Source: Candidatus Latescibacterota bacterium (GTDB lineage Bacteria > JAAXHH01). Taken from it: a stretch of 64,000 nt of DNA. Where the stretch lies: NCBI GenBank assembly GCA_022821085.1, contig JAJEEG010000006.1, positions 2,315,330 to 2,379,329 on the forward strand. The letters run 5' to 3'. Position 1 is the first letter of the stretch. Each line of letters starts with the position of its first letter. The notes under the pieces are model-generated. The model ran no database searches. It was not told where the DNA came from and was given only the letters and a program-made list of their open reading frames with translations. Both the position numbers and the translations under genes were made by a program. Shown here piece by piece: positions 1 through 64,000 of the stretch.

Positions 1-21
1 TACTTACAAGGAGATACCGCC

Positions 22-903
22 ATGAACTTGCACGAAGTGTTTACCCGCTTCCCAGACCAACAATCCTGCATCGACCACCTTGAAGCGATCCGGTTCAAGA
101 ATGGCCCTTACTGCCCGCAATGCGGTTGCGCCGATCCCGACAAGGTACGCCGTTCAAACCTGAAAAGCCGTGTCGGTCGGTGGAACTGCCACGACTGTAA
201 ATCCTCGTTTAACGTCCTGTCGAAAACGCCGCTCTCCGGAACACACATTCCCCTGCCCCGATGGTTCGCGGTGCTGGCCCTCATGGTCAATGCCAAGAAG
301 TCGTTATCGTCCCACCAGATCGCCCGGGACCTGGGATTGACGCAACCGACCGCCCTTTTCATGCAGGAACGCCTGCGGGCGGTCATGGCGTCGGATCAGG
401 CCGGTCTGCTGGGCGGCATCGTGGAAGCGGACGAAACCTACGTGGGAGCCAAGCGCCGTAAGAAGAACAAGCGGGACGACTTCCCGCACGGCGGACAAGG
501 CAAGTCGGACAAAACGCCCGTAGTCGGTGCGGTATCACGAGGCGGCAAGGTCGTTGCGAAAGTCGCGAACGACACGAAAGCCAAGACCATCCTGAACTTC
601 ATCCGGTCGAACGTAAGCCCCGCCGCCCGGTTCGTCGTTACCGACGAGAGCTCCGCGTATCATGGCGTGCGCGGTCTGTGGCCGCATTCGGTCATCAACC
701 ACAGTCGCCAGTACGTCAACGGCCCGGTCCATACCAACACGATCGAGGGCTTTTGGTCGCTCTTGAAGCGGGCGTGGTACGGCAGCCATCACAAATACAC
801 GGTGGGGCGTATGCCTTTGTTTGTTGCGGAAGCCGCGTGGAAGTACAACCACCGCGAAGACGCTTGCCCGTGGGATTCGTTCCTCAACGGCTTATTCGCG
901 TAG
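22..903 (+). CDS. IS1595 family (ISXO2-like) transposase
   Basis: DDE transposase of 293 aa. An N-terminal zinc ribbon has two CxxC pairs (C31/C34 and C56/C59). Next comes a helix-turn-helix-like segment around residues 92-120. The catalytic core follows, with D137 in VEADETYVG, D208 in VVTDESSAY and E242 in HTNTIEGFWSLLKR, giving D-D and D-E spacings of 71 and 34. The AAGGAG at bases 9-14 sits 8 nt before the ATG and supports this start. Length and motif order match complete IS1595 members, so the gene looks intact. It belongs to a different subgroup from the transposase at 47.3 kb, which has a different N-terminus and VEVDEAF in place of VEADETY. Confidence 0.93.
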   Translation: MNLHEVFTRFPDQQSCIDHLEAIRFKNGPYCPQCGCADPDKVRRSNLKSRVGRWNCHDCKSSFNVLSKTPLSGTHIPLPRWFAVLALMVNAKKSLSSHQIARDLGLTQPTALFMQERLRAVMASDQAGLLGGIVEADETYVGAKRRKKNKRDDFPHGGQGKSDKTPVVGAVSRGGKVVAKVANDTKAKTILNFIRSNVSPAARFVVTDESSAYHGVRGLWPHSVINHSRQYVNGPVHTNTIEGFWSLLKRAWYGSHHKYTVGRMPLFVAEAAWKYNHREDACPWDSFLNGLFA

Positions 904-2148
904 TCGGGCGATCAGGTACTCCATGCCCCGGTCCCCTTTGACCGCGTTGCAAGCGCCGCACAACAATTGCAGGTTGTCGATGTGATCAGTCCCGCCCTGC
1001 TTGCGGCCGATGATATGGTCAATCGTCATGTTGCGGATCGGGAACAGCACGTCGCACCCGGCGCACTCGCCGCCTTGCTCGCCGTACAGTCGGGTTTTGT
1101 TCTCCGGCGCGTTGTACGGCGGCACTTTCCCCAGATCCTCGCGCTTCGGCACGTCCTTCCTGTTTACGATGTCGTAGAAAAGACCGCCTACCGCTTCGAT
1201 ACGCCGCCGTACAAGGTCGAACGCCACCGGAGACACGTCAATGCCAGCCCATTGCCTGTTAAGGTCGTTAGCGGCCACGCACGCGGTCGCACAACCCGCA
1301 AACGGATCAAGCACCATATCGCCCTCGTTACTGGATGCTTTGATAATGCGTTGTAGCAGGGACAAGGGTTTTTGGGTCGGGTAGCCGGTTTCCTCTCTTT
1401 CCGTAGTCGGAAACCAACCCCGGCGACTGGACAATTGCATGATGTCTGACCATACGGTTGAAAGCGGCATTCCCGGGCTTTCATCCAAGTACTGCCTGAT
1501 GATAACCCCCCCCCGACTACGTGTCTGGTATGCCCTTCCCTGTTCATCCTCATGCCGGAACCATTTTTTGACATACTCCGTGCTGTATGGCGTGTATTGC
1601 CGGACGTACAAATGCTTGCCGTAATCGACCGCGTAAACCAGTAACACATCGTGGACCTTGACAGGTTTCTGGCCGCCAGTTCGCCCGCCCGATGGCGTAC
1701 CGTAATTCCATACGATTTCGTTGAGGAAGTTACCCCTTCCGAATACGGCATCCATGAGCAGTTTCAGGTAGTGGCTTGCATGCTGGTTGCAATGCAGGTA
1801 GATGCTTCCCGTAGGCTTCAACAGTCTGTGCATCTCCAACAGGCGCGGCGCCATGTAGATCAGGTAGGACTTATCCGAATCCGTCATGGCCGCGTCAATA
1901 ACCCGGTTCAACTTCGGGTGTTTCAACTGGATCAGGTCGAGCCATGCAATATCCACGTCCTGCAACGTCCACGTGTCCTTAAACTCGGCCCCGGCCGCCA
2001 TGCTTCCCACCGGCGCGGCATAGTCGGCCTTGCTGTTGAACGGCGGATCCAGGTAAATCAGATCCACGCTTTCGCTGTTCATCCCCCGCATGATCGGCAG
2101 GTTGTCGCCCGTCCACATCGTTTGATTCGACCAGTTAGGTTGTGCCAT
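892..2148 (-). CDS. DNA (adenine/cytosine-N4) methyltransferase fused to C-terminal HNH domain
   Basis: Protein of 418 aa with two fused activities. The methyltransferase has catalytic motif IV DPPF at 34-37 and the SAM-binding motif DPFAG at 281-285. This order (IV, recognition region, I) is that of beta-class amino-methyltransferases, so the variable part at about 150-250 is the likely target-recognition region. The C-terminus (about 355-405) is an HNH nuclease-type domain: C362/C365, D377-H378, N392, C397/C400. The start overlaps the stop of the upstream 58-aa ORF as TGATG, so translation is probably coupled. The stop overlaps the transposase tail by 12 bp. A second homologue lies at 48.3 kb beside another IS1595 transposase. 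Whether the HNH part cuts DNA is unknown. Confidence 0.88.
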   Translation of the reverse strand: MAQPNWSNQTMWTGDNLPIMRGMNSESVDLIYLDPPFNSKADYAAPVGSMAAGAEFKDTWTLQDVDIAWLDLIQLKHPKLNRVIDAAMTDSDKSYLIYMAPRLLEMHRLLKPTGSIYLHCNQHASHYLKLLMDAVFGRGNFLNEIVWNYGTPSGGRTGGQKPVKVHDVLLVYAVDYGKHLYVRQYTPYSTEYVKKWFRHEDEQGRAYQTRSRGGVIIRQYLDESPGMPLSTVWSDIMQLSSRRGWFPTTEREETGYPTQKPLSLLQRIIKASSNEGDMVLDPFAGCATACVAANDLNRQWAGIDVSPVAFDLVRRRIEAVGGLFYDIVNRKDVPKREDLGKVPPYNAPENKTRLYGEQGGECAGCDVLFPIRNMTIDHIIGRKQGGTDHIDNLQLLCGACNAVKGDRGMEYLIARLRE

Positions 2149-2324
2149 CAGAACCCGATCTCCTTGTCGTTCGGTTCCTTGTCCTCCGGAGGTTCGGGAA
2201 GCCTCCGCAGGATTTCTTCGAGCAAGGCTTCAATCCTGAACAGTGATTTCGTTTCGGAACTCACCAGGTCGATACGGGGCGGCTGAAAACCTCTTGCAAT
2301 ATTATCCATTTCGCCTATCTTCAT
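2148..2324 (-). CDS. 58-aa ORF translationally coupled to the methyltransferase-HNH gene
   Basis: A short ORF beginning MKIGEMDNIARGF and ending EPNDKEIGF. A GGAGGG lies 7 nt before its ATG. Its TGA overlaps the methyltransferase ATG as TGATG. The composition is acidic and helical, with a segment rich in Leu and Glu (about residues 27-42). No family is recognised. The position recalls small controller or leader proteins upstream of modification genes, but no DNA-binding motif is visible, so that role is only a guess. Coupling and a good ribosome-binding site make it a likely real gene. Confidence 0.6.
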   Translation of the reverse strand: MKIGEMDNIARGFQPPRIDLVSSETKSLFRIEALLEEILRRLPEPPEDKEPNDKEIGF

Positions 2325-2404
2325 GATTATACCCTCCGGGTGGAGTGGTTATTGATTGCCGGTTGACCCCCGGCATGAACGCAAGTGGCCCCTGACCCTG
2401 CGGG

Positions 2405-2490
2405 CCTGTTTTAAAACAGGTTGCCTGTCCGCAACCTGCGATTACTTTCCTACTACATGCCTTGCAAGATAATCGTTCGCGGTTATCTTG
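2405..2490. promoter_or_regulatory. Cluster of three perfect inverted repeats ahead of the methyltransferase operon
   Basis: Three perfect palindromes lie between the methyltransferase operon and pgk. CCTGTTTTAAAACAGG spans 2405-2420. CAGGTTGC and GCAACCTG (2417-2438) are separated by 6 nt and share CAGG with the first. CAAGATAA and TTATCTTG (2465-2490) are separated by 10 nt. On the minus strand TTGCAA (2467-2462) stands 17 bp from TAATCG (2444-2439), a fair promoter for the 58-aa ORF. The first two palindromes then lie just downstream of its -10, where an operator would act. ATCTTGTCA also occurs twice (2485 and 2509). The stretch may instead include the transposon end. Confidence 0.5.
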
Positions 2491-2546
2491 TCAATCGTAA
2501 AAGTACAAATCTTGTCATTGCGCGATAAATTCGCAGGGGCAGCCCC

Positions 2547-3734
2547 ATGAAAATCCGCCCCTTTACCGACCTCGAACTGCGCGGCCGGCGCGTACTCGTC
2601 CGCGTGGACTACAACGTCCCCCTCGACGATGCGGGGCACATCACCGACGACACGCGCATCCGGGCGTCGCTCCCCACGCTGCGGCATATCCTGGACCACG
2701 GTGGCAGGGCCATCCTGATGACGCATCTCGGACGGCCGATAGGGGTCAGGGAAGGCCTGCGCCTGAAACCGGTGGCGGACCGGCTATCCGAACTCCTGGG
2801 CCAACCTGTCGGCTACGTGCGGGAGACCGTCGGGCCGGCCGCGGAACGCGCCGCAGCAGATATGGAGAACGGCGAATGCCTCCTGCTGGAGAACGTCCGG
2901 TTCTATGGCGGGGAGACCCGGAACGATCCGGATTTCGCACGCGAACTCGCTGCGCTGGGGGAGATCTATGTGAACGATGCCTTCGGAACGGCCCATCGCG
3001 CCCACGCGTCCACCGAGGGCGTGGCACGACTGCTGCCCGAGCGCGCGGCCGGTTTCCTCATGCAGAAGGAACTGGAATACCTCTCGGGTGCGATCGAAAA
3101 CCCGAAAGGGAGGTTGGTCGTTATTCTCGGCGGGGCCAAGGTGTCGGACAAGATCGAAGCGACGCGCCGGTTCATCGAGATCGCCGACGGGCTGATCATC
3201 GGCGGCGGCATGGCCTATACTTTTCTCGCAAGCCGGCGCGAGCCGATCGGAAGAAGCCTGTTGGAGGAAGATCGACTGGGTTTCGCGGCAGAGATCCTTG
3301 CCCGGGCGACCGACCAGGGTAAACCAATCCTGCTGCCCGCGGACCATATTGTGGCCGACTCAATCGACGCCAGTGCGACTGCGATGCATGTCGACCAGAT
3401 TCCCATAGGATCAATGGGCCTCGATATCGGGCCTGAAACCCGGCGTCAGTTCGCCGAAGCCATTGGTGACGCGGGTACCATCCTGTGGAATGGCCCCATG
3501 GGTGTCTTTGAAATGGAGGCGTTCGCGGGGGGCACGCGGGAGGTCGCGCTCGCCATCGCGGAGGCAACCAGCCGGGGAGCCGTGTCCATCATCGGGGGAG
3601 GTGATACGGCGGCGGCCGTCAACGCCCTCGGTCTCGCCGGCCGCATGAGCCACGTATCCACAGGTGGGGGCGCTTCGCTTGAGTTGCTGGAGGGTAAAGT
3701 GCTTCCTGGGGTCAGCGTGCTGGAGGTGAGTTGA
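2547..3734 (+). CDS. pgk: Phosphoglycerate kinase
   Basis: Glycolytic and gluconeogenic enzyme of 395 aa, the usual bacterial length. It transfers phosphate between 1,3-bisphosphoglycerate and ADP in the cytoplasm. The N-terminal RVDYNVPLDD and MTHLGRP form the phosphoglycerate pocket. GGAKVSDKI, NGPMGVFE and GGGDTAAA are the nucleotide-domain signatures. The GGGGCAGCCCC just before the ATG gives only a modest ribosome-binding site, but the N-terminus aligns with the family from the first residues. It stands alone, without gapA or tpiA next to it, and directly borders the mobile unit on its left. Confidence 0.97.
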   Translation: MKIRPFTDLELRGRRVLVRVDYNVPLDDAGHITDDTRIRASLPTLRHILDHGGRAILMTHLGRPIGVREGLRLKPVADRLSELLGQPVGYVRETVGPAAERAAADMENGECLLLENVRFYGGETRNDPDFARELAALGEIYVNDAFGTAHRAHASTEGVARLLPERAAGFLMQKELEYLSGAIENPKGRLVVILGGAKVSDKIEATRRFIEIADGLIIGGGMAYTFLASRREPIGRSLLEEDRLGFAAEILARATDQGKPILLPADHIVADSIDASATAMHVDQIPIGSMGLDIGPETRRQFAEAIGDAGTILWNGPMGVFEMEAFAGGTREVALAIAEATSRGAVSIIGGGDTAAAVNALGLAGRMSHVSTGGGASLELLEGKVLPGVSVLEVS

Positions 3735-3758
3735 ACCTCCAGTCACCGACAGCGAACA

Positions 3759-4337
3759 TCAATTCCCTATAAAACTGATGCGCCCAAGATTATCCGGAAA
3801 CCGACCGAAATGCTGGGGAATGACCTCGTAAGATCGCCAGTCACGTTGCCAGGCGTATCTCGGTGTGCCGATCCTGGCGGCGACCGGGCCCGCGATGGAT
3901 TCAATCATCGTGGTGTTGCCGCGAAAATCGGTGACGCGGATGTTTATCTCACCCCGACTCTTCGGCGTGTCGGTGGTCAGCACCAATTGCAGGCTTCGGA
4001 ACTGGGTGAACCGGTCGCCATAGATGCTTCCCCACAGGTTTACCTTGATGCCATCGGGCGTTGCCTGCTGGGTGATTTTGATTTCTTCGGGCAGCGCGAG
4101 CACCTTGCATCCCTCCAGGTCCGGGGAGATGAACTCCACGCTCGTCAGGTACTCGGCGTTTTTCGTCTCGACGGTATATAACCAATTCTTGGGACCGGCC
4201 GGCATGACCGTCACCGCGACCAGGTCCTTGGACTCCACGAGTGACGGCCTGCGGGCGGCGCATCCGACGACAGAAACCAGGACGAAAGACAGCATCACGG
4301 CGGAAACTACGAAGAGGGTCAGGTTGCGTCGTTTCAC
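3759..4337 (-). CDS. Hypothetical lipoprotein
   Basis: Predicted lipoprotein of 192 aa from a GTG start at 4337. I chose this over the ATG at 4358 because AGGAGG lies 6 nt before it and the signal peptide then begins MKRRN. A hydrophobic stretch ends in the lipobox VVGC with Cys26 as lipid anchor. The rest is beta-rich, with no motif I recognise (for example the stretch LVLTTDTPKSRGEINIRVTD). It stands alone between pgk (convergent) and the LysR gene. Function unknown; envelope location is inferred from the signal. Confidence 0.75.
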   Translation of the reverse strand: MKRRNLTLFVVSAVMLSFVLVSVVGCAARRPSLVESKDLVAVTVMPAGPKNWLYTVETKNAEYLTSVEFISPDLEGCKVLALPEEIKITQQATPDGIKVNLWGSIYGDRFTQFRSLQLVLTTDTPKSRGEINIRVTDFRGNTTMIESIAGPVAARIGTPRYAWQRDWRSYEVIPQHFGRFPDNLGRISFIGN

Positions 4338-4480
4338 GATCCACCTCCTGGCGTGCACTACGTTTTCCGGAGAATAACAAATATCTATACAGGTATACGT
4401 CCAAACACAAGAACTGTTCCCGATTACCGCCGGACTGCGACGCCAAATCGAACCGTTTCAAACTGTTTCGGCCTGCCCTA

Positions 4481-5422
4481 TCACGCCGCCGGCTTGCCCC
4501 GGTCCTCCGCGATCTTCCTGCGCCCCGGCCTGAAGTACGCCTGCAGGGCCTCCAGAAAACTCCGGGCCGCCCGGGAAAGATACCGCCCCTTGAGGTAGAT
4601 CGCGCCCATTTTCTGGTGGGGACGGTTTCGGAAGTCTCCGATCGTGACCTGCGCGAGCGTGCCGTTTTCCAGTTCCTCCTGGATGGCTATGGAGGGAACG
4701 ATGGACAGGCCCGCCTCGATTCGCACGAAGTGCTTGATGACTTCGATAGAACTGAGCTCCATGGCGACGTCGAGTTGTACCCGCGACTTCTCGCACAGAT
4801 CGTCGATGAGGCGCCGCGAGGCACAGTGCTGGTCGAGCAGGATCAGCGGATACTGCTCCATATCCTTGAGATGCACCGTCCGGCGTTTCGCCAGGGGATG
4901 ACCCGGCGGCGTGATCAGCACGTCGTGGCGGGAGAACAGCGGGATCGTCTCGATCTCCCGGGGCAGGTAGGCCAGCGTGACCACGCCGAGATCCACCTCC
5001 CCGTCGACCACGGCCTGGATGGTCCGCAGCGACGTGGCGTTCTTCACGACGATGTCGATGCCGGGATAGCGGTCCTGGAAGGACTTGAGGATGGCCGGCA
5101 GGCGGTAGCAGCCCGTGGTGTCGGACGTGCAGAGCACGAGACGGCCGGCCTCGAGACGGTCAAGGTCTTCCAGTTCCTGCACGGCCTCCTTCATCAGCCC
5201 TTCCATCTCGCTCACGTACTTGAGCAGCACCTTGCCCGCCTCGGTGAGCGCGAGATGCCGGGTCGTCCTGTGGAAGAGCGGCTGGCCGATTTCGCCCTCG
5301 AGCTTGGCCACCTGGATGCTCACGGCGGACTGGGACCGGAAAAGGGCTTTCGCCGCAAGAGAAAAGCTCCCGTGACGGGCCACGGCGTGAAAGGCGACAG
5401 CCTGATCATAGGACAGGTTCAT
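4481..5422 (-). CDS. LysR family transcriptional regulator
   Basis: Regulator of 313 aa. The N-terminal winged helix-turn-helix (about 1-65) contains the LysR pattern FHAVARHGSFSLAAKALFRS followed by QVAKLEGEIGQPLFHR. The effector-binding domain spans about 90-300 with typical segments such as YRLPAILKSFQDRYPGI. It is divergent from guaB across a 220-bp gap holding a strong promoter, the usual arrangement for a LysR protein that controls its neighbour or itself. The ligand cannot be told from sequence. Confidence 0.93.
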   Translation of the reverse strand: MNLSYDQAVAFHAVARHGSFSLAAKALFRSQSAVSIQVAKLEGEIGQPLFHRTTRHLALTEAGKVLLKYVSEMEGLMKEAVQELEDLDRLEAGRLVLCTSDTTGCYRLPAILKSFQDRYPGIDIVVKNATSLRTIQAVVDGEVDLGVVTLAYLPREIETIPLFSRHDVLITPPGHPLAKRRTVHLKDMEQYPLILLDQHCASRRLIDDLCEKSRVQLDVAMELSSIEVIKHFVRIEAGLSIVPSIAIQEELENGTLAQVTIGDFRNRPHQKMGAIYLKGRYLSRAARSFLEALQAYFRPGRRKIAEDRGKPAA

Positions 5423-5461
5423 TTATTCATTCACGTAATAGCGCGTATTTAAATTATTAAT

Positions 5462-5489
5462 TTGACTAATATATCAAACCCGGTATTAT
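5462..5489 (+). promoter_or_regulatory. Sigma-70-type promoter in front of guaB
   Basis: TTGACT (5462-5467) and TATTAT (5484-5489) are separated by 16 bp in an AT-rich pocket of otherwise GC-rich sequence. The direction is toward guaB, leaving a leader of about 145 nt. It lies within 70 bp of the divergent LysR start, so the regulator could affect it. Confidence 0.6.
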
Positions 5490-5642
5490 GTCAAGGCAAA
5501 ATCGGTGGAATGATGTATATTGGTGGACTCGTATGTCGAGCTGTCGATTGACGTGTAAATGGATCAGTACAACCTCGGATCACCGTATCGGGAATCCGAA
5601 CGGGGAAATGGATCCTCAAACGGCTTCCCTCGGAGGACATAA

Positions 5643-7130
5643 ATGGCGCACATAGCCTCAACCGTTTCTCACAGTCTCAAGGAATACCGTCTTTTGCCCC
5701 GCCTGACCCAGGCCGACGCGAACGCCCAGCACGTGTCGCTGGAGACGCGCCTCTGCCGGCAGGGAGGCGGCTACCTGGCGCTGCGCACGCCCTTCCTCAG
5801 CGCGGCCATGCAGGCGGTCACCAGCGTGGAGATGGCCATCGCCATGGCCCAGCTGGGCGGCATGGGCGTGTTCGCCGTGAGCCAGACCATCGAGGAGCAG
5901 TGCGGCAAGATCGACGCGGTGAAACGGTTCAAGGCCGGGTTTCAGACCGATATCGTCACGCTGTCCCCGGAGCAGTCCATCGGCGATGTGATCGGTATCA
6001 TGAACGATACGGGCTACCACACCTTCCCGGTGACGGATACCGGCGTCTTCCACGGCAAGCTGGTGGGCGTGATCACAGACAAGGACTTTGACGAGCGGTA
6101 CGATCATGAACTGCGGGTGGGCGACCGCATGAAGACCGACGTGCAGACCGGCGCCGAGGAGGACGACCTGAAGACGGCGAACACGCGGATGATCGAGTAC
6201 GGCCGCGGGTTTCTGCCCATGGTTTCCTCCGAAGGGACGCTGGTGTCGGTGGTGTTCAAGCGCGACCTCGACAAGCATATCCGCCATCCCCATTCCACGG
6301 AGGACGCCCAGAAGCGCCTCGTGGTCGGCGCGGCCGTATCGACTCATCCCGAGGACCGGGACCGGGTGGAAGCGCTGATCGAGCACCAGGCCGACGTGAT
6401 CGTCATCGACGCTTCCGACGGCCATACCGAGTACCAGGGCGAGACCCTGAAATGGATCAAGTCCCACTACGACATCCCGGTGATCGCCGGGAACGTGGTG
6501 ACGCGGGAGGGGTTCGACTACCTGGCCGGCTGCGGCGCGGACGCCGTCAAGATCGGCATGGGGATCGCGTCGGGCTGCACGACGCAGATGGTGAAGGCCA
6601 CCGGCCGCGGCCAGGCCACCTCCATCCTGGAAGTCTCCGCGGCCCGGGACGCGTGGTTGCAGGCCACGGGCGACTATCTGCCCCTGGTGGCGGACGGCAG
6701 CATCCAGGGTCCCGCGGACATGCTCGTCGCGCTGTCGCTGGGCGCCGACACGCTCATGATGGGCAATCTCCTGGCGCGGTTTACCGAGAGCCACGGCGAA
6801 CTGGTCCGCAACGCCGCCGGTGACCTGGTCAAGGAATACTGGATGGAAGGCAGCCGGAAAGCCTTCAACAACCGGCGCTACGCACAGCTCGCCAGCACGT
6901 TCTTCGAGGAAGGCATCGTGGGCCAGGTGCCCCACGCGGGGTCGGTCTACGACAAGCTGCCCATCGTCATGCAGATGCTCAAGTCGGGCATGGCCACGGC
7001 GGGATGCGCGACCATCGAGGCGCTGCACCGGGACGCCGTCCTGGAACTGCAGTCCAACGTGTCCCTCGACGACAGCGGCGTGCACGACATGTCCGCCATC
7101 CAGTCCATCCAGGAGTTCGGGATCACCTGA
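5643..7130 (+). CDS. guaB: IMP dehydrogenase, divergent catalytic-loop type
   Basis: Oxidises IMP to XMP with NAD+, the committing step of guanine nucleotide synthesis. The protein has 495 aa: a TIM barrel with paired CBS domains inserted at about 105-215. The catalytic loop reads GMGIASGCTTQ with Cys312, not the usual GxGxGSICxT. The segment ATGRGQATSI that follows is typical of a divergent IMPDH branch. The flap keeps the Arg-Tyr pair (RRY, 411-413) and EGIVGQVP, which separates it from GMP reductase. GGAGG stands 6 nt before the ATG. The gene is followed 12 nt later by a HAD gene. Confidence 0.88.
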   Translation: MAHIASTVSHSLKEYRLLPRLTQADANAQHVSLETRLCRQGGGYLALRTPFLSAAMQAVTSVEMAIAMAQLGGMGVFAVSQTIEEQCGKIDAVKRFKAGFQTDIVTLSPEQSIGDVIGIMNDTGYHTFPVTDTGVFHGKLVGVITDKDFDERYDHELRVGDRMKTDVQTGAEEDDLKTANTRMIEYGRGFLPMVSSEGTLVSVVFKRDLDKHIRHPHSTEDAQKRLVVGAAVSTHPEDRDRVEALIEHQADVIVIDASDGHTEYQGETLKWIKSHYDIPVIAGNVVTREGFDYLAGCGADAVKIGMGIASGCTTQMVKATGRGQATSILEVSAARDAWLQATGDYLPLVADGSIQGPADMLVALSLGADTLMMGNLLARFTESHGELVRNAAGDLVKEYWMEGSRKAFNNRRYAQLASTFFEEGIVGQVPHAGSVYDKLPIVMQMLKSGMATAGCATIEALHRDAVLELQSNVSLDDSGVHDMSAIQSIQEFGIT

Positions 7131-7142
7131 TAGCGGAGCGCG

Positions 7143-7814
7143 ATGAAAGTCGTTTTCTTCGATTTGTTCGAGACGCTGATCACCGAGAAGACAAAGAGCG
7201 CCTTCCAGTCGAGATCCCCGAACTACGTGAAACTGCGTACCACGCGGGACCGGGTGGTGCAGTGGTGGGAGGATTTCGGCGGGCGTGTGATGACCGGCGG
7301 GTTTTCGAACTGCCTCGCCAAGTTCGTGCACATGCGTGATGAAGTCGGCTCGCTGGTCTCGGACCGGGAACTCGGCGAAATCGCCCGGGAGTACGAACAG
7401 TGGAAGAGCCGAGTCATAACCGAGGTGGATCCCGGAGTATTGGAGATGCTGGGCGAGGTCAGGGCCCTGGGGCTCGGCATCGGAATCATCAGCAACGCCA
7501 TGCCCTGGGAAGCGTTGGCATGGAACGCCTGTCCGCTACGGGATCACGTGGACGAGGTCGTTTTTTCCTGTGAAGTCGGATTGATGAAGCCGGACAGGGA
7601 GATCTACGATCTTGCCTGTGCGCGCATGGGTGTCCGGCCGTTCGATGCGTATTTCGTCGGGGATGGTGGCTTTGACGAACTGCGCGGCGCGGCAGCCGCC
7701 GGCATGAAGGCGATCCAGGCGGCCTGGTACCTGCGGCAGGAAGTGGCGTGGACCTGGAACCATCCGTTGCCCCGTGCGGACTCCCTGGAAGAGTTGCCGT
7801 CCATGTTGAATTAG
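7143..7814 (+). CDS. HAD family hydrolase (haloacid dehalogenase type)
   Basis: Protein of 223 aa beginning MKVVFFDLFETLITEK. The nucleophile is Asp7 in DLFET. Haloacid-dehalogenase-like members often read DxFxT here, whereas phosphatases usually have DxDxT, so it may be a dehalogenase or a phosphatase of the same branch. Motif II appears as GIISNA. Motif III/IV lies in KPDREIY and FVGDGGFDELRGAAAAGM. It sits 12 nt after guaB, probably in the same transcript. The substrate is unknown. Confidence 0.85.
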   Translation: MKVVFFDLFETLITEKTKSAFQSRSPNYVKLRTTRDRVVQWWEDFGGRVMTGGFSNCLAKFVHMRDEVGSLVSDRELGEIAREYEQWKSRVITEVDPGVLEMLGEVRALGLGIGIISNAMPWEALAWNACPLRDHVDEVVFSCEVGLMKPDREIYDLACARMGVRPFDAYFVGDGGFDELRGAAAAGMKAIQAAWYLRQEVAWTWNHPLPRADSLEELPSMLN

Positions 7815-7898
7815 CACACATTGGGCTGGATGGCCGCGCCCAGTCCATCGTCGCGTCCAACTTCGAGTCCGTCGCCGCGTCCATTGCCGGACCACCCC

Positions 7899-8345
7899 AT
7901 GACCATTCCCCAGCTGAAGCGCAAGCTGCGTCAACTCAAGCAGACCGAGTGCCGCATCCGGTTCCGGACCCGCCCGCAGGAAGCGCACCAGACGCTGGTC
8001 TGGGACGCCTTCTTCTCCACGCGTACCGCGAACGACGACCGGGTCTCGTATCCCCTGAACCGGCTGGTGAACATGGACCACGAAGAGATCAAAAAAGTCT
8101 ACGAGGCCTTCTTCTACCGCGTCTATTTCCAGTACTTCAAGGAACACGGCCTCTCCATGGCCGACGCCTATGACCCGGGATTGCTGTCCCTCCTCGGCCT
8201 GCCGCCCGACGCGAACTTCCAGGACATCAAGCGGCGGTACCGGGAACTGGCCCAGGTCCACCACCCCGACCACGGCGGCGACCACGACGCCTTCATCGAG
8301 GTCGTGGACGCCTACGAACGGTTGACGGACAAGGGCCGTCCTTGA
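7899..8345 (+). CDS. Small J-domain (DnaJ-like) protein
   Basis: Protein of 148 aa starting MTIPQLKRKLRQLK at 7899. An upstream ATG at 7821 would add 26 low-complexity Ser/Pro residues unlike a real N-terminus. The C-terminal third is a J domain: LLGLPPDANFQDIKRRYRELAQVHHPDHGG, with the HPD motif that stimulates DnaK ATPase. It lacks the G/F region, zinc fingers and client-binding domain of true DnaJ, so it is a specialised co-chaperone. The N-terminal helical part is of unknown function. Confidence 0.83.
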   Translation: MTIPQLKRKLRQLKQTECRIRFRTRPQEAHQTLVWDAFFSTRTANDDRVSYPLNRLVNMDHEEIKKVYEAFFYRVYFQYFKEHGLSMADAYDPGLLSLLGLPPDANFQDIKRRYRELAQVHHPDHGGDHDAFIEVVDAYERLTDKGRP

Positions 8346-8367
8346 TCTTCCCACAGGAGTTTCCCTA

Positions 8368-10251
8368 ATGAAAACCGTACCCTGTCCCGTCTTGCTCTTC
8401 GGAATCCTGGCCCTGCTCCTTATGCCCGCGACGGTCCTCGGCCAGTCCAACGCCGACGCCCGTTACATCGTCGAGCACTATGAGAAGAAGGAGCGGTACG
8501 TGCCGATGCGCGACGGATCCAGGCTGTTCACCTCCATCTACGTGCCGAAGGACGATTCACGGACCTATCCCATCCTGCTGCAGCGCACGCCCTACAGCGT
8601 GGCGCCCTACGGGGCGGCGTACAGGACGCGGATCGGGCCGTCCATGCTGTTCGCCCGCGACGGGTACATCATCGTCTACCAGGACGTGCGCGGCCGCATG
8701 ATGTCGGAAGGGGAATTCGAGGCCGTGCGTCCCCACGATCCGGACAAGGCGTCGGACACCGACATCGACGAGAGCACCGATACCTACGATACGGTCTCCT
8801 GGCTGCTCGAAAACGTACCCAATCACAACGGCCGCGTGGGCGTATGGGGCATTTCGGCGCCGGGCTTCTACGCCACCCACGCCCTGATCGACGCTCATCC
8901 CGCCGTCAAGATCGTTTCCCCCCAGGCGCCGGTGACCGACTGGTGGATCGGCGACGATCGCCACCACAACGGCGCGTTCCAGCTGCAGGCGAGCTTCAGT
9001 TTCCTGTCCTTCTACGGCGCACCGCGTCCCGCGCCCACGACCCGGCGGGCCACGGGCTTCCGGGACTACGGCACGCCGGACGGATACCGCTGGTACCTGG
9101 ATCTCGGGCCTCTGTCGAACGTCAACGAGAAATACCTGCACGGGGAGAACAAGATCTGGAACGCCATGATGGAGCATCCGGACTACGACGCGTTCTGGCA
9201 GGCCCGCACGCCGCTGCCCCACCTGAAAGGCGTGAAGCCGGCGGTGCTCGTGGTGGGCGGGTTCTTCGACGCCCAGGACCTGTACGGCCCGCTGAAGACG
9301 TACGCCGCCGTGGAAAACAACAACCCGGGCGTCGTGAACCACCTCGTCATGGGACCGTGGTGGCACGGCGGGTGGGCGCGGGGCAGCGGCCTGCGGTACC
9401 AGGACATCTATTTCGGACAGCCCACGGCGGCGCATTACCGGGAAGCCATCGAACTGCCCTTTTTCAACCACTACCTGAAGGACGGCCCCGATCCGCTGCT
9501 GCCTGAAGCCAGCATCTTCATCACGGGTTCGAACCAGTGGCACGCCTTCGACCACTGGCCGCCCGGGGAGGCGCGCGAGGCGAACCTCTACCTGGCGCCC
9601 GACGGCGGCCTGTCCTTCGACCGGCCAACGGGCGCGGACGACTACGCCGAGTACGTCAGCGATCCCGCGAAACCCGTGCCCCACACCTCCCAGATCGTCA
9701 TCAACCGGGACGACCGGTACCTCATCCAGGACCAGCGGTTCGCGGAATCACGGACCGACGTGCTGGTTTTCGAGTCCGATGTGCTGCGGGAGGACGTCAC
9801 CGTGGCCGGCGATCTGTTCGCCAATCTGTACGTGACCACGACGGGGGAGGACGCGGATTTCATCGTCAAGCTGATCGACGTGTATCCCGATACGGCGAGC
9901 TACGCGGGCGAGAACCCCATGAACGTGAAGATGGGCGGGTTCCAGCTCATGGTTCGGGGTGAGGTCATGCGGGCGCGTTACCGGAACAGTTTCACCTATC
10001 CCGAGCCGATGGAGCCGGGCAGCGTCACGCAAATCGAATTCGACATGCAGGACGTCGCACACACCTTCAAGGCGGGGCACCGCATGATGGTGCAGGTGCA
10101 GAGCACGTGGTTCCCCATGGTGGACCGCAATCCCCAGACCTGGGTACCGAGTATCTACGAAGCGAAAGAAGAGGACTACCAGGCGGCCACGCACCGCGTG
10201 TACTTCTCGCGGAGCGCGCCTTCACACCTGAAGATGAAGCTGCTGGAATGA
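8368..10251 (+). CDS. CocE/NonD family serine hydrolase, exported
   Basis: Alpha/beta hydrolase of 627 aa. A signal peptide covers about residues 1-25 (hydrophobic FGILALLLMPATVLG, then Q). The X-Pro dipeptidyl-peptidase/cocaine esterase fold follows: RDGSRLFTSIYVP near the start, the nucleophile elbow VGVWGISAPG with Ser163, and a C-terminal jelly-roll domain (about 420-625) with the typical MVQVQSTWFPMVDRNPQ. Members cleave esters, amides or X-Pro peptides. The substrate is not predictable, and periplasmic action is inferred from the signal. AGGAG 9 nt before the ATG supports the start. Confidence 0.92.
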   Translation: MKTVPCPVLLFGILALLLMPATVLGQSNADARYIVEHYEKKERYVPMRDGSRLFTSIYVPKDDSRTYPILLQRTPYSVAPYGAAYRTRIGPSMLFARDGYIIVYQDVRGRMMSEGEFEAVRPHDPDKASDTDIDESTDTYDTVSWLLENVPNHNGRVGVWGISAPGFYATHALIDAHPAVKIVSPQAPVTDWWIGDDRHHNGAFQLQASFSFLSFYGAPRPAPTTRRATGFRDYGTPDGYRWYLDLGPLSNVNEKYLHGENKIWNAMMEHPDYDAFWQARTPLPHLKGVKPAVLVVGGFFDAQDLYGPLKTYAAVENNNPGVVNHLVMGPWWHGGWARGSGLRYQDIYFGQPTAAHYREAIELPFFNHYLKDGPDPLLPEASIFITGSNQWHAFDHWPPGEAREANLYLAPDGGLSFDRPTGADDYAEYVSDPAKPVPHTSQIVINRDDRYLIQDQRFAESRTDVLVFESDVLREDVTVAGDLFANLYVTTTGEDADFIVKLIDVYPDTASYAGENPMNVKMGGFQLMVRGEVMRARYRNSFTYPEPMEPGSVTQIEFDMQDVAHTFKAGHRMMVQVQSTWFPMVDRNPQTWVPSIYEAKEEDYQAATHRVYFSRSAPSHLKMKLLE

Positions 10252-10254
10252 GGA

Positions 10255-11418
10255 TCAGACGAAGTTGAATCCATACCAGGGTAGCTGGATGGGGAATACG
10301 CGCTCCAGCGCGGTCCGGAGCAGCCCGGTGGGTAACTTCTCGATGGGGTCCGGATCGGGCGGCGCCACGCCGAAGACGAGGGCGCCAAGGTCGCACGACG
10401 CCACGGTATGATCCTTGCCGCCGCATCGAAATACTACCGAGTCCGCTGAAACCTCCCACGTCAATACGCCCTGTCCCAGCACGTCCGTGATGTAGTCCTC
10501 GAATACCTGCAGCAGCTGTTCCGGTTGGAGAACGAGTACCGTGCCCGTGAATCCCTGGGGCGACGCGGTCACGCCGTGGGGCCGGAGCATGGAGGCCAGT
10601 TCATGGTCGGATGACGTGGTGACGATCTCGATGCAGTCCACGCCGTAGCGGTCGTACAGGCACGGCAGCGCGCGCACCAGCGCGGACCGGGAACCGGCTA
10701 TTTCGGCCAGCCTGGCCCTGCTCGCTTCGTCTTCCCGGTCGGGCCGGCGTTTCTGGATGCCCGCGTAGGCCACCGGGCGGCCTTCCTCGCGAATCACCAA
10801 CGTCTCCCCGTCCCGGTCGCAGATCCATGCGGCGTCGACCGCCATCCGGAGGTCGGTCGTAGATCGTACGTATCGGCTGGGCTCTTCCGCGTACAGCCGG
10901 GTCATTCCGTGCAGGTCCTCCGTTTCGGCGCGACAGATATGCCTATCATCCGCGTCCGAATCACCCGCGGCCGAACCATCACCGGCGGGCAGCGTATCCC
11001 GGGGGACCGAAAAAAGGGCATATTGGCCGATGCGCTTTGCGCCCAGGCGAGTGTACAGTCCCCTTCCGCCCGATATGGGCATGAGCACGGCGTCCTGTTC
11101 GACGGCCTTCAGGACCGCCGCTTCCATCAACTGCGTCGCCAGTCCCTGCCCCCTGTGCGATTCATAGGTCGCCACCGCGCCGATGCTCATCGTGGACATC
11201 CGGCACCCGAGCACGGAGATGTCCCGCGTCAATGCACCCACGTGGGAGACCACGACGCCGTCGTCGACCATGACGAAAAGGTGATCATAGTTCTCCGGTG
11301 CAAAGAGCAGCGGATACTGCTCCTCCATGCGTCCCACGCCGTCGCTACGGAAAACGGTGTTGACCAGCGTGCAGAGTGAAGCGAACTCCTGCGCCTTCAA
11401 TCCTCTCGGGCCTTCCAT
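10255..11418 (-). CDS. GNAT acetyltransferase with C-terminal SCP2-like domain (Eis-like)
   Basis: Protein of 387 aa. The N-terminal GNAT domain has the acetyl-CoA loop HRGQGLA at 88-94, after the strand MSIGAVATYES. A second acetyltransferase-like part covers about 150-260. A C-terminal sterol-carrier-like fold (about 275-387) includes VLTWEVSADSVVFRCGG. This layout is that of the Eis/enhanced-intracellular-survival type of N-acetyltransferase, which acetylates amines, sometimes aminoglycosides. It converges on the CocE gene with only 3 nt between the stops. GGAGGAG before the ATG supports the start. Confidence 0.83.
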   Translation of the reverse strand: MEGPRGLKAQEFASLCTLVNTVFRSDGVGRMEEQYPLLFAPENYDHLFVMVDDGVVVSHVGALTRDISVLGCRMSTMSIGAVATYESHRGQGLATQLMEAAVLKAVEQDAVLMPISGGRGLYTRLGAKRIGQYALFSVPRDTLPAGDGSAAGDSDADDRHICRAETEDLHGMTRLYAEEPSRYVRSTTDLRMAVDAAWICDRDGETLVIREEGRPVAYAGIQKRRPDREDEASRARLAEIAGSRSALVRALPCLYDRYGVDCIEIVTTSSDHELASMLRPHGVTASPQGFTGTVLVLQPEQLLQVFEDYITDVLGQGVLTWEVSADSVVFRCGGKDHTVASCDLGALVFGVAPPDPDPIEKLPTGLLRTALERVFPIQLPWYGFNFV

Positions 11419-11452
11419 ATGGCCGACTCCTCCGGTTAACTCCGCTGCTACG

Positions 11453-11542
11453 CTCGAGGACCGGACCTGACCTGCCCGCGGCGCACCAGGGCGGTCCCGG
11501 CCTGCCGGTTACGCACCAGGGCCGTCCTGGCCTGCCCGCGGC
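11453..11542. repeat. 30-bp tandem repeat, about three copies, upstream of queE
   Basis: Units start near 11453, 11483 and 11513. The second and third share GCACCAGGGC at their starts, and all three end in variants of CCTGCC followed by GCGGC or GGTTAC. The array fills most of the gap between the acetyltransferase gene and queE, which are divergent. Confidence 0.7.
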
Positions 11543-11641
11543 GCTTTGAAAACCAGTCCACGCTCTATATATTCCCGATAGAATAGGGTGTCAAGCACGA
11601 GGCGGCATATAAACGCGGCGTATAGACGCGGCGTACAGATC

Positions 11642-12328
11642 ATGTTCATTTCCGAGATCTTTCATTCCATTCAGGGCGAGGGCCTGCTGACCGGCGTTCC
11701 CTCCGTCTTCATCCGTACCTCCGGATGCAACCTTCGGTGCCGCTGGTGCGACACGCCCTACACGTCCTGGTCGCCCGAGGGCGATGAGCGCTCCGTGGAC
11801 GAAATCATGGCGGACATTGCCGGTTTTCCCTCCCGCCACGCGGTGATTACGGGCGGCGAACCACTGCTCATGAAGGATCTGCCCGACCTGACCGAAAAAC
11901 TCGCCGACGCGGGATATCATGTGACCATCGAGACCGCGGGTACCGTGTACGCCGACCTGCGCTGCGACCTGGCCTCCCTCAGTCCCAAGCTGTCCAATTC
12001 CACGCCCTGGACTGAAGAAGACGGGAAGTATGCCCGGAACCACGAAAAACTGCGGATCAACCTGCCCGTCCTCGGCAACTTCATGGCGGCCTATCCCTAC
12101 CAGTTGAAGTTCGTGGTCGACCGCCAGGAAGACCTGGACGAAGTCGAATCGCTCCTCGCGGACCTGGACGAGGTCGACCGGACCCGGGTGCTCCTCATGC
12201 CCCAGGGGCGCACGGCCGGGGAGTTGAGCAGCAAAGGCGCGTGGGTCGCCGAGGCCTGCAAATCCCACGGGTTCCGGTACTGCCCGCGAGTGCATATCGA
12301 CCTCTACGGGGACACCCGCGGGACCTGA
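11642..12328 (+). CDS. queE: 7-carboxy-7-deazaguanine synthase (radical SAM)
   Basis: Makes the deazaguanine core of queuosine from carboxytetrahydropterin. It has 228 aa from the ATG at 11642 (MFISEIFHSIQGEG); an upstream GTG at 11588 would add 18 residues and is not needed. The radical-SAM cluster motif is C29-x3-C33-x2-C36. HSIQGEGLLTGVPSVFIRTSGCN before it and ITGGEPLL after it are QueE hallmarks. No queC, queD or queF is nearby, so the pathway genes must be elsewhere. Confidence 0.93.
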   Translation: MFISEIFHSIQGEGLLTGVPSVFIRTSGCNLRCRWCDTPYTSWSPEGDERSVDEIMADIAGFPSRHAVITGGEPLLMKDLPDLTEKLADAGYHVTIETAGTVYADLRCDLASLSPKLSNSTPWTEEDGKYARNHEKLRINLPVLGNFMAAYPYQLKFVVDRQEDLDEVESLLADLDEVDRTRVLLMPQGRTAGELSSKGAWVAEACKSHGFRYCPRVHIDLYGDTRGT

Positions 12329-12334
12329 CGTCCG

Positions 12335-12417
12335 CCTGTTTCTCCCTTGTCCGCGAGCCGTCTGCGACATAGACGCCAGCCTGTTTCTCGCTTGCCTGCG
12401 GGCCGTCTGCGCCATAT
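12335..12417. repeat. 45-bp tandem duplication upstream of the SMP-30 gene
   Basis: CCTGTTTCTC begins at 12335 and again at 12380. The copies stay similar through GCCGTCTGCG(A/C)CATA. The repeat occupies the gap between queE and the lactonase gene, ending about 60 bp before the latter's start. Confidence 0.7.
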
Positions 12418-12477
12418 CTTGTGCCGTTGCGTCGAAGCCGATCGAATGGATACTACACGCCTCATCTCGGAGCGGAT

Positions 12478-13407
12478 ATGAACGACCATGACAGGGACTG
12501 GGACCGGGGACTCGTGAGTTATCCCGATCCCGATGTCGAAACGATCGACGACCGGTTCAAGCCCTACGTGCTGCACACGGCCGGGATCGAGCGGCTGTTC
12601 ACCGGGACGCGGTGGTCGGAAAGCCCCGTCTGGATCGGCGACGCACGCTGCCTGGTCTGGAGCGACATCCCCAACAACCGCCTGCTGCGGTGGGACGAAG
12701 AGACCGGCGCGGTGACCGTCTTTCGCAAGCCGTCCAACAACACCAACGGCAACACGCGGGACCGCGAGGGCCGGCTGGTCTCCTGCGAGCACGACACCCG
12801 GCGGGTGACCCGCACGGAACACGACGGCACGATCACCGTGCTGATCGACCGGTTCGACGGCAAGCAGCTCAACGCGCCGAACGACGTGGTGGTGCACTCC
12901 GACGGCTCGGTCTGGTTCACCGACCCGGGGTACGGCATCCTGATGAATTACGAAGGGCACAAAGCCGAATTCGAACAGCCCACCCGGGTGTATCGACTAG
13001 ACCCGGTCACGGGCGGCGCGACCGTCATTGCCGACGACTTCCTGCGACCGAATGGGCTCTGTTTCTCGCCCGATGAATCACGTCTATACGTTGTAGATAC
13101 AGGCGCATCACACGACCCCAACGGACCCGCCCATATCAGGATACTGGATATTGAAGGTACCCGCGCCACGAGCTCCCGCGTATTCACCGACATGAAACCG
13201 GCCTCTTCCGACGGCATCCGGACCGACGTGGACGGCAACCTGTGGGCCGCCTCCGGCTGGGGCGGACCGGACACGAACGGCGTGGTCTGCTTCTCTCCGG
13301 AAGGCGAAAGACTGGGCATGATCCACCTGCCCGAGCCCTGCGCCAACCTGTGCTTCGGCGGCGTGAAGAAGAACCGCCTCTTTATGGCCGCCAGCCAGTC
13401 GCTGTAG
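12478..13407 (+). CDS. SMP-30/gluconolactonase family protein, shortened by an in-frame TAG
   Basis: Six-bladed beta-propeller lactonase of 309 aa from ATG 12478 (GGAGCGG before it). Family signatures present: ESPVWIGDARCLVWSDIPNNRLLRW, the metal-binding LNAPNDVVVHSDGSVWFTDPGYG, and RPNGLCFSPDESRLYVVDTG. It hydrolyses sugar lactones such as gluconolactone. The ORF ends MAASQSL at a TAG (13405-13407), where the family usually continues with Tyr. Reading through gives 12 more codons, ALYVEAQGVQWP, up to a TGA at 13444 that overlaps the next gene as ATGA. That looks like the original end. The propeller is otherwise complete, so some function may remain. Confidence 0.85.
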   Translation: MNDHDRDWDRGLVSYPDPDVETIDDRFKPYVLHTAGIERLFTGTRWSESPVWIGDARCLVWSDIPNNRLLRWDEETGAVTVFRKPSNNTNGNTRDREGRLVSCEHDTRRVTRTEHDGTITVLIDRFDGKQLNAPNDVVVHSDGSVWFTDPGYGILMNYEGHKAEFEQPTRVYRLDPVTGGATVIADDFLRPNGLCFSPDESRLYVVDTGASHDPNGPAHIRILDIEGTRATSSRVFTDMKPASSDGIRTDVDGNLWAASGWGGPDTNGVVCFSPEGERLGMIHLPEPCANLCFGGVKKNRLFMAASQSL

Positions 13408-13442
13408 GCCCTCTACGTCGAAGCCCAGGGGGTGCAGTGGCC

Positions 13443-14288
13443 ATGACGTGTCTACACGCCCCCGATAACGGGTCCATGCTCATATTCGATTTCGACGGGG
13501 TCCTGCTGAACTCCGTCGTGGAGATGTCGATCACGGCCTACAATACGGTCACCGGCGGACTGGCCACATCGCCGGACGACCTTCCCGGCAACGCGGCGGC
13601 GCTCTTCGTGACCAACCGGTACCACGTCCAGCCGGCCGGCGACGCGATCAACCTGATGGCCTGGTGCGTGGAAAACGCCGGCCTGCCCGGCAATCACCGG
13701 CTGGATCCGGCGGAATACCGGGCGATCCGCGAAGCGTCGGACGTTCCCCTGAAGGAGCGCACGGTACGGTTCTTCGCGGCCCGCAAGCGGTTCGTCGCCC
13801 ATGACCCCGTCGAGTGGGCGTCGCTCAACACCGTGTACCAGCCGGTCTGGGACGAACTGAGGGGGCTGGACGCCGAGGGGATCGTGATCCTGACCAACAA
13901 GAACCGGGAGGCCACCGTGACCCTGTGTCACCACTTTGGCCTGCCCGTCCCTCCGGAGAACGTGTACGCGGGCGATCACGGGGCCACCAAGATCGAGAAC
14001 CTGGAGGCGATCGATGCTCGGTTCGGCCGGGAGCGGTACGGGTTCGTCGACGATTCCATCGGCAACCTGGAGGAGCTCGACGCCCGTTTCAACGCCGGGG
14101 AGCCCGGTAACGCCGGGGAGCCCGGTAACGCCGGTGGGCCCATGCTCGAACTGATGCTGGCTTCCTGGGGGTACATCGGACCGGACGACCACGCACTGGC
14201 CCGCCGCGCAGGGTACGCCATCCTCGACCAGGCCGGCCTCATCGCCCGCATCGCATCGATGAAGGGCGTCGAAATGGAAAGCCCATGA
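13443..14288 (+). CDS. HAD superfamily hydrolase
   Basis: Protein of 281 aa starting MTCLHAPDNGSMLIFDFDGV. The DFDGV motif gives the nucleophile and acid Asp pair. ILTNKNRE is motif II. YGFVDDSIGNLEELDARF carries the metal-binding acidic residues of motif IV. It starts within the ancestral stop of the SMP-30 gene (ATGA at 13443) and overlaps the following kinase by ATGA at 14285, so the three form one transcription unit. An 18-bp duplication inserts NAGEPG repeats at about residues 217-232. Likely a phosphatase acting on a sugar phosphate, from context only. Confidence 0.82.
   Translation: MTCLHAPDNGSMLIFDFDGVLLNSVVEMSITAYNTVTGGLATSPDDLPGNAAALFVTNRYHVQPAGDAINLMAWCVENAGLPGNHRLDPAEYRAIREASDVPLKERTVRFFAARKRFVAHDPVEWASLNTVYQPVWDELRGLDAEGIVILTNKNREATVTLCHHFGLPVPPENVYAGDHGATKIENLEAIDARFGRERYGFVDDSIGNLEELDARFNAGEPGNAGEPGNAGGPMLELMLASWGYIGPDDHALARRAGYAILDQAGLIARIASMKGVEMESP
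14091..14141 (+). repeat. In-frame 18-bp tandem repeat in the HAD gene
   Basis: AACGCCGGGGAGCCCGGT occurs at 14091-14108 and 14109-14126, followed by a degenerate third copy. It encodes Asn-Ala-Gly-Glu-Pro-Gly repeats in a loop after motif IV. Confidence 0.85.
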
Positions 14289-15301
14289 ACCGCGGACCGG
14301 ACAGCAACCCCGGCAGTGCGCTCGAGGTCATCGATCGTCTACCGGAACTGCGCGCCCTCGTTGTCGGGGACGTCATGCTCGACGTGTACGAGTTCTGCCG
14401 CACCGAGGACAGCAAGCCCATCGATTCGGAGAAGGCGGGAAAGCGGGCCTACCAGGCGCAGGAGACGATCAAGGTGCTGGGCGGCGCGGGCAACGTGGCC
14501 GCCAACCTGGCTTCCCTGGACGTACGCACCACCCTCGTGGGCGTGACCGGCGACGACGAACATTACTTCAAGATAAGGGAGCTCGCCGACGGTTTATCCA
14601 TCCGCCACGGCCTGATCCGGGACGGCGGCCGGCCTACCACGACCAAGGTCCGGCTGTACCTGGACGACGACTACCTGCTGCGCCGCGATTCCGAGTGCAC
14701 CGACCGTGTGGACGGAAGGATCTCGGCCGCGCTGGTGAAAGAAGTCCTTCGCGTGCTTCCGGAAACCGACGTGGTGGTCCTGAGCGACTACGACAAGGGC
14801 GTCTTTACCGCGGAGAACGCCGGCCAGATCATCCGCGAATGCCGCCTCCACGAAATCCCCGTCGTGGTCGATTTCAAGCCGGGCAACCGGGAAGCCTTCT
14901 CCGGCGTGGACATCATCGCGCCGAACGCCGCCGAGGCCGCCGCGCTCATCGGCGGATTTTCCATGGACCGGCTGGAAACCGACTGCCGGCGCCTGCACGC
15001 CGCGCTGGGCTGCCGGAACACGGTCGTCACCCTCGGCGAGGACGGACTCTGCGGCGTGGGCACAGACGGGTTCTTCCACGCACCCGGGCATCGGGTAAAG
15101 CCCGTGGACAAGGTCGGCTGCGGCGACACGGTACGGGCGGCACTCGCCATCGGCGCGGCGCTGGGACTTACCCTCGAGGAGTCGGGAGTGCTCGCCAACG
15201 ACGCGGCGGCCGTCATCGTGCAGAAACCGGCCACGTCCGTCCTTTCCCGGCGCGAACTGCACGATTTCGTGGCGCGGAACTTCGTGCGGGCCGGGACGTA
15301 A
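14285..15301 (+). CDS. PfkB family sugar kinase, RfaE1/HldE kinase-domain type
   Basis: Ribokinase-fold enzyme of 338 aa. LGGAGNVAANLASLDVRTTLVGVTGDDE near the start and VVVLSDYDKGVFT in the middle are typical of D-glycero-beta-D-manno-heptose-7-phosphate kinases. The catalytic motif reads KVGCGDTVRAALA, with Cys replacing the middle Ala of GAGDT. There is no nucleotidyltransferase half, so it matches a stand-alone HldA. It overlaps the HAD gene by ATGA. A role in ADP-heptose supply for lipopolysaccharide is plausible, but other heptose or sugar substrates cannot be ruled out. Confidence 0.83.
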   Translation: MNRGPDSNPGSALEVIDRLPELRALVVGDVMLDVYEFCRTEDSKPIDSEKAGKRAYQAQETIKVLGGAGNVAANLASLDVRTTLVGVTGDDEHYFKIRELADGLSIRHGLIRDGGRPTTTKVRLYLDDDYLLRRDSECTDRVDGRISAALVKEVLRVLPETDVVVLSDYDKGVFTAENAGQIIRECRLHEIPVVVDFKPGNREAFSGVDIIAPNAAEAAALIGGFSMDRLETDCRRLHAALGCRNTVVTLGEDGLCGVGTDGFFHAPGHRVKPVDKVGCGDTVRAALAIGAALGLTLEESGVLANDAAAVIVQKPATSVLSRRELHDFVARNFVRAGT

Positions 15302-15367
15302 AACCTTGTACATTCAACAAAAAGCGGATAGTATTTACATAAGCGTGAAAGCATACGTCAGCGTGTT

Positions 15368-15411
15368 CGGCAGGAGACGAACGGCCAGGAGACGAACGGG
15401 CAGGAGACGAA
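15368..15411 (+). repeat. Three tandem copies of a 15-bp unit that contains AGGAG
   Basis: Units cover 15368-15381, 15382-15396 and 15397-15411, each reading CGGNCAGGAGACGAA with small changes. The last AGGAG (15402-15406) lies 7 nt before the lipoprotein ATG at 15414 and is the working ribosome-binding site. The first two are spare copies farther upstream. Confidence 0.85.
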
Positions 15412-15413
15412 CA

Positions 15414-16244
15414 ATGATACGCTTGAGTCTGTTTGCCGCGGGTATCGCGCTGGTCGCGATGGCCTGCAAGTCCGGTCCGACCATAGACGGCACGGACGCC
15501 GAGACCTTCGACGCCTCCATCGCCGAGGTCAAGGCCACCCTCTCCGAGGAGGACCAGGCAAGACTCGACGACGTGCTGGATGCGTTCGAGTATCTTTACA
15601 GCGACAACGTGATCAGCTCGCTGAACGCTTCGGACGCCATCCGGAACCGGATCCGCGGCCGGTTGGACGGCATGGACGCGGGGGACATCTTCGCGGAGTG
15701 GAACGAGCGGGTGAACAAGGCCATCGAGGCCCTCGAGGAGAAGCAGGAGAACACGGATACCGCCATGGCGAGTCTGAAGGACGTGCGGGTACGGGGGGTC
15801 GAATACTACGTGCAGCGGGGCCAGAACGTCGTGAAACTATCCATTCACAACCGGACGGAACACCGGATCTCCAAGGTGTACTTCCGTGGATCGCTTATGA
15901 GAAGGGAACCCCGGAAGTGGATCCTGGACGACGACTTCAACTACAACATCCGGCACACGGAGGGCAAGGATCTTGGACCGGACGAACGGGCCGTCTGGAA
16001 TTTCGCCCTGCTTTCGCCCGTCTGGAAGAAGGCTCCGGAGGACGTGGACAACCTCTTTCTGTACGTGATCGTCACGCGAATCGACGGCGCGCCCGAGCAA
16101 CCCATCTACGACGCCTACACGGATCGTTTCACGCCCAAGGACAGAAGACGGCTCCGACGGCTGGTTTCCCTCAAGGAATCCATCGGGACGTTCGAGCCCG
16201 AACCCGAGATTGATCCCGAGTCCGAAGAGACCTCATCCCGCTAG
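15414..16244 (+). CDS. Hypothetical lipoprotein
   Basis: Protein of 276 aa from ATG 15414. The upstream in-frame extension is repeat sequence and was excluded. The signal MIRLSLFAAGIALVAMAC ends in a lipobox with Cys18. An alpha-helical region (about 30-115) rich in Glu and Asp precedes a beta-rich domain (about 120-235) beginning VRGVEYYVQRGQNVVKLSIHN. The tail is acidic (EPEPEIDPESEE). The N-terminal half resembles lipoproteins of the DUF6694 kind, but I am not sure. Its stop overlaps that of the convergent channel gene by 4 bp. Confidence 0.75.
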   Translation: MIRLSLFAAGIALVAMACKSGPTIDGTDAETFDASIAEVKATLSEEDQARLDDVLDAFEYLYSDNVISSLNASDAIRNRIRGRLDGMDAGDIFAEWNERVNKAIEALEEKQENTDTAMASLKDVRVRGVEYYVQRGQNVVKLSIHNRTEHRISKVYFRGSLMRREPRKWILDDDFNYNIRHTEGKDLGPDERAVWNFALLSPVWKKAPEDVDNLFLYVIVTRIDGAPEQPIYDAYTDRFTPKDRRRLRRLVSLKESIGTFEPEPEIDPESEETSSR

Positions 16245-17116
16245 TTCGCTCCTTCCGCCTGGTTCGCTCCTTCCGCTGAACCGATATACCGGTCCACCGT
16301 ATCGGCGAAGATCAGGAACTGCGGGTTGTTTCGATGGGTCTCCCGCAGGGCCTGCACCGTGCGACCTTCCGGCCCTTCATCGTGAAACCCCCTGCAGTAC
16401 GCCTCCATGAGCGACGGGTCCAGCGGCTGCCGCGAGTCATGGAAGCTGTCCGCGAAAAACCCGAAGATCATGCCTACGATACCGATGCCCACCATCATCA
16501 TCAGGACGGTGGCCCCCTGACCCAGGGGAGTGACCGGGTACTTGTCCCCGTACCCCACCGTGGTGGAGGTCACCACGGCCCACCAGATGCTGTCGCCGTA
16601 GACATTGAATACCTCCGGCTGGGCACGGCGCTCCACCTCGTAGATCACGGTGGAACTGATCATCAGGTACATGATGGTGATTAGGAAGATGGGAATGACC
16701 CGGACGCGATTGGTATACATGGACCGGGCGAACTCCGCCAGTTTGGGGCTGTACCGGAACATCTTGAGCAGACGGAGCGTCCGCGCGCCGCGCACCAGGC
16801 CGAGTTGCTCCTGGGTCAGGCCGGGATAGAATCCGATCCAGAAGGGCAGGATGCTGACCAGGTCGATCAACCCGAGCCCACTGCGCAGGTACTTCCCCTT
16901 GTGCGGCGCCAGCTTGATGCGCAGCGCGTATTCCAGGGTGAAGAACCCGGCGATGACCCGTTCGATCCAGATGAACCCCGCCCAGGCGCCGGCGTCCAGG
17001 CTGCTGCGCGTCTGGGTATACTGCAACTCGATGAAATAGAGGATCATGTTGACGGCCAGTACGTAGGGACCGAAACGGTGTACGGCCGCAAGGAGGGAGG
17101 ACAGGATTCCCGGCAT
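16241..17116 (-). CDS. Voltage-gated-type potassium channel / ion transporter
   Basis: Membrane protein of 291 aa with six transmembrane segments. S4 carries spaced arginines in RGARTLRLLKMFRYS (about 109-123). The pore loop has the K+ selectivity filter TVGYGD at 186-191. S6 follows at about 200-222. AGGAGG sits 6 nt before the ATG. The C-terminus ends in a duplicated AEGAN from an 18-bp repeat at 16244. It is the last gene of the TAXI-DUF2491-PspA operon, separated from PspA by 119 bp. Channels beside PspA/IM30 genes suggest a part in keeping membrane potential under envelope stress, as inference. Confidence 0.88.
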   Translation of the reverse strand: MPGILSSLLAAVHRFGPYVLAVNMILYFIELQYTQTRSSLDAGAWAGFIWIERVIAGFFTLEYALRIKLAPHKGKYLRSGLGLIDLVSILPFWIGFYPGLTQEQLGLVRGARTLRLLKMFRYSPKLAEFARSMYTNRVRVIPIFLITIMYLMISSTVIYEVERRAQPEVFNVYGDSIWWAVVTSTTVGYGDKYPVTPLGQGATVLMMMVGIGIVGMIFGFFADSFHDSRQPLDPSLMEAYCRGFHDEGPEGRTVQALRETHRNNPQFLIFADTVDRYIGSAEGANQAEGAN

Positions 17117-17235
17117 GGTTTGCCTCCTGGGAGAATGCGGTGGGCTTTCCTGATGGCGTCAGGCTCATATGCGAAAGGCCCACCGTCCGCGTTGTCGCAT
17201 CGAGTGAGCCTTTGAATTCAGGTCCTGTGGCGGTC

Positions 17236-18006
17236 TCAGGACTTCCTGGAACGCAGGGCCGAAAGCCGGTCCCGCGTCGAAGAAGCGGGCAGCGCGGGTT
17301 TGTCGGCCGCTTCCAGGGCCGCCGCGATGTTCGGATCGTCAGTGATTTCGGTTTGTCCGAAGGCGCCGATCTTCAGCTCCGCGGCACGGGAGGTCGTCTC
17401 CGCCTTCTCCGTCTCCTTGTCCATGGCGTTCAGGGCCGTGTCGAGTCCGCCCATTGAACTGCTCAGCCCCGCGGCCTGCCGCACGCCCTCGGCGCGTTCG
17501 AGGGCCCGTTCCTTCTTCATCCGGGCCTGCTCCATGCGGCGCTGGGCCTGTTTCAGCTGGACCTGCGCCTTCTTGAGCTTCTCCGCCGCCACATCGTAGG
17601 CCTGGCGCAACTCGGTCGCGAAGGCCTCCGCTTCCTGGTCCTCCCGGCGCTCCCGTTCGATCTCCGGGTTCAGACGCTCCAGTTCCGAGACCAGCTTTTC
17701 CAGGCTCTCTTCCAGCTTGGAACGCTGGCCCTCTTCCGCCCCTTCGAGCTGGCCTTCGATCCGTTCTGCGGCGGCCAGGTACCGGTCGTACTGCGTCAAC
17801 AGCGCCTGCGTCTCGTCATGGTCCTTCTTCACGTCCATCTCGGCCTTGCCGACCCGCTTCCCCAATTTGTCGAGTTCCTCTTCCATGAGGGAAATCTGCG
17901 CCTCGGAGGCGGTTTCCGGATCGAAGGCCACCACGGCCTGGGTGAAGGACTCCAGGGCGTTGCCGGCCTGTTTCTTGCCGACGCGGGAGAGAAACTTCCA
18001 GATCAT
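17236..18006 (-). CDS. PspA/IM30 family protein (YjfJ-like)
   Basis: Protein of 256 aa, almost wholly coiled coil from residue 30 to 190 (repeated Glu/Lys/Leu heptads such as LKKAQVQLKQAQRRMEQARMK). The N-terminal MIWKFLSRVGKKQAGNALE is an amphipathic helix able to dock on membranes. Length and layout fit PspA/IM30 (ESCRT-III-like) proteins that stabilise damaged inner membranes. The next gene upstream is a DUF2491 protein. In E. coli the same pair is yjfJ-yjfK, which supports the YjfJ branch. AAAGGA 8 nt before the ATG. Confidence 0.82.
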   Translation of the reverse strand: MIWKFLSRVGKKQAGNALESFTQAVVAFDPETASEAQISLMEEELDKLGKRVGKAEMDVKKDHDETQALLTQYDRYLAAAERIEGQLEGAEEGQRSKLEESLEKLVSELERLNPEIERERREDQEAEAFATELRQAYDVAAEKLKKAQVQLKQAQRRMEQARMKKERALERAEGVRQAAGLSSSMGGLDTALNAMDKETEKAETTSRAAELKIGAFGQTEITDDPNIAAALEAADKPALPASSTRDRLSALRSRKS

Positions 18007-18024
18007 GTCTTTATCCTTTCGCGT

Positions 18025-18726
18025 TTAAATAACCGTGACTTCCTCGAGCATCAATTCCACGCCCAAATACAGTTCTATAACGCCGTCACCCGCGCTGATC
18101 AACAGGAATTCGTCCACGCGCTCGGGATCTTCCGGGTTCTGGGGATCTCCGCTCGCCACGCGGAAGTAGGACATGGCCTGCTGGGTCTCCTCGAAGACCT
18201 GCTCTCCGTACGCGTCGCGGATGATCCGTTCGCCGACCTGGACCGGCGCCGACTGCCCGTCGCCGTCCATCCATTCCCGCTGGTAGCTCCGTTCCTCCCC
18301 GTTGCCGTGCAGCACCTCCGGGGATCCGATGATGCCGTTCTCGTCGTTCAGCCACTGTTCCCAGACTTCCTCGGAATGGGGATACAGGTCCCGGTCGAGC
18401 ACATAAAGGCGGCATTCCACGGGCTCCCCGTGGTCCGACACCACCTGGAGAAACGCCGAGGTATCCCGGAGATAGCACCGATAGGCCATGGCCCCCTCGC
18501 CGAGGTCGATCTTTCCGATCGCCTCGATGGCCAGGGGAAAAGAGGGAAAATCGAAATGAACGAGGCCGGTAACGGTGGACGACGCGACGGCGTCGATGTC
18601 GACCAGCCGGTCGATGGCGACGCCCAGGGGCAGGCCCTGGTCGACCCGCACGGGTTTCTTCCGAAAGAAACCTGCCGCCTCTTTCGCCTGCTTCTTCGCT
18701 ACGGAACGAATGATGTGAAAGCTCAT
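18025..18726 (-). CDS. DUF2491 family protein (YjfK-like)
   Basis: Protein of 233 aa, soluble, beginning MSFHIIRSVAKKQAKEAAGFFRKK and continuing VDQGLPLGVAIDRLVDIDAV. It resembles DUF2491 proteins represented by E. coli YjfK. The biochemical role is not known. It lies 18 bp before the PspA-like gene and 12 bp after the TAXI gene, so co-transcription is very likely. The conserved pairing with a PspA homologue suggests a cofactor for that membrane-remodelling protein. Confidence 0.78.
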   Translation of the reverse strand: MSFHIIRSVAKKQAKEAAGFFRKKPVRVDQGLPLGVAIDRLVDIDAVASSTVTGLVHFDFPSFPLAIEAIGKIDLGEGAMAYRCYLRDTSAFLQVVSDHGEPVECRLYVLDRDLYPHSEEVWEQWLNDENGIIGSPEVLHGNGEERSYQREWMDGDGQSAPVQVGERIIRDAYGEQVFEETQQAMSYFRVASGDPQNPEDPERVDEFLLISAGDGVIELYLGVELMLEEVTVI

Positions 18727-18738
18727 CGGGCCTTAGCG

Positions 18739-20574
18739 CTACTCCTCGCCCACGATGGGCTTGATGTCGTCGATGGACCTCCACAGGGCGTCTTCGAAGA
18801 GGGTCATCGGCTTGCTGCCGTAGGTATCCACCCACTGCTTGGAGAGGATCAGGATGGCGTCCACCGTCAGCGTCTCCACGCTGCTGTCGAAATAGCCGAA
18901 GAGCCAGCCTTCCTGCAGTTCCGGATAGGTCTCGTGGGGGATCGTCGCCACCTCGTAGATCGTGTTGCCGAACTGGTCCACGGCCGTGCTGAAATAGTGC
19001 TCGTCCACGGCGACCATGCTCAATTGCAGTCCATGCTGCCGGTCCGCCTCCTTGAGCAATTCCGAGTTGAGGCCGGCGACGAACAGCATGACCGCGTTGG
19101 CGTTTGCCGCCACCTGGCTCAACGCTTCCTCGTAGCTGGCGAACCGCGTATTGAATTCCCCGTACCTCGGATCCTGCAGGACGAAGCCCTCCCAGGCCCT
19201 GTGCGTACCCGAACCCCGCGGTCCGACGTACACGATATGGGTATTCGGCTCGAGGTCGGAGACGCTCGCGATGCCGCCGTCCTCGTTGACGATCAGCTGC
19301 ACGTACTCGGTGTACAGGGTCGACTGCAGTCCGACCAGCCGGTCTTCCGCTTCAGGATTCTTGCGCAGGTAGGAGTTCAGGATGTCGCTTTGCACGAGGA
19401 TCGCGTCGACCTGGTTCTGGACCAGGTTGTTCAGGTTCTCCTCCGAACCGGCCGACGTCTCGAGCATTACGTCGAAATCCGGCAGGTGCGACTGAAGGAT
19501 CTGGCCGAATCGATGGTAATTGCCGTTCTCCACCCCCGTATTCACCGTGATGCGGGGTTGGTTCGGATCGGCGGTGGCCACGACTTCGGCGGCCAGGGCG
19601 ATCGCCGGGGTGACGCCGGGCGGCAGGTATTCGGGATCCCTCGGCGTGCCTTCCAGCGTGGCGACCTGCCGGTCCAGCTCGTCCAGCTTCGCGCGCAGTT
19701 CCGCATTATCTTCGGCCAGGCGTTCGGCCTCTCCGCGCCACTCCTGGTATCCCGGGTCATTGGCGTGGTGATGGGCTACAGCGTAGTGACGGCGGCTGCT
19801 CATCATGTCCAGCATGGACCACATGAAAAGGGCGTCCCACATGCCGAAACTGGGATAGGACATGAAGGCGTATCCCGGCGTCCTCCAGCCCATGCCCCCG
19901 TAATAACTGTCCCGGCCCGCGTAGTAGTTGTCGTAGGACGTACGGTTCTGCGAGCCCCGGCTATAGAGGGCGTTGTCCCGGTAGGTGCTCGTATTGGCGG
20001 CCGAGTTGGACGAACCGGCGAAACCGGCCTGCCTGGACTGGTGCGTGGCCAGCGACCGGCGCGCCGTTTCGCTCTGGACCCGCCTGCCCATGACCGAAGA
20101 CCGCGCCGTCGCCCGGCCGGTGGATGCGGCACCTGCCCGGGTCGACCGCGCCGCGGTGGCCGAGGGCTGCCCGGCCGACGTGCTGCGCGCCGGCGTGGCG
20201 GATTGCCCCGTTGTGCGGGCCGGCGTCTGGCGCGTGGCGGCGGGCGTGCTCCTTCGGGAGAAGGGGCTGCGGCGGCCAAAGGAACTGCGGCGATTCCATA
20301 GGGACCGCGAACTCCGGAATCCGCCGAAACCGCGGCGGGCGTAGGCTTCCTCCAGTCCGAATGGACCGAACAGTCCTGTGATCTCCCGGATCGTTCGTTC
20401 AGCATTCTCAGCGTTTAACGCGCTATCCGCGCCTTTTGTGATCCGCGCCGAGTCATCGGCCGAGCGCAAGCGGTCGGTCGCCACCGAACGCTCCGCACCC
20501 GGTCCGATCTGCATAAATCCACCCATCAGCACGATCAGGCCGGTCATCATGACCAGTTTCAAATGTCGAGACAT
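18739..20574 (-). CDS. TAXI family solute-binding protein with long low-complexity N-terminus
   Basis: Exported protein of 611 aa. A signal peptide (about 1-25) is followed by an Arg/Ser/Ala/Thr-rich stretch (about 85-200) and a Gly/Tyr-rich segment. A short coiled coil (about 268-300, RLAEDNAELRAKLDELDRQVATLEG) comes next. The C-terminal TAXI domain (about 335-600) has ITVNTGVENGNYHRFGQ, GSEENLNNLVQNQVDAILVQSD and YVGPRGSGTHRAWEGF. TAXI proteins usually feed TRAP transporters, but no TRAP membrane subunit is nearby. Here it heads the DUF2491-PspA-channel operon, so it may sense a ligand for that module. Confidence 0.82.
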   Translation of the reverse strand: MSRHLKLVMMTGLIVLMGGFMQIGPGAERSVATDRLRSADDSARITKGADSALNAENAERTIREITGLFGPFGLEEAYARRGFGGFRSSRSLWNRRSSFGRRSPFSRRSTPAATRQTPARTTGQSATPARSTSAGQPSATAARSTRAGAASTGRATARSSVMGRRVQSETARRSLATHQSRQAGFAGSSNSAANTSTYRDNALYSRGSQNRTSYDNYYAGRDSYYGGMGWRTPGYAFMSYPSFGMWDALFMWSMLDMMSSRRHYAVAHHHANDPGYQEWRGEAERLAEDNAELRAKLDELDRQVATLEGTPRDPEYLPPGVTPAIALAAEVVATADPNQPRITVNTGVENGNYHRFGQILQSHLPDFDVMLETSAGSEENLNNLVQNQVDAILVQSDILNSYLRKNPEAEDRLVGLQSTLYTEYVQLIVNEDGGIASVSDLEPNTHIVYVGPRGSGTHRAWEGFVLQDPRYGEFNTRFASYEEALSQVAANANAVMLFVAGLNSELLKEADRQHGLQLSMVAVDEHYFSTAVDQFGNTIYEVATIPHETYPELQEGWLFGYFDSSVETLTVDAILILSKQWVDTYGSKPMTLFEDALWRSIDDIKPIVGEE

Positions 20575-20625
20575 GAGGTACTTCCCCTGTGTATTCGAGT
20601 TATGTGATCGGATTCTGGCTCTCTA

Positions 20626-20654
20626 AAGATACAGACAAAGTACCTTAGAAGCAA
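20626..20654 (-). promoter_or_regulatory. Promoter of the TAXI-DUF2491-PspA-channel operon
   Basis: On the minus strand TTGCTT (20654-20649) and TATCTT (20631-20626) are 17 bp apart. They lie 52 bp before the TAXI start codon, with a GGGGAAG ribosome-binding site in between. Confidence 0.5.
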
Positions 20655-20736
20655 GTTGCTTACCGGCGGGGAAACCGCGCGAACGGCGCATGAAGATGCC
20701 ATTGACCCCGGAACATGACGACGGTAACATACGGAA

Positions 20737-21990
20737 ATGCGAACTGAAATGCGAATCTCCGACGTCCGCGTGCGCCAGGTGGCCGTCCCGCGCATCTACG
20801 ACACCTACTGCGCGGACCCGAAGCAATTGAAGGCCACCATCGACCACGGGCGATCCACCTACCAGATCATCGAACTGGAGACTCCTGGCGGCCTGACCGG
20901 TATCGGCGAGGTCTCCGATATCGCGCCGCGGATGGACGCCCCTTCACCCGCTACGCTGCGGGACCTGTTGTCCGGCGTGCTGGCCGGCGCGGGCGTGCTG
21001 GCCGGCACTGGCGTGCTGGCCGGCACTGGCGACACGGGCGCGTGGCGCGGCCTCTGTGACGGGGTCGACGAAGCACTTCCCGGCGACTGGTATCCCGAAC
21101 TCCGGCAGTTGATACGCTTCGGCGTCGAATGTGCGTTGCTCGACCTGGTCGGCAAAGCGCACGGCCTTCCGGTCTACGAACTCCTGGGCGGCCGTTGCCG
21201 GCGCGCCGCAGCCGTTTCCTGGGTGGCCTATCTGCGCGGCGACGCCACGCTCGAGGAAGAACTGCATGCCCTTGAGCGGGAGGTTGCCGACCAGGTGGGA
21301 TCGGGCATGAAGGCCTTCAAGCTCAAGGTGGGCGAGGACCACGAAAGGGACCTCGAGCGCGTGAGGCTCGCCCGCAGGATCGCGGGACCCGAAGCCTACA
21401 TCAAGGTGGATGCCAGCGGCTACTGGGAGGAGGAGGAGGCCCCGTCCGGGCTGCGCGACATGGCGGCGGCAGGGGCCGACGCGTGCGAGACGCCGATTCG
21501 CGCGCTTTCACGGCCCATGTCGCGGGAGGACCCCGCCCGGATCGAAGCGGATGCGGATGGCATTGCCGAAGCGCTGGCGAAAGTCCGCGGCCGTTCCCCC
21601 ATACCCATCATCGAACATGTCGCCGACCTCGGGGACGTCTTCCTGACGGCCCTGATCCGCCACCGCGCCGTGGACATCGTCAACGTCGTCCCTTGCCAGG
21701 CCGGTGGCATCCGCCGCGCGGGGCGCCTGCTCCACACCGCGGAGACGGCTGGCATGCCCGCTCTGCTGGGCAGCACCATCGAACTGGGACCCGGCACCGC
21801 GGCGTCGGTGCATCTCGCGGTTTCATCGGCGAGCGTCGAGGTGCCCTCGGACCTGGTGGGACCAGGGCTGCTTCAGGACGATGTATGCGCCGTTCCCTTC
21901 AACCTCAAGGGAGGTGAACTCGCGCCTTTCGAGGGTCCGGGGCTGGGCATGGATCTGGATGAAGAGAAAATGAAACGGTGGTCGGGCTAG
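20737..21990 (+). CDS. Mandelate racemase/muconate lactonizing enzyme family protein
   Basis: Enolase-superfamily enzyme of 417 aa. The N-terminal capping domain is followed by the barrel with the catalytic FKLKVGED (KxK) and metal ligands in IKVDASG and the later Glu positions (ETPIR, IIEHV). Such enzymes abstract a proton next to a carboxylate: sugar-acid dehydratases, racemases or cycloisomerases. The exact substrate is unknown. Three copies of an 18-bp repeat put GVLAGA/GVLAGT/GVLAGT at about residues 80-97. The ATG at 20749 (MRISDVRVRQVAV) is an equally good start. Confidence 0.87.
   Translation: MRTEMRISDVRVRQVAVPRIYDTYCADPKQLKATIDHGRSTYQIIELETPGGLTGIGEVSDIAPRMDAPSPATLRDLLSGVLAGAGVLAGTGVLAGTGDTGAWRGLCDGVDEALPGDWYPELRQLIRFGVECALLDLVGKAHGLPVYELLGGRCRRAAAVSWVAYLRGDATLEEELHALEREVADQVGSGMKAFKLKVGEDHERDLERVRLARRIAGPEAYIKVDASGYWEEEEAPSGLRDMAAAGADACETPIRALSRPMSREDPARIEADADGIAEALAKVRGRSPIPIIEHVADLGDVFLTALIRHRAVDIVNVVPCQAGGIRRAGRLLHTAETAGMPALLGSTIELGPGTAASVHLAVSSASVEVPSDLVGPGLLQDDVCAVPFNLKGGELAPFEGPGLGMDLDEEKMKRWSG
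20974..21027 (+). repeat. In-frame 18-bp tandem repeat, three copies
   Basis: GGCGTGCTGGCCGGCRYK-type units cover 20974-20991, 20992-21009 and 21010-21027. The second and third are identical. They encode Gly-Val-Leu-Ala-Gly-Ala/Thr. Confidence 0.9.
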
Positions 21991-22093
21991 GTGCATCTGG
22001 ACGGGCTCACTGGCACGAACGAGCCGGCGACGTCCCCGGTGACCGTTTCACGTCGCCGTCGTTCGAAATGTAACACCCGTATCAGCGCCTGTG

Positions 22094-22531
22094 TCACCGC
22101 CTGGTTCTGCCCGGCGCGATGCTCGAAGCTTCCTCCGCCAGCTTCTCGAATGCCTTGAAGTCGTCTGCAGAGAGCATGCCCTTCAGGCTTTCCTTGAACT
22201 GCTTCTCTCTTTCTTCCAGTTGTTCACGCAGCCAGCTCCAATCTTCGGTCTTCGTGGCCTGTTCGACCAGCGCGACCTTCTGAGAAGAGGCTTCCTTGAC
22301 CACGGCACGCAGCTGCAATACCTGGTCGTCTGTCGTATCCATCCGGATGCTCAGCGCGTGCCAGATCTGGGCGACGGGGAAGGTGCTCACCGCCCTCATT
22401 TGTTCCATCATGGCGCTGTTCTGGCCACGGCCGCCCATCCGGCCTAATCCGCGTCGCTGGGCGTCCGCGTCGTTTACGATGAATGCGGTCATGATCAGGC
22501 AGAGTATGGCCAGGTGGAGACGGTATTTCAT
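22094..22531 (-). CDS. Small periplasmic protein, Spy/CpxP-like
   Basis: Protein of 145 aa with a signal peptide (MKYRLHLAILCLIMTAFIVNDADA, cleavage before QRR). The mature part is helical and charged (WSWLREQLEEREKQFKESLKGMLSADDFKAFEKL). It resembles the Spy/CpxP/heavy-metal-sensor class in size and helix pattern, but no clear LTxxQ motif is present. GAAGGGAG 6 nt before the ATG gives a good ribosome-binding site. It is the last gene of the ECF sigma cluster and follows a strong hairpin that may separate its transcript from the gene before it. Confidence 0.68.
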   Translation of the reverse strand: MKYRLHLAILCLIMTAFIVNDADAQRRGLGRMGGRGQNSAMMEQMRAVSTFPVAQIWHALSIRMDTTDDQVLQLRAVVKEASSQKVALVEQATKTEDWSWLREQLEEREKQFKESLKGMLSADDFKAFEKLAEEASSIAPGRTRR

Positions 22532-22581
22532 TTTTTACTCCCTTCAAAATGTGAGAACGTCGCGGTTTAAAACCCAGTTAA

Positions 22582-22615
22582 ATGCCGCGGTCGGACCTGG
22601 ATCCTTCCGCGGCAT
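22582..22615 (-). terminator. Hairpin between two periplasmic-protein genes, possible terminator
   Basis: ATGCCGCGG and CCGCGGCAT form a perfect 9-bp stem with a 16-nt loop. On the minus strand it is followed by TTTAACTGGGTTTT, a weak T tract. It could end or attenuate the transcript from 23272. Confidence 0.45.
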
Positions 22616-22684
22616 GTGATCGTCTACGATAACTGCGTCAAACCATTAAACGCTCGTCAGATTGCTTCAGACTGCAACACTTGC

Positions 22685-23272
22685 TCAACGGCGGTCGCGA
22701 GATTCGCGGTTGCCGCGCCGCCCACGCATCCCGGCATCCCGGCGGCCGTCGCGACGGTCGCGGAAGGACTCACGCAGGTTCTCCTGCTGTTCCGGGGTCA
22801 GGACGTTCTTGAACTCGGCACGGAAGAGCGCGCTCCGCTCGAACACGCTGCCCTGGGCCGCCGATACGGCCGCGGCCAGCTCTTTCACCCTGTTGACGTC
22901 CGGGCTGGTCTCATTCATCAGTTCGCGAAGTTCTACCCGCGCGAGCCTCGAGTCGGCACGAAGCTGTATCATTTCCCGCGTGTAGGCGGAACGCAGCGTC
23001 TTGATCTTCTCTTGCTGCTCGTCTGTGAGTTCGAGTCCAGACATTGCTCTCCGGGACAGACGCGTCCGTGCGAAGCCCCTTCCGGCGAAGTCGTCGTCGG
23101 AGTTTTCGGCGATCTCGGCCGCAGGATCGGGCTGCGTGTGTTCGGCATCCGCGGAAGCCGTCTCCTGGTGTCCACTGCTTTCATGCCCGGTTCTGCCCAT
23201 CGCATCGAACCCCCAGGCCAGTACGACGATACTCAACGCGCCGGCGAAGATCCCTGATATCATCTTTTTCAT
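22685..23272 (-). CDS. Spy/CpxP family periplasmic protein (LTxxQ type)
   Basis: Protein of 195 aa with an N-terminal signal/anchor (MKKMISGIFAGALSIVVLAWGFDA). The mature part has two LTxxQ-type motifs, LTDEQQEKIKTLR and LTPEQQENLRESF, joined by long helices. This is the pattern of Spy/CpxP chaperones and of metal-sensor proteins. The C-terminus is Arg/Gly-rich. It has its own promoter at 23353-23381 that matches the one in front of the nearby ECF sigma gene, so it is a probable target of that sigma factor. Confidence 0.78.
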   Translation of the reverse strand: MKKMISGIFAGALSIVVLAWGFDAMGRTGHESSGHQETASADAEHTQPDPAAEIAENSDDDFAGRGFARTRLSRRAMSGLELTDEQQEKIKTLRSAYTREMIQLRADSRLARVELRELMNETSPDVNRVKELAAAVSAAQGSVFERSALFRAEFKNVLTPEQQENLRESFRDRRDGRRDAGMRGRRGNRESRDRR

Positions 23273-23352
23273 TTTGTAGCTCCCTTCGTGGTAAGACTGG
23301 CGGATTTGTGGACCGCGATCTCCGGAGATCGTTTTCGTGCTGCTCTACCAGA

Positions 23353-23381
23353 TTAGACGGGGGCCGGGTGAGGTATATTCC
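23353..23381 (-). promoter_or_regulatory. ECF-type promoter for the LTxxQ protein
   Basis: On the minus strand GGAATAT (23381-23375) and GTCTAA (23358-23353) are exactly 16 bp apart. The expected transcript begins about 75 nt before the start at 23272. The same arrangement precedes the sigma gene itself. Confidence 0.65.
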
Positions 23382-23509
23382 AACTTTCTTTACAACCTAC
23401 ATACACCTTGTGGCATGACATTCGCCCTGCGATTTGACATTCGCCCATCACCGGAGCAGTCAACCAACGTCCGGCCACGTACCCGCTGGCGAGCCGCCGG
23501 AACGACGGG

Positions 23510-24043
23510 TCAGTTTACGCCTCTGTTCCGACGCTCCTCTGAACGATCGCCGTCCTGTCGGTCGGCGCGGTCGCCTTCACCCTGGCCACTGCGGCCATCC
23601 GGTCCACCGCGCCCGCCCGGCCCACCTCGGCCGCCCGGCCCGTTGCGCCCGCGGCGTGGTTCGCGATCGCCATCCCGGCGGAACTCACGGATGCGTTCGC
23701 GGCGCTCGCGTATCTGTTTGATCCGCTCGAGTTGCGTTTCAGTAAGGATGGGTTCCAGGTCCCGGTGCAGCGAATCGACCAGGACCTGCATCTCCTGCCG
23801 GTGTCGCATGTAATTCTCCCGGAACCCGGGTTCATGCTCGCCCACCACTTCCCTGATCCGCTGCAGCTGTTCCTGGTCCGGCCGCACCATCCTGACCCAC
23901 CGTTCCACAAAACGTTCCCGGGTCACCTGGGGCGGCGGCTGCAGGCGGTCCCGGGCAAAAGCGCCCAGGATGAGCGCCCCACAGACCATGCCGATGATCA
24001 ACGTGGCCAGCAGAATGGCCGCGGTCTTCAGGTGGATGTTCAT
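23510..24043 (-). CDS. Membrane-anchored periplasmic sensor, CnrX/Spy-like
   Basis: Protein of 177 aa with one N-terminal transmembrane helix (about 7-29) and a periplasmic helical domain (about 40-120: RFVERWVRMVRPDQEQLQRIREVV and ILTETQLERIKQIRERRERI). The tail is an Arg/Gly/Asp repeat (GPGGRGGPGGRGGPDGR). The layout matches periplasmic heavy-metal or envelope sensors of the CnrX kind, which bind the anti-sigma factor. The gene overlaps the anti-sigma gene by ATGA (24040-24043), as cnrX sits with cnrY/cnrH. The ligand is unknown; no His/Met-rich metal site is obvious. Confidence 0.7.
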   Translation of the reverse strand: MNIHLKTAAILLATLIIGMVCGALILGAFARDRLQPPPQVTRERFVERWVRMVRPDQEQLQRIREVVGEHEPGFRENYMRHRQEMQVLVDSLHRDLEPILTETQLERIKQIRERRERIREFRRDGDREPRRGRNGPGGRGGPGGRGGPDGRSGQGEGDRADRQDGDRSEERRNRGVN

Positions 24044-24498
24044 AATTCGCCCTCCGATTCCAGCGCGAACCGCGCGTCGTACAGGTCTTCAGGGTAAAGT
24101 TCCTCGGTCAGTCCGAACGACGTGTTGATTGAGACGCTATCGGACGTGGCCAGGTTGTAGGTCAACAGCAGGACGGCGGCGACCGAAGCGGCCATCGCCA
24201 CTCTGCGGAACATGAGGGACAGCGCGTCCTCGAAGCCAGGCGTTGCTTCGACATCGGAGTTCGACGCCTTCAAGGTCGCTGATTCCGATGCCAGGCGTTC
24301 CATGACGCGCTGGGAGAAATCCGCCCGGAACGAGGGCGACTCCTGGTTTTCGACCAGGCCGCGCATTCGGACCAGCCGTTCGTATTCGTCGCGCAGGCCG
24401 GGGTTACGCCGCAAAGCCGCATCCAGACGGCTTTGTTCACCGGGCGTCAGGGACGAATCCAGCGACCGGTAAAGCAGATCCAGTTCAGACCGTTTCAT
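24040..24498 (-). CDS. Putative anti-sigma factor, single transmembrane helix
   Basis: Protein of 152 aa from ATG 24498, chosen because GGGAG lies 7 nt before it. The N-terminal part (MKRSELDLLYRSLDSSLTPGEQSRLDAALRRNP) resembles the cytoplasmic sigma-binding helices of RseA-like and zinc-finger anti-sigma factors, but the HxxxCxxC zinc motif is absent. One membrane helix lies at about 99-117, then a short periplasmic tail. The start overlaps the sigma gene by 14 bp and the stop overlaps the sensor gene, so the three are translated together. Confidence 0.72.
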   Translation of the reverse strand: MKRSELDLLYRSLDSSLTPGEQSRLDAALRRNPGLRDEYERLVRMRGLVENQESPSFRADFSQRVMERLASESATLKASNSDVEATPGFEDALSLMFRRVAMAASVAAVLLLTYNLATSDSVSINTSFGLTEELYPEDLYDARFALESEGEL

Positions 24499-25075
24499 GG
24501 ACAAGCTCCCTGTTGGTGGATAGTATCATATGTTTCAGTTTCTCCTGGGACCTCCTCAGGCGGGACAATACCGTCCCTAATGGCAAGCCCAGGATCTCGG
24601 CGGTTTCTTTCGTCGAGTAGCCCTCCATCAGCCGGAGTACGATCACGGAACGGAATTCGGGCTTCAGACGGTTCAGCGCCGCCTGAATCCGGTCGGCCGT
24701 GTCGTCGTATTCGGCGCTGGCCGCCGGGTCGGCATAATCCAGTTCAGGTGCGTCGTTTTCCCTGCCCGGCGGCGTGAAGGGGACGAAGATCGAACGGCGC
24801 CGGCGTTTTCTCAGCTCGGTGAGCGACAGGTTGATGGCGATCCGGGTCAGGTAGGTACCCACCGACGCCTGACCGCGGAATCCACGTAAGGCTCGATAGA
24901 ATCGGATGAAAGTCTCCTGACCCGCGTCCTCCGCTTCGGGGGTGTTCCCCAGCATGCGGATGACGACGGACGCCACGCGGCCTTCGTATCGTTCCACCAG
25001 GGTGCGAAAGGCGTCCTCGCTGCCACTGCGGGCGGCGTCGACCAGTGCTTCGTCCGTCAAGGCGTCTTCCCTCAT
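24485..25075 (-). CDS. ECF-type RNA polymerase sigma factor
   Basis: Protein of 196 aa with only regions sigma2 (about 20-90, including QETFIRFYRALRGFRGQASVGTYLTRIAINLSLTELRK) and sigma4 (about 130-185, including LRLMEGYSTKETAEILGLPLGTVLSRLRRSQEKLK). This is the RpoE-like two-domain layout. It directs polymerase to envelope-stress promoters. Its gene is preceded by a promoter of GGAATAA/GTCTAA type, repeated in front of the LTxxQ gene, which points to self-activation and a small local regulon. Confidence 0.93.
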   Translation of the reverse strand: MREDALTDEALVDAARSGSEDAFRTLVERYEGRVASVVIRMLGNTPEAEDAGQETFIRFYRALRGFRGQASVGTYLTRIAINLSLTELRKRRRRSIFVPFTPPGRENDAPELDYADPAASAEYDDTADRIQAALNRLKPEFRSVIVLRLMEGYSTKETAEILGLPLGTVLSRLRRSQEKLKHMILSTNRELVHETV

Positions 25076-25129
25076 TCCGCTTTCCTCGAATGGCCGTATG
25101 GCGGTCCAGACCGATGCCGCTGCCTAAAG

Positions 25130-25160
25130 ATTAGACCCCACCGGCGCCGATTTTATTCCC
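25130..25160 (-). promoter_or_regulatory. ECF-type promoter in front of the sigma gene
   Basis: On the minus strand GGAATAA (25159-25153) and GTCTAA (25136-25131) are exactly 16 bp apart. They end 55 bp before the sigma start codon. The match with the promoter at 23353-23381 suggests autoregulation. Confidence 0.68.
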
Positions 25161-25260
25161 ATAAAATCAAAAACCCATGTTACTTCTTACACGAAGAGGC
25201 TGAAGAACCAGGCTGTTCTCGCCCGAACATTCGAAACTGCGACAGGTAAGGAGACTTCCG

Positions 25261-25854
25261 GTGCGAGGTCTATGTTTAGCGATCGCGTGTTTCTGTTCGC
25301 CGCTATGGGCCGAAGGGCAGGCGAACGTCAGGCTGGGCGGTGGGCCCGGCATGCCGATCGGTGACCTGGCGGATGGTCTGGAAACCGTCGGCCCTTCGTT
25401 TCTGGCTGGCCTGGCAATTCCCGTCGATATAGGATACTTCCTGTTGATTGAGGGACATCACAGTCGGTTCGGTATCGACGAGGAAGCGATGCTGGATCCG
25501 AATGAAGGGGTGAAATCAGATGCCGCCACAAAGCTGACAGGCGGCAACGTGGGTCTGTTGATTGAGGGGGTCGCGGATCCCGTGGGATTCTATGGCCACG
25601 GGGGCGTGGGATGGACCAGAGGCACCAGAGGCACCAGAAGCACCGTCAAGGCCGGACGCTCTGTCGAAGGTGAAGACGCGCGGACCGGTACGGACGACCA
25701 TTCGTTCACGTTCGTGATCGGTCTGGGGGTCAACGTATCCATCAATGACAACCTGGGGTTGACAATTAACGTCCGGTACAACCATGCGCGCGACATATTC
25801 GATGATCGAGCCCAGTGGACACCCGTTACCGTCTCCGCGGTAATACGCCTGTAG
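25261..25854 (+). CDS. Probable outer-membrane beta-barrel protein
   Basis: Protein of 197 aa from a GTG start at 25261 with AAGGAG 7 nt before it. A short signal peptide (MRGLCLAIACFCSPLWAEGQA) is followed by alternating hydrophobic strands such as VRLGGGPGMPIGDLAD, LSINVRY-type segments near the end and a final Leu (VSAVIRL), as in small OmpW/OmpA-like barrels. Three 9-bp repeats (25615-25641) encode RGTRGTRST in a likely surface loop. No specific family recognised. It is divergent from the sigma gene across 185 bp. Confidence 0.65.
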   Translation: MRGLCLAIACFCSPLWAEGQANVRLGGGPGMPIGDLADGLETVGPSFLAGLAIPVDIGYFLLIEGHHSRFGIDEEAMLDPNEGVKSDAATKLTGGNVGLLIEGVADPVGFYGHGGVGWTRGTRGTRSTVKAGRSVEGEDARTGTDDHSFTFVIGLGVNVSINDNLGLTINVRYNHARDIFDDRAQWTPVTVSAVIRL

Positions 25855-25979
25855 GCCCGGGGTGCCTGCCAGGATGAAACACCAGGACGGTCTTTAAATA
25901 CATTGACTTTGGCGGGGCGTTGTATCACAGTGGGAGACAGTTGCCCGTTCGCGGAATACACCCTGAAAAGCGTGGTAAA

Positions 25980-26453
25980 ATGGCTTTCGATCAAATGGAA
26001 CAACGGCGGATCATGGGGCATTTCGCGACCGGCGTGACCGTCGTAACCACCTGCTACGAGGACCAACCGCAGGGCATGACCGCCAATGCGGTGGCTTCCC
26101 TCTCGCTGGATCCCCCGCTCATCCTCGTATCGGTGGACGTCAAGGCACAGATGAACGCCTGCCTCAAGGCCAGCGACTGCTTCGCCGTCAACATTCTGAC
26201 CGAAGAACAGGAAGAAATCTCCGTGCGATTCGCCAGGCACGGTCCAAAGGACTTCTCAGGCATCGCGTACCGGACCGAGGCCACGGGTTCGCCCGTTCTC
26301 GAGCAAGCGCTTGCCTACGTAGACTGCCGCGTCACCGAGATCCTGCAGGGCGGGGATCACGACATATTCATCGGCGAGATCGTAGCGGGAGGCGCCGGGC
26401 AAGGGCGCCCGCTGGTCTTCTACGGCGGCCAGTACGGAACGCTATCCGGCTGA
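25980..26453 (+). CDS. Flavin reductase family protein
   Basis: FMN-binding split-barrel protein of 157 aa from ATG 25980 (MAFDQMEQRRIMGHFATGVTVVTT). GVTVVTT, GMTANAVASLSLDPPLILVSV and the ending GRPLVFYGGQYGTL are typical of flavin reductases that supply FMNH2 to two-component monooxygenases. An upstream TTG would add 20 residues of no clear family character. It lies 19 bp ahead of the FeS-NrfD gene, but a functional link to that complex is not evident. Confidence 0.87.
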   Translation: MAFDQMEQRRIMGHFATGVTVVTTCYEDQPQGMTANAVASLSLDPPLILVSVDVKAQMNACLKASDCFAVNILTEEQEEISVRFARHGPKDFSGIAYRTEATGSPVLEQALAYVDCRVTEILQGGDHDIFIGEIVAGGAGQGRPLVFYGGQYGTLSG

Positions 26454-26472
26454 TCGTTATTGCGGAGCATCC

Positions 26473-28152
26473 ATGCAATACGGCTTCATCATAGACAACA
26501 GGAAGTGTATCGGGTGCCACGCCTGCACCGTCGCGTGCAAGTCCGAGCACGAGGTGCCCCTCGGCGTCAACCGGACCTGGGTGAAGTACATCGAGAAGGG
26601 GACGTATCCGAACACGGCAAGGCATTTCTCCGTCATGCGGTGCAACCACTGCGAGGACGCCCCCTGCGTGGAGATCTGCCCGGTTACCGCGCTATACACC
26701 CGCAAGGACGGCATCGTCGATTTCGATCCCCGGCGCTGCATCGGATGCAAGGGCTGCATGCAGGCCTGTCCCTACGACGCCCTGTACATCGATCCGGACA
26801 CCCATACGGCAGCCAAGTGCAACTACTGTGCCCACCGGGTGGATATCGGTCTCGAACCAGCCTGCGTGAACGTCTGCCCGGAACACGCCATCATCTCCGG
26901 CGACATGGACGATGGTTCGACGGAGATCGCCCAGTTGCTCGCGAAGGAACAGGTAACGGTCCGCAAGATCGAGAAAGACACGAAGCCGCGACTGTACTAC
27001 ATCGACGGCGACGAGGCCTCTTTGACGCCCGGGGAAACCGCGACGTCGGACAACTACATGTGGAGTTCGCAGTCGGACGGCGTCGGCCATTTCGCCCGGT
27101 ATATCGAGGAACGGACCGCCAAGGCGGACCCGGAGGACATGATCAGGCAGCTTGGCGGGACGGGACAGGACAGACAGATCAGCGACGGGAAAAAAGGGGC
27201 AGCCGGGCAGACTGGCGCCGGCGGACAGACTGGCGCCGGCGACCAGGCGGCAGAAAAAACCGGAAGCGAACGGGAAAATGGAAAAGACGCCGCGGCGCGC
27301 CGGGTCTACGACGCGCCGGACAAGGGCGTCCTGTGGGGCAACGACGTGGCGGCCTACGTGTGGACCAAGGCCATTTCGGCGGGGGCCTTCCTCCTTCCCT
27401 TCGCGGCCTCGGTCTTCGGGTACGACGTCGATCCCGTGCTTGCGTGGGCAGGATGCACCGTCGCCTTGACGTTTCTCCTGGCCACGACGATCCTGCTCGT
27501 CAGCGACCTGACCCAACCCAAACGCTTTCTCTACGTGCTGCTCCGTCCCCAGTGGAAATCCTGGCTCGTACTCGGCGGCTACGCCTTGACCCTCTACGGG
27601 CTGGCCCTCACGCTCTGGGCCGTGGCCATGTGGACCGGCCGAACCGGGGCGGCCGAAATCATCGGCTGGATCACGGCGGCGCTGGCGGTCGTCACGGCGG
27701 TGTACACCGCTTTTCTCTTCGCCCAGGCCAAGGGACGGGATTTCTGGCAGAGCCCGACGCTGGTCCTGCACATGCTGCTCCACGCGGTGCTGGCCGGCGC
27801 GGCGGTATTCGCCCTGATCCTGCTGATCGGACTGCCCGGCGAGTCGTGGACCGCCTTCGTCCGGTATACGTTGATCGCCGCCATCATCCTGAACCTGCTG
27901 GTCATCGCGTCCGAGATGCTGACACCCCATCCCACGGCCGACGCCCGGAAAGCCGTTCAGGCCATCGTGGGGGGCAGGTACAGAGGGTATTTCTGGGTAC
28001 TTGGCATCGCCGTCGGCAACCTGGCGCCGGTCGTCCTCGCCTGGATCGGCGGCGGCCCGATGCTCGCAGCGGCGGGCGCGGGCGTGCTGATCGGCCTCTA
28101 CGCGACGGAGTACGTCTGGGTCAGGGCGCCGCAGGACATCCCGCTGAGTTGA
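26473..28152 (+). CDS. Fused iron-sulfur subunit and NrfD/DmsC-like membrane anchor of a molybdopterin oxidoreductase
   Basis: Protein of 559 aa joining two subunits that are usually separate. Residues 1-200 form a PsrB/DmsB/NrfC-like ferredoxin with sixteen cysteines for four [4Fe-4S] clusters: C12/15/18/22, C57/60/65/69, C89/92/95/99 and C116/119/131/135. A low-complexity linker (about 225-275) holds an 18-bp duplication coding GQTGAG. From about 300 on there are about eight membrane helices of NrfD/DmsC type, for quinone exchange. GGAG precedes the ATG. The catalytic subunit gene follows after 30 bp, so electrons would pass between quinone and molybdenum through this protein. Confidence 0.85.
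   Translation: MQYGFIIDNRKCIGCHACTVACKSEHEVPLGVNRTWVKYIEKGTYPNTARHFSVMRCNHCEDAPCVEICPVTALYTRKDGIVDFDPRRCIGCKGCMQACPYDALYIDPDTHTAAKCNYCAHRVDIGLEPACVNVCPEHAIISGDMDDGSTEIAQLLAKEQVTVRKIEKDTKPRLYYIDGDEASLTPGETATSDNYMWSSQSDGVGHFARYIEERTAKADPEDMIRQLGGTGQDRQISDGKKGAAGQTGAGGQTGAGDQAAEKTGSERENGKDAAARRVYDAPDKGVLWGNDVAAYVWTKAISAGAFLLPFAASVFGYDVDPVLAWAGCTVALTFLLATTILLVSDLTQPKRFLYVLLRPQWKSWLVLGGYALTLYGLALTLWAVAMWTGRTGAAEIIGWITAALAVVTAVYTAFLFAQAKGRDFWQSPTLVLHMLLHAVLAGAAVFALILLIGLPGESWTAFVRYTLIAAIILNLLVIASEMLTPHPTADARKAVQAIVGGRYRGYFWVLGIAVGNLAPVVLAWIGGGPMLAAAGAGVLIGLYATEYVWVRAPQDIPLS
27208..27243 (+). repeat. In-frame 18-bp tandem duplication in the FeS-NrfD linker
   Basis: CAGACTGGCGCCGGCGGA (27208-27225) and CAGACTGGCGCCGGCGAC (27226-27243) lie head to tail within the linker between the ferredoxin and membrane parts. 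Confidence 0.9.
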
Positions 28153-28182
28153 CGCGCCGATAATCGAGGATGGAAAAACCGC

Positions 28183-31044
28183 ATGTCCATACGCCATAAA
28201 CCGGGATTGATCGAATCGCTGGCCGAAAAGATCGGCCTGATCCCCAACCTGCACGAAGAGGACGGACCGGATCTGCCGAGTCTGACCGAAGGCGGCGCGC
28301 TCACGGACTATCCGCCGCCGGACCAGTGGGACGACTGGGTGGAGTACGAGGCCCAGGACTGGCCGCGGCAGAAACCGAAACGCTACATGGTGGTTCCGAC
28401 GGCCTGCTTCAACTGCGAAGCCGGATGCGGTATGCTGAGCTACGTCGACAAGGAGACGATGGAGGTCCGCAAGTTCGAGGGCAATCCCTACCACCCGGCC
28501 AGCCGGGGACGGAACTGCGCCAAGGGCCCGGCGACCATCAACCAGATCCGCGACACCGACCGCATCCTCTATCCCGTGCGCCGGTCGGGCACCCGGGGAA
28601 GCGGCGAGTGGGAACGGGTATCCTGGGACGACGCGCTGGACGATATCGCCGCCCGTATCCGCGACCGGCTGAAGCAAGGCGCCAATAACGAAATCGCCTA
28701 CCACGTGGGCCGGCCCGGCGCCGAAGGCTACATCGACCGCGTGCTCAAGGCCTGGGGCGTCGATGGGCACAACAGCCACACCAACATCTGCTCGTCGGGC
28801 GCCCGCTTCGGCTACGCCCTCTGGCACTTCTTCGACCGGCCGTCGCCGGACCACGCCAACGCGCGGTTCATCCTCCTTATCAGCGCCCACCTGGAATCGG
28901 GGCACTACTTCAATCCCCATGCCCAGCGCATCATCGAGGGCATGATGAAGGGCGCGAAGCTCGCCGTCATGGACCCGAGGCTGTCCAACACGGCCAGCAT
29001 GGCCGATCACTGGATGCCGACCTATCCGGGCAGCGAGGCCGCGGTGCTGCTGGCCATGGCCAACGTCATCCTGCAGGACGGCCTCTACGACGGCGAGTTC
29101 ATGAAGACATGGGTGAACTGGCAGACCTACCTGGAGAAGGAACACCCGGACGTGCCGCGCACCTTCGAGCGGTTCATCGAGGCGCTCAAGGCCGTCTACA
29201 GCGAATACACCCCCGAGTTCGCCGAGCAGGAGAGCGGCGTGCCGGCGGCGCAGGTCGTGGAGATCGCCCGCGAGATCGGCCGGGCGGGGTCGCAGTTCGC
29301 CACCCACAACTGGCGCAGCGCGGGCAGCGGCAACGCCGGCGGCTGGGCCGTGGCGCGGTGCCTCCACTTCCTGAACGTACTCACCGGCAGCGTCGGCACG
29401 GAAGGCGGGACTTCACCGAGCGGGTGGAACAAGTTCAAGCCCAACGTCTTCGACCATCCCCCGGACCAGAAGTTCTGGAACGAACTGCATTTCCCGAAGG
29501 AATATCCGCTCTCCCATTACGAGATGAGCTTCCTCCTGCCCCACTTCCTGAAAGAGGGACGGGGAAAGCTGGCCGTCTACTTCACCCGGGTGTTCAATCC
29601 CGTATGGACATACCCCGACGGATTCACCTGGGTCGAGGCGCTGCGCGACGAGGAGAAGGTGGGGCTCCACGCGGCGTTGACCCCCACGTGGAACGAGACG
29701 GCTTATTTCGCCGACTACGTGCTGCCCATGGGCCACGCCAGCGAGCGCCACGACATCATCAGCTACGAGACCCACTCGGGCACCTGGATCGGGTTCCGCC
29801 AGCCCGTCCTGCGCGAGGCGCGGCGGCGCATGGGCGATCCCGTGACCTTCACCTACGAGGCCAACCCGGGCGAGGTGTGGGAGGAAGACGAATTCTGGAT
29901 CGAGCTGTCCTGGCGCATCGATCCCGACGGCAGCCTGGGGATCAGGGACCATTTCATTTCACCCTACCGTCCCGGCGAGAAGATCACCGTCGACGAATAC
30001 TACCGGTACATCTTCGACCACGTGGACGGGCTGCCCGAGGCCGCCGCCGAAGAGGGGCTGTCCACGCTGGACTACATGCGCAAGTACGGGGCCTTCGAGG
30101 TGGAGAAGACGGCCTACGCGAAGCACCTCAAGAAACTGGATGACGAGACGGCCGCGGGCGCCGAGGTCGATACGGAGACGAATACCCTGGTCGCCGATGG
30201 CAAGACCGTGGGCGTCATGGTGGACGGGACGCCGCGCGCGGGCTTCCCTACGCCCTCGCTCAAGCAGGAATTCTACTCCCAGACCATGGTGGACTGGGGC
30301 TGGCCGGAGTACGCCATACCCACCTACATCAAGAGCCACGTGCACCCCGACGAGCTCGACCGCGACAATGGCGAGTTCCCGCTGGTACCCACCTTCCGGC
30401 TGCCCACGCTGATCCACTCGAGGTCGGGCAACGCCAAGTGGCTCAACGAGATCTCCAACCGCAACCCCGTGTGGATGCACCGGCAGGACGCCGACCGCAT
30501 GGGCATCACCACGGGTGACCTGGTCCGGGTGACCACCGAGATCGGCCATTTCGTGGACCGCGTATGGGTCACCGAGGCCATGAAGCCCGGCGTGGTCGCC
30601 TGCTCCCACCACCTGGGCCGCTGGCGGCGCAAGCAGGATGCGGACGGCAACCGCTGGTCGGTTAACCTGGTGGACATACAGGAGGCGGACGGCGGCAAGT
30701 GGCGCATGAAGGTGATGGACGGCATCCGGCCCTACGAAAGCGCTGACCGCGACTCCTCCCGCATCTTCTGGCGGGACGGCGGCGTGCACCAGAACATCAC
30801 CTTCCCCGTGCACCCCGACCCCGTGAGCGGCATGCACTGCTGGCACCAGAAGGTCAGGATCGAAAAGGCCCGTGAGGAGGACGCCTACGGAGACGTGATG
30901 GTGGATACGGAGAAATCCTTCGAGGTGTACCGCGAATGGCTGGCCCAGACGCGCCCCGCGCCCGGTCCGGGCGGACTGCGCCGGCCGCTCTGGCTCAACC
31001 GCCCCCTGCGCCCGGCCGAAGAGACGTACTACCTGCCTGAATAA
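28183..31044 (+). CDS. Molybdopterin-dependent oxidoreductase, catalytic subunit
   Basis: Protein of 953 aa of the DMSO-reductase superfamily. The N-terminal [4Fe-4S] site is C75, C78, C82 and C112 (ACFNCEAGCGML ... GRNCAKG). The probable Mo ligand is Cys203 in NICSSGARFG. The cofactor domains continue to the C-terminal dinucleotide-binding part (VPTFRLPTLIHSRSGNAKW). No twin-arginine signal precedes it: the protein starts MSIRHKPGLIESLAEKIGLIPNL, so it would stay in the cytoplasm or depend on a partner. With the FeS-NrfD fusion it forms a two-gene complex. The substrate (polysulfide, thiosulfate, arsenic or other) cannot be assigned. Confidence 0.85.
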   Translation: MSIRHKPGLIESLAEKIGLIPNLHEEDGPDLPSLTEGGALTDYPPPDQWDDWVEYEAQDWPRQKPKRYMVVPTACFNCEAGCGMLSYVDKETMEVRKFEGNPYHPASRGRNCAKGPATINQIRDTDRILYPVRRSGTRGSGEWERVSWDDALDDIAARIRDRLKQGANNEIAYHVGRPGAEGYIDRVLKAWGVDGHNSHTNICSSGARFGYALWHFFDRPSPDHANARFILLISAHLESGHYFNPHAQRIIEGMMKGAKLAVMDPRLSNTASMADHWMPTYPGSEAAVLLAMANVILQDGLYDGEFMKTWVNWQTYLEKEHPDVPRTFERFIEALKAVYSEYTPEFAEQESGVPAAQVVEIAREIGRAGSQFATHNWRSAGSGNAGGWAVARCLHFLNVLTGSVGTEGGTSPSGWNKFKPNVFDHPPDQKFWNELHFPKEYPLSHYEMSFLLPHFLKEGRGKLAVYFTRVFNPVWTYPDGFTWVEALRDEEKVGLHAALTPTWNETAYFADYVLPMGHASERHDIISYETHSGTWIGFRQPVLREARRRMGDPVTFTYEANPGEVWEEDEFWIELSWRIDPDGSLGIRDHFISPYRPGEKITVDEYYRYIFDHVDGLPEAAAEEGLSTLDYMRKYGAFEVEKTAYAKHLKKLDDETAAGAEVDTETNTLVADGKTVGVMVDGTPRAGFPTPSLKQEFYSQTMVDWGWPEYAIPTYIKSHVHPDELDRDNGEFPLVPTFRLPTLIHSRSGNAKWLNEISNRNPVWMHRQDADRMGITTGDLVRVTTEIGHFVDRVWVTEAMKPGVVACSHHLGRWRRKQDADGNRWSVNLVDIQEADGGKWRMKVMDGIRPYESADRDSSRIFWRDGGVHQNITFPVHPDPVSGMHCWHQKVRIEKAREEDAYGDVMVDTEKSFEVYREWLAQTRPAPGPGGLRRPLWLNRPLRPAEETYYLPE

Positions 31045-31068
31045 CCCCGCGTTTCCCTTACGCTTCCT

Positions 31069-31980
31069 TTATGCTTCCCGGAGGGTATTCCGGACCGCGG
31101 AGCACACCGCTTCGTCGGCCGACGGCATGGCGCCGGTCTGTGACGCCACCCAGGCGCCGAGCCGGTTGGCGGCTTCGCTCACGCGTTCCAGCGGCACGCC
31201 GCGCAGGTACCCGCTGGCCAGGACCGCGGTGAAGGCGTCGCCGGCGCCGATGGTATCCACTACGTCGACCGGCACGCCCGGGTGGGCCACCGTCTCCGTC
31301 GAGGTGACCACCAGGCTGCCCTCCGCGCCGCGGGTGACGCAGACCACTTCCAGCTCATAATGCTCGCATAGCTGTCGCGCCATGGACTCGAGATCCTCTC
31401 CCCCAAGGTCCAGCAGGGGACAGACCGTGCGCAGTTCCTCGTCGTTCAGCTTGACGATGTGGGCGTGCTGGAAGGATTCGTGCAGAAGCGTTGCGGAGTA
31501 GCGGTCCTGCCGCAGGTTTACATCGAAGATACATATGGCGGAGGGTCTCAAGGCTTCGAGAAACGCCGTGACCGCGCCGATGGAACCCGCCTGGTGACGG
31601 GACACGGTCCCGAAGCACACGGCGTCCGTCCGCGCAGCCAGCGCCGACCAACCGGCCGTCCAAGCCATGTGCTCCCACGCGACATCGCCGTTTATGATGA
31701 AATCGGGCTGACCGTCCGGTCCGATGGCCACGTCGACCGTTCCGGTGGGATAGACCTCGTCCCGCTGGATCGCGTCGGTGGACAGGCCGAGACCCGAGAT
31801 GCGGTCCACGGCCCGGTCCCCGAGTTCGTCCCGGCCGACCCGGCTCGCGACGACGCCCTCTTCACCCAGGAGAGACGCGAAGTACGCGAAGTTCGCCGTG
31901 GCGCCGCCGAGCTGGGGACCCGACGGCAGCAGGTCCCACAACAGTTCGCCCAGGCCGACGATGACGTAGCGGTCCTTTAT
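31069..31980 (-). CDS. PfkB family carbohydrate kinase (fructokinase-like), apparent ATA start
   Basis: Ribokinase-fold sugar kinase of about 303 aa. LWDLLPSGPQLGGATANFAYFASLLGE (sugar site) and the C-terminal DTIGAGDAFTAVLASGYLRG (catalytic Asp) mark the fructokinase branch. The first standard start codon in frame is TTG at 31941, but it would cut off IKDRYVIVGLGEL, the first strand of the fold. That strand is encoded upstream from an ATA at 31980. The ATA overlaps the preceding gene's TAA as ATAA. An ancestral ATGA junction with a G-to-A change would explain both. Expression may be weak. Confidence 0.78.
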   Translation of the reverse strand: MKDRYVIVGLGELLWDLLPSGPQLGGATANFAYFASLLGEEGVVASRVGRDELGDRAVDRISGLGLSTDAIQRDEVYPTGTVDVAIGPDGQPDFIINGDVAWEHMAWTAGWSALAARTDAVCFGTVSRHQAGSIGAVTAFLEALRPSAICIFDVNLRQDRYSATLLHESFQHAHIVKLNDEELRTVCPLLDLGGEDLESMARQLCEHYELEVVCVTRGAEGSLVVTSTETVAHPGVPVDVVDTIGAGDAFTAVLASGYLRGVPLERVSEAANRLGAWVASQTGAMPSADEAVCSAVRNTLREA

Positions 31981-32933
31981 TTTAACTCCACCTCTATCGT
32001 ACCGAGCGTCGTGTAGCTCATCACGGCCCTGCTGCCGGCGCCCATGCGGGGCGGCGGGAAGACCGTCCCGGTGATTACAATGTCTCCCGCCCGGAGGTAC
32101 TCGTCGCTGTAGGTGGTCAACTCGTTGGCCAGCCAGGTCAGCGCCTCCAGGGGGTCCACGCCCATGTTCATGGTGGCCAGCGCGGAGGCCCTTTCCTCTC
32201 CGTCGATCTCCACGGTCGCGGTTTCCTTCGTGAAATCCATCTCGGCGAGGGGCACACGCGTATCGCCCAGGATGATACCCACGTGGAAGACGTTGCCCGT
32301 GACGTCATGGTCACGGGTGGACGGATTCTCGTCTGTACCGTTCGTCCATGTGGAAAGCAGCTCGATCACCCCGCCGACCGCGCTGACCGCATTGCCGACC
32401 TGCTCGCGGGTCAACCCGGGACCGGGTAGATCCTCGCCGATCCAGAAGACGAACTCGCCCTCGACGACCGCCGTGTCCGCCACGAAGGATGCGGCTTCCA
32501 CGGGTGTCCCGGGCTCGAACACGTTCGACGCCATGATGTGGCCGTAGATGGGATCCAGCGTGGCCGGGTCCTCGGGCATGCGGGAGAACCCGATCTTCCA
32601 GCCGACCCGTTCCCCGGTCTTCAGCTTCTCGGCCAGGATGTCCGCCTGGATGTCGTAGGCAGTCTGACGGTCCAGATCGGGGAAGTTGACCGCCATGGCC
32701 TCGGTGTTGATCTTCTTCCGCTCCGCCTCCAGCAGGTGGGCGACGATGGCGGCCCGGTCGGAGTCGGGCGTCAGGGACGAGGTGAGGACGTCGGCGTCGG
32801 CCGCGGTTTCGGCGTCGGCCGCGGTTTCGGCGTCCGATGGCGGCGAAGCCGTTTCCTCCTCCGTGGCCGAACAAGCCGACAACATGGTCACCAATGTGCC
32901 ACTTACGAGTATTGCCATTAGATTCCGGTACAT
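31977..32933 (-). CDS. 2-keto-4-pentenoate hydratase-like lipoprotein
   Basis: Protein of 318 aa with two unlike parts. The N-terminus is a lipoprotein signal (MYRNLMAILVSGTLVTMLSAC, Cys21) followed by an acidic Ala/Asp/Glu/Thr linker that includes an 18-bp duplication coding ETAADA. Residues about 60-318 resemble the fumarylacetoacetate-hydrolase-fold hydratases of meta-cleavage pathways (AYDIQADILAEKLKTGERVGWKIGF, ALTWLANELTTYSDEYLRAGDIVITGT). Those enzymes are normally cytoplasmic, so an envelope-anchored form is unusual. AGGAG precedes the ATG by 5 nt. Coupled to the downstream sugar kinase. Confidence 0.82.
   Translation of the reverse strand: MYRNLMAILVSGTLVTMLSACSATEEETASPPSDAETAADAETAADADVLTSSLTPDSDRAAIVAHLLEAERKKINTEAMAVNFPDLDRQTAYDIQADILAEKLKTGERVGWKIGFSRMPEDPATLDPIYGHIMASNVFEPGTPVEAASFVADTAVVEGEFVFWIGEDLPGPGLTREQVGNAVSAVGGVIELLSTWTNGTDENPSTRDHDVTGNVFHVGIILGDTRVPLAEMDFTKETATVEIDGEERASALATMNMGVDPLEALTWLANELTTYSDEYLRAGDIVITGTVFPPPRMGAGSRAVMSYTTLGTIEVELK
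32791..32835 (-). repeat. In-frame 18-bp tandem repeat in the lipoprotein linker
   Basis: TCGGCGTCGGCCGCGGTT is present at 32791-32808 and 32809-32826, with a partial third copy to 32835. Confidence 0.9.
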
Positions 32934-32967
32934 AATGACTCCTGTAAAGATTGTAAATCAGGAAGGA

Positions 32968-33504
32968 TCACTGGAGCATCCCGATGATTGAAAACGCCAG
33001 GACGAGGAGAAACGCAGCCGTCATCACCCAGGTCAACCACCGCTTGCCGGGCCGGCTTACCCAGAAGAAGACGATAGAGGAGAAGGAAAGCGCTTGTGCC
33101 AAGGTCTCGATGCTGCCGCCGCCGAATTGGGCGCCGAAGGGAATCGTAGTGTAGATCAGGCCTTCAATTGAACCCGGTGCCGGACCGAACGTACTCAACA
33201 TCCCCATCACGACCAGCACCACCCAGATGGTCAGCCAGCCGTATGCCCGGCCGAAGAACTCACGGCGCAGCAGGTAGAACACCACACCGAACAACACGCC
33301 TCGTATGGGCTGAAAGAGCGGTCCGGCCATCAAGACCGGATCGTCCATGCGTCTCATGTAAACGTTGAATACCGGTTCGTCCCAAAGCGCCTTGTAGTCA
33401 AAAAACGCGTAGGCCAGCGCACCGGCGACGAAATAGGTAACGGTGTGCACGACCGTCGTTTTCGTGACGATTGCCGCCAGCTTCAGTTGAGAGGCTTGAA
33501 CCAA
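32968..33504 (-). CDS. Hypothetical integral membrane protein
   Basis: Protein of 178 aa from a TTG start at 33504 with AGGAG 6 nt before it. About five transmembrane helices are visible (VVHTVTYFVAGALAYAFF, PIRGVLFGVVFYLL, YGWLTIWVVLVVMGML, LSFSSIVFFWV, WVMTAAFLLVLAFSIIGML). No family recognised. It precedes the hydratase-like lipoprotein on the same strand with a 34-bp gap. The 289 bp on its other side, up to 33794, hold no further gene that I can support. Confidence 0.72.
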   Translation of the reverse strand: MVQASQLKLAAIVTKTTVVHTVTYFVAGALAYAFFDYKALWDEPVFNVYMRRMDDPVLMAGPLFQPIRGVLFGVVFYLLRREFFGRAYGWLTIWVVLVVMGMLSTFGPAPGSIEGLIYTTIPFGAQFGGGSIETLAQALSFSSIVFFWVSRPGKRWLTWVMTAAFLLVLAFSIIGMLQ

Positions 33505-33793
33505 TCTCCGCTCCTGAGACCACGCCCGAAATCTGGACGGCGATTTGCTCCGGAAACCGCTCCGGGTAGCGCGGCGGAGGCACCCGCGTCTCGCCCAGCC
33601 GGCAATCTCCGGTTACATGACGGCGGCGTCTCCGGACACCACGACGTCGATATCTGGAGTTTATACATAACATACCCTCTGTCAAGTCTTTACCCTTGAT
33701 CTGAAGCCGATCGAAAAGTACTATTTCACGCATACATCATCGACAAACGCAGTACGGCCGCGACCCGTCACTTCAACCCGCAAGGAGCAATCC

Positions 33794-34861
33794 ATGTCCG
33801 CCGACGACCACCTCGTTTCGCTGCTCCAGGAACTCGTTTACGCCCGGGGGCCGTCAGGCCAGGAAGACGAGGTGCGGGTGCTCTGCGAACGGGAACTGCA
33901 TTCCCTGTGCGATGAGACCCGGGTCGACGCCGCCGGCAACGTCATCGGCCTGCTGAAGGGCGCCTCGCCGGACGCCCCGGTGATCCGTGTGATGGCCCAC
34001 CTGGACGAACTGGCCCTGGTCGTCAAGCGCGTCAACGAGGACGGCACGCTCCGGGTCAATCCCCTCGGGGGCATCTATCCCGCCAACTACGGGCAGGGTC
34101 CCGTGGAGATCCTCGCGGACGGCGGCATCGTTCCGGGCGTCCTGTCCGTCGGTCCGCAGCATACGACGGCCGATTCCGCGCGGATCTGGGAGACCAAGGC
34201 CAGGGGCGGCAACGTGGCCATGGACTGGAATCACGTGTACGTCTTCACGCGCCGGACGGCGGAGCAGCTCCGGGAGGCGGGGGTTCACGCAGGTACGCGT
34301 GTCGTCATCGCCCAATCGCGGCGCGCTTTCTGGGACATCGAAGACTGCATCGGCGGGTATTTCATGGACAACCGGGCGGCCATCGCCATCGCCATCGGTG
34401 CGGCCGCGCGCATGAAAGATCAGGGCGTCCGGCCCGCGGGCGATGCCTACCTGGTGATGACCACCTGCGAGGAGATCGGCGGCCACGGCGCCGCCTACGC
34501 CGCACGGTCCCTGCCGGGAGAGATATCCCTGGCCGTGGACTCCGGGCCGGCCTGCGAGGAATACGGCGTGGCGCTCTCCGACGAACCCATCGTGGTCTAC
34601 GGCGACGGGCGCGGTCTCTACGACAAGGCCGTCGCGGACCGCCTGCTGGCGTGCGGACGCGCGCTGGACATGGAGCCTCAGTGCGCGTACTGGCAGAGCT
34701 ACGCCTCGGACGCCACCATGGCCAAGTCCGTGGGGCAGACGCCCCAGGCCGGCCTGCTGTGCATCCCCACGGAGAACACCCACGGATTCGAGATCATCCC
34801 CCGCAACAGTCTGGTCCGGTGCGCCGCCCTGCTGGCGGCCTACCTGGAAAAGCCGGAGTAA
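33794..34861 (+). CDS. M42 family metallopeptidase
   Basis: Dinuclear zinc aminopeptidase of 355 aa, of the FrvX/YsdC/tetrahedral aminopeptidase group. Metal-site motifs in order: MAHLDELALVV, IGGYFMDNRAAIAIAIGAA (bridging Asp), MTTCEEIGGHGAAYAA (catalytic Glu pair), LAVDSGPAC and a final GFEIIPRNSLV. Acts on peptides released by proteases, usually in the cytoplasm as a dodecamer. AAGGAG 6 nt before the ATG. Possibly co-transcribed with the racemase-family gene 22 bp downstream. Confidence 0.92.
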   Translation: MSADDHLVSLLQELVYARGPSGQEDEVRVLCERELHSLCDETRVDAAGNVIGLLKGASPDAPVIRVMAHLDELALVVKRVNEDGTLRVNPLGGIYPANYGQGPVEILADGGIVPGVLSVGPQHTTADSARIWETKARGGNVAMDWNHVYVFTRRTAEQLREAGVHAGTRVVIAQSRRAFWDIEDCIGGYFMDNRAAIAIAIGAAARMKDQGVRPAGDAYLVMTTCEEIGGHGAAYAARSLPGEISLAVDSGPACEEYGVALSDEPIVVYGDGRGLYDKAVADRLLACGRALDMEPQCAYWQSYASDATMAKSVGQTPQAGLLCIPTENTHGFEIIPRNSLVRCAALLAAYLEKPE

Positions 34862-34883
34862 CCGAGAGGAGCCGAGCAACTCC

Positions 34884-36149
34884 ATGCCTTTGAAAGTCAC
34901 CAACGTGGAACGCTTCACCGTCAACGTGCCGTTCACGCAGGGACAGCGGCCCATGGCGGAGCGGACGGTATACAACTGGTCCGTCTTCGAACTGTGCAAG
35001 GTCACCACCGACGCCGGTCTCGTAGGCTGGGGCGAGACCATCGTCCACTACATCCATTCGCGGGTGACCGACCAGAGCGTGCAGCGCGTCATGGGGAAGA
35101 GCCCGGCGGACTTCATGCAGGACGATACGATCGGCGCCGGGCTGCAGATGGCCCTGTACGACGTGGTGGGCAAGGCGCTCGAGGTCCCCTGTCACAAACT
35201 GCTGGGCAGCAAGGCGCGGGACTGGGTGCCCGTTTCCTGGTGGTCCAACGAGGGACCGCCGGACGACTGGGTCCGCCAGGTACGGGACGCCGTGGACAAC
35301 GGGTACACGACCATCAAACTGAAGCAACGGCCCTGGCACGACATCAACGAACAGATGTCGGAGATCGACGCCAACGTGCCGCGGCACTTCCGGGTGGACC
35401 TCGACGCCAACGGTTCCATGCACAACGCCGCGGCGGCCATGCCCGTCATGCGCGGCCTGGAGCGGTTCGACATCGTGGCCATGTTCGAGACGCCCATTCC
35501 GCAGACCGACATCCTGGGGAACCGCCAGTTGCGGCAGGTCATCGCCCGCCCCATCGCCATGCATTTCGGTTCGCCCCCCTACACCACCGCGATCCGCGAG
35601 GCGGTCTGTGACGGTTTCGTCGTCAGCGGCGGCGCCACGCGGGTGATGTACCAGGGCATCCTCAGCGCGGAGGCCAACATGCCCTTCTGGCTCCAGATGG
35701 TCGGCAACGGACTCACCACCACCTGGGCCGCCCATCTCGGCGCCGTGCTCACCCACGCCACCTGGCCCGCCATCACCTGCATCAACCTGTACCGCCACCA
35801 CCTGCTGAAAGACCCCATCGAGGTCGTCGGCGGCTTCCACCGCGTCCCCGACGGACCCGGGCTGGGCGTCGAAGTGGATGAAGAGGCCATGCACGGCTTC
35901 CTCGTACCGGATGACGTGATGAGACCCTTTCGCGACCGGGACGAACCCTACGATTTTCCGCGCCCGCGCTTCATCCGCACGGCGGTGTTTCCCGACGGGC
36001 ATCGCGTCCATTTCGGGAATATCCGCCATGGCTGGGAACTGGAAGCCTATACGCCCGGCATACGAACCGAATACTGGCGGGAGGACGGCACCGCGGAGTT
36101 CGAGGACCTGTGGCGCCGCACCCGGGAGTCACCCGTATCCGAGCGTTGA
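34884..36149 (+). CDS. Mandelate racemase/muconate lactonizing enzyme family protein
   Basis: Enolase-superfamily enzyme of 421 aa. The barrel has TIKLKQRPW (KxK base), FRVDLDANGSM (first metal ligand), FETPIPQTD and MHFGSP. It probably dehydrates or racemises a sugar acid; the exact reaction is not predictable. It shares little beyond the fold with the racemase-family protein at 20.7 kb. GAGGAG before the ATG. Its neighbours (SDR, Gfo/Idh dehydrogenase, M42 peptidase) fit a sugar-acid catabolic set. Confidence 0.87.
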   Translation: MPLKVTNVERFTVNVPFTQGQRPMAERTVYNWSVFELCKVTTDAGLVGWGETIVHYIHSRVTDQSVQRVMGKSPADFMQDDTIGAGLQMALYDVVGKALEVPCHKLLGSKARDWVPVSWWSNEGPPDDWVRQVRDAVDNGYTTIKLKQRPWHDINEQMSEIDANVPRHFRVDLDANGSMHNAAAAMPVMRGLERFDIVAMFETPIPQTDILGNRQLRQVIARPIAMHFGSPPYTTAIREAVCDGFVVSGGATRVMYQGILSAEANMPFWLQMVGNGLTTTWAAHLGAVLTHATWPAITCINLYRHHLLKDPIEVVGGFHRVPDGPGLGVEVDEEAMHGFLVPDDVMRPFRDRDEPYDFPRPRFIRTAVFPDGHRVHFGNIRHGWELEAYTPGIRTEYWREDGTAEFEDLWRRTRESPVSER

Positions 36150-36167
36150 CCCGGAACCGGGGCACGG

Positions 36168-36224
36168 CTTGAATACCGCGACACAGCCTGGATTCAGCGA
36201 CATAACCTGGATTCAGCGGCATAG
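36168..36224. repeat. 19-bp tandem repeat, three copies, upstream of the SDR gene
   Basis: Copies at 36168-36186, 36187-36205 and 36206-36224. The last two read CCTGGATTCAGCGRCATAR; the first is more diverged. The array ends 15 bp before the SDR start codon, next to its GGAG. Confidence 0.85.
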
Positions 36225-36239
36225 CATTGGAGCAGAACC

Positions 36240-36989
36240 ATGAGACTGGCAGACAAGACGGCGATCGTAACCGGCGCGGCCTCGGGCATTGGGCGCGGTA
36301 CCGCGGAGAGGATGGCGCGGGAAGGCGCCCGGGTCGTGGCCGTGGACATCAACGAAGTGGGGCTGGAACAGACGGTCGAATCGATCCGCCGGGACGGATG
36401 GGCGGCCACGGCCTGTGTCGCCGACGTGGGCCGGGACGAACAGGTCAGGCAGATGGTCCAGTGCGCGGTCGACACCTATGGCGGACTGCAGATTCTGCAC
36501 AACAACGCGTACTGGCACGCGCCCGGACCGGTATGCGACCTGGCGGAAGCCGATTGGGACCATACGATCGACGTGTGCCTTAAAGCGATCTACCTGGGCT
36601 GCAGGCACGCCATCCCGTTCATGCGGGAATCCGGTGGTGGCGCCGTCGTCAACACGGCGTCGGTGCACAGCCTGGCAGGGTTCCGGGACTACGCCGCATA
36701 CGACGCCGCCAAGGGCGGGGTCATCGGGATCACGCGGTCCGTCGCCGTGGACTACGGACCCGAAATCCGCAGCAACGCCGTGCTGCCCGGCGCCATACTG
36801 ACGAATGCCTGGGACGGTCTCGACGAGTCGGTACGCAGGCCCTATGTCGAACGGCCGCCCATGAAGCGGCTGGGCCTTCCGGAAGACATCGCGTCCGCGG
36901 TGGTGTTTCTCGCCTCCGACGAGGCGTCCTTCATCACCGGCGCCAGCCTCGTGGTCGACGGCGGTCTGACCATCGTCGGGGACGCGTAG
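36240..36989 (+). CDS. Short-chain dehydrogenase/reductase
   Basis: NAD(P)-dependent oxidoreductase of 249 aa, the classical SDR length. The cofactor motif is TGAASGIGRGTA near the N-terminus. AVVNTASVHS holds the catalytic Ser region, and YAAYDAAKGG has the catalytic YxxxK. FITGASLVVDGGLTIV is the usual C-terminal signature. GGAG 7 nt before the ATG. Substrate unknown; the racemase gene upstream suggests a sugar or sugar acid. Confidence 0.93.
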   Translation: MRLADKTAIVTGAASGIGRGTAERMAREGARVVAVDINEVGLEQTVESIRRDGWAATACVADVGRDEQVRQMVQCAVDTYGGLQILHNNAYWHAPGPVCDLAEADWDHTIDVCLKAIYLGCRHAIPFMRESGGGAVVNTASVHSLAGFRDYAAYDAAKGGVIGITRSVAVDYGPEIRSNAVLPGAILTNAWDGLDESVRRPYVERPPMKRLGLPEDIASAVVFLASDEASFITGASLVVDGGLTIVGDA

Positions 36990-37102
36990 TACTACTCACT
37001 TTTCTGCAAGAATCGCATGACCCATTTCGACTGAATCGTTAGTAAGCGAAGCGTCCGGAACGGCGTTATTCCATGTGATCAAGCCACAACCTTCCGAAGA
37101 AA

Positions 37103-38485
37103 ATGAGCGTTTCCGATACATCGAAACCTTCGGCCCAGGACACGGCACCTGCCATCCATCCCTCCGGGGGAAGCGTGAACCAGGTGTGGCTGCTGGCCTA
37201 TCCGATCATCCTGGCCAACATGTCCGAAACGCTGCTGGGCGTGGTCGACACGTATATGGTCGGCCAGCTGGGCGTGGCCGAGATCGGCGCCGTGGGCCTC
37301 GGATCCATGCTTGCCTGGCTCTTCTACCTTCCGTTCCTGGGGCTGGCGATGGGGTTGAACACCTTCGTCGCCCAGAGCTACGGCGCCGGCAACCGCAAGG
37401 ACTGCGGCTACATGACGTGGCAGGGGCTGTACATGGCCGTGGCCAGCGGCGTGCTGATCCTGCTCGTCATCCCCTTCGTTCCCCTGCTGTTCGACCTCGC
37501 GGGGCCCTCCGCCGAAGTGCGGCGCCTGGGGGTCACCTACCTGCAATGGCGACTGATCGACGGTCCGGCCTTCATGGTCGCCATGACCGCGGCCAGCTTC
37601 TTCCGCGGTATCGGCGACACGAAGACGCCGATGAAGATCGGCATAACCATCAACATCATAAATGTCTTTCTGAATTACGGGCTGATCTACGGCCATTTCG
37701 GCCTGCCCCGCCTCGAGGTGCAGGGGTCGGCCATGGGATCGGCGCTGGCCGGCATTCTGGGCGGGGGGATCTACCTCGTCCTGTTCCTGTCCCGCCGGCT
37801 TCGTCACTACGACAACCGGACTGTGCCGCGGCCCCGGTGGCTGGACCAGGTCCGGCTCTTGAAAGTAGGGGCCCCGATCGGCCTGCAACGTTTCCTCGAC
37901 ATCGGCAGCTTCGTCATTTTCGCCGCCATCATCGGAAGGCTGGGGAATGCCCAGCTGGCCGCGAACCAGATCGCCATCCAGCTGATGTCCATCTCCTACA
38001 TGATCGGCCTGGGCATCGGCATGGCCGCTTCCACCCTCGTGGGACAGTACATCGGGGCCAAACGTATCGCGCTGGCCGAACGGAGCGCTTACAGCGCCCT
38101 GAAGCTTGCGATGGGCATCATGGTGTTTGTCGGCCTGGCGTTCCTGTTGTTTCCCGAACCGCTGGTCAGCCTGTTCAACGACGATCCCGCCGTCATCCGC
38201 TACGGCAGGCAGGGACTGCTGTACGCGGCGCTGTTCCAGGCCTTCGACGCCCTCGCGGTCATATTCATCGGCGCTCTCCGCGGCGCCGGCGACACCCGGT
38301 GGTCCGCCGTGGCCGCTTTCATCGGCGCCTGGGTGATCTTCCTTCCCATGACCTTCCTGCTCGCCTTCACCCTGGAACTGGACTTCTGGGGCGCCTGGCT
38401 GAGCGCGACCATCTACATCTGCCTGCTCGGCATCGCGTGCGTCTACCGGTTCCGGCAGGGCGCCTGGAAGAGGATGGTGATATAG
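37103..38485 (+). CDS. MATE family efflux transporter
   Basis: Twelve-helix multidrug/toxin extrusion protein of 460 aa in the inner membrane. The first helix begins VNQVWLLAYPIILANMSETLLGVVDTYMVGQLG. GLGMGLNTFVAQSYGAGNRKDCG-like segments and GIGMAASTLVGQYIGAKRIALAERS are repeated in the two halves, as in NorM/DinF. It exports cationic compounds in exchange for Na+ or H+. The ribosome-binding site is weak (GAAGAAA directly before the ATG). Confidence 0.92.
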   Translation: MSVSDTSKPSAQDTAPAIHPSGGSVNQVWLLAYPIILANMSETLLGVVDTYMVGQLGVAEIGAVGLGSMLAWLFYLPFLGLAMGLNTFVAQSYGAGNRKDCGYMTWQGLYMAVASGVLILLVIPFVPLLFDLAGPSAEVRRLGVTYLQWRLIDGPAFMVAMTAASFFRGIGDTKTPMKIGITINIINVFLNYGLIYGHFGLPRLEVQGSAMGSALAGILGGGIYLVLFLSRRLRHYDNRTVPRPRWLDQVRLLKVGAPIGLQRFLDIGSFVIFAAIIGRLGNAQLAANQIAIQLMSISYMIGLGIGMAASTLVGQYIGAKRIALAERSAYSALKLAMGIMVFVGLAFLLFPEPLVSLFNDDPAVIRYGRQGLLYAALFQAFDALAVIFIGALRGAGDTRWSAVAAFIGAWVIFLPMTFLLAFTLELDFWGAWLSATIYICLLGIACVYRFRQGAWKRMVI

Positions 38486-38507
38486 CGAGGCGTTTTCCAA
38501 CAAGAGA

Positions 38508-39578
38508 ATGGAGCATCGAGTGTCTAATAAAAAGAAATGCCTGATGATCGGCGCCGGCGGCATGGCCGGCGCGTGGATACGCCGTTTCTATCCCCGGTTC
38601 GACGACCGGCACCAAATCGTCGGCCTGGTGGACATCAATGCGGATATCCTCCACGATTCAGGGGATTTCCTGGGGCTGCCCCGCAGCCGTCGGTACACGG
38701 ACATGGCAACCGCCTTCGGGGAGGTGGACGCGGACTACTGCACGATCGTGATCCCTCCGGCCGTCCACCGGGACGCCGTGATACAGGCGGTGGAACACAG
38801 GCTGGACATCCTGAGTGAAAAACCGATTGCCGACACGTGGCCCGCATGCGTAGATATATACAGGGCGGTCACGGAAGCCGGCCTGAAGATGCACGTGATT
38901 CAGAACTACCGCTATTCCAGCCGCATGCTGACCATGCGTCAGGTATTGCGGGACGGAGAACTGGGACGAATCAACCACATCCAGGGCCGCTTTGCCGCGG
39001 ACTACCGGAAGCACGGCGCCTGGGGCGCCTTCCGCTACGAAATACCGCACACCCTGCTCGTGGAAGGCGCGGTGCATCACTTTGACATGATGCGGAATCT
39101 CTCGGGGGGAGACTGCAAGACGATCGCCGGATGGGAGTGGAACCGGCCGTGGAGCACCTTCCAGGGGGATTGCTGTGCAATGTACGTGATGGACATGACC
39201 AACGGGGTGAAGGCGGCCTACGAGGGTTCGTGCCTGGGCGCCGCCGAGCAGAACAGCTGGCACCAGGAGTACTACCGGGCCGAATGCGAAGAAGGCGCCG
39301 TCGCCATCGGAAGCGACGGGGTCACGCGCATGTTCCGGCACACGCCCGGCCAGGGCATGCGCGTCGAAGACGTCCGTCCGGTCGTTCCGGAATACGACGG
39401 GCACCAGTGGCAGATCGACGAGTTCCTGGACTGGATCGACGGCGGACCCGCGCCGGATACGCGGCTGGAACACAACATCCGGAGCGTGGCCATGGTCTTC
39501 GCCGCCATAGAGGCCTCAAGCAGCAGCCGGTCCGTCGACGTGGAGGCGATGGTCGGGCAGGTGGCGGGCTCGGCCTGA
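38508..39578 (+). CDS. Gfo/Idh/MocA family oxidoreductase
   Basis: NAD(P)-dependent sugar dehydrogenase of 356 aa. The Rossmann motif is MIGAGGMAGAWIRRF, and the family signature SEKPIADT carries the catalytic Lys. The C-terminal substrate domain includes HHFDMMRNLSGGD. The ATG at 38508 has a poor ribosome-binding site; a GTG at 38520 has GGAG 6 nt before it and may be the true start, four residues shorter. Probably acts with the nearby SDR and racemase on sugar derivatives. Confidence 0.9.
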   Translation: MEHRVSNKKKCLMIGAGGMAGAWIRRFYPRFDDRHQIVGLVDINADILHDSGDFLGLPRSRRYTDMATAFGEVDADYCTIVIPPAVHRDAVIQAVEHRLDILSEKPIADTWPACVDIYRAVTEAGLKMHVIQNYRYSSRMLTMRQVLRDGELGRINHIQGRFAADYRKHGAWGAFRYEIPHTLLVEGAVHHFDMMRNLSGGDCKTIAGWEWNRPWSTFQGDCCAMYVMDMTNGVKAAYEGSCLGAAEQNSWHQEYYRAECEEGAVAIGSDGVTRMFRHTPGQGMRVEDVRPVVPEYDGHQWQIDEFLDWIDGGPAPDTRLEHNIRSVAMVFAAIEASSSSRSVDVEAMVGQVAGSA

Positions 39579-39626
39579 GGAGCGGATGGTGGTCTCAGCC
39601 TGAGGGAGGTACGGGTAACACAGCTT

Positions 39627-40853
39627 ATGTCGAATCAGAAACTACCGTTCATCGACGCCTTTTTGCGCCTGGAATCCGCCAGCGGCATCCTCCTGATGCT
39701 CGCGACCGCGCTGGCCTTGATTTTCGCGAACTCGTTCCTTGAGCCGCTCTACCACTTCCTGCTGAATATCCCGATTCAGATTCACATTGCCGCGCTGGAT
39801 ATCCACAAGCCGCTGCAGCTCTGGATCAACGACGGCCTGATGGCCATCTTCTTCTTCCTCGTCGGCCTGGAACTGAAGCGCGAATTCCTCGAGGGCGAGC
39901 TGTCGGACCGGCGAAATATCATCCTGCCCGGCGTGGGCGCCTTAGGCGGAATGGTCGTTCCCGCGCTGATCTATTTCCTCTTCAATAGCGGCGATCCTGA
40001 CGCCTTGCGGGGCTGGGCCGTTCCGGTGGCCACGGATATCGCATTCGCCCTGGGCGTACTGGCCCTCCTGGGCTCCCGCGTACCCATTTCGATCAAGGTC
40101 TTCCTCACCTCCCTGGCCATATTGGACGACATCGGGGCCATCGCGATCATCGCGGTGTTCTACGCCGCGGAAATATCGATAACCGCCCTGCTGGTGGCCG
40201 CGGGCTGCGTGCTGGTGCTGTTCTTCCTGAACAACCGGAACTGGGTCTCTCACAGTTCCTACATGATGGTCGGCGTAGTCCTGTGGATCGCCCTGGTGAA
40301 GTCCGGCGTCCACGCGACGCTGGCGGGCGTGATCCTGGCCATATTCATTCCCATGCGGTCCAGGACCGACCCCGACGTCTCGCCCCTCAAGGTCCTGGAG
40401 CACGATCTGCATACGGTCGTCGCCTTCGTCATTCTGCCCGTGTTCGCTTTCGCCAACGCCGGGATCAGTTTCGAGGGCATGACGCTCGAACAGGTCCTTC
40501 ACGGCGTGCCCATCGGCGTGGCGCTGGGCCTGTTCCTGGGAAAACAGATCGGTATCTTCGGCCTCTGCTGGTTGTTCATCAAACTCAAATGGGCCAGCCT
40601 GCCCTCCGGCATGTCATGGTCGGGCCTCTACGGCGCCAGCGCGCTGTGCGGCATCGGGTTTACCATGAGCCTCTTCATCGGGTCGCTGGCCTTCGCAGAC
40701 ATCGACACGTACGGGGTATTCGACGAAAGACTGGGGATCATGGCGGGTTCGCTGCTGTCGGGAGTGCTGGGCTACATCGTCCTGCGATACAGCCTGCCGC
40801 CGGCGGTAGAACGGGTCGAGCCTGTCGAGGAAGAGGTCGAGAAGGTGGTGTGA
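39627..40853 (+). CDS. nhaA: Na+/H+ antiporter NhaA
   Basis: Inner-membrane antiporter of 408 aa that expels Na+ in exchange for H+. ASGILLMLATALALIFANS, FFFLVGLELKREFLEGELSDRR and AIIAVFYAAE are NhaA hallmarks. The paired aspartates expected in helix V are seen in SLAILDDIGAIAII. GALCGIGFTMSLFIGSLAF is the conserved C-terminal helix. Its stop overlaps the GTG start of a 74-aa gene. A Na+ exporter fits a marine or saline habitat but does not prove it. Confidence 0.95.
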   Translation: MSNQKLPFIDAFLRLESASGILLMLATALALIFANSFLEPLYHFLLNIPIQIHIAALDIHKPLQLWINDGLMAIFFFLVGLELKREFLEGELSDRRNIILPGVGALGGMVVPALIYFLFNSGDPDALRGWAVPVATDIAFALGVLALLGSRVPISIKVFLTSLAILDDIGAIAIIAVFYAAEISITALLVAAGCVLVLFFLNNRNWVSHSSYMMVGVVLWIALVKSGVHATLAGVILAIFIPMRSRTDPDVSPLKVLEHDLHTVVAFVILPVFAFANAGISFEGMTLEQVLHGVPIGVALGLFLGKQIGIFGLCWLFIKLKWASLPSGMSWSGLYGASALCGIGFTMSLFIGSLAFADIDTYGVFDERLGIMAGSLLSGVLGYIVLRYSLPPAVERVEPVEEEVEKVV

Positions 40854-41074
40854 GGTTGGACGCATGTTTCTACGTCGTTTGCATCGACAACACGGATTAC
40901 ACCGCATCTTTGGAAAAACACAAGATCTACCGGGTTGTCCGCGACGAGGCGGCAAGGGATGATGGCGACCTACGGGTTATAGACGAGAGTGGAGAGGACT
41001 ATCTTTATCCTGCAGCCAGGTTCGTCACCATTTCCGTACCGGATGAGGTGGAGAAGTCGCTCGCGCTTGATTGA
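40850..41074 (+). CDS. Small conserved protein, 74 aa
   Basis: ORF from GTG 40850, overlapping the nhaA stop (GTGA). It reads MRLDACFYVVCIDNTDYTAS and then LEKHKIYRVV, ending with DESGEDYLYPAARFVTISVP. The pattern CIDN-x-Y-x-ASLE ... KxYRV ... RVIDESGEDYLYPA recurs in small, unannotated bacterial proteins with a predicted SH3-like beta fold. Role unknown. The coupling to nhaA is by overlap only. Confidence 0.72.
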   Translation: MRLDACFYVVCIDNTDYTASLEKHKIYRVVRDEAARDDGDLRVIDESGEDYLYPAARFVTISVPDEVEKSLALD

Positions 41075-41160
41075 CAAAGGCTATCTGGGGTGAGATCATT
41101 CACGTACAAGAGGCCGCAGTTTCGACACCGTCTTGCCGATACCGAAAACGAACGGCCTCT

Positions 41161-41262
41161 CTACGCCACGTCCAGCGCCTGATCCAGGTCGGCAATGATG
41201 TCGTCCGGATCTTCCAACCCCACCGAAACGCGCGCTGAACCGATCGAACTGAAAGCGTGCAG
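41161..41262 (-). pseudogene. 3' remnant of a Cys/Met-metabolism PLP-dependent enzyme gene
   Basis: Reading the minus strand toward the TAG at 41163-41161 gives WGLHAFSSIGSARVSVG and then LEDPDDIIADLDQALDVA. This is the C-terminal end of cystathionine gamma-synthase / O-acetylhomoserine sulfhydrylase proteins (RxSxGxEDxxDxIADLxxAL). Nothing upstream in frame continues the enzyme, because the plus-strand phosphotransferase gene begins at 41268. About 350 residues are missing. The remnant marks the point where the backbone was broken by the accessory island to its right. Confidence 0.75.
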
Positions 41263-41267
41263 ACCCC

Positions 41268-42260
41268 ATGTCCCAGCTTCCCGCATTCCTTCCAGGACTA
41301 CTAGCCGAGGCCGGGCAAAGCCGTGATTCCATCCGATCTGTCGAACCGCTCCATACCGGCGTCACCAACCGTACTTCCCTCGTAAAGCTCCGGGACGACA
41401 CACGCTACATCCTCCGTGAATACGAATGGCCTTACGCTACAGAAGACGACTTGCAAAGGGTCGAAAAAGAACTATATCTACACGATTTGCTATCGAGGCA
41501 TGACGTACCCGTGCCGGCCATTGTCGCCCATCACGATGAGGAAAGCGGACGCGCCGTTCTGATGGAGTTCAAACCGGGGCAACTTCTGGGTGATGTTGTC
41601 GGTTCTCTGACCGATGGACAACGCGCACAAGCCTGGCAGGCCGTCGGCGCCGCGTTACGAAATGTGCATGCCATCCAGCTTCCCGACCACCGCGCGGGAC
41701 TGATCGCCGGACAACACGTTCAGCCTTTCGAAGAAGGATCCTGGGGCGAGTTTCATTTCCACCAGGCCGTACGGCATGCGGAGAACCTCCTGAAGCGGGA
41801 ACTGGAACTTCGTTTCGACCTGGCGTCGATGAAGCGCGTGTTGAAGCGAGCGATACCCCTGCTGAACGAAAAACCCCTGGTGCTGCTACACAACGATCCT
41901 CATCCATGGAACGTGCTGGTTCACGAGGAAGCCGGCCAATGGTGTTGTACCGCCTGGCTCGACTGGGAGTACGCCTGGTCCGGCGATCCTACCTGGGACC
42001 TTGCCAGGCTGGGGATCTTCCGGCTGAAGCCGATCGGCCCCACACCGGCCGCTTTCTTTGAAGGATATGGCGACGCCCCGAAAGATCCTGAATGGACGAT
42101 CTACGAGCTTTCCATCTACCTATGGATGGCCGACCAGTACCTGGATGGCGAGGTGGATGAGGAGCGCGTACTCATGCCCACCTACGAGGCGGCCATGCAG
42201 TACCTGGGAAGGGTCGACGAGACGGTGGACAGGATTGGGCGGGCGCTCGGAATGTCCTAG
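41268..42260 (+). CDS. Aminoglycoside phosphotransferase/choline kinase family protein
   Basis: Kinase-like protein of 330 aa. The nucleotide-binding lobe includes TNRTSLVKLRDDTRYILREYE. The catalytic loop is LLHNDPHPWNVLV (Brenner-type HxDxxxxN) and the metal-binding Asp is in AWLDWEYAWSGDPTWDLA. Such proteins phosphorylate small hydroxyl substrates; antibiotic resistance is possible but cannot be claimed. Its first codons overlap the end of the PLP-enzyme remnant, so it arrived with, or at the edge of, the island. Confidence 0.85.
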   Translation: MSQLPAFLPGLLAEAGQSRDSIRSVEPLHTGVTNRTSLVKLRDDTRYILREYEWPYATEDDLQRVEKELYLHDLLSRHDVPVPAIVAHHDEESGRAVLMEFKPGQLLGDVVGSLTDGQRAQAWQAVGAALRNVHAIQLPDHRAGLIAGQHVQPFEEGSWGEFHFHQAVRHAENLLKRELELRFDLASMKRVLKRAIPLLNEKPLVLLHNDPHPWNVLVHEEAGQWCCTAWLDWEYAWSGDPTWDLARLGIFRLKPIGPTPAAFFEGYGDAPKDPEWTIYELSIYLWMADQYLDGEVDEERVLMPTYEAAMQYLGRVDETVDRIGRALGMS

Positions 42261-42300
42261 TTTTTTTCTGCAAAAACCGGGATGTTTCCTCTCGTATTTC

Positions 42301-42329
42301 TTGACATATACTAAACAAATATATAGCAT
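42301..42329 (+). promoter_or_regulatory. Promoter for the BtrH-like/isochorismatase genes
   Basis: TTGACA at 42301-42306 is followed by TAGCAT (42324-42329, 17-bp spacer), or TATAGC with 15 bp, in a very AT-rich stretch. It follows the phosphotransferase stop and lies about 80 bp before the next start. Confidence 0.6.
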
Positions 42330-42406
42330 AATGGCCTGGATGAATCCCATTTAAACAAAAAGGGTTTCTTCGATCCATTGCGATATTTGGACGAGAGGAG
42401 CAATGA

Positions 42407-49874: not shown

Positions 49875-50222
49875 ATGGAACATACGTCCTTCGATCCCCC
49901 GGCAACCTTCATTTATCGTGGTATTAGCGTACAGGAATTGGGCCGGGGGGCGGGGGCGGTTTTAAACCGGAATGGGGAACCAGTAAACAAGGGGAACAAA
50001 GTGGAAAACGTAACGAAGGGCGAATTCAATTCCGCCATGGAGAAAATAGGGCGGGATTTTGAAAGCCTTGAAGACAAACTGGACGGTTTTATGCAATCTT
50101 CAAGGAAAGAGCATTTGGAATTGAAGAAAGACATGCACGATCTTCGGGGCGATATGAAGGAAGTTCTTCGGCAACTCAATGTCAAAGAAAGAAGGTTGGA
50201 TAAATTGGAAGGGGGAACATAG
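49875..50222 (+). CDS. Hypothetical coiled-coil protein, 115 aa
   Basis: ORF from ATG 49875 with AAGGGGG 5 nt before it. The N-terminal 45 residues are mixed (MEHTSFDPPATFIYRGISVQ). Residues about 47-112 are a continuous amphipathic coiled coil (FESLEDKLDGFMQSSRKEHL, DMHDLRGDMKEVLRQL). Similar short coiled-coil proteins occur in phage and mobile islands. Role unknown. An intrinsic terminator follows at once. Confidence 0.6.
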   Translation: MEHTSFDPPATFIYRGISVQELGRGAGAVLNRNGEPVNKGNKVENVTKGEFNSAMEKIGRDFESLEDKLDGFMQSSRKEHLELKKDMHDLRGDMKEVLRQLNVKERRLDKLEGGT

Positions 50223-50252
50223 CAGTAGGCCACCAACCGTAAAACTTCCCGA

Positions 50253-50284
50253 ACCCCTGGTATACAGGCTTGCCGGGGGTTTTT
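50253..50284 (+). terminator. Intrinsic terminator after the coiled-coil gene
   Basis: ACCCCTGG (50253-50260) pairs with CCGGGGGT (50273-50280), one G-T pair, and is followed by TTTT (50281-50284). It ends the transcript of the 47.3-50.2 kb block. Confidence 0.75.
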
Positions 50285-50401
50285 ATTCGCCGCCATTGTT
50301 ACTTACGTATATAATTCCCAATGATATCCTTGGTGACTTCGCAGACGTGACACCTGCAGGGCAGGTTCGATTTTGACAACTACGCCGTGGGGGGTGCAGC
50401 A

Positions 50402-50725
50402 ATGAAACGAGTTGACCACAACAAGCTTGTGCGGGACAGGATACCCGATATCATTGCTGCTGCGGGCGATCGTCCGACGACCCGAGTTCTCGACAGGGCC
50501 GAGTATATTCATGAACTAAGACGCAAACTTGTGGAGGAAGTCGGGGAATTCAACACTTCCAATGACACCGAGGAATTGGTTGATATCCTGGAGGTGGTAT
50601 ACGCTATTGCGTCTCGAATGGGAATTGATCCGATACAACTCGAGAAAATGAGAAACGCGAAGAAGGAGAATAGAGGAGGATTTGAAACGAAGGTCTTTCT
50701 TATCCATACTGAACCGCGTGAATAA
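50402..50725 (+). CDS. MazG-like nucleotide pyrophosphohydrolase
   Basis: Protein of 107 aa starting MKRVDHNKLVRDRIPDIIAA. The all-alpha NTP-PPase pattern is visible: KLVEEVGEF, then EELVDILEVVYAIA, with acidic metal-binding residues, and a C-terminal KKENRGGFETKVFL. Members hydrolyse nucleoside triphosphates to monophosphates, cleaning up damaged nucleotides or acting in phage defence or stress. GGGGTG stands before the ATG. Transcription is probably independent, because a terminator precedes it. Confidence 0.82.
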   Translation: MKRVDHNKLVRDRIPDIIAAAGDRPTTRVLDRAEYIHELRRKLVEEVGEFNTSNDTEELVDILEVVYAIASRMGIDPIQLEKMRNAKKENRGGFETKVFLIHTEPRE

Positions 50726-50782
50726 CGCAATGCATGTGAGCGCCATCCAGATCACACGCCATCATTAAACACGGATCAGCAA

Positions 50783-51202
50783 ATGCAGATCAAACACCTT
50801 TCCATTACGGCATCGAACCCGGAAAGAGCGGCGGGAATTCTGGCAGAATTGACGGATGGCTCAGTATATCCATTCACTTCCAGTACCATGGAAGGCGCCT
50901 GGGTATGCGCCTGGGACCGTCGGTCCGGCGAAATGATCGAGTTTATCCCGAACAACTACCTGCTCTGCCCCGGGAAACATGCCGCGGAATTCAGGCTGTT
51001 CGAGGAAGTACAAAATTTCAATTCAACCCATTTTCTACTGGAAACAGCGAAAAGCCTCGACCACTTGAAAGCGGTGGCGGAGTCGCATGGACTTCACCAT
51101 CGCTTTCGGCCGAGGCTAGGCGGACCGCTCTACGAGGTCTGGCTGGAATCCCAGATCCTGGTCGAATTCGTGTCCGACGAGATCAGAAACCTGGAGCCCT
51201 GA
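50783..51202 (+). CDS. VOC (glyoxalase/bleomycin-resistance fold) family protein
   Basis: Protein of 139 aa starting MQIKHLSITASNPERAAGILA and ending LGGPLYEVWLESQILVEFVSD. The paired beta-alpha-beta-beta-beta units and the final VWLESQILVEFV strand are VOC-like. Metal ligands are not certain: the His at position 5 and Glu residues near the ends are candidates. The catalytic role is unknown. It is the last gene of the accessory island and converges on the selenoprotein gene across 39 bp. Confidence 0.72.
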   Translation: MQIKHLSITASNPERAAGILAELTDGSVYPFTSSTMEGAWVCAWDRRSGEMIEFIPNNYLLCPGKHAAEFRLFEEVQNFNSTHFLLETAKSLDHLKAVAESHGLHHRFRPRLGGPLYEVWLESQILVEFVSDEIRNLEP

Positions 51203-51241
51203 CCTCAGTCCTTATTTCTTTACAACGTCAATACCGGCTTA

Positions 51242-51817
51242 CTACCCCGATATCATCGCCAGGATCTCCACCAGATTGTCGGTTGAAGGCCGGTCGAAGG
51301 GGTCCGAACCCACGTACTTGAACCGTAGCACGCCTTCCTTGTCGATGATGAAGGCGGTGGGAACCACTTCCGTACCCTTGTCAGTCTCTTTCTGAATCTT
51401 AAACTTGGTCGGAATGGCCCGGTCCGGATCGGCGAGAACGCGAAAGGAAAGCGCTTCCCGCGTGACTTTCGACTTGGCGACGAAGTCCCTGGTCTGGTCG
51501 AGATCTTCGGGATTGATGAAGAGTAGTTCGGTGTCGAGTGCCGCTATGCGTTCGTAATCGGATTGCAACTGCCCCAGTTGCCGTAAGCAAAGGGGTCACC
51601 AGTAGCCAATCCAGCCGCGGTCGACGACCACCAGCAGGTTCTTGCTGCCCTTGTAATCGGCGAAGTTGACGGTCTCGCCGTTGACGTCCTGCAGGCTGAA
51701 CTCCGGTGCGGCCTCGCTCAGCCTCGGCGCCAGGTTACGGGGTTGCGCGTCGGCGGATTCCGCCACCAGGCCGACCAGGGCCAGGGCGAAGCACCACCGC
51801 GCCAGTGTACGTATCAT
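51242..51817 (-). CDS. Exported AhpC/TSA-like redoxin, probable selenoprotein (in-frame TGA)
   Basis: One 191-residue frame interrupted only by TGA at 51598-51596 (codon 74). Before it: a signal peptide (MIRTLARWCFALALVGLVAESADA) and the redoxin start APEFSLQDVNGETVNFADYKG. Across it: DRGWIGYW-U-PLCLRQLGQLQ, a UxxC version of the CxxC redox centre. After it: the redoxin remainder (FRVLADPDRAIPTKF, VVPTAFIIDKEGVLRFKYVG). A hairpin at the right distance (51565-51581) fits a bacterial SECIS. The protein is likely a periplasmic peroxidase or thiol oxidoreductase. GAGGAGG precedes the ATG, and a good promoter lies at 51872. Without Sec insertion only a 73-aa stub would be made. Confidence 0.85.
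51565..51581 (-). promoter_or_regulatory. SECIS-like hairpin for selenocysteine insertion
   Basis: On the minus strand GCAACTG-GGG-CAGTTGC forms a perfect 7-bp stem with a three-G loop. It begins 14 nt after the TGA, so the apical loop is 21 nt downstream. Known bacterial SECIS elements have the loop about 16-37 nt after the UGA, with a G among its first two bases. Confidence 0.75.
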
Positions 51818-51871
51818 GGTCTTCCTCCTCGTTTCAGATGCAGCGCAATTCGCTTGCGTTTTGTACCCTTT

Positions 51872-51900
51872 AATATAACCTACCCCGACGCGACTGTTAA
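51872..51900 (-). promoter_or_regulatory. Promoter of the selenoprotein gene
   Basis: On the minus strand TTAACA (51900-51895) and TATATT (51877-51872) are 17 bp apart, about 55 bp before the ATG at 51817. Confidence 0.6.
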
Positions 51901-51917
51901 CTTCAAAATTACTGTTG

Positions 51918-51993
51918 CCCGCAACGATTTAAATCGCCCGCAATGAATTAACTCGAACGCAACGATTTCACGTGCCCGTAACGATTCCAAGGA
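51918..51993. repeat. 19-bp tandem repeat, four imperfect copies (iteron-like)
   Basis: Copies start at 51918, 51937, 51956 and 51975, each beginning with a version of CCCGCAACGATT. The spacing is exactly 19 bp. The array fills the space between the divergent selenoprotein and isomerase genes, and its last copy runs into the isomerase ribosome-binding site. Confidence 0.85.
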
Positions 51994-52004
51994 GCCGCCT
52001 CCCC

Positions 52005-52796
52005 ATGAAACCAGGCATCACGCAACTCTGTCTCGCCCGCCAGGATCTCGAAGCGGATCTCTCGAAGGCCCGGTCCCTGGGCTACGAGGCCATCGAACTG
52101 GTATTCTCCGACGAGGGTTCCCCGGACATCGACGCCTCTGCCTCGGAGATCTCCGCCGTGGGGGATGCCTGCAGGAGCCACGATCTCGAACTGTGTTCCA
52201 TGATCGCCATCCGCGGCGATGCCGGGTCCCTGCTGTCGCCGTCCGCGGAAGAACGGTCGAAGCGGGTTGCCATCCTTGAGCGAGGTTTCGAAATCGCCGA
52301 GATCCTGGGCGTGGACGCCCTGCTTCTGCATCCCGGAGCGCTCGATCCGGCGAGTTCCTACGGGACGACCTGGGACAACTTTCGCGACGCCCTGCGCGAT
52401 CTCGCCCCTGAAGCGGAACGGCGCGGCACCCGGATCGGCATCGAGAACGTCTGGAACCAGTTCATGCTGAGTCCCCGGGAAGCCCGCCAGCTCGTCGACG
52501 AGGTGGGATCGCCCGCCGTCGGGATCTACCTGGACACGGCCAACATGATCCTCTACGGCTACCCGGACATGTGGATCAGGGAACTGGGCCGCCGGATCTT
52601 CAAGGTGCACGTGAAGGATTTCCGGCGCGGAGAAGGCAACTGGGGCCAGTTGATGGACGGCGACACGGATTGGCCCGCGGTCATGGCCGAACTGCGCGGC
52701 ATCGGGTTCGACGGAGCGCTGGTGAGCGAGGTCGGCGGCGACGACGACACCATGCGGGAAACCGCCGAGCGCATCCGGCGGATCATCGCCTTGTAG
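52005..52796 (+). CDS. Sugar phosphate isomerase/epimerase (TIM-barrel) family protein
   Basis: Xylose-isomerase-like TIM barrel of 263 aa from ATG 52005 (AAGGAG 10 nt before). Metal-binding strands are visible: DALLLHPGALDP, RIGIENVWNQF, VGIYLDTANM, KVHVKDFRRG and ALVSEVGGD, giving the usual Glu/Asp/His set. Members isomerise or epimerise sugars or dehydrate inositol derivatives. The substrate is open. Divergent from the selenoprotein gene. Confidence 0.87.
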   Translation: MKPGITQLCLARQDLEADLSKARSLGYEAIELVFSDEGSPDIDASASEISAVGDACRSHDLELCSMIAIRGDAGSLLSPSAEERSKRVAILERGFEIAEILGVDALLLHPGALDPASSYGTTWDNFRDALRDLAPEAERRGTRIGIENVWNQFMLSPREARQLVDEVGSPAVGIYLDTANMILYGYPDMWIRELGRRIFKVHVKDFRRGEGNWGQLMDGDTDWPAVMAELRGIGFDGALVSEVGGDDDTMRETAERIRRIIAL

Positions 52797-52810
52797 ATAC
52801 GGATCCTGGT

Positions 52811-53806
52811 TCAGCGCGCCTTCGAGATGGCTTCGGCGTACTTGATCACGCCGTTTACGTAGGAGTCGATGGGGTTGTAGCTGAAGATAGCCCTGCGGCG
52901 CGCGGCGTCGGCTGTGTCGTACTTTCCCCGTTCGTGGAGATACTTGGCCACGCTCATGATGGCATCCGGCCACGAATGCAGGTTGATTTCGCCGTCCCCG
53001 TCTCCATCGGCGGCATGGGGCATGCTGGCCGGCATGAACTGCGGGTATCCGATGGCGCCAGCCCAGGATCCGTGGAGCGAAAGCGGGTCCACGCCAGCGG
53101 CCTTGCTCTGGCGCAGGAGCGCCACCAGGTTGCCGACGCACCTGCGGCGGATTTTCGCGAATCGTTCCTTCTGTCTTTCGGCTACCGCGGCCGAGGCGAG
53201 CGGATCGGCTTCACCTCCGGCCGTAATGCGTCGCACGGCCGCCTGCTGGGCTTCCTCCAGGTATAACAGCTGGGCGACCAGGACATTGAACACGCGGTAG
53301 TTGCCCGTGAACTCGCCCAGGCCGGATTCCCACATCAGGATGGACACGATGTCCTTCGGGGCCACCCCGTAGGTCCGCTCTGCCTGACCCAGCAGATCTT
53401 TCTTCTCCTCGAGGAACGCAACGCCTCGTTTCACCCGCTTTTCAGTCAGGAAGACGCGCGAGAAATCCTCGTGGGCCTTGTTCTGAATCGCGACGCTCCG
53501 GGGCGTGGCCACCTTGATCAGTTGGTTGTTGTAGACCGTGCGGCTTTCGGGCCGGTCGAAGAGGGCCAGGAACTCCGCTTCGGACACGGGCGATCCACCG
53601 CCCTGGCCGGACGCGAGACGCTTGATCAGGTCCGGCACGTACGACGCTGCCGGATGGGCCCGGGGCAGGTCGATAATCGTGGATTTACGCAGTTCCCAGG
53701 ATTGCGGGACATCCAGCGCGGCGACCGGGCACGGCCGGATCAGCAACAGCGAGACCAGACCGGCAAGAAACACGGAATTTCTCCCCGACCTGAACGGGTT
53801 TTTCAT
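52811..53806 (-). CDS. Lytic murein transglycosylase, MltB type
   Basis: Peptidoglycan-cleaving enzyme of 331 aa from ATG 53806. The longer frame upstream lacks a signal at its start and was rejected. The signal peptide is NSVFLAGLVSLLLIRPCPVAA. The catalytic Glu is in LMWESGLGEFTGNYRVFN. AGAIGYPQFMPASM and an Asp/Gly-rich loop (DGDGDGEINLHSWPDAI) are MltB family marks. It breaks glycan strands to 1,6-anhydro-muropeptides in the periplasm. No lipobox is seen, so it may be soluble. Confidence 0.92.
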   Translation of the reverse strand: MKNPFRSGRNSVFLAGLVSLLLIRPCPVAALDVPQSWELRKSTIIDLPRAHPAASYVPDLIKRLASGQGGGSPVSEAEFLALFDRPESRTVYNNQLIKVATPRSVAIQNKAHEDFSRVFLTEKRVKRGVAFLEEKKDLLGQAERTYGVAPKDIVSILMWESGLGEFTGNYRVFNVLVAQLLYLEEAQQAAVRRITAGGEADPLASAAVAERQKERFAKIRRRCVGNLVALLRQSKAAGVDPLSLHGSWAGAIGYPQFMPASMPHAADGDGDGEINLHSWPDAIMSVAKYLHERGKYDTADAARRRAIFSYNPIDSYVNGVIKYAEAISKAR

Positions 53807-53855
53807 TTGACGGATCCTTGTGATTAGTTGGCGATGCTCTACTAAAACCAATGCA

Positions 53856-53884
53856 TATTTACCGCATGCGGCCGGGCCTGTCAA
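53856..53884 (-). promoter_or_regulatory. Promoter of the transglycosylase gene
   Basis: On the minus strand TTGACA (53884-53879) and TAAATA (53861-53856) are 17 bp apart, a near-consensus sigma-70 promoter, 50 bp before the ATG. Confidence 0.7.
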
Positions 53885-53981
53885 GGTCAATGATGACCCG
53901 ATTTTCATTTACCTATAATTCATATTTTCAATAGTTTATAATCTTTACCTGTCGGCTTCGGCATTTACGAGTCTTCGTTTT

Positions 53982-55769
53982 TCAGAACACCAGTTTCTTC
54001 AGCTCGTGTTTCTTCGTGAAGTAGGCGCCGTCCCCGTACATCGGACCGGGATTCTGGAATGCGGACGGCGCTTCGTGTATCGTGGTCACGACGCCGGAGG
54101 CGGCATCGAAACGGTAGAAACAGTCGATCGTGAATCCGTATATACTACCGTCCGGACCGATCTGGAGGCCACCTTCCAGCGACCGGCCGCCCGGCAGGGG
54201 AACCAGGTGCACAAACCGACGCTCACCGGGATCGAAAACGAAGAGGATGGACCCCGACCCCGTGCGGGCCGTCCCGCATAGCATTCCGTCCTCCATGACG
54301 GCCAGCGCGTCGACGGCCGTAACCTCGACCGGAAGCCGGCCTTCCCACACCTTTTCCTCCGCCTCGTAATCCCAGAGGAACAGCGATGCCTGGTCTACCC
54401 GCGGCTGCGTTCCGGTGCCGCCGTCGATCGTCGTCCCGACGGCCAGCAGGCCATGGGCTTCCAGCCAGGCCAGCGACCAGCAACTGGCCTCTCCGGCGAT
54501 ATCGCGATAGGTGCCGAAGGTGTCCGCGGCCGGATCGTACCAGGAAAGCGGTCCGCCCCACATGCCGTAGTTCGGCACGGAGGCCGTCCACACGCGGCCC
54601 AGGGGACCGGCGACCATGGAGCGCGGTCGATAGGAGATCTCGTCCATGCGGCCGAGATCGCGGGGGTTGCTGCCGGTGTCTTTCCCGAAGTGATAGGGCC
54701 GGGCGGGATCGTAGACGGACAGCACGGCGCCCGGGTAGGAGCAGATATAGAGCTTTCCGTCCATGTTGGCCATGGAATAGGCTTCCCCGGTGGCGGTGGT
54801 ACAGATGCCCAGGTCGTCCATTGCGCCGGTGGCCGGATCGTGGCGAAACAGGTGCAGAGGCAGGATGCTCGAACCGTACAGGTTGTCGTCGGGACCGCGA
54901 TGCACCAGGAAGATCTCGCTGCCCGCGGATTCGTAGGCTACGGGCAGGGTGCGCGCCTCGCCGGATCCCGGCTGGGTAATGGCCATCTCGCGGAACATCT
55001 GGATTTCCCGGTCCGCAAAATCCGCCGTGGATCCGTCGGACATCGACAGCGGTGGCGCTGGGTCGGGGAGGGCTGCAACGGGTTCGGCTTCGAAGCCGTT
55101 CAGTCTGAAATCGCCCGCGGTCGACCTGATGTAGAGTTGCCCGTCAACCGCACGGTACAGGTTCAGCGATCCCCCGTCTTCCGTGACCACCACGGGTCCC
55201 ACGGTCTCGCGCCGGCCCGATGCCGGATCGTAGACGACCACGTGCGGCCGGGTCATCTTGATGTTGCAGGCGATCGTGCCTCCCGCGCCCACGTATGGGT
55301 AGCAGTACATGTCGGTCTCGTCCATCCGCCCGTGGCGGGTGAACGCACCGGCAGCCGGGTCGTAGCTCGTCAGGCCGGCCAAACCGTAGCACCCGATCCA
55401 AATCACGCCGTCGGCGTCTTCATCCATGTTGCAGGGAAAGGTATCGTTGGGCAGGTTGATGGCGCCGAGGTCGTCCAGCCGTTCCGTTTTGGGATCGTAA
55501 CGGTATAGATGCCCGGCGTAGGCGGCGCCGACGTAGATGAGGCCGTCGCGTGTGCGCAACGCGCCCGTGGGGAAATTGGCGGTGGGATCGGGCGAAGTCG
55601 CCTGGGACGTCGCGCCGGTGGCCGGATCGATCTTCACGACGGTGAAGCCCGCCGCCTGCTGACCCATTACGGCCACCAGGCAGTCCCGGCCGGCCCCGTC
55701 CAGCGTGGGGAAGACCCGGACCCAGTTGACGCTGCGTACCGGTATGCCGATGGTCTGGATCGATGGGAT
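53982..55769 (-). CDS. Beta-propeller protein of unknown function, apparent ATC start
   Basis: Large protein of about 595 aa built of repeated blades of the form LYRYDPKTERLDDLG, LTSYDPAAGAFTRHG, LFRHDPATGAMDDLG and LSWYDPAADTFGTY. This resembles NHL/PQQ-type propellers, without signal peptide. The first standard start in frame is GTG 55676, but it cuts a well-formed N-terminus (IQTIGIPVRSVNWVRVFPTLDGAG). That segment extends to an ATC at 55769, which has AAAGGA 8 nt before it and lies 5 bp after the upstream gene's stop. A mutated ATG is likely. The function is unknown. Confidence 0.7.
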   Translation of the reverse strand: MPSIQTIGIPVRSVNWVRVFPTLDGAGRDCLVAVMGQQAAGFTVVKIDPATGATSQATSPDPTANFPTGALRTRDGLIYVGAAYAGHLYRYDPKTERLDDLGAINLPNDTFPCNMDEDADGVIWIGCYGLAGLTSYDPAAGAFTRHGRMDETDMYCYPYVGAGGTIACNIKMTRPHVVVYDPASGRRETVGPVVVTEDGGSLNLYRAVDGQLYIRSTAGDFRLNGFEAEPVAALPDPAPPLSMSDGSTADFADREIQMFREMAITQPGSGEARTLPVAYESAGSEIFLVHRGPDDNLYGSSILPLHLFRHDPATGAMDDLGICTTATGEAYSMANMDGKLYICSYPGAVLSVYDPARPYHFGKDTGSNPRDLGRMDEISYRPRSMVAGPLGRVWTASVPNYGMWGGPLSWYDPAADTFGTYRDIAGEASCWSLAWLEAHGLLAVGTTIDGGTGTQPRVDQASLFLWDYEAEEKVWEGRLPVEVTAVDALAVMEDGMLCGTARTGSGSILFVFDPGERRFVHLVPLPGGRSLEGGLQIGPDGSIYGFTIDCFYRFDAASGVVTTIHEAPSAFQNPGPMYGDGAYFTKKHELKKLVF

Positions 55770-55774
55770 GGCGC

Positions 55775-56695
55775 TTATCCTTTCCCGGAATCGGGGGACC
55801 GGCGGCGCGCGGCTTCAGCGAAGATGGCCACCGTTTCCTCGAGGGTGCGGTTGTGGTCCACGGTCTCGGGCCTTTCATGGCCGATGGGACTTTCGGCGAT
55901 GAGGCGGAAGATGTGCTCGGCGCCTTCGTGAAAACCGGGCGATACCCCGGCACGTTCGTACGTCGCCGCGATCTCCTGCATTTCGCCGATCCAGCGGAAG
56001 GCCTTGGCCGACAGGCTGTTTACGCCGCCCATCGCCTTGAGCCGCTGCGCCTGGCTTTCGGCGAACTCCGCCAGCAGTTCCTCGCTCAGGCCCATGACTT
56101 CGGCGGCGGTGAGCGCCGCGGCATGGAGGGCGGAGGTCCCCTTGGTGACCGAGGCATAGCACATCTTGATGCCAGACGCCCTGCCCACCTCGCCGCCCAG
56201 CGGCCGGACGAGGATGCCGTGGCCATCCAGTTGCGTGAGTACGGCCTCGTGGGGTCCGGAAGCGTAGAATCGCGTCTTCTCGCCTCCGCCGGGCGGTCCG
56301 CCGATGATGCCGGCGTCGATGAAGCGGCCTCCGGCGGCGGTGACGACCCGGTCGATCCCCCGCGCCGAATCCGGGGAGATGGCGTTGCAGTCGGCATAGG
56401 CCGGCGAGGATCCGGTCCGTCTCGAGGACGCGGTCCGTTTCATCACCTCCGCCACCTGGCCGGCGAGCGCCCGGGCCTGGTCGGGCACCAGGATGGCCAG
56501 GATCAGGTCCGTGTCCCGCACCAGTGCGTCCAGGTCCGGCACGTCCCGGATGCCCGCGGCCGCCGTCAGCGTGCGGGTCCGTTCGCTTCGGCCCGTCAGG
56601 CAGGTGGCCACGTCAAAGCCGCCCGCCAGGAGGCATCGCCCCACGGAATGGCCCATCTCTCCCGGGCTCAATATGGCGATTCGTTGTACCTGCAT
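55775..56695 (-). CDS. 6-phosphogluconate dehydrogenase-like NAD(P)-binding protein
   Basis: Beta-hydroxyacid dehydrogenase relative of 306 aa from ATG 56695 (AGGGAG 6 nt before). Rossmann motif IAILSPGEMGHSVGR at the N-terminus; DAGIIGGPPGGG in the middle; a helical C-terminal domain (about 190-280) with IKMCYASVTKGTSALHAAAL, as in DUF1932-type phosphogluconate dehydrogenases. It oxidises a small hydroxy-acid. It lies between a methyltransferase gene and the propeller gene in a five-gene operon. Confidence 0.83.
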   Translation of the reverse strand: MQVQRIAILSPGEMGHSVGRCLLAGGFDVATCLTGRSERTRTLTAAAGIRDVPDLDALVRDTDLILAILVPDQARALAGQVAEVMKRTASSRRTGSSPAYADCNAISPDSARGIDRVVTAAGGRFIDAGIIGGPPGGGEKTRFYASGPHEAVLTQLDGHGILVRPLGGEVGRASGIKMCYASVTKGTSALHAAALTAAEVMGLSEELLAEFAESQAQRLKAMGGVNSLSAKAFRWIGEMQEIAATYERAGVSPGFHEGAEHIFRLIAESPIGHERPETVDHNRTLEETVAIFAEAARRRSPDSGKG

Positions 56696-56715
56696 GCGCG
56701 TCTCCCTGCCGGATG

Positions 56716-57333
56716 TCAGTTCCGGTTCCTCCTGGCCACCATGCGCCGGATCACCCGGTGACCTTCGTCCACGTCCTCTTCGTGCAGCACGGTAAAGCGG
56801 TCGGCGGGAAGCCGGCTCGCCGGCTCGTCCGCCTTGAGGCACCAGTCCGGATTCTGCGCGGGCCGGTACCGCAGGTGGTCCATCGTAAAGCCCTGCCAGG
56901 CGATGAGCCCGCCATCGGCGATCACGGGCCAGGCATAGTCGAACACGGCCTCTTCCCAGTACATCACGCAGATCACGAGCGCGAATCTCCGGCCGGCGGG
57001 CGGACGCCAAGAAACCAGGTCGGCATCCACGCAGGTCAGGCGGGACCCGATGCCCCGTTCCGCCGCCTCCGTACGCAACCGGTCCAGGGCCACGTTCGAT
57101 ATGTCGACGGCAAGCACCTCGCGTCCATCTCCGGCCAGGGAGAGGGCCTGGTCCGATAGGCCGCAGGCGAGTTCCAGCACGGGACCGTCCGGATATCCCA
57201 GGGCCGACGCCCGGTCGTATAGCGGGCAGAAACCCTTGGGCGCCAGGCGCTTCGGCGCCAGATACCTTGCGTTCCACTTCAGCCGGTCGGGATGGTCTTC
57301 GAGTCGTTGCGTGCGGGGCTCCGTGTTCTTCAA
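56716..57333 (-). CDS. Class I SAM-dependent methyltransferase
   Basis: Protein of 205 aa from a TTG at 57333, which follows the upstream stop by 5 bp and has AAGG 8 nt before it. Longer upstream reading is only the shadow of the neighbouring gene. SAM motif I is VLELACGLSDQALSLA; motif II includes VLAVDISNVALDRL; RFALVICVMYWEE is motif IV. It resembles the thiopurine/tellurite-resistance methyltransferase branch. The substrate is unknown. Confidence 0.75.
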   Translation of the reverse strand: MKNTEPRTQRLEDHPDRLKWNARYLAPKRLAPKGFCPLYDRASALGYPDGPVLELACGLSDQALSLAGDGREVLAVDISNVALDRLRTEAAERGIGSRLTCVDADLVSWRPPAGRRFALVICVMYWEEAVFDYAWPVIADGGLIAWQGFTMDHLRYRPAQNPDWCLKADEPASRLPADRFTVLHEEDVDEGHRVIRRMVARRNRN

Positions 57334-57338
57334 TTCGA

Positions 57339-58385
57339 TTACCTTGGATTCGACCGCGCCTGGTATTCCTGGGCCACGACGAGGATATGGCTGCCCTGCC
57401 TGACCGGCTGGCGGAACGCTTGCGACAGTACGTAGCCGTCCACCCCCGCCCGCACCGGCCACGGCGGATCGTCCACGCGATAGAAGTCGTGCAGGTTGCC
57501 CACGACCTGTCCCGCCGCCACGGGCGCGCCGCAGGCCATGAGCGGTTCGTAGTGACCCGGGAAGGGCGCCGGTACGTAGCATGCCCGGTCGATGATGGCC
57601 GTCAGTCTCTGGGTGCCGTCGGCGTGATGGGCGATGGGTTGAATTTCGCCGTCTAGCTGGCCGTGATGGATGGCCGCGGCCCGAATGCCGTGCCGCGCGT
57701 ACCGTACGCCGTCCGGATTGACCGATTCTCCCCAGCCCAGTTCGGTTCCGATCGTGATCTTTCCCAGCCGCTCCGCTTCGCTGACCATCAGCCCGGGCGT
57801 CTCGTTCTGGTAAGCCATCACGAAGGGCGTGCCGAACCAGCGTGCCGTGTCTTCGATGACGGCCGCCTGGCCCGGGTCGTCCACCTCGTGATAACTCGAA
57901 CACAGGGCGAAATCGAGCTCGGCTCCACCGGAATGGATGTCCGTCACGACATGCACGCGGGGCCACAGATATTCCCGCACGAACCGGGCGATCCGGTGGG
58001 TGATGCCCGCAAGGGCCGGCGACGTGCCGGCGCCGTCCACGAAAGCCCGGTTCAGGTTGACCCCGTCATCGGCGTCGCTGGCCCGGCGGCCCACGTGGAA
58101 CGCCGCGGGGTTGAGCACGGGAATGAAGATCAGCCGACCCTTGACCGCCTCCAGCTCGATCTCCTGGAGCAATCCCTTGATCGCCACCGGCCCTTCGTAT
58201 TCGTTGCCGTGATTGGACCCGCTGGCCAGAAGACCCTGACCCTCGCGTACATCGGGTCCGGCCATGACCGTCAGCGGGATGAGATGGTCCGCCCAGAGCG
58301 AATCGTGTTCGAGGGCGACCCAGTAGTCCCGTCGCCCGGGTGAATCGAGATCCAGTTTTTCGGGCCGAACGATTTCACGGGGCAT
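57339..58385 (-). CDS. Succinylglutamate desuccinylase/aspartoacylase family protein
   Basis: Zinc-dependent hydrolase of 348 aa from ATG 58385 (GGAG 6 nt before it). Metal ligands: the HxxE of GSNHGNEYEG and the His in VTDIHSGGAEL. GELGWGESVNPDG-like sequence follows. Such enzymes hydrolyse N-acyl amino acids or similar amides. It sits between the UxaA-like gene and the methyltransferase gene, all on the minus strand. Confidence 0.87.
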   Translation of the reverse strand: MPREIVRPEKLDLDSPGRRDYWVALEHDSLWADHLIPLTVMAGPDVREGQGLLASGSNHGNEYEGPVAIKGLLQEIELEAVKGRLIFIPVLNPAAFHVGRRASDADDGVNLNRAFVDGAGTSPALAGITHRIARFVREYLWPRVHVVTDIHSGGAELDFALCSSYHEVDDPGQAAVIEDTARWFGTPFVMAYQNETPGLMVSEAERLGKITIGTELGWGESVNPDGVRYARHGIRAAAIHHGQLDGEIQPIAHHADGTQRLTAIIDRACYVPAPFPGHYEPLMACGAPVAAGQVVGNLHDFYRVDDPPWPVRAGVDGYVLSQAFRQPVRQGSHILVVAQEYQARSNPR

Positions 58386-58435
58386 GTCAGTCTCCGTCAC
58401 TCCTGGACGCCGGGTCCGTTCGGAGGTGCCGAGCG

Positions 58436-61195
58436 TCACACCGAAACACCGAGCAATCCTCGCGTTATCTGGAAATCCGTGTTGCCGACGACCGCGGCCC
58501 GCGGCGCGTGCCGCCCGGCGGCCGTATTCCGGATCAGGTCCAGCACGCCGCGTCGCCAATCCGCCGTTCCCCCGGTCAGGATGAGATCCACGTCTTCACG
58601 GAAAGGCCCGGGCAGGTCGTCCCCGCCGACCTGCAGCACCGGGATCATGGGATGGCCGGGAAGAGGGTGGCCGCCGACGCCGGCGACGACCAGTTCCACG
58701 CCGGCCGCGCCCAGTCCGGTCAGGGTCTCCACCCAGTGAGCCGTTTGCGTCTCCATGACGTGCAGTCCGGGTACCGAAGCGGGCTGGCCGTAACTCAATG
58801 TCGGGGATGCGTCTCCGTCCACCAGGCACCGCAGGAAAGCCGGGTGGCCGAGGAGTGTGGCGTTGTCCGGCACCACGACCGTACCACCCCCCTCGACGAC
58901 ATCGAGGATCAGTTGCGACAGCGCTTCGGTAACGTCATCGGAAACCGGATCGGCCGTGGTTGCCGGGCACAGGGTCGCAGCCGGACCGGCCGTGGAATCC
59001 GGACCAACCGTGGACACCCCCAGCCTGAGCGTCGACAGGCCGGCTTCGACCGCGACCGGCCCCTCGCTATCGACCAGGGTCTCGTTGAACCATGTCTCGA
59101 TACGATCGATGACCTTCTCGATGCCGCCGTCGAGCTGCACGCTGGCCCAGCCGAATCTCGCGGGATCCAGTCCGCGGTCGACCAGTTGCTGGCGGTAGAA
59201 ATCGTTGTGCGTGCGTTCGCAACCATGTTCCAGAAGCAGGGCGGCCGCCGTCATCGGGTGGGTCAGGTAGCCGGCCATGGTGCGGATGTACATTTCCTCC
59301 GACACGCCGCCGGATACGCCGCACCCCTCGGTGTGTACCAGGGCGACGAAACGGGATATGCCGGCGCCGCGCCCCATGCCTTTGGCGCTCAGCCGTTCCG
59401 CGGCCATGCGGGCGATCTGGCCGGAGCACAGGCTGGTGGGCAGTATGAGGCCGATCCGGTCGGTGGCGCGCGAACCGTTCGATTCGAACACGGGCAGACT
59501 GAAAGCCGGCGGGGGCGTCGATTCCCCGTTCAACCGCACCTCCATCGGCCGACCCGCCGGCGCGGGACGGTCGCGCAGGTCCTGCAACTGGCCACTGTCG
59601 GTCTGCCGCCAGTCGCGCCAGATCTGAGTCTGGCTGTGGCCTGCCCGCTCACCGCGGGTCAATTCGCCCGATGCCGCGCGCAGTGTCAGGTCGAGCGTCT
59701 GCCGGCCCAGTTCTTCCATGGACACGCCGTCCAGGTAGGCTCCGGCGTTTACGTCCATTTCACCCGAGAGCATCTCGTACCGTTTCGTGGTCGTCACGAA
59801 CTTGATCGTCGGCACGAAGGGGAAGTTGGTGATGGATCCATTCCCTGTGATGAAGAAGATGAGATTGCCGCCGGACGCCACCTGCCCCGCGATGGCTTCC
59901 AGGTCGTTGCCCGGGCTGTCCATGAAGTAGTACCCCGGATCCTTCATCGGGACCGCGTAGTCGATGGCGTAGTCGAGGCGTACGTCGGGATGGCGCTTCC
60001 GGGCCGCGCCGATGGACTTCAGCACGATGTTGTAGATCCCCCGGAGCTTGTTGCCGCCGGACGGATTGGCGTCCACCGACTGGCCGTGCCAAGCCGTGCG
60101 TTCCTGGAACCGCTCGATCATGTGGAGGAAGGTGCGCGCCGTCTCGATGTCCCGCACGTTGTCCAGCACGTAGGGCTCGCCCCCGATGAGCTCGTCCGTC
60201 TCCGCGAGATTGGCCTTCCCGCCGAATCGAATGATCTCCCGGGCCACGAGCGCGGCCAGGGGATTGCCCGATATGCCCGAAAAGGAATCAGATCCGCCGC
60301 ATTGAAGCACGATGTTGAGATGAGCCGCGGAGACCGGTTTCCGCGAAACGCGGTCGACCGTCTCGAACCACCCGGTGACGATCCCTGCGCAGCGCTCCAG
60401 GTCCTCTTCGAACCCGCCCTCGAGCGTCTCGAACCGGTGCGGCACGTCGTTCAGCGGATAGCGGTTGAGCCGCATGTAGTTTTCCAGCATCCGGTCCGTG
60501 ACGACTTCGGTACCTCGGTCCACCGCGAGCACCGCCCCGACGTTGGCATGGACCATGAAACCCGCCAGCGTCCGCAGCACCAGTTCCCGGTTGTTGGGAT
60601 CCACGCCCGAGCCGCCCTCGGTATGCGCCACCGCCACCACGCCGTCGATGTTCGGGTACCGGTCCGCCTGGTCCTTCAGCATCGATTCCAGGCGCCGCAC
60701 GAAACCCGCCGTCTGCGACGTGATGCCCAGCAGGATGATGAAATTCCGGGTCCCGACGCCCCGCGACGCACCACGGTCGAAACCGTCGAACGCCGGCGGA
60801 TTGTCGCTGAGCGGTACCTGCACACCCGGTTTGAAGGTGGATTCGTTCAGTTCGTAGGGTACCACGCGGTCTTCGAAATTGGGCTGGTCCGGGAGGGCGA
60901 AATCGACCTGGCGGACGCGAAGCGCGTCGAGGATATCGACGTTGCAGATATAATCGCCGGGTGCGATGTCCCGGGTCGCCCGGCCGAAGGGCAGGCCCCA
61001 GGACAGGACCGGCTTCCCGGCGGGTATGGGCTGGACGGCGAACCGGTGCCCTTCCAGCAGGGTATGGGCGAGGACGAAGGTCGTGCCGGCGTCGCCGATC
61101 ACGTCCGTTCCGGCTTCCAGCCGCCGGGAGACGATGGCCACGTTGTCGCCGGGTTCGGCCAGGCGCGCGATGTCTTTCAACCGGCAGGCGGGCAC
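58436..61195 (-). CDS. Double-length UxaA/altronate dehydratase-like protein
   Basis: Protein of 919 aa; altronate or galactarate dehydratases usually have about 500. The N-terminal part (about 1-100) resembles the SAF domain, then RGVGTRNFIILLGITSQTAG opens the dehydratase body, with AVAHTEGGSGV. From about residue 550 there is a second, shorter, similar unit: DRIGLILPTSLCSGQIARM, then ALVHTEGCGVSGG. So the gene carries an internal duplication or fusion. It probably dehydrates a sugar acid with Fe2+ or another metal. It is the first gene of a five-gene minus-strand operon. Confidence 0.82.
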   Translation of the reverse strand: MPACRLKDIARLAEPGDNVAIVSRRLEAGTDVIGDAGTTFVLAHTLLEGHRFAVQPIPAGKPVLSWGLPFGRATRDIAPGDYICNVDILDALRVRQVDFALPDQPNFEDRVVPYELNESTFKPGVQVPLSDNPPAFDGFDRGASRGVGTRNFIILLGITSQTAGFVRRLESMLKDQADRYPNIDGVVAVAHTEGGSGVDPNNRELVLRTLAGFMVHANVGAVLAVDRGTEVVTDRMLENYMRLNRYPLNDVPHRFETLEGGFEEDLERCAGIVTGWFETVDRVSRKPVSAAHLNIVLQCGGSDSFSGISGNPLAALVAREIIRFGGKANLAETDELIGGEPYVLDNVRDIETARTFLHMIERFQERTAWHGQSVDANPSGGNKLRGIYNIVLKSIGAARKRHPDVRLDYAIDYAVPMKDPGYYFMDSPGNDLEAIAGQVASGGNLIFFITGNGSITNFPFVPTIKFVTTTKRYEMLSGEMDVNAGAYLDGVSMEELGRQTLDLTLRAASGELTRGERAGHSQTQIWRDWRQTDSGQLQDLRDRPAPAGRPMEVRLNGESTPPPAFSLPVFESNGSRATDRIGLILPTSLCSGQIARMAAERLSAKGMGRGAGISRFVALVHTEGCGVSGGVSEEMYIRTMAGYLTHPMTAAALLLEHGCERTHNDFYRQQLVDRGLDPARFGWASVQLDGGIEKVIDRIETWFNETLVDSEGPVAVEAGLSTLRLGVSTVGPDSTAGPAATLCPATTADPVSDDVTEALSQLILDVVEGGGTVVVPDNATLLGHPAFLRCLVDGDASPTLSYGQPASVPGLHVMETQTAHWVETLTGLGAAGVELVVAGVGGHPLPGHPMIPVLQVGGDDLPGPFREDVDLILTGGTADWRRGVLDLIRNTAAGRHAPRAAVVGNTDFQITRGLLGVSV

Positions 61196-61561
61196 GATGC
61201 CAGGATCCTTGTCGAATAGAAAACAAACGAGGGATTCGTCTCACTACACGGAAAGGCAAGGTAACATTCGTCCCGATTCCGTGTCAAAGGTAATTCGGCG
61301 GTCGCGTGCCGACTCGCCGGCACGCGCGTAGACCGATCCGCCGGCCCGCGAGCCCACTCGCAGGCACGCGCGAAGACCGATCCGCCGGCCCGACTTGTCC
61401 GCCGGTCGGACGCCTGCCGCGAGCGGCACGGTTGACGACGCCTAGGTTCGGTGTACATTGTCTTCCGGGTCTGGTCCTCAGCACGGCCGGACACCATGCA
61501 AGCCAGCAGTGCGCACAACGGCCAGAATTCGTTTCAGATCATCCGGTAGCGGAGGTTCAAG
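61196..61561. repeat. Intergenic region with a 44-bp tandem duplication
   Basis: The 366 bp between the UxaA-like and dimethylformamidase-like genes (divergent) hold two copies of a 37-bp sequence at 61312-61348 and 61356-61392. They start ACTCGC(C/A)GGCACGCGCG and end GATCCGCCGGCCCG, period 44, with two mismatches. No supported ORF, RNA gene or clear promoter is seen in the rest. Confidence 0.8.
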
Positions 61562-63154
61562 ATGCTTGTCGGATATGTGAGTGACGAACGCTACGTCGCT
61601 ATCCCCGATGTCCTGCTGGAATTCGAATCCGGCGGAGCATCCATCGAAGCGCGCTCACGGGCCACGGGGGCGGTCTACGCGGACGTGACGCCAGACCGGG
61701 AGTACAAGGTCACGCTGGCGGGCAGGGATTTCGGATACAAGAGCGTGTACATGACCCCGCGTGAAGACGAGCCGTACCATTTCCGGCTGCTGCGGGACAG
61801 CCTGCTGGGGTACATGTGGCCCAAGTGGGTCCGGTCCGGAGAGAGATCGGAGTTCCGCGTGCACGCGGTGGAGGCTTACCAGCTCGAACTGTACCGCTAC
61901 GGATGGAAGAAGGAGTTCGTCCGGAACATCGGCTGGTACGACGAGCACGGCCCCCGCGCCACCATGCAGATCACGCCCGACGGCGACTACACCCGGACCG
62001 GGGTGAAGTGGAATACCCAGGGCTATACGAATCCCGCCCACAAACAGTACATCGAAGCGCCGGGACAGTCCGGCCTGTACTACCTCCACGCGTCCACGGA
62101 GGCGGGCGGGTTCTTTTCCTTCCCCTGGATCGTCGCGCCCGCCGAGCCGACGACCGACGTCGCCGTGCTGGCCGCCAATATCAACTGGAACGCCTACAAC
62201 AACTTCGGGGGCCGCAGCAACTACATCCACACCGACGAGTTTCCGCCGAAACCCACGGTCAACGCCCGGTACGACTTGACGCGTTACACCGACCCTTCGC
62301 ACCGGATGTACAGCGCCGACGACTACGCGCCGCTTTCCTTCGACCGGCCGGAACCCATCAATCATATCCCCGCGGGCACGGAAGCCACCGACATGATCCG
62401 GGGCCGCGCGGCCTGCCACGTGGCGCCTGCCGAGTGGCGGTTCCTGGCGTGGATGGAGCGGGAGGGATTCGGCTACGATCTCTACGCCGAGACGCAGTTC
62501 CATGACGGCACGCTGCCCCTTGACGAGTACAAGGTGCTCATCACCACCACCCATCCGGAATACTGGTCGCGGGACATGTACTACCGGCTCAAGGACTGGG
62601 TGTTCGAATCCGGCGGCCGGCTCATGTACCTGGGCGGTAACGGCCTGAACTGCGAGGTCGAGTTCGTCGACGAATACACGATGAAGGTCAGGAACGGCAA
62701 TATCGATTCGCTCGACCGGCCCGGGGAGGGCATCGAAAGCCGGTTCAACATCTACAACGAATCCGAGGCCAACCTCCTCGGCGTGGCCTTCACCCGGACG
62801 GGCATCATGACCAGCGCGCCGTACCGCGTGATCGACGCGGGCCACTGGGCCTTCGAGGGCACGGGCGTCGCGGACGGTGATATCTTCGGGGAGGCGAGCC
62901 TGCACGAACGGGTACCGGGCGGCGCGTCGGGGCACGAGACCGACAAGATCACGCCTAATTCGCCGGCAAACACCCACCTGCTCGCCAAGGGCAACAACGT
63001 GGACGACGGAGGGGCCGAGATGGTCGTCCATGAGACGGACAGCGGCGGGAAGGTGTTCTCGGTGGGATCGATCACCTATCCGTCGTCGATACTCGTGGAC
63101 GACGTGGTGTCCAGGGTCACGTCCAACGTGCTGAAGCGGTTTTTGGAGGACTGA
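61562..63154 (+). CDS. N,N-dimethylformamidase large-subunit-like protein
   Basis: Protein of 530 aa resembling the C-terminal domain of N,N-dimethylformamidase beta subunits. Recognisable parts: LLRDSLLGYMWPKWVRSGE, FFSFPWIVAPAEPTTDVAVLAANINWNAYNNFGGRSNY, YAPLSFDRPEP, WMEREGFGYDLY and HPEYWSRDMYYRLKDWVFESGGRLMYLGGNG. DMFase is an iron enzyme; the exact ligands are not certain here. It may hydrolyse an amide of another kind. GGAGG 6 nt before the ATG. Confidence 0.8.
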   Translation: MLVGYVSDERYVAIPDVLLEFESGGASIEARSRATGAVYADVTPDREYKVTLAGRDFGYKSVYMTPREDEPYHFRLLRDSLLGYMWPKWVRSGERSEFRVHAVEAYQLELYRYGWKKEFVRNIGWYDEHGPRATMQITPDGDYTRTGVKWNTQGYTNPAHKQYIEAPGQSGLYYLHASTEAGGFFSFPWIVAPAEPTTDVAVLAANINWNAYNNFGGRSNYIHTDEFPPKPTVNARYDLTRYTDPSHRMYSADDYAPLSFDRPEPINHIPAGTEATDMIRGRAACHVAPAEWRFLAWMEREGFGYDLYAETQFHDGTLPLDEYKVLITTTHPEYWSRDMYYRLKDWVFESGGRLMYLGGNGLNCEVEFVDEYTMKVRNGNIDSLDRPGEGIESRFNIYNESEANLLGVAFTRTGIMTSAPYRVIDAGHWAFEGTGVADGDIFGEASLHERVPGGASGHETDKITPNSPANTHLLAKGNNVDDGGAEMVVHETDSGGKVFSVGSITYPSSILVDDVVSRVTSNVLKRFLED

Positions 63155-64000
63155 CTACAACTTCCGCTGGTAAACCCCCGTCACCCGGTGGTTCGTGCCC
63201 TTCTCGAGGATGAGGTCCGCCCGCTCGCGCGTCGGAATGATGTTCTCGCGCAGGTTCACCAGGTTGATGTCCCGCCAGATGCCTTTCGCCGTCTCCACGG
63301 CCTCTTCCTTGCTCAGGTCCGCATAGTGGTGGAAGTAGGATTCCGGGTTCCGGAACGCGGTGTCCCGCAGCCTCAGGAAGCGATCGACGTACCACTGCTC
63401 CAGGTCGTGTTCCTCCGCCTCCACGTATATCGAGAAATCGATGAAATCGGAGACGAAGACGCGGGGCGACGCGTCGCCGGCCAGGTGATGGCCGGTCTGC
63501 AGGATGTTCAGCCCCTCCAGGATGATGATGTCCGGCTGCGTGATCGTCTTTTCGACGCCCGGCACGATATCGTAGATCAGGTGCCGGTACACCGGAACGG
63601 TAACCGATTCGCGGCCCGATTTCACGTCCGCCATCGTCTGCACCAGCCGCCTCAGATCATAGCTTTCCGGAAATCCCTTCCGCTGCATGAGCCCTCTTTC
63701 CTCCAGGACCCGGTTGGAAAACAGGAATCCGTCCGTCGTGACCAGGTCTACCCGTGGGTGATTCGGCCACCGGCTGAGCAGGGCCTGCAGGATCCGGGCC
63801 GTCGTGCTTTTACCCACCGCGACGCTGCCGCCGATGCCGATGACGTAGGGCACCTTGGCGGCCGGCTTGCCGAGAAACATGTCCATGACCCGGTACAGGT
63901 GCTGCGCCGCGCCCACGTGCAGATTGATGAACCGCGACATGGGCAGGTATACTTCGGCTACCTCGTCGAGGGAGACCATCTCGTTGATGCCGTGCAGTTC
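63155..64000 (-). CDS. coaA: Type I pantothenate kinase (5' end outside window)
   Basis: First enzyme of coenzyme A synthesis. The visible 281 codons read from the right edge of the window ([24 protein letters not shown]) to the stop. The P-loop is [12 protein letters not shown], preceded by [21 protein letters not shown] and [12 protein letters not shown] are CoaA hallmarks. The family is about 310 aa long, so roughly 25-30 N-terminal residues lie beyond base 64000. The ATG at 63979 is internal. Convergent with the dimethylformamidase-like gene, with the two stop codons directly adjacent. Confidence 0.95.

Follow-up and report, generated by a model that had tools for sequence, protein, structure and literature searches.

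An ECF sigma factor cluster of Latescibacterota with two matching promoters and Spy-like proteins: a probable self-activating envelope-stress circuit

Results

Organization of the cluster

The window, which is the whole stretch of 64,000 nucleotides that was analysed, carries on its minus strand, in this order, P1, an ECF sigma factor gene, an anti-sigma gene, a third gene, P2, an LTxxQ protein gene and a gene for a small exported protein. The features are as follows.

25131-25159, minus strand: P1, GGAATAAAATCGGCGCCGGTGGGGTCTAA, predicted sigma-dependent promoter of the sigma operon, exact motif match (-35 GGAATA at 25154-25159, -10 GTCTAA at 25131-25136)
24485-25075, minus strand: ECF sigma factor, 196 aa
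24040-24498, minus strand: putative anti-sigma factor, 152 aa
23510-24043, minus strand: third gene, Spy-like protein of 177 aa with an N-terminal membrane anchor
23353-23381, minus strand: P2, GGAATATACCTCACCCGGCCCCCGTCTAA, predicted sigma-dependent promoter of the LTxxQ gene, exact motif match (-35 GGAATA at 23376-23381, -10 GTCTAA at 23353-23358)
23316-23331, no strand assigned: perfect palindrome CGATCTCCGGAGATCG in the leader of the LTxxQ gene
22685-23272, minus strand: secreted LTxxQ (Spy/CpxP-like) protein, 195 aa
22582-22615, minus strand: GC-rich hairpin downstream of the LTxxQ gene, before the next gene
22094-22531, minus strand: small exported helical protein, 145 aa, candidate regulon member

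The sigma and anti-sigma genes overlap by 14 bp and the anti-sigma and third genes by 4 bp, as the original prediction had held, and neither overlap varies among the 12 genus genomes. The gene order and the flanking enolase-family, outer-membrane-barrel and flavin-reductase genes are syntenic in nearly all genus genomes. In most genus genomes a divergent outer-membrane beta-barrel gene (25261-25854) lies across the same intergenic region from the sigma gene, and the exact sigma motif was not found in its direction.

Sigma factor and anti-sigma factor

The sigma factor matched Sigma70_r2 (6e-18) and Sigma70_r4_2 (3.5e-12) and scored 102 bits with the sigma70-ECF model TIGR02937 (cut-off 42.9). 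It has the layout of an ECF (group 4) sigma factor, with Sigma-70 regions 2 and 4 only in about 200 aa. Against the RpoE equivalog TIGR02939 it scored 104 bits, below the cut-off of 236, and it is not RpoE proper. A first look at the window's genome gave 20 ECF-like candidates.

The anti-sigma protein is composed of a cytoplasmic helical domain, one predicted membrane helix (within residues 89-121) and a poorly conserved external tail of about 30 residues. Its family profile (A2) matched RsiW (4.6e-4) and RseA (0.07), and a Foldseek search with its model matched RsiW (probability 1.00, TM to target 0.72, E 0.05) and MucA (probability 0.84); the profile probability for CnrY was 0.9%. With Pfam RseA_N the protein scored 19.3 bits, below the cut-off of 24, and is not RseA proper. 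From profiles and model, it resembles RsiW, MucA and RseA, with the fold of a class I anti-sigma domain (ASDI), and is a putative inhibitor of its cognate sigma factor. The A2 family is widespread and scarcely covered by Pfam; among 47 members, five matched zf-HC2 and two matched RseA_N at E<0.01. Class I anti-sigma domains adjoin just 6% of Bacteroidetes ECFs (PMC7406223), and an anti-sigma family missed by Pfam could explain part of this figure.

The third protein resembles Spy

The third protein has an N-terminal membrane helix with the conserved small residues G18 and G22; its periplasmic part is helical and contains Q59 and a turn of the LTxxQ type. Its helices span residues 3-33, 42-53, 57-96 and 102-127. 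Only G18, G22, L100 and Q104 are invariant in its family. Its own sequence had no Pfam match, and 14 of 48 family members matched Pfam LTXXQ at E<0.01. The family profile (A1) gave probabilities of 92% for E. coli Spy, 16% for CpxP, 3% for CnrX and 95% for the LTxxQ effector of the genus. Foldseek with the model of the third protein returned nothing useful; therefore, the Spy assignment rests on sequence profiles.

This protein had originally been taken for a CnrX-like sensor. The ligands of CnrX are a His/Met/Glu set, and a conserved metal-ligand set, or ligands of the CnrX type, were not found in the family or in the genus. All genus proteins keep H70 and H81, the wider family shares no His, and in four genomes the single HxxxM of the genus proteins has lost its Met. 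We rejected the CnrX-like metal sensor because of the profile probabilities and the lack of conserved ligands. The gene keeps its third position across phyla, and we propose that its product is a sensor or feedback partner.

The LTxxQ gene, its leader and the downstream gene

The LTxxQ protein scored 33.6 bits with Pfam LTXXQ (cut-off 24.3), which places it in the Spy/CpxP family, and 40.7 bits with Metal_resist (cut-off 29.2). We propose this secreted protein as the effector of the regulon. Its N-terminal extension is variable in length across the genus and contains 0-8 His, with GHAE-type repeats in some species. The leader palindrome was unique in the genome at up to one mismatch and was kept in 12 of 12 genus genomes, in 10 of them identically. 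As an RNA structure it was rejected, with a stability not above that of shuffled sequences and no Rfam match; a second regulator might bind it as an operator.

The hairpin behind the LTxxQ gene has arms conserved in the genus and a z of -3.2 against shuffles (101-nt region), without a clear T run, and is possibly a partial terminator or processing site. The small exported protein gene that follows is syntenic in the genus. Several Spy-like outputs had been predicted for the cluster; this was overstated and reduces to the secreted LTxxQ protein with its own promoter and the anchored Spy-like protein in the sigma operon. The small exported protein has no upstream motif, no LTXXQ match and a Spy profile match of just 1.3%.

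Promoter motif in the window and the genome

A pattern search for GGAATAW-N16-GTCTAA found exactly two matches in the window, P1 and P2, both on the minus strand and with an identical spacing of 16 bp from GGAATAW to GTCTAA, and zero matches after shuffling the window 100 times. When three mismatches were allowed, the window held 17 matches against 21 expected, which is background; therefore, the motif is informative only in near-exact form. In the 3.75-Mb genome, scanned by pattern searches with set mismatch numbers rather than by a weight matrix, GGAATA-N17-GTCTAA had two perfect matches, P1 and P2, and three more with one mismatch, and GGAAT-N18-GTCTAA had three matches. The two sites, at 25131-25159 and 23353-23381, and their exact 16-bp spacers thus agree with the original prediction, which gave 25130-25160 for the first. 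A genome scan had been suggested along with it, a motif at random frequency being named as grounds for refutation; both perfect matches returned by that scan lie in the cluster, and the prediction is not refuted on this count. Two other sites considered as further regulon members in this genome were rejected: that at C1:719150 reads antisense into a gene, and that at C1:156594 lies inside a gene.

Conservation of the promoters within the genus

In aligned upstream regions, P1 and P2 are kept in all 12 genus genomes. Eleven are exact at GGAAT and GTCTAA in both sites, and G009 has one substitution per site. Conservation across the 12 genomes was 0.986 in the boxes versus 0.70 in the spacer for P2, and 0.986-1.00 versus 0.84 for P1. 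A scan of these genomes with GGAAT-N18-GTCTAA gave 31 sites, and the reversed pattern gave 2. P1 and P2 of 11 genomes make up 22 of the 31, and the other nine lie outside the cluster. Four of these nine stand before the same gene, for a peptidase-MA/PD40 beta-propeller protein, in four species (G004, G007, G008 and G011; loci L110, L114, L117 and L131). This site has decayed in G010, the region is deleted or divergent in most other species, and the motif is absent from the gene in the window's genome; the gene is a lineage-variable regulon member. An identical 29-bp motif site, closely similar to the sigma operon promoter, occurs in G003 (L134:1501-1529) and G006 (L129), and the G003 copy stands upstream of an SRAP-type gene.

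Recurrence outside the genus

We compared 73 relatives of the sigma factor (48-58% identity) from Bacteroidota, KSB1, Zixibacteria, Calditrichota, Gemmatimonadota, Aminicenantes, Fibrobacteria and other groups. They were chosen by protein similarity alone and not by motif, which leaves the DNA motif as independent evidence. Of the testable loci outside the genus, 58 of 71 had the motif in the 300 bp before the sigma match, and 21 of 60 had a second copy in the 340 bp that follow the third gene; since some of these loci are near-identical, the counts are not fully independent. Among culturable relatives, Roseithermus (locus L058) carries the P1 motif. About two thirds of the testable loci lack a P2. 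Reversed and complemented control patterns gave 0 in both regions of the same loci, and the motif rate elsewhere in those loci, computed from the counts, predicts about 0.4 matches in each class. The cross-group consensus is GGAATAAA-N12/13-TTGTCTAA, with GTCAAA as an alternative -10.

The gene behind the second site outside the genus often encodes an LTxxQ/Metal_resist protein. At L092:5516-6994, L074:5513-6955 and L044:1935-3068, the second-promoter genes encode proteins with 4-6 LTxxQ motifs in periods of about 56-66 residues and with a C-terminal type IX/Por secretion sorting domain; these are possibly multi-Spy proteins exported from the cell. Because the two-promoter layout recurs in distant phyla, the circuit looks, at the level of sequence, like an ancient and conserved response to envelope stress and not like a local peculiarity. 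The literature searched, with the main ECF classification papers outside its scope, held no description of this cross-phylum shared promoter and two-promoter layout.

Discussion

The cluster shares with RpoE-RseA of E. coli, AlgU-MucA and SigW-RsiW an ECF sigma factor, a class-I-type membrane anti-sigma factor, predicted self-activation and similar promoter boxes, which in those systems are GGAACTT ... GTCTAA. The -35 form GGAACTT is quoted in PMC8103513. Unlike those systems, the -35 element here is GGAATA(A) and the third gene is Spy-like; furthermore, unlike in RpoE-RseA, no RseB-type gene stands beside the sigma gene, and the sigma factor falls far below the RpoE equivalog cut-off. With the Spy/CpxP/ZraP proteins (LTxxQ family) the cluster has in common an LTxxQ protein that passes both LTXXQ and Metal_resist and a third protein whose family matches Spy. 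E. coli places spy under the two-component systems CpxAR and BaeSR (PMC13114119), whereas control here appears to lie with the adjacent ECF sigma factor.

The closest tested system is CirY/CirZ-Spy of Phocaeicola vulgatus, a locus linked to envelope stress (PMC13114119). The order of sigma, anti-sigma and Spy-like genes is the same; the three are co-transcribed there and, from their overlaps, predicted to be so here. When cirZ is deleted, the strongest increases are in cirY, the co-transcribed spy and two downstream genes described as transcriptionally unlinked (PMC13114119), as would be expected of the P1/P2 layout. Unlike here, those downstream genes encode a carbohydrate-binding hydrolase and a glucosaminidase/LysM protein rather than an LTxxQ protein, and the text of that paper gives no promoter motif (PMC13114119); the comparison covers gene order and predicted regulation.

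In this study, the sequence evidence strongly supports a self-activating sigma circuit, and P1 and P2 are very probably promoters of this sigma factor. The genes, their overlaps, the promoter elements and their conservation in the genus and in distant groups can be read from the DNA; we infer that the sigma factor reads P1 and P2, that the anti-sigma factor is released, that the third protein is a sensor, and that the stimulus is misfolding rather than metal. Considering all the above results, a self-activating envelope-stress circuit that includes an anchored Spy-like sensor is the best overall explanation, with a rough probability of 0.78. At rest, the membrane-bound class-I-type anti-sigma factor would hold the ECF sigma factor, and periplasmic stress would free it. 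Freed sigma factor would then act at P1, giving more sigma factor, anti-sigma factor and membrane-anchored Spy-like protein, and at P2, giving the secreted LTxxQ chaperone. The anchored Spy-like protein, most likely the folding-stress sensor in such a model, would keep the anti-sigma factor inhibitory while unoccupied and let go of it when titrated by unfolded clients; a later rise of anchored and secreted Spy-like protein would shut the response off. The coupling of chaperone occupancy to the anti-sigma factor through the anchored protein is the weakest step of this model, and taken by itself we would put the sensor role at slightly short of even odds.

A tentative but serious alternative keeps the same two-promoter circuit and makes the third protein only a tethered chaperone effector or late feedback component, with the anti-sigma factor released by regulated proteolysis or by sensing through its own tail. 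The anti-sigma factor resembles proteins of the RseA/RsiW/MucA type, which are controlled by proteolysis, and Spy in E. coli is an effector and not a sensor. Likewise, the co-transcribed spy of P. vulgatus was described as a chaperone in a study with a sensor role outside its tests (PMC13114119). However, the external tail of the anti-sigma factor has only about 30 poorly conserved residues, and the third protein has a membrane anchor of its own, in which glycines are conserved. The third gene also overlaps the anti-sigma gene in 12 of 12 genus genomes and remains third across phyla; the anchor, the overlap and the fixed position fit a partner of the anti-sigma factor.

A metal-sensing circuit like CnrYXH of Cupriavidus metallidurans (pMOL28), in which the third protein would bind metal and the LTxxQ protein would buffer it, is highly unlikely. 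CnrYXH likewise combines an ECF sigma factor, a membrane anti-sigma factor and a membrane-anchored helical periplasmic partner, and the Metal_resist score above cut-off, the 0-8 His of the LTxxQ extension in different species and the genus-wide H70 and H81 would suit metal binding. However, the order there is cnrY-cnrX-cnrH, the profiles matched neither CnrX nor CnrY (3% and 0.9%), no ligand set is conserved, His conservation fails in the wider family and the HxxxM loses its Met within the genus, and no RND efflux genes adjoin the cluster. The same genome has a separate sigma2 cluster (L149:2037-5878; G000:C1 ~2216036-2219877) with sigma2, a zinc-finger anti-sigma factor, an LTxxQ/Metal_resist protein and an RND-type adaptor (HlyD/CusB-type), and it is this cluster, not that of the window, which resembles a metal or efflux circuit. 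Cross-talk between the two was rejected: the near-motif before the sigma2 cluster (G000:C1 ~2216000-2219900) is absent in the other 11 genomes and was taken as chance. Thus, of the self-activating envelope or metal stress circuit first predicted, what stands is a local and probably self-activating ECF regulon whose second promoter precedes a Spy/CpxP-like gene, and the metal part is backed by nothing more than the LTxxQ/Metal_resist family name. An origin of the two motifs by chance, or a role other than as promoters, is scarcely credible: P1 and P2 are predicted from sequence and the motif sinks to background at three mismatches, but the box/spacer contrast over 12 genomes and the recurrence outside the genus against zero in controls speak against it.

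ECF self-activation and ECF-controlled Spy-type chaperones are already known. A wider reading, which we consider unlikely as a whole, is a widespread ECF module of Bacteroidota, KSB1, Zixibacteria, Calditrichota, Gemmatimonadota, Latescibacterota and others that would unite an anchored Spy-like misfolding sensor, a class I anti-sigma factor missed by Pfam, the shared GGAATAAA-N12/13-TTGTCTAA promoter and a second promoter adding lineage-specific Spy-type chaperones. If true, it would supply anti-sigma factors for some Bacteroidetes ECFs reported without one (PMC7406223). Reading the cluster as a self-activating envelope-stress circuit also corrects, for such genes, a metal-sensor label attracted by the family name. 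If the anchored Spy-like protein is the sensor, it would couple chaperone availability to transcription in a simple way, like CpxP but acting on an anti-sigma factor. Furthermore, a promoter motif and gene order common to sigma factors of many poorly studied phyla form a testable rule, and the motif offers a direct route to predicting envelope-stress regulons in unculturable bacteria.
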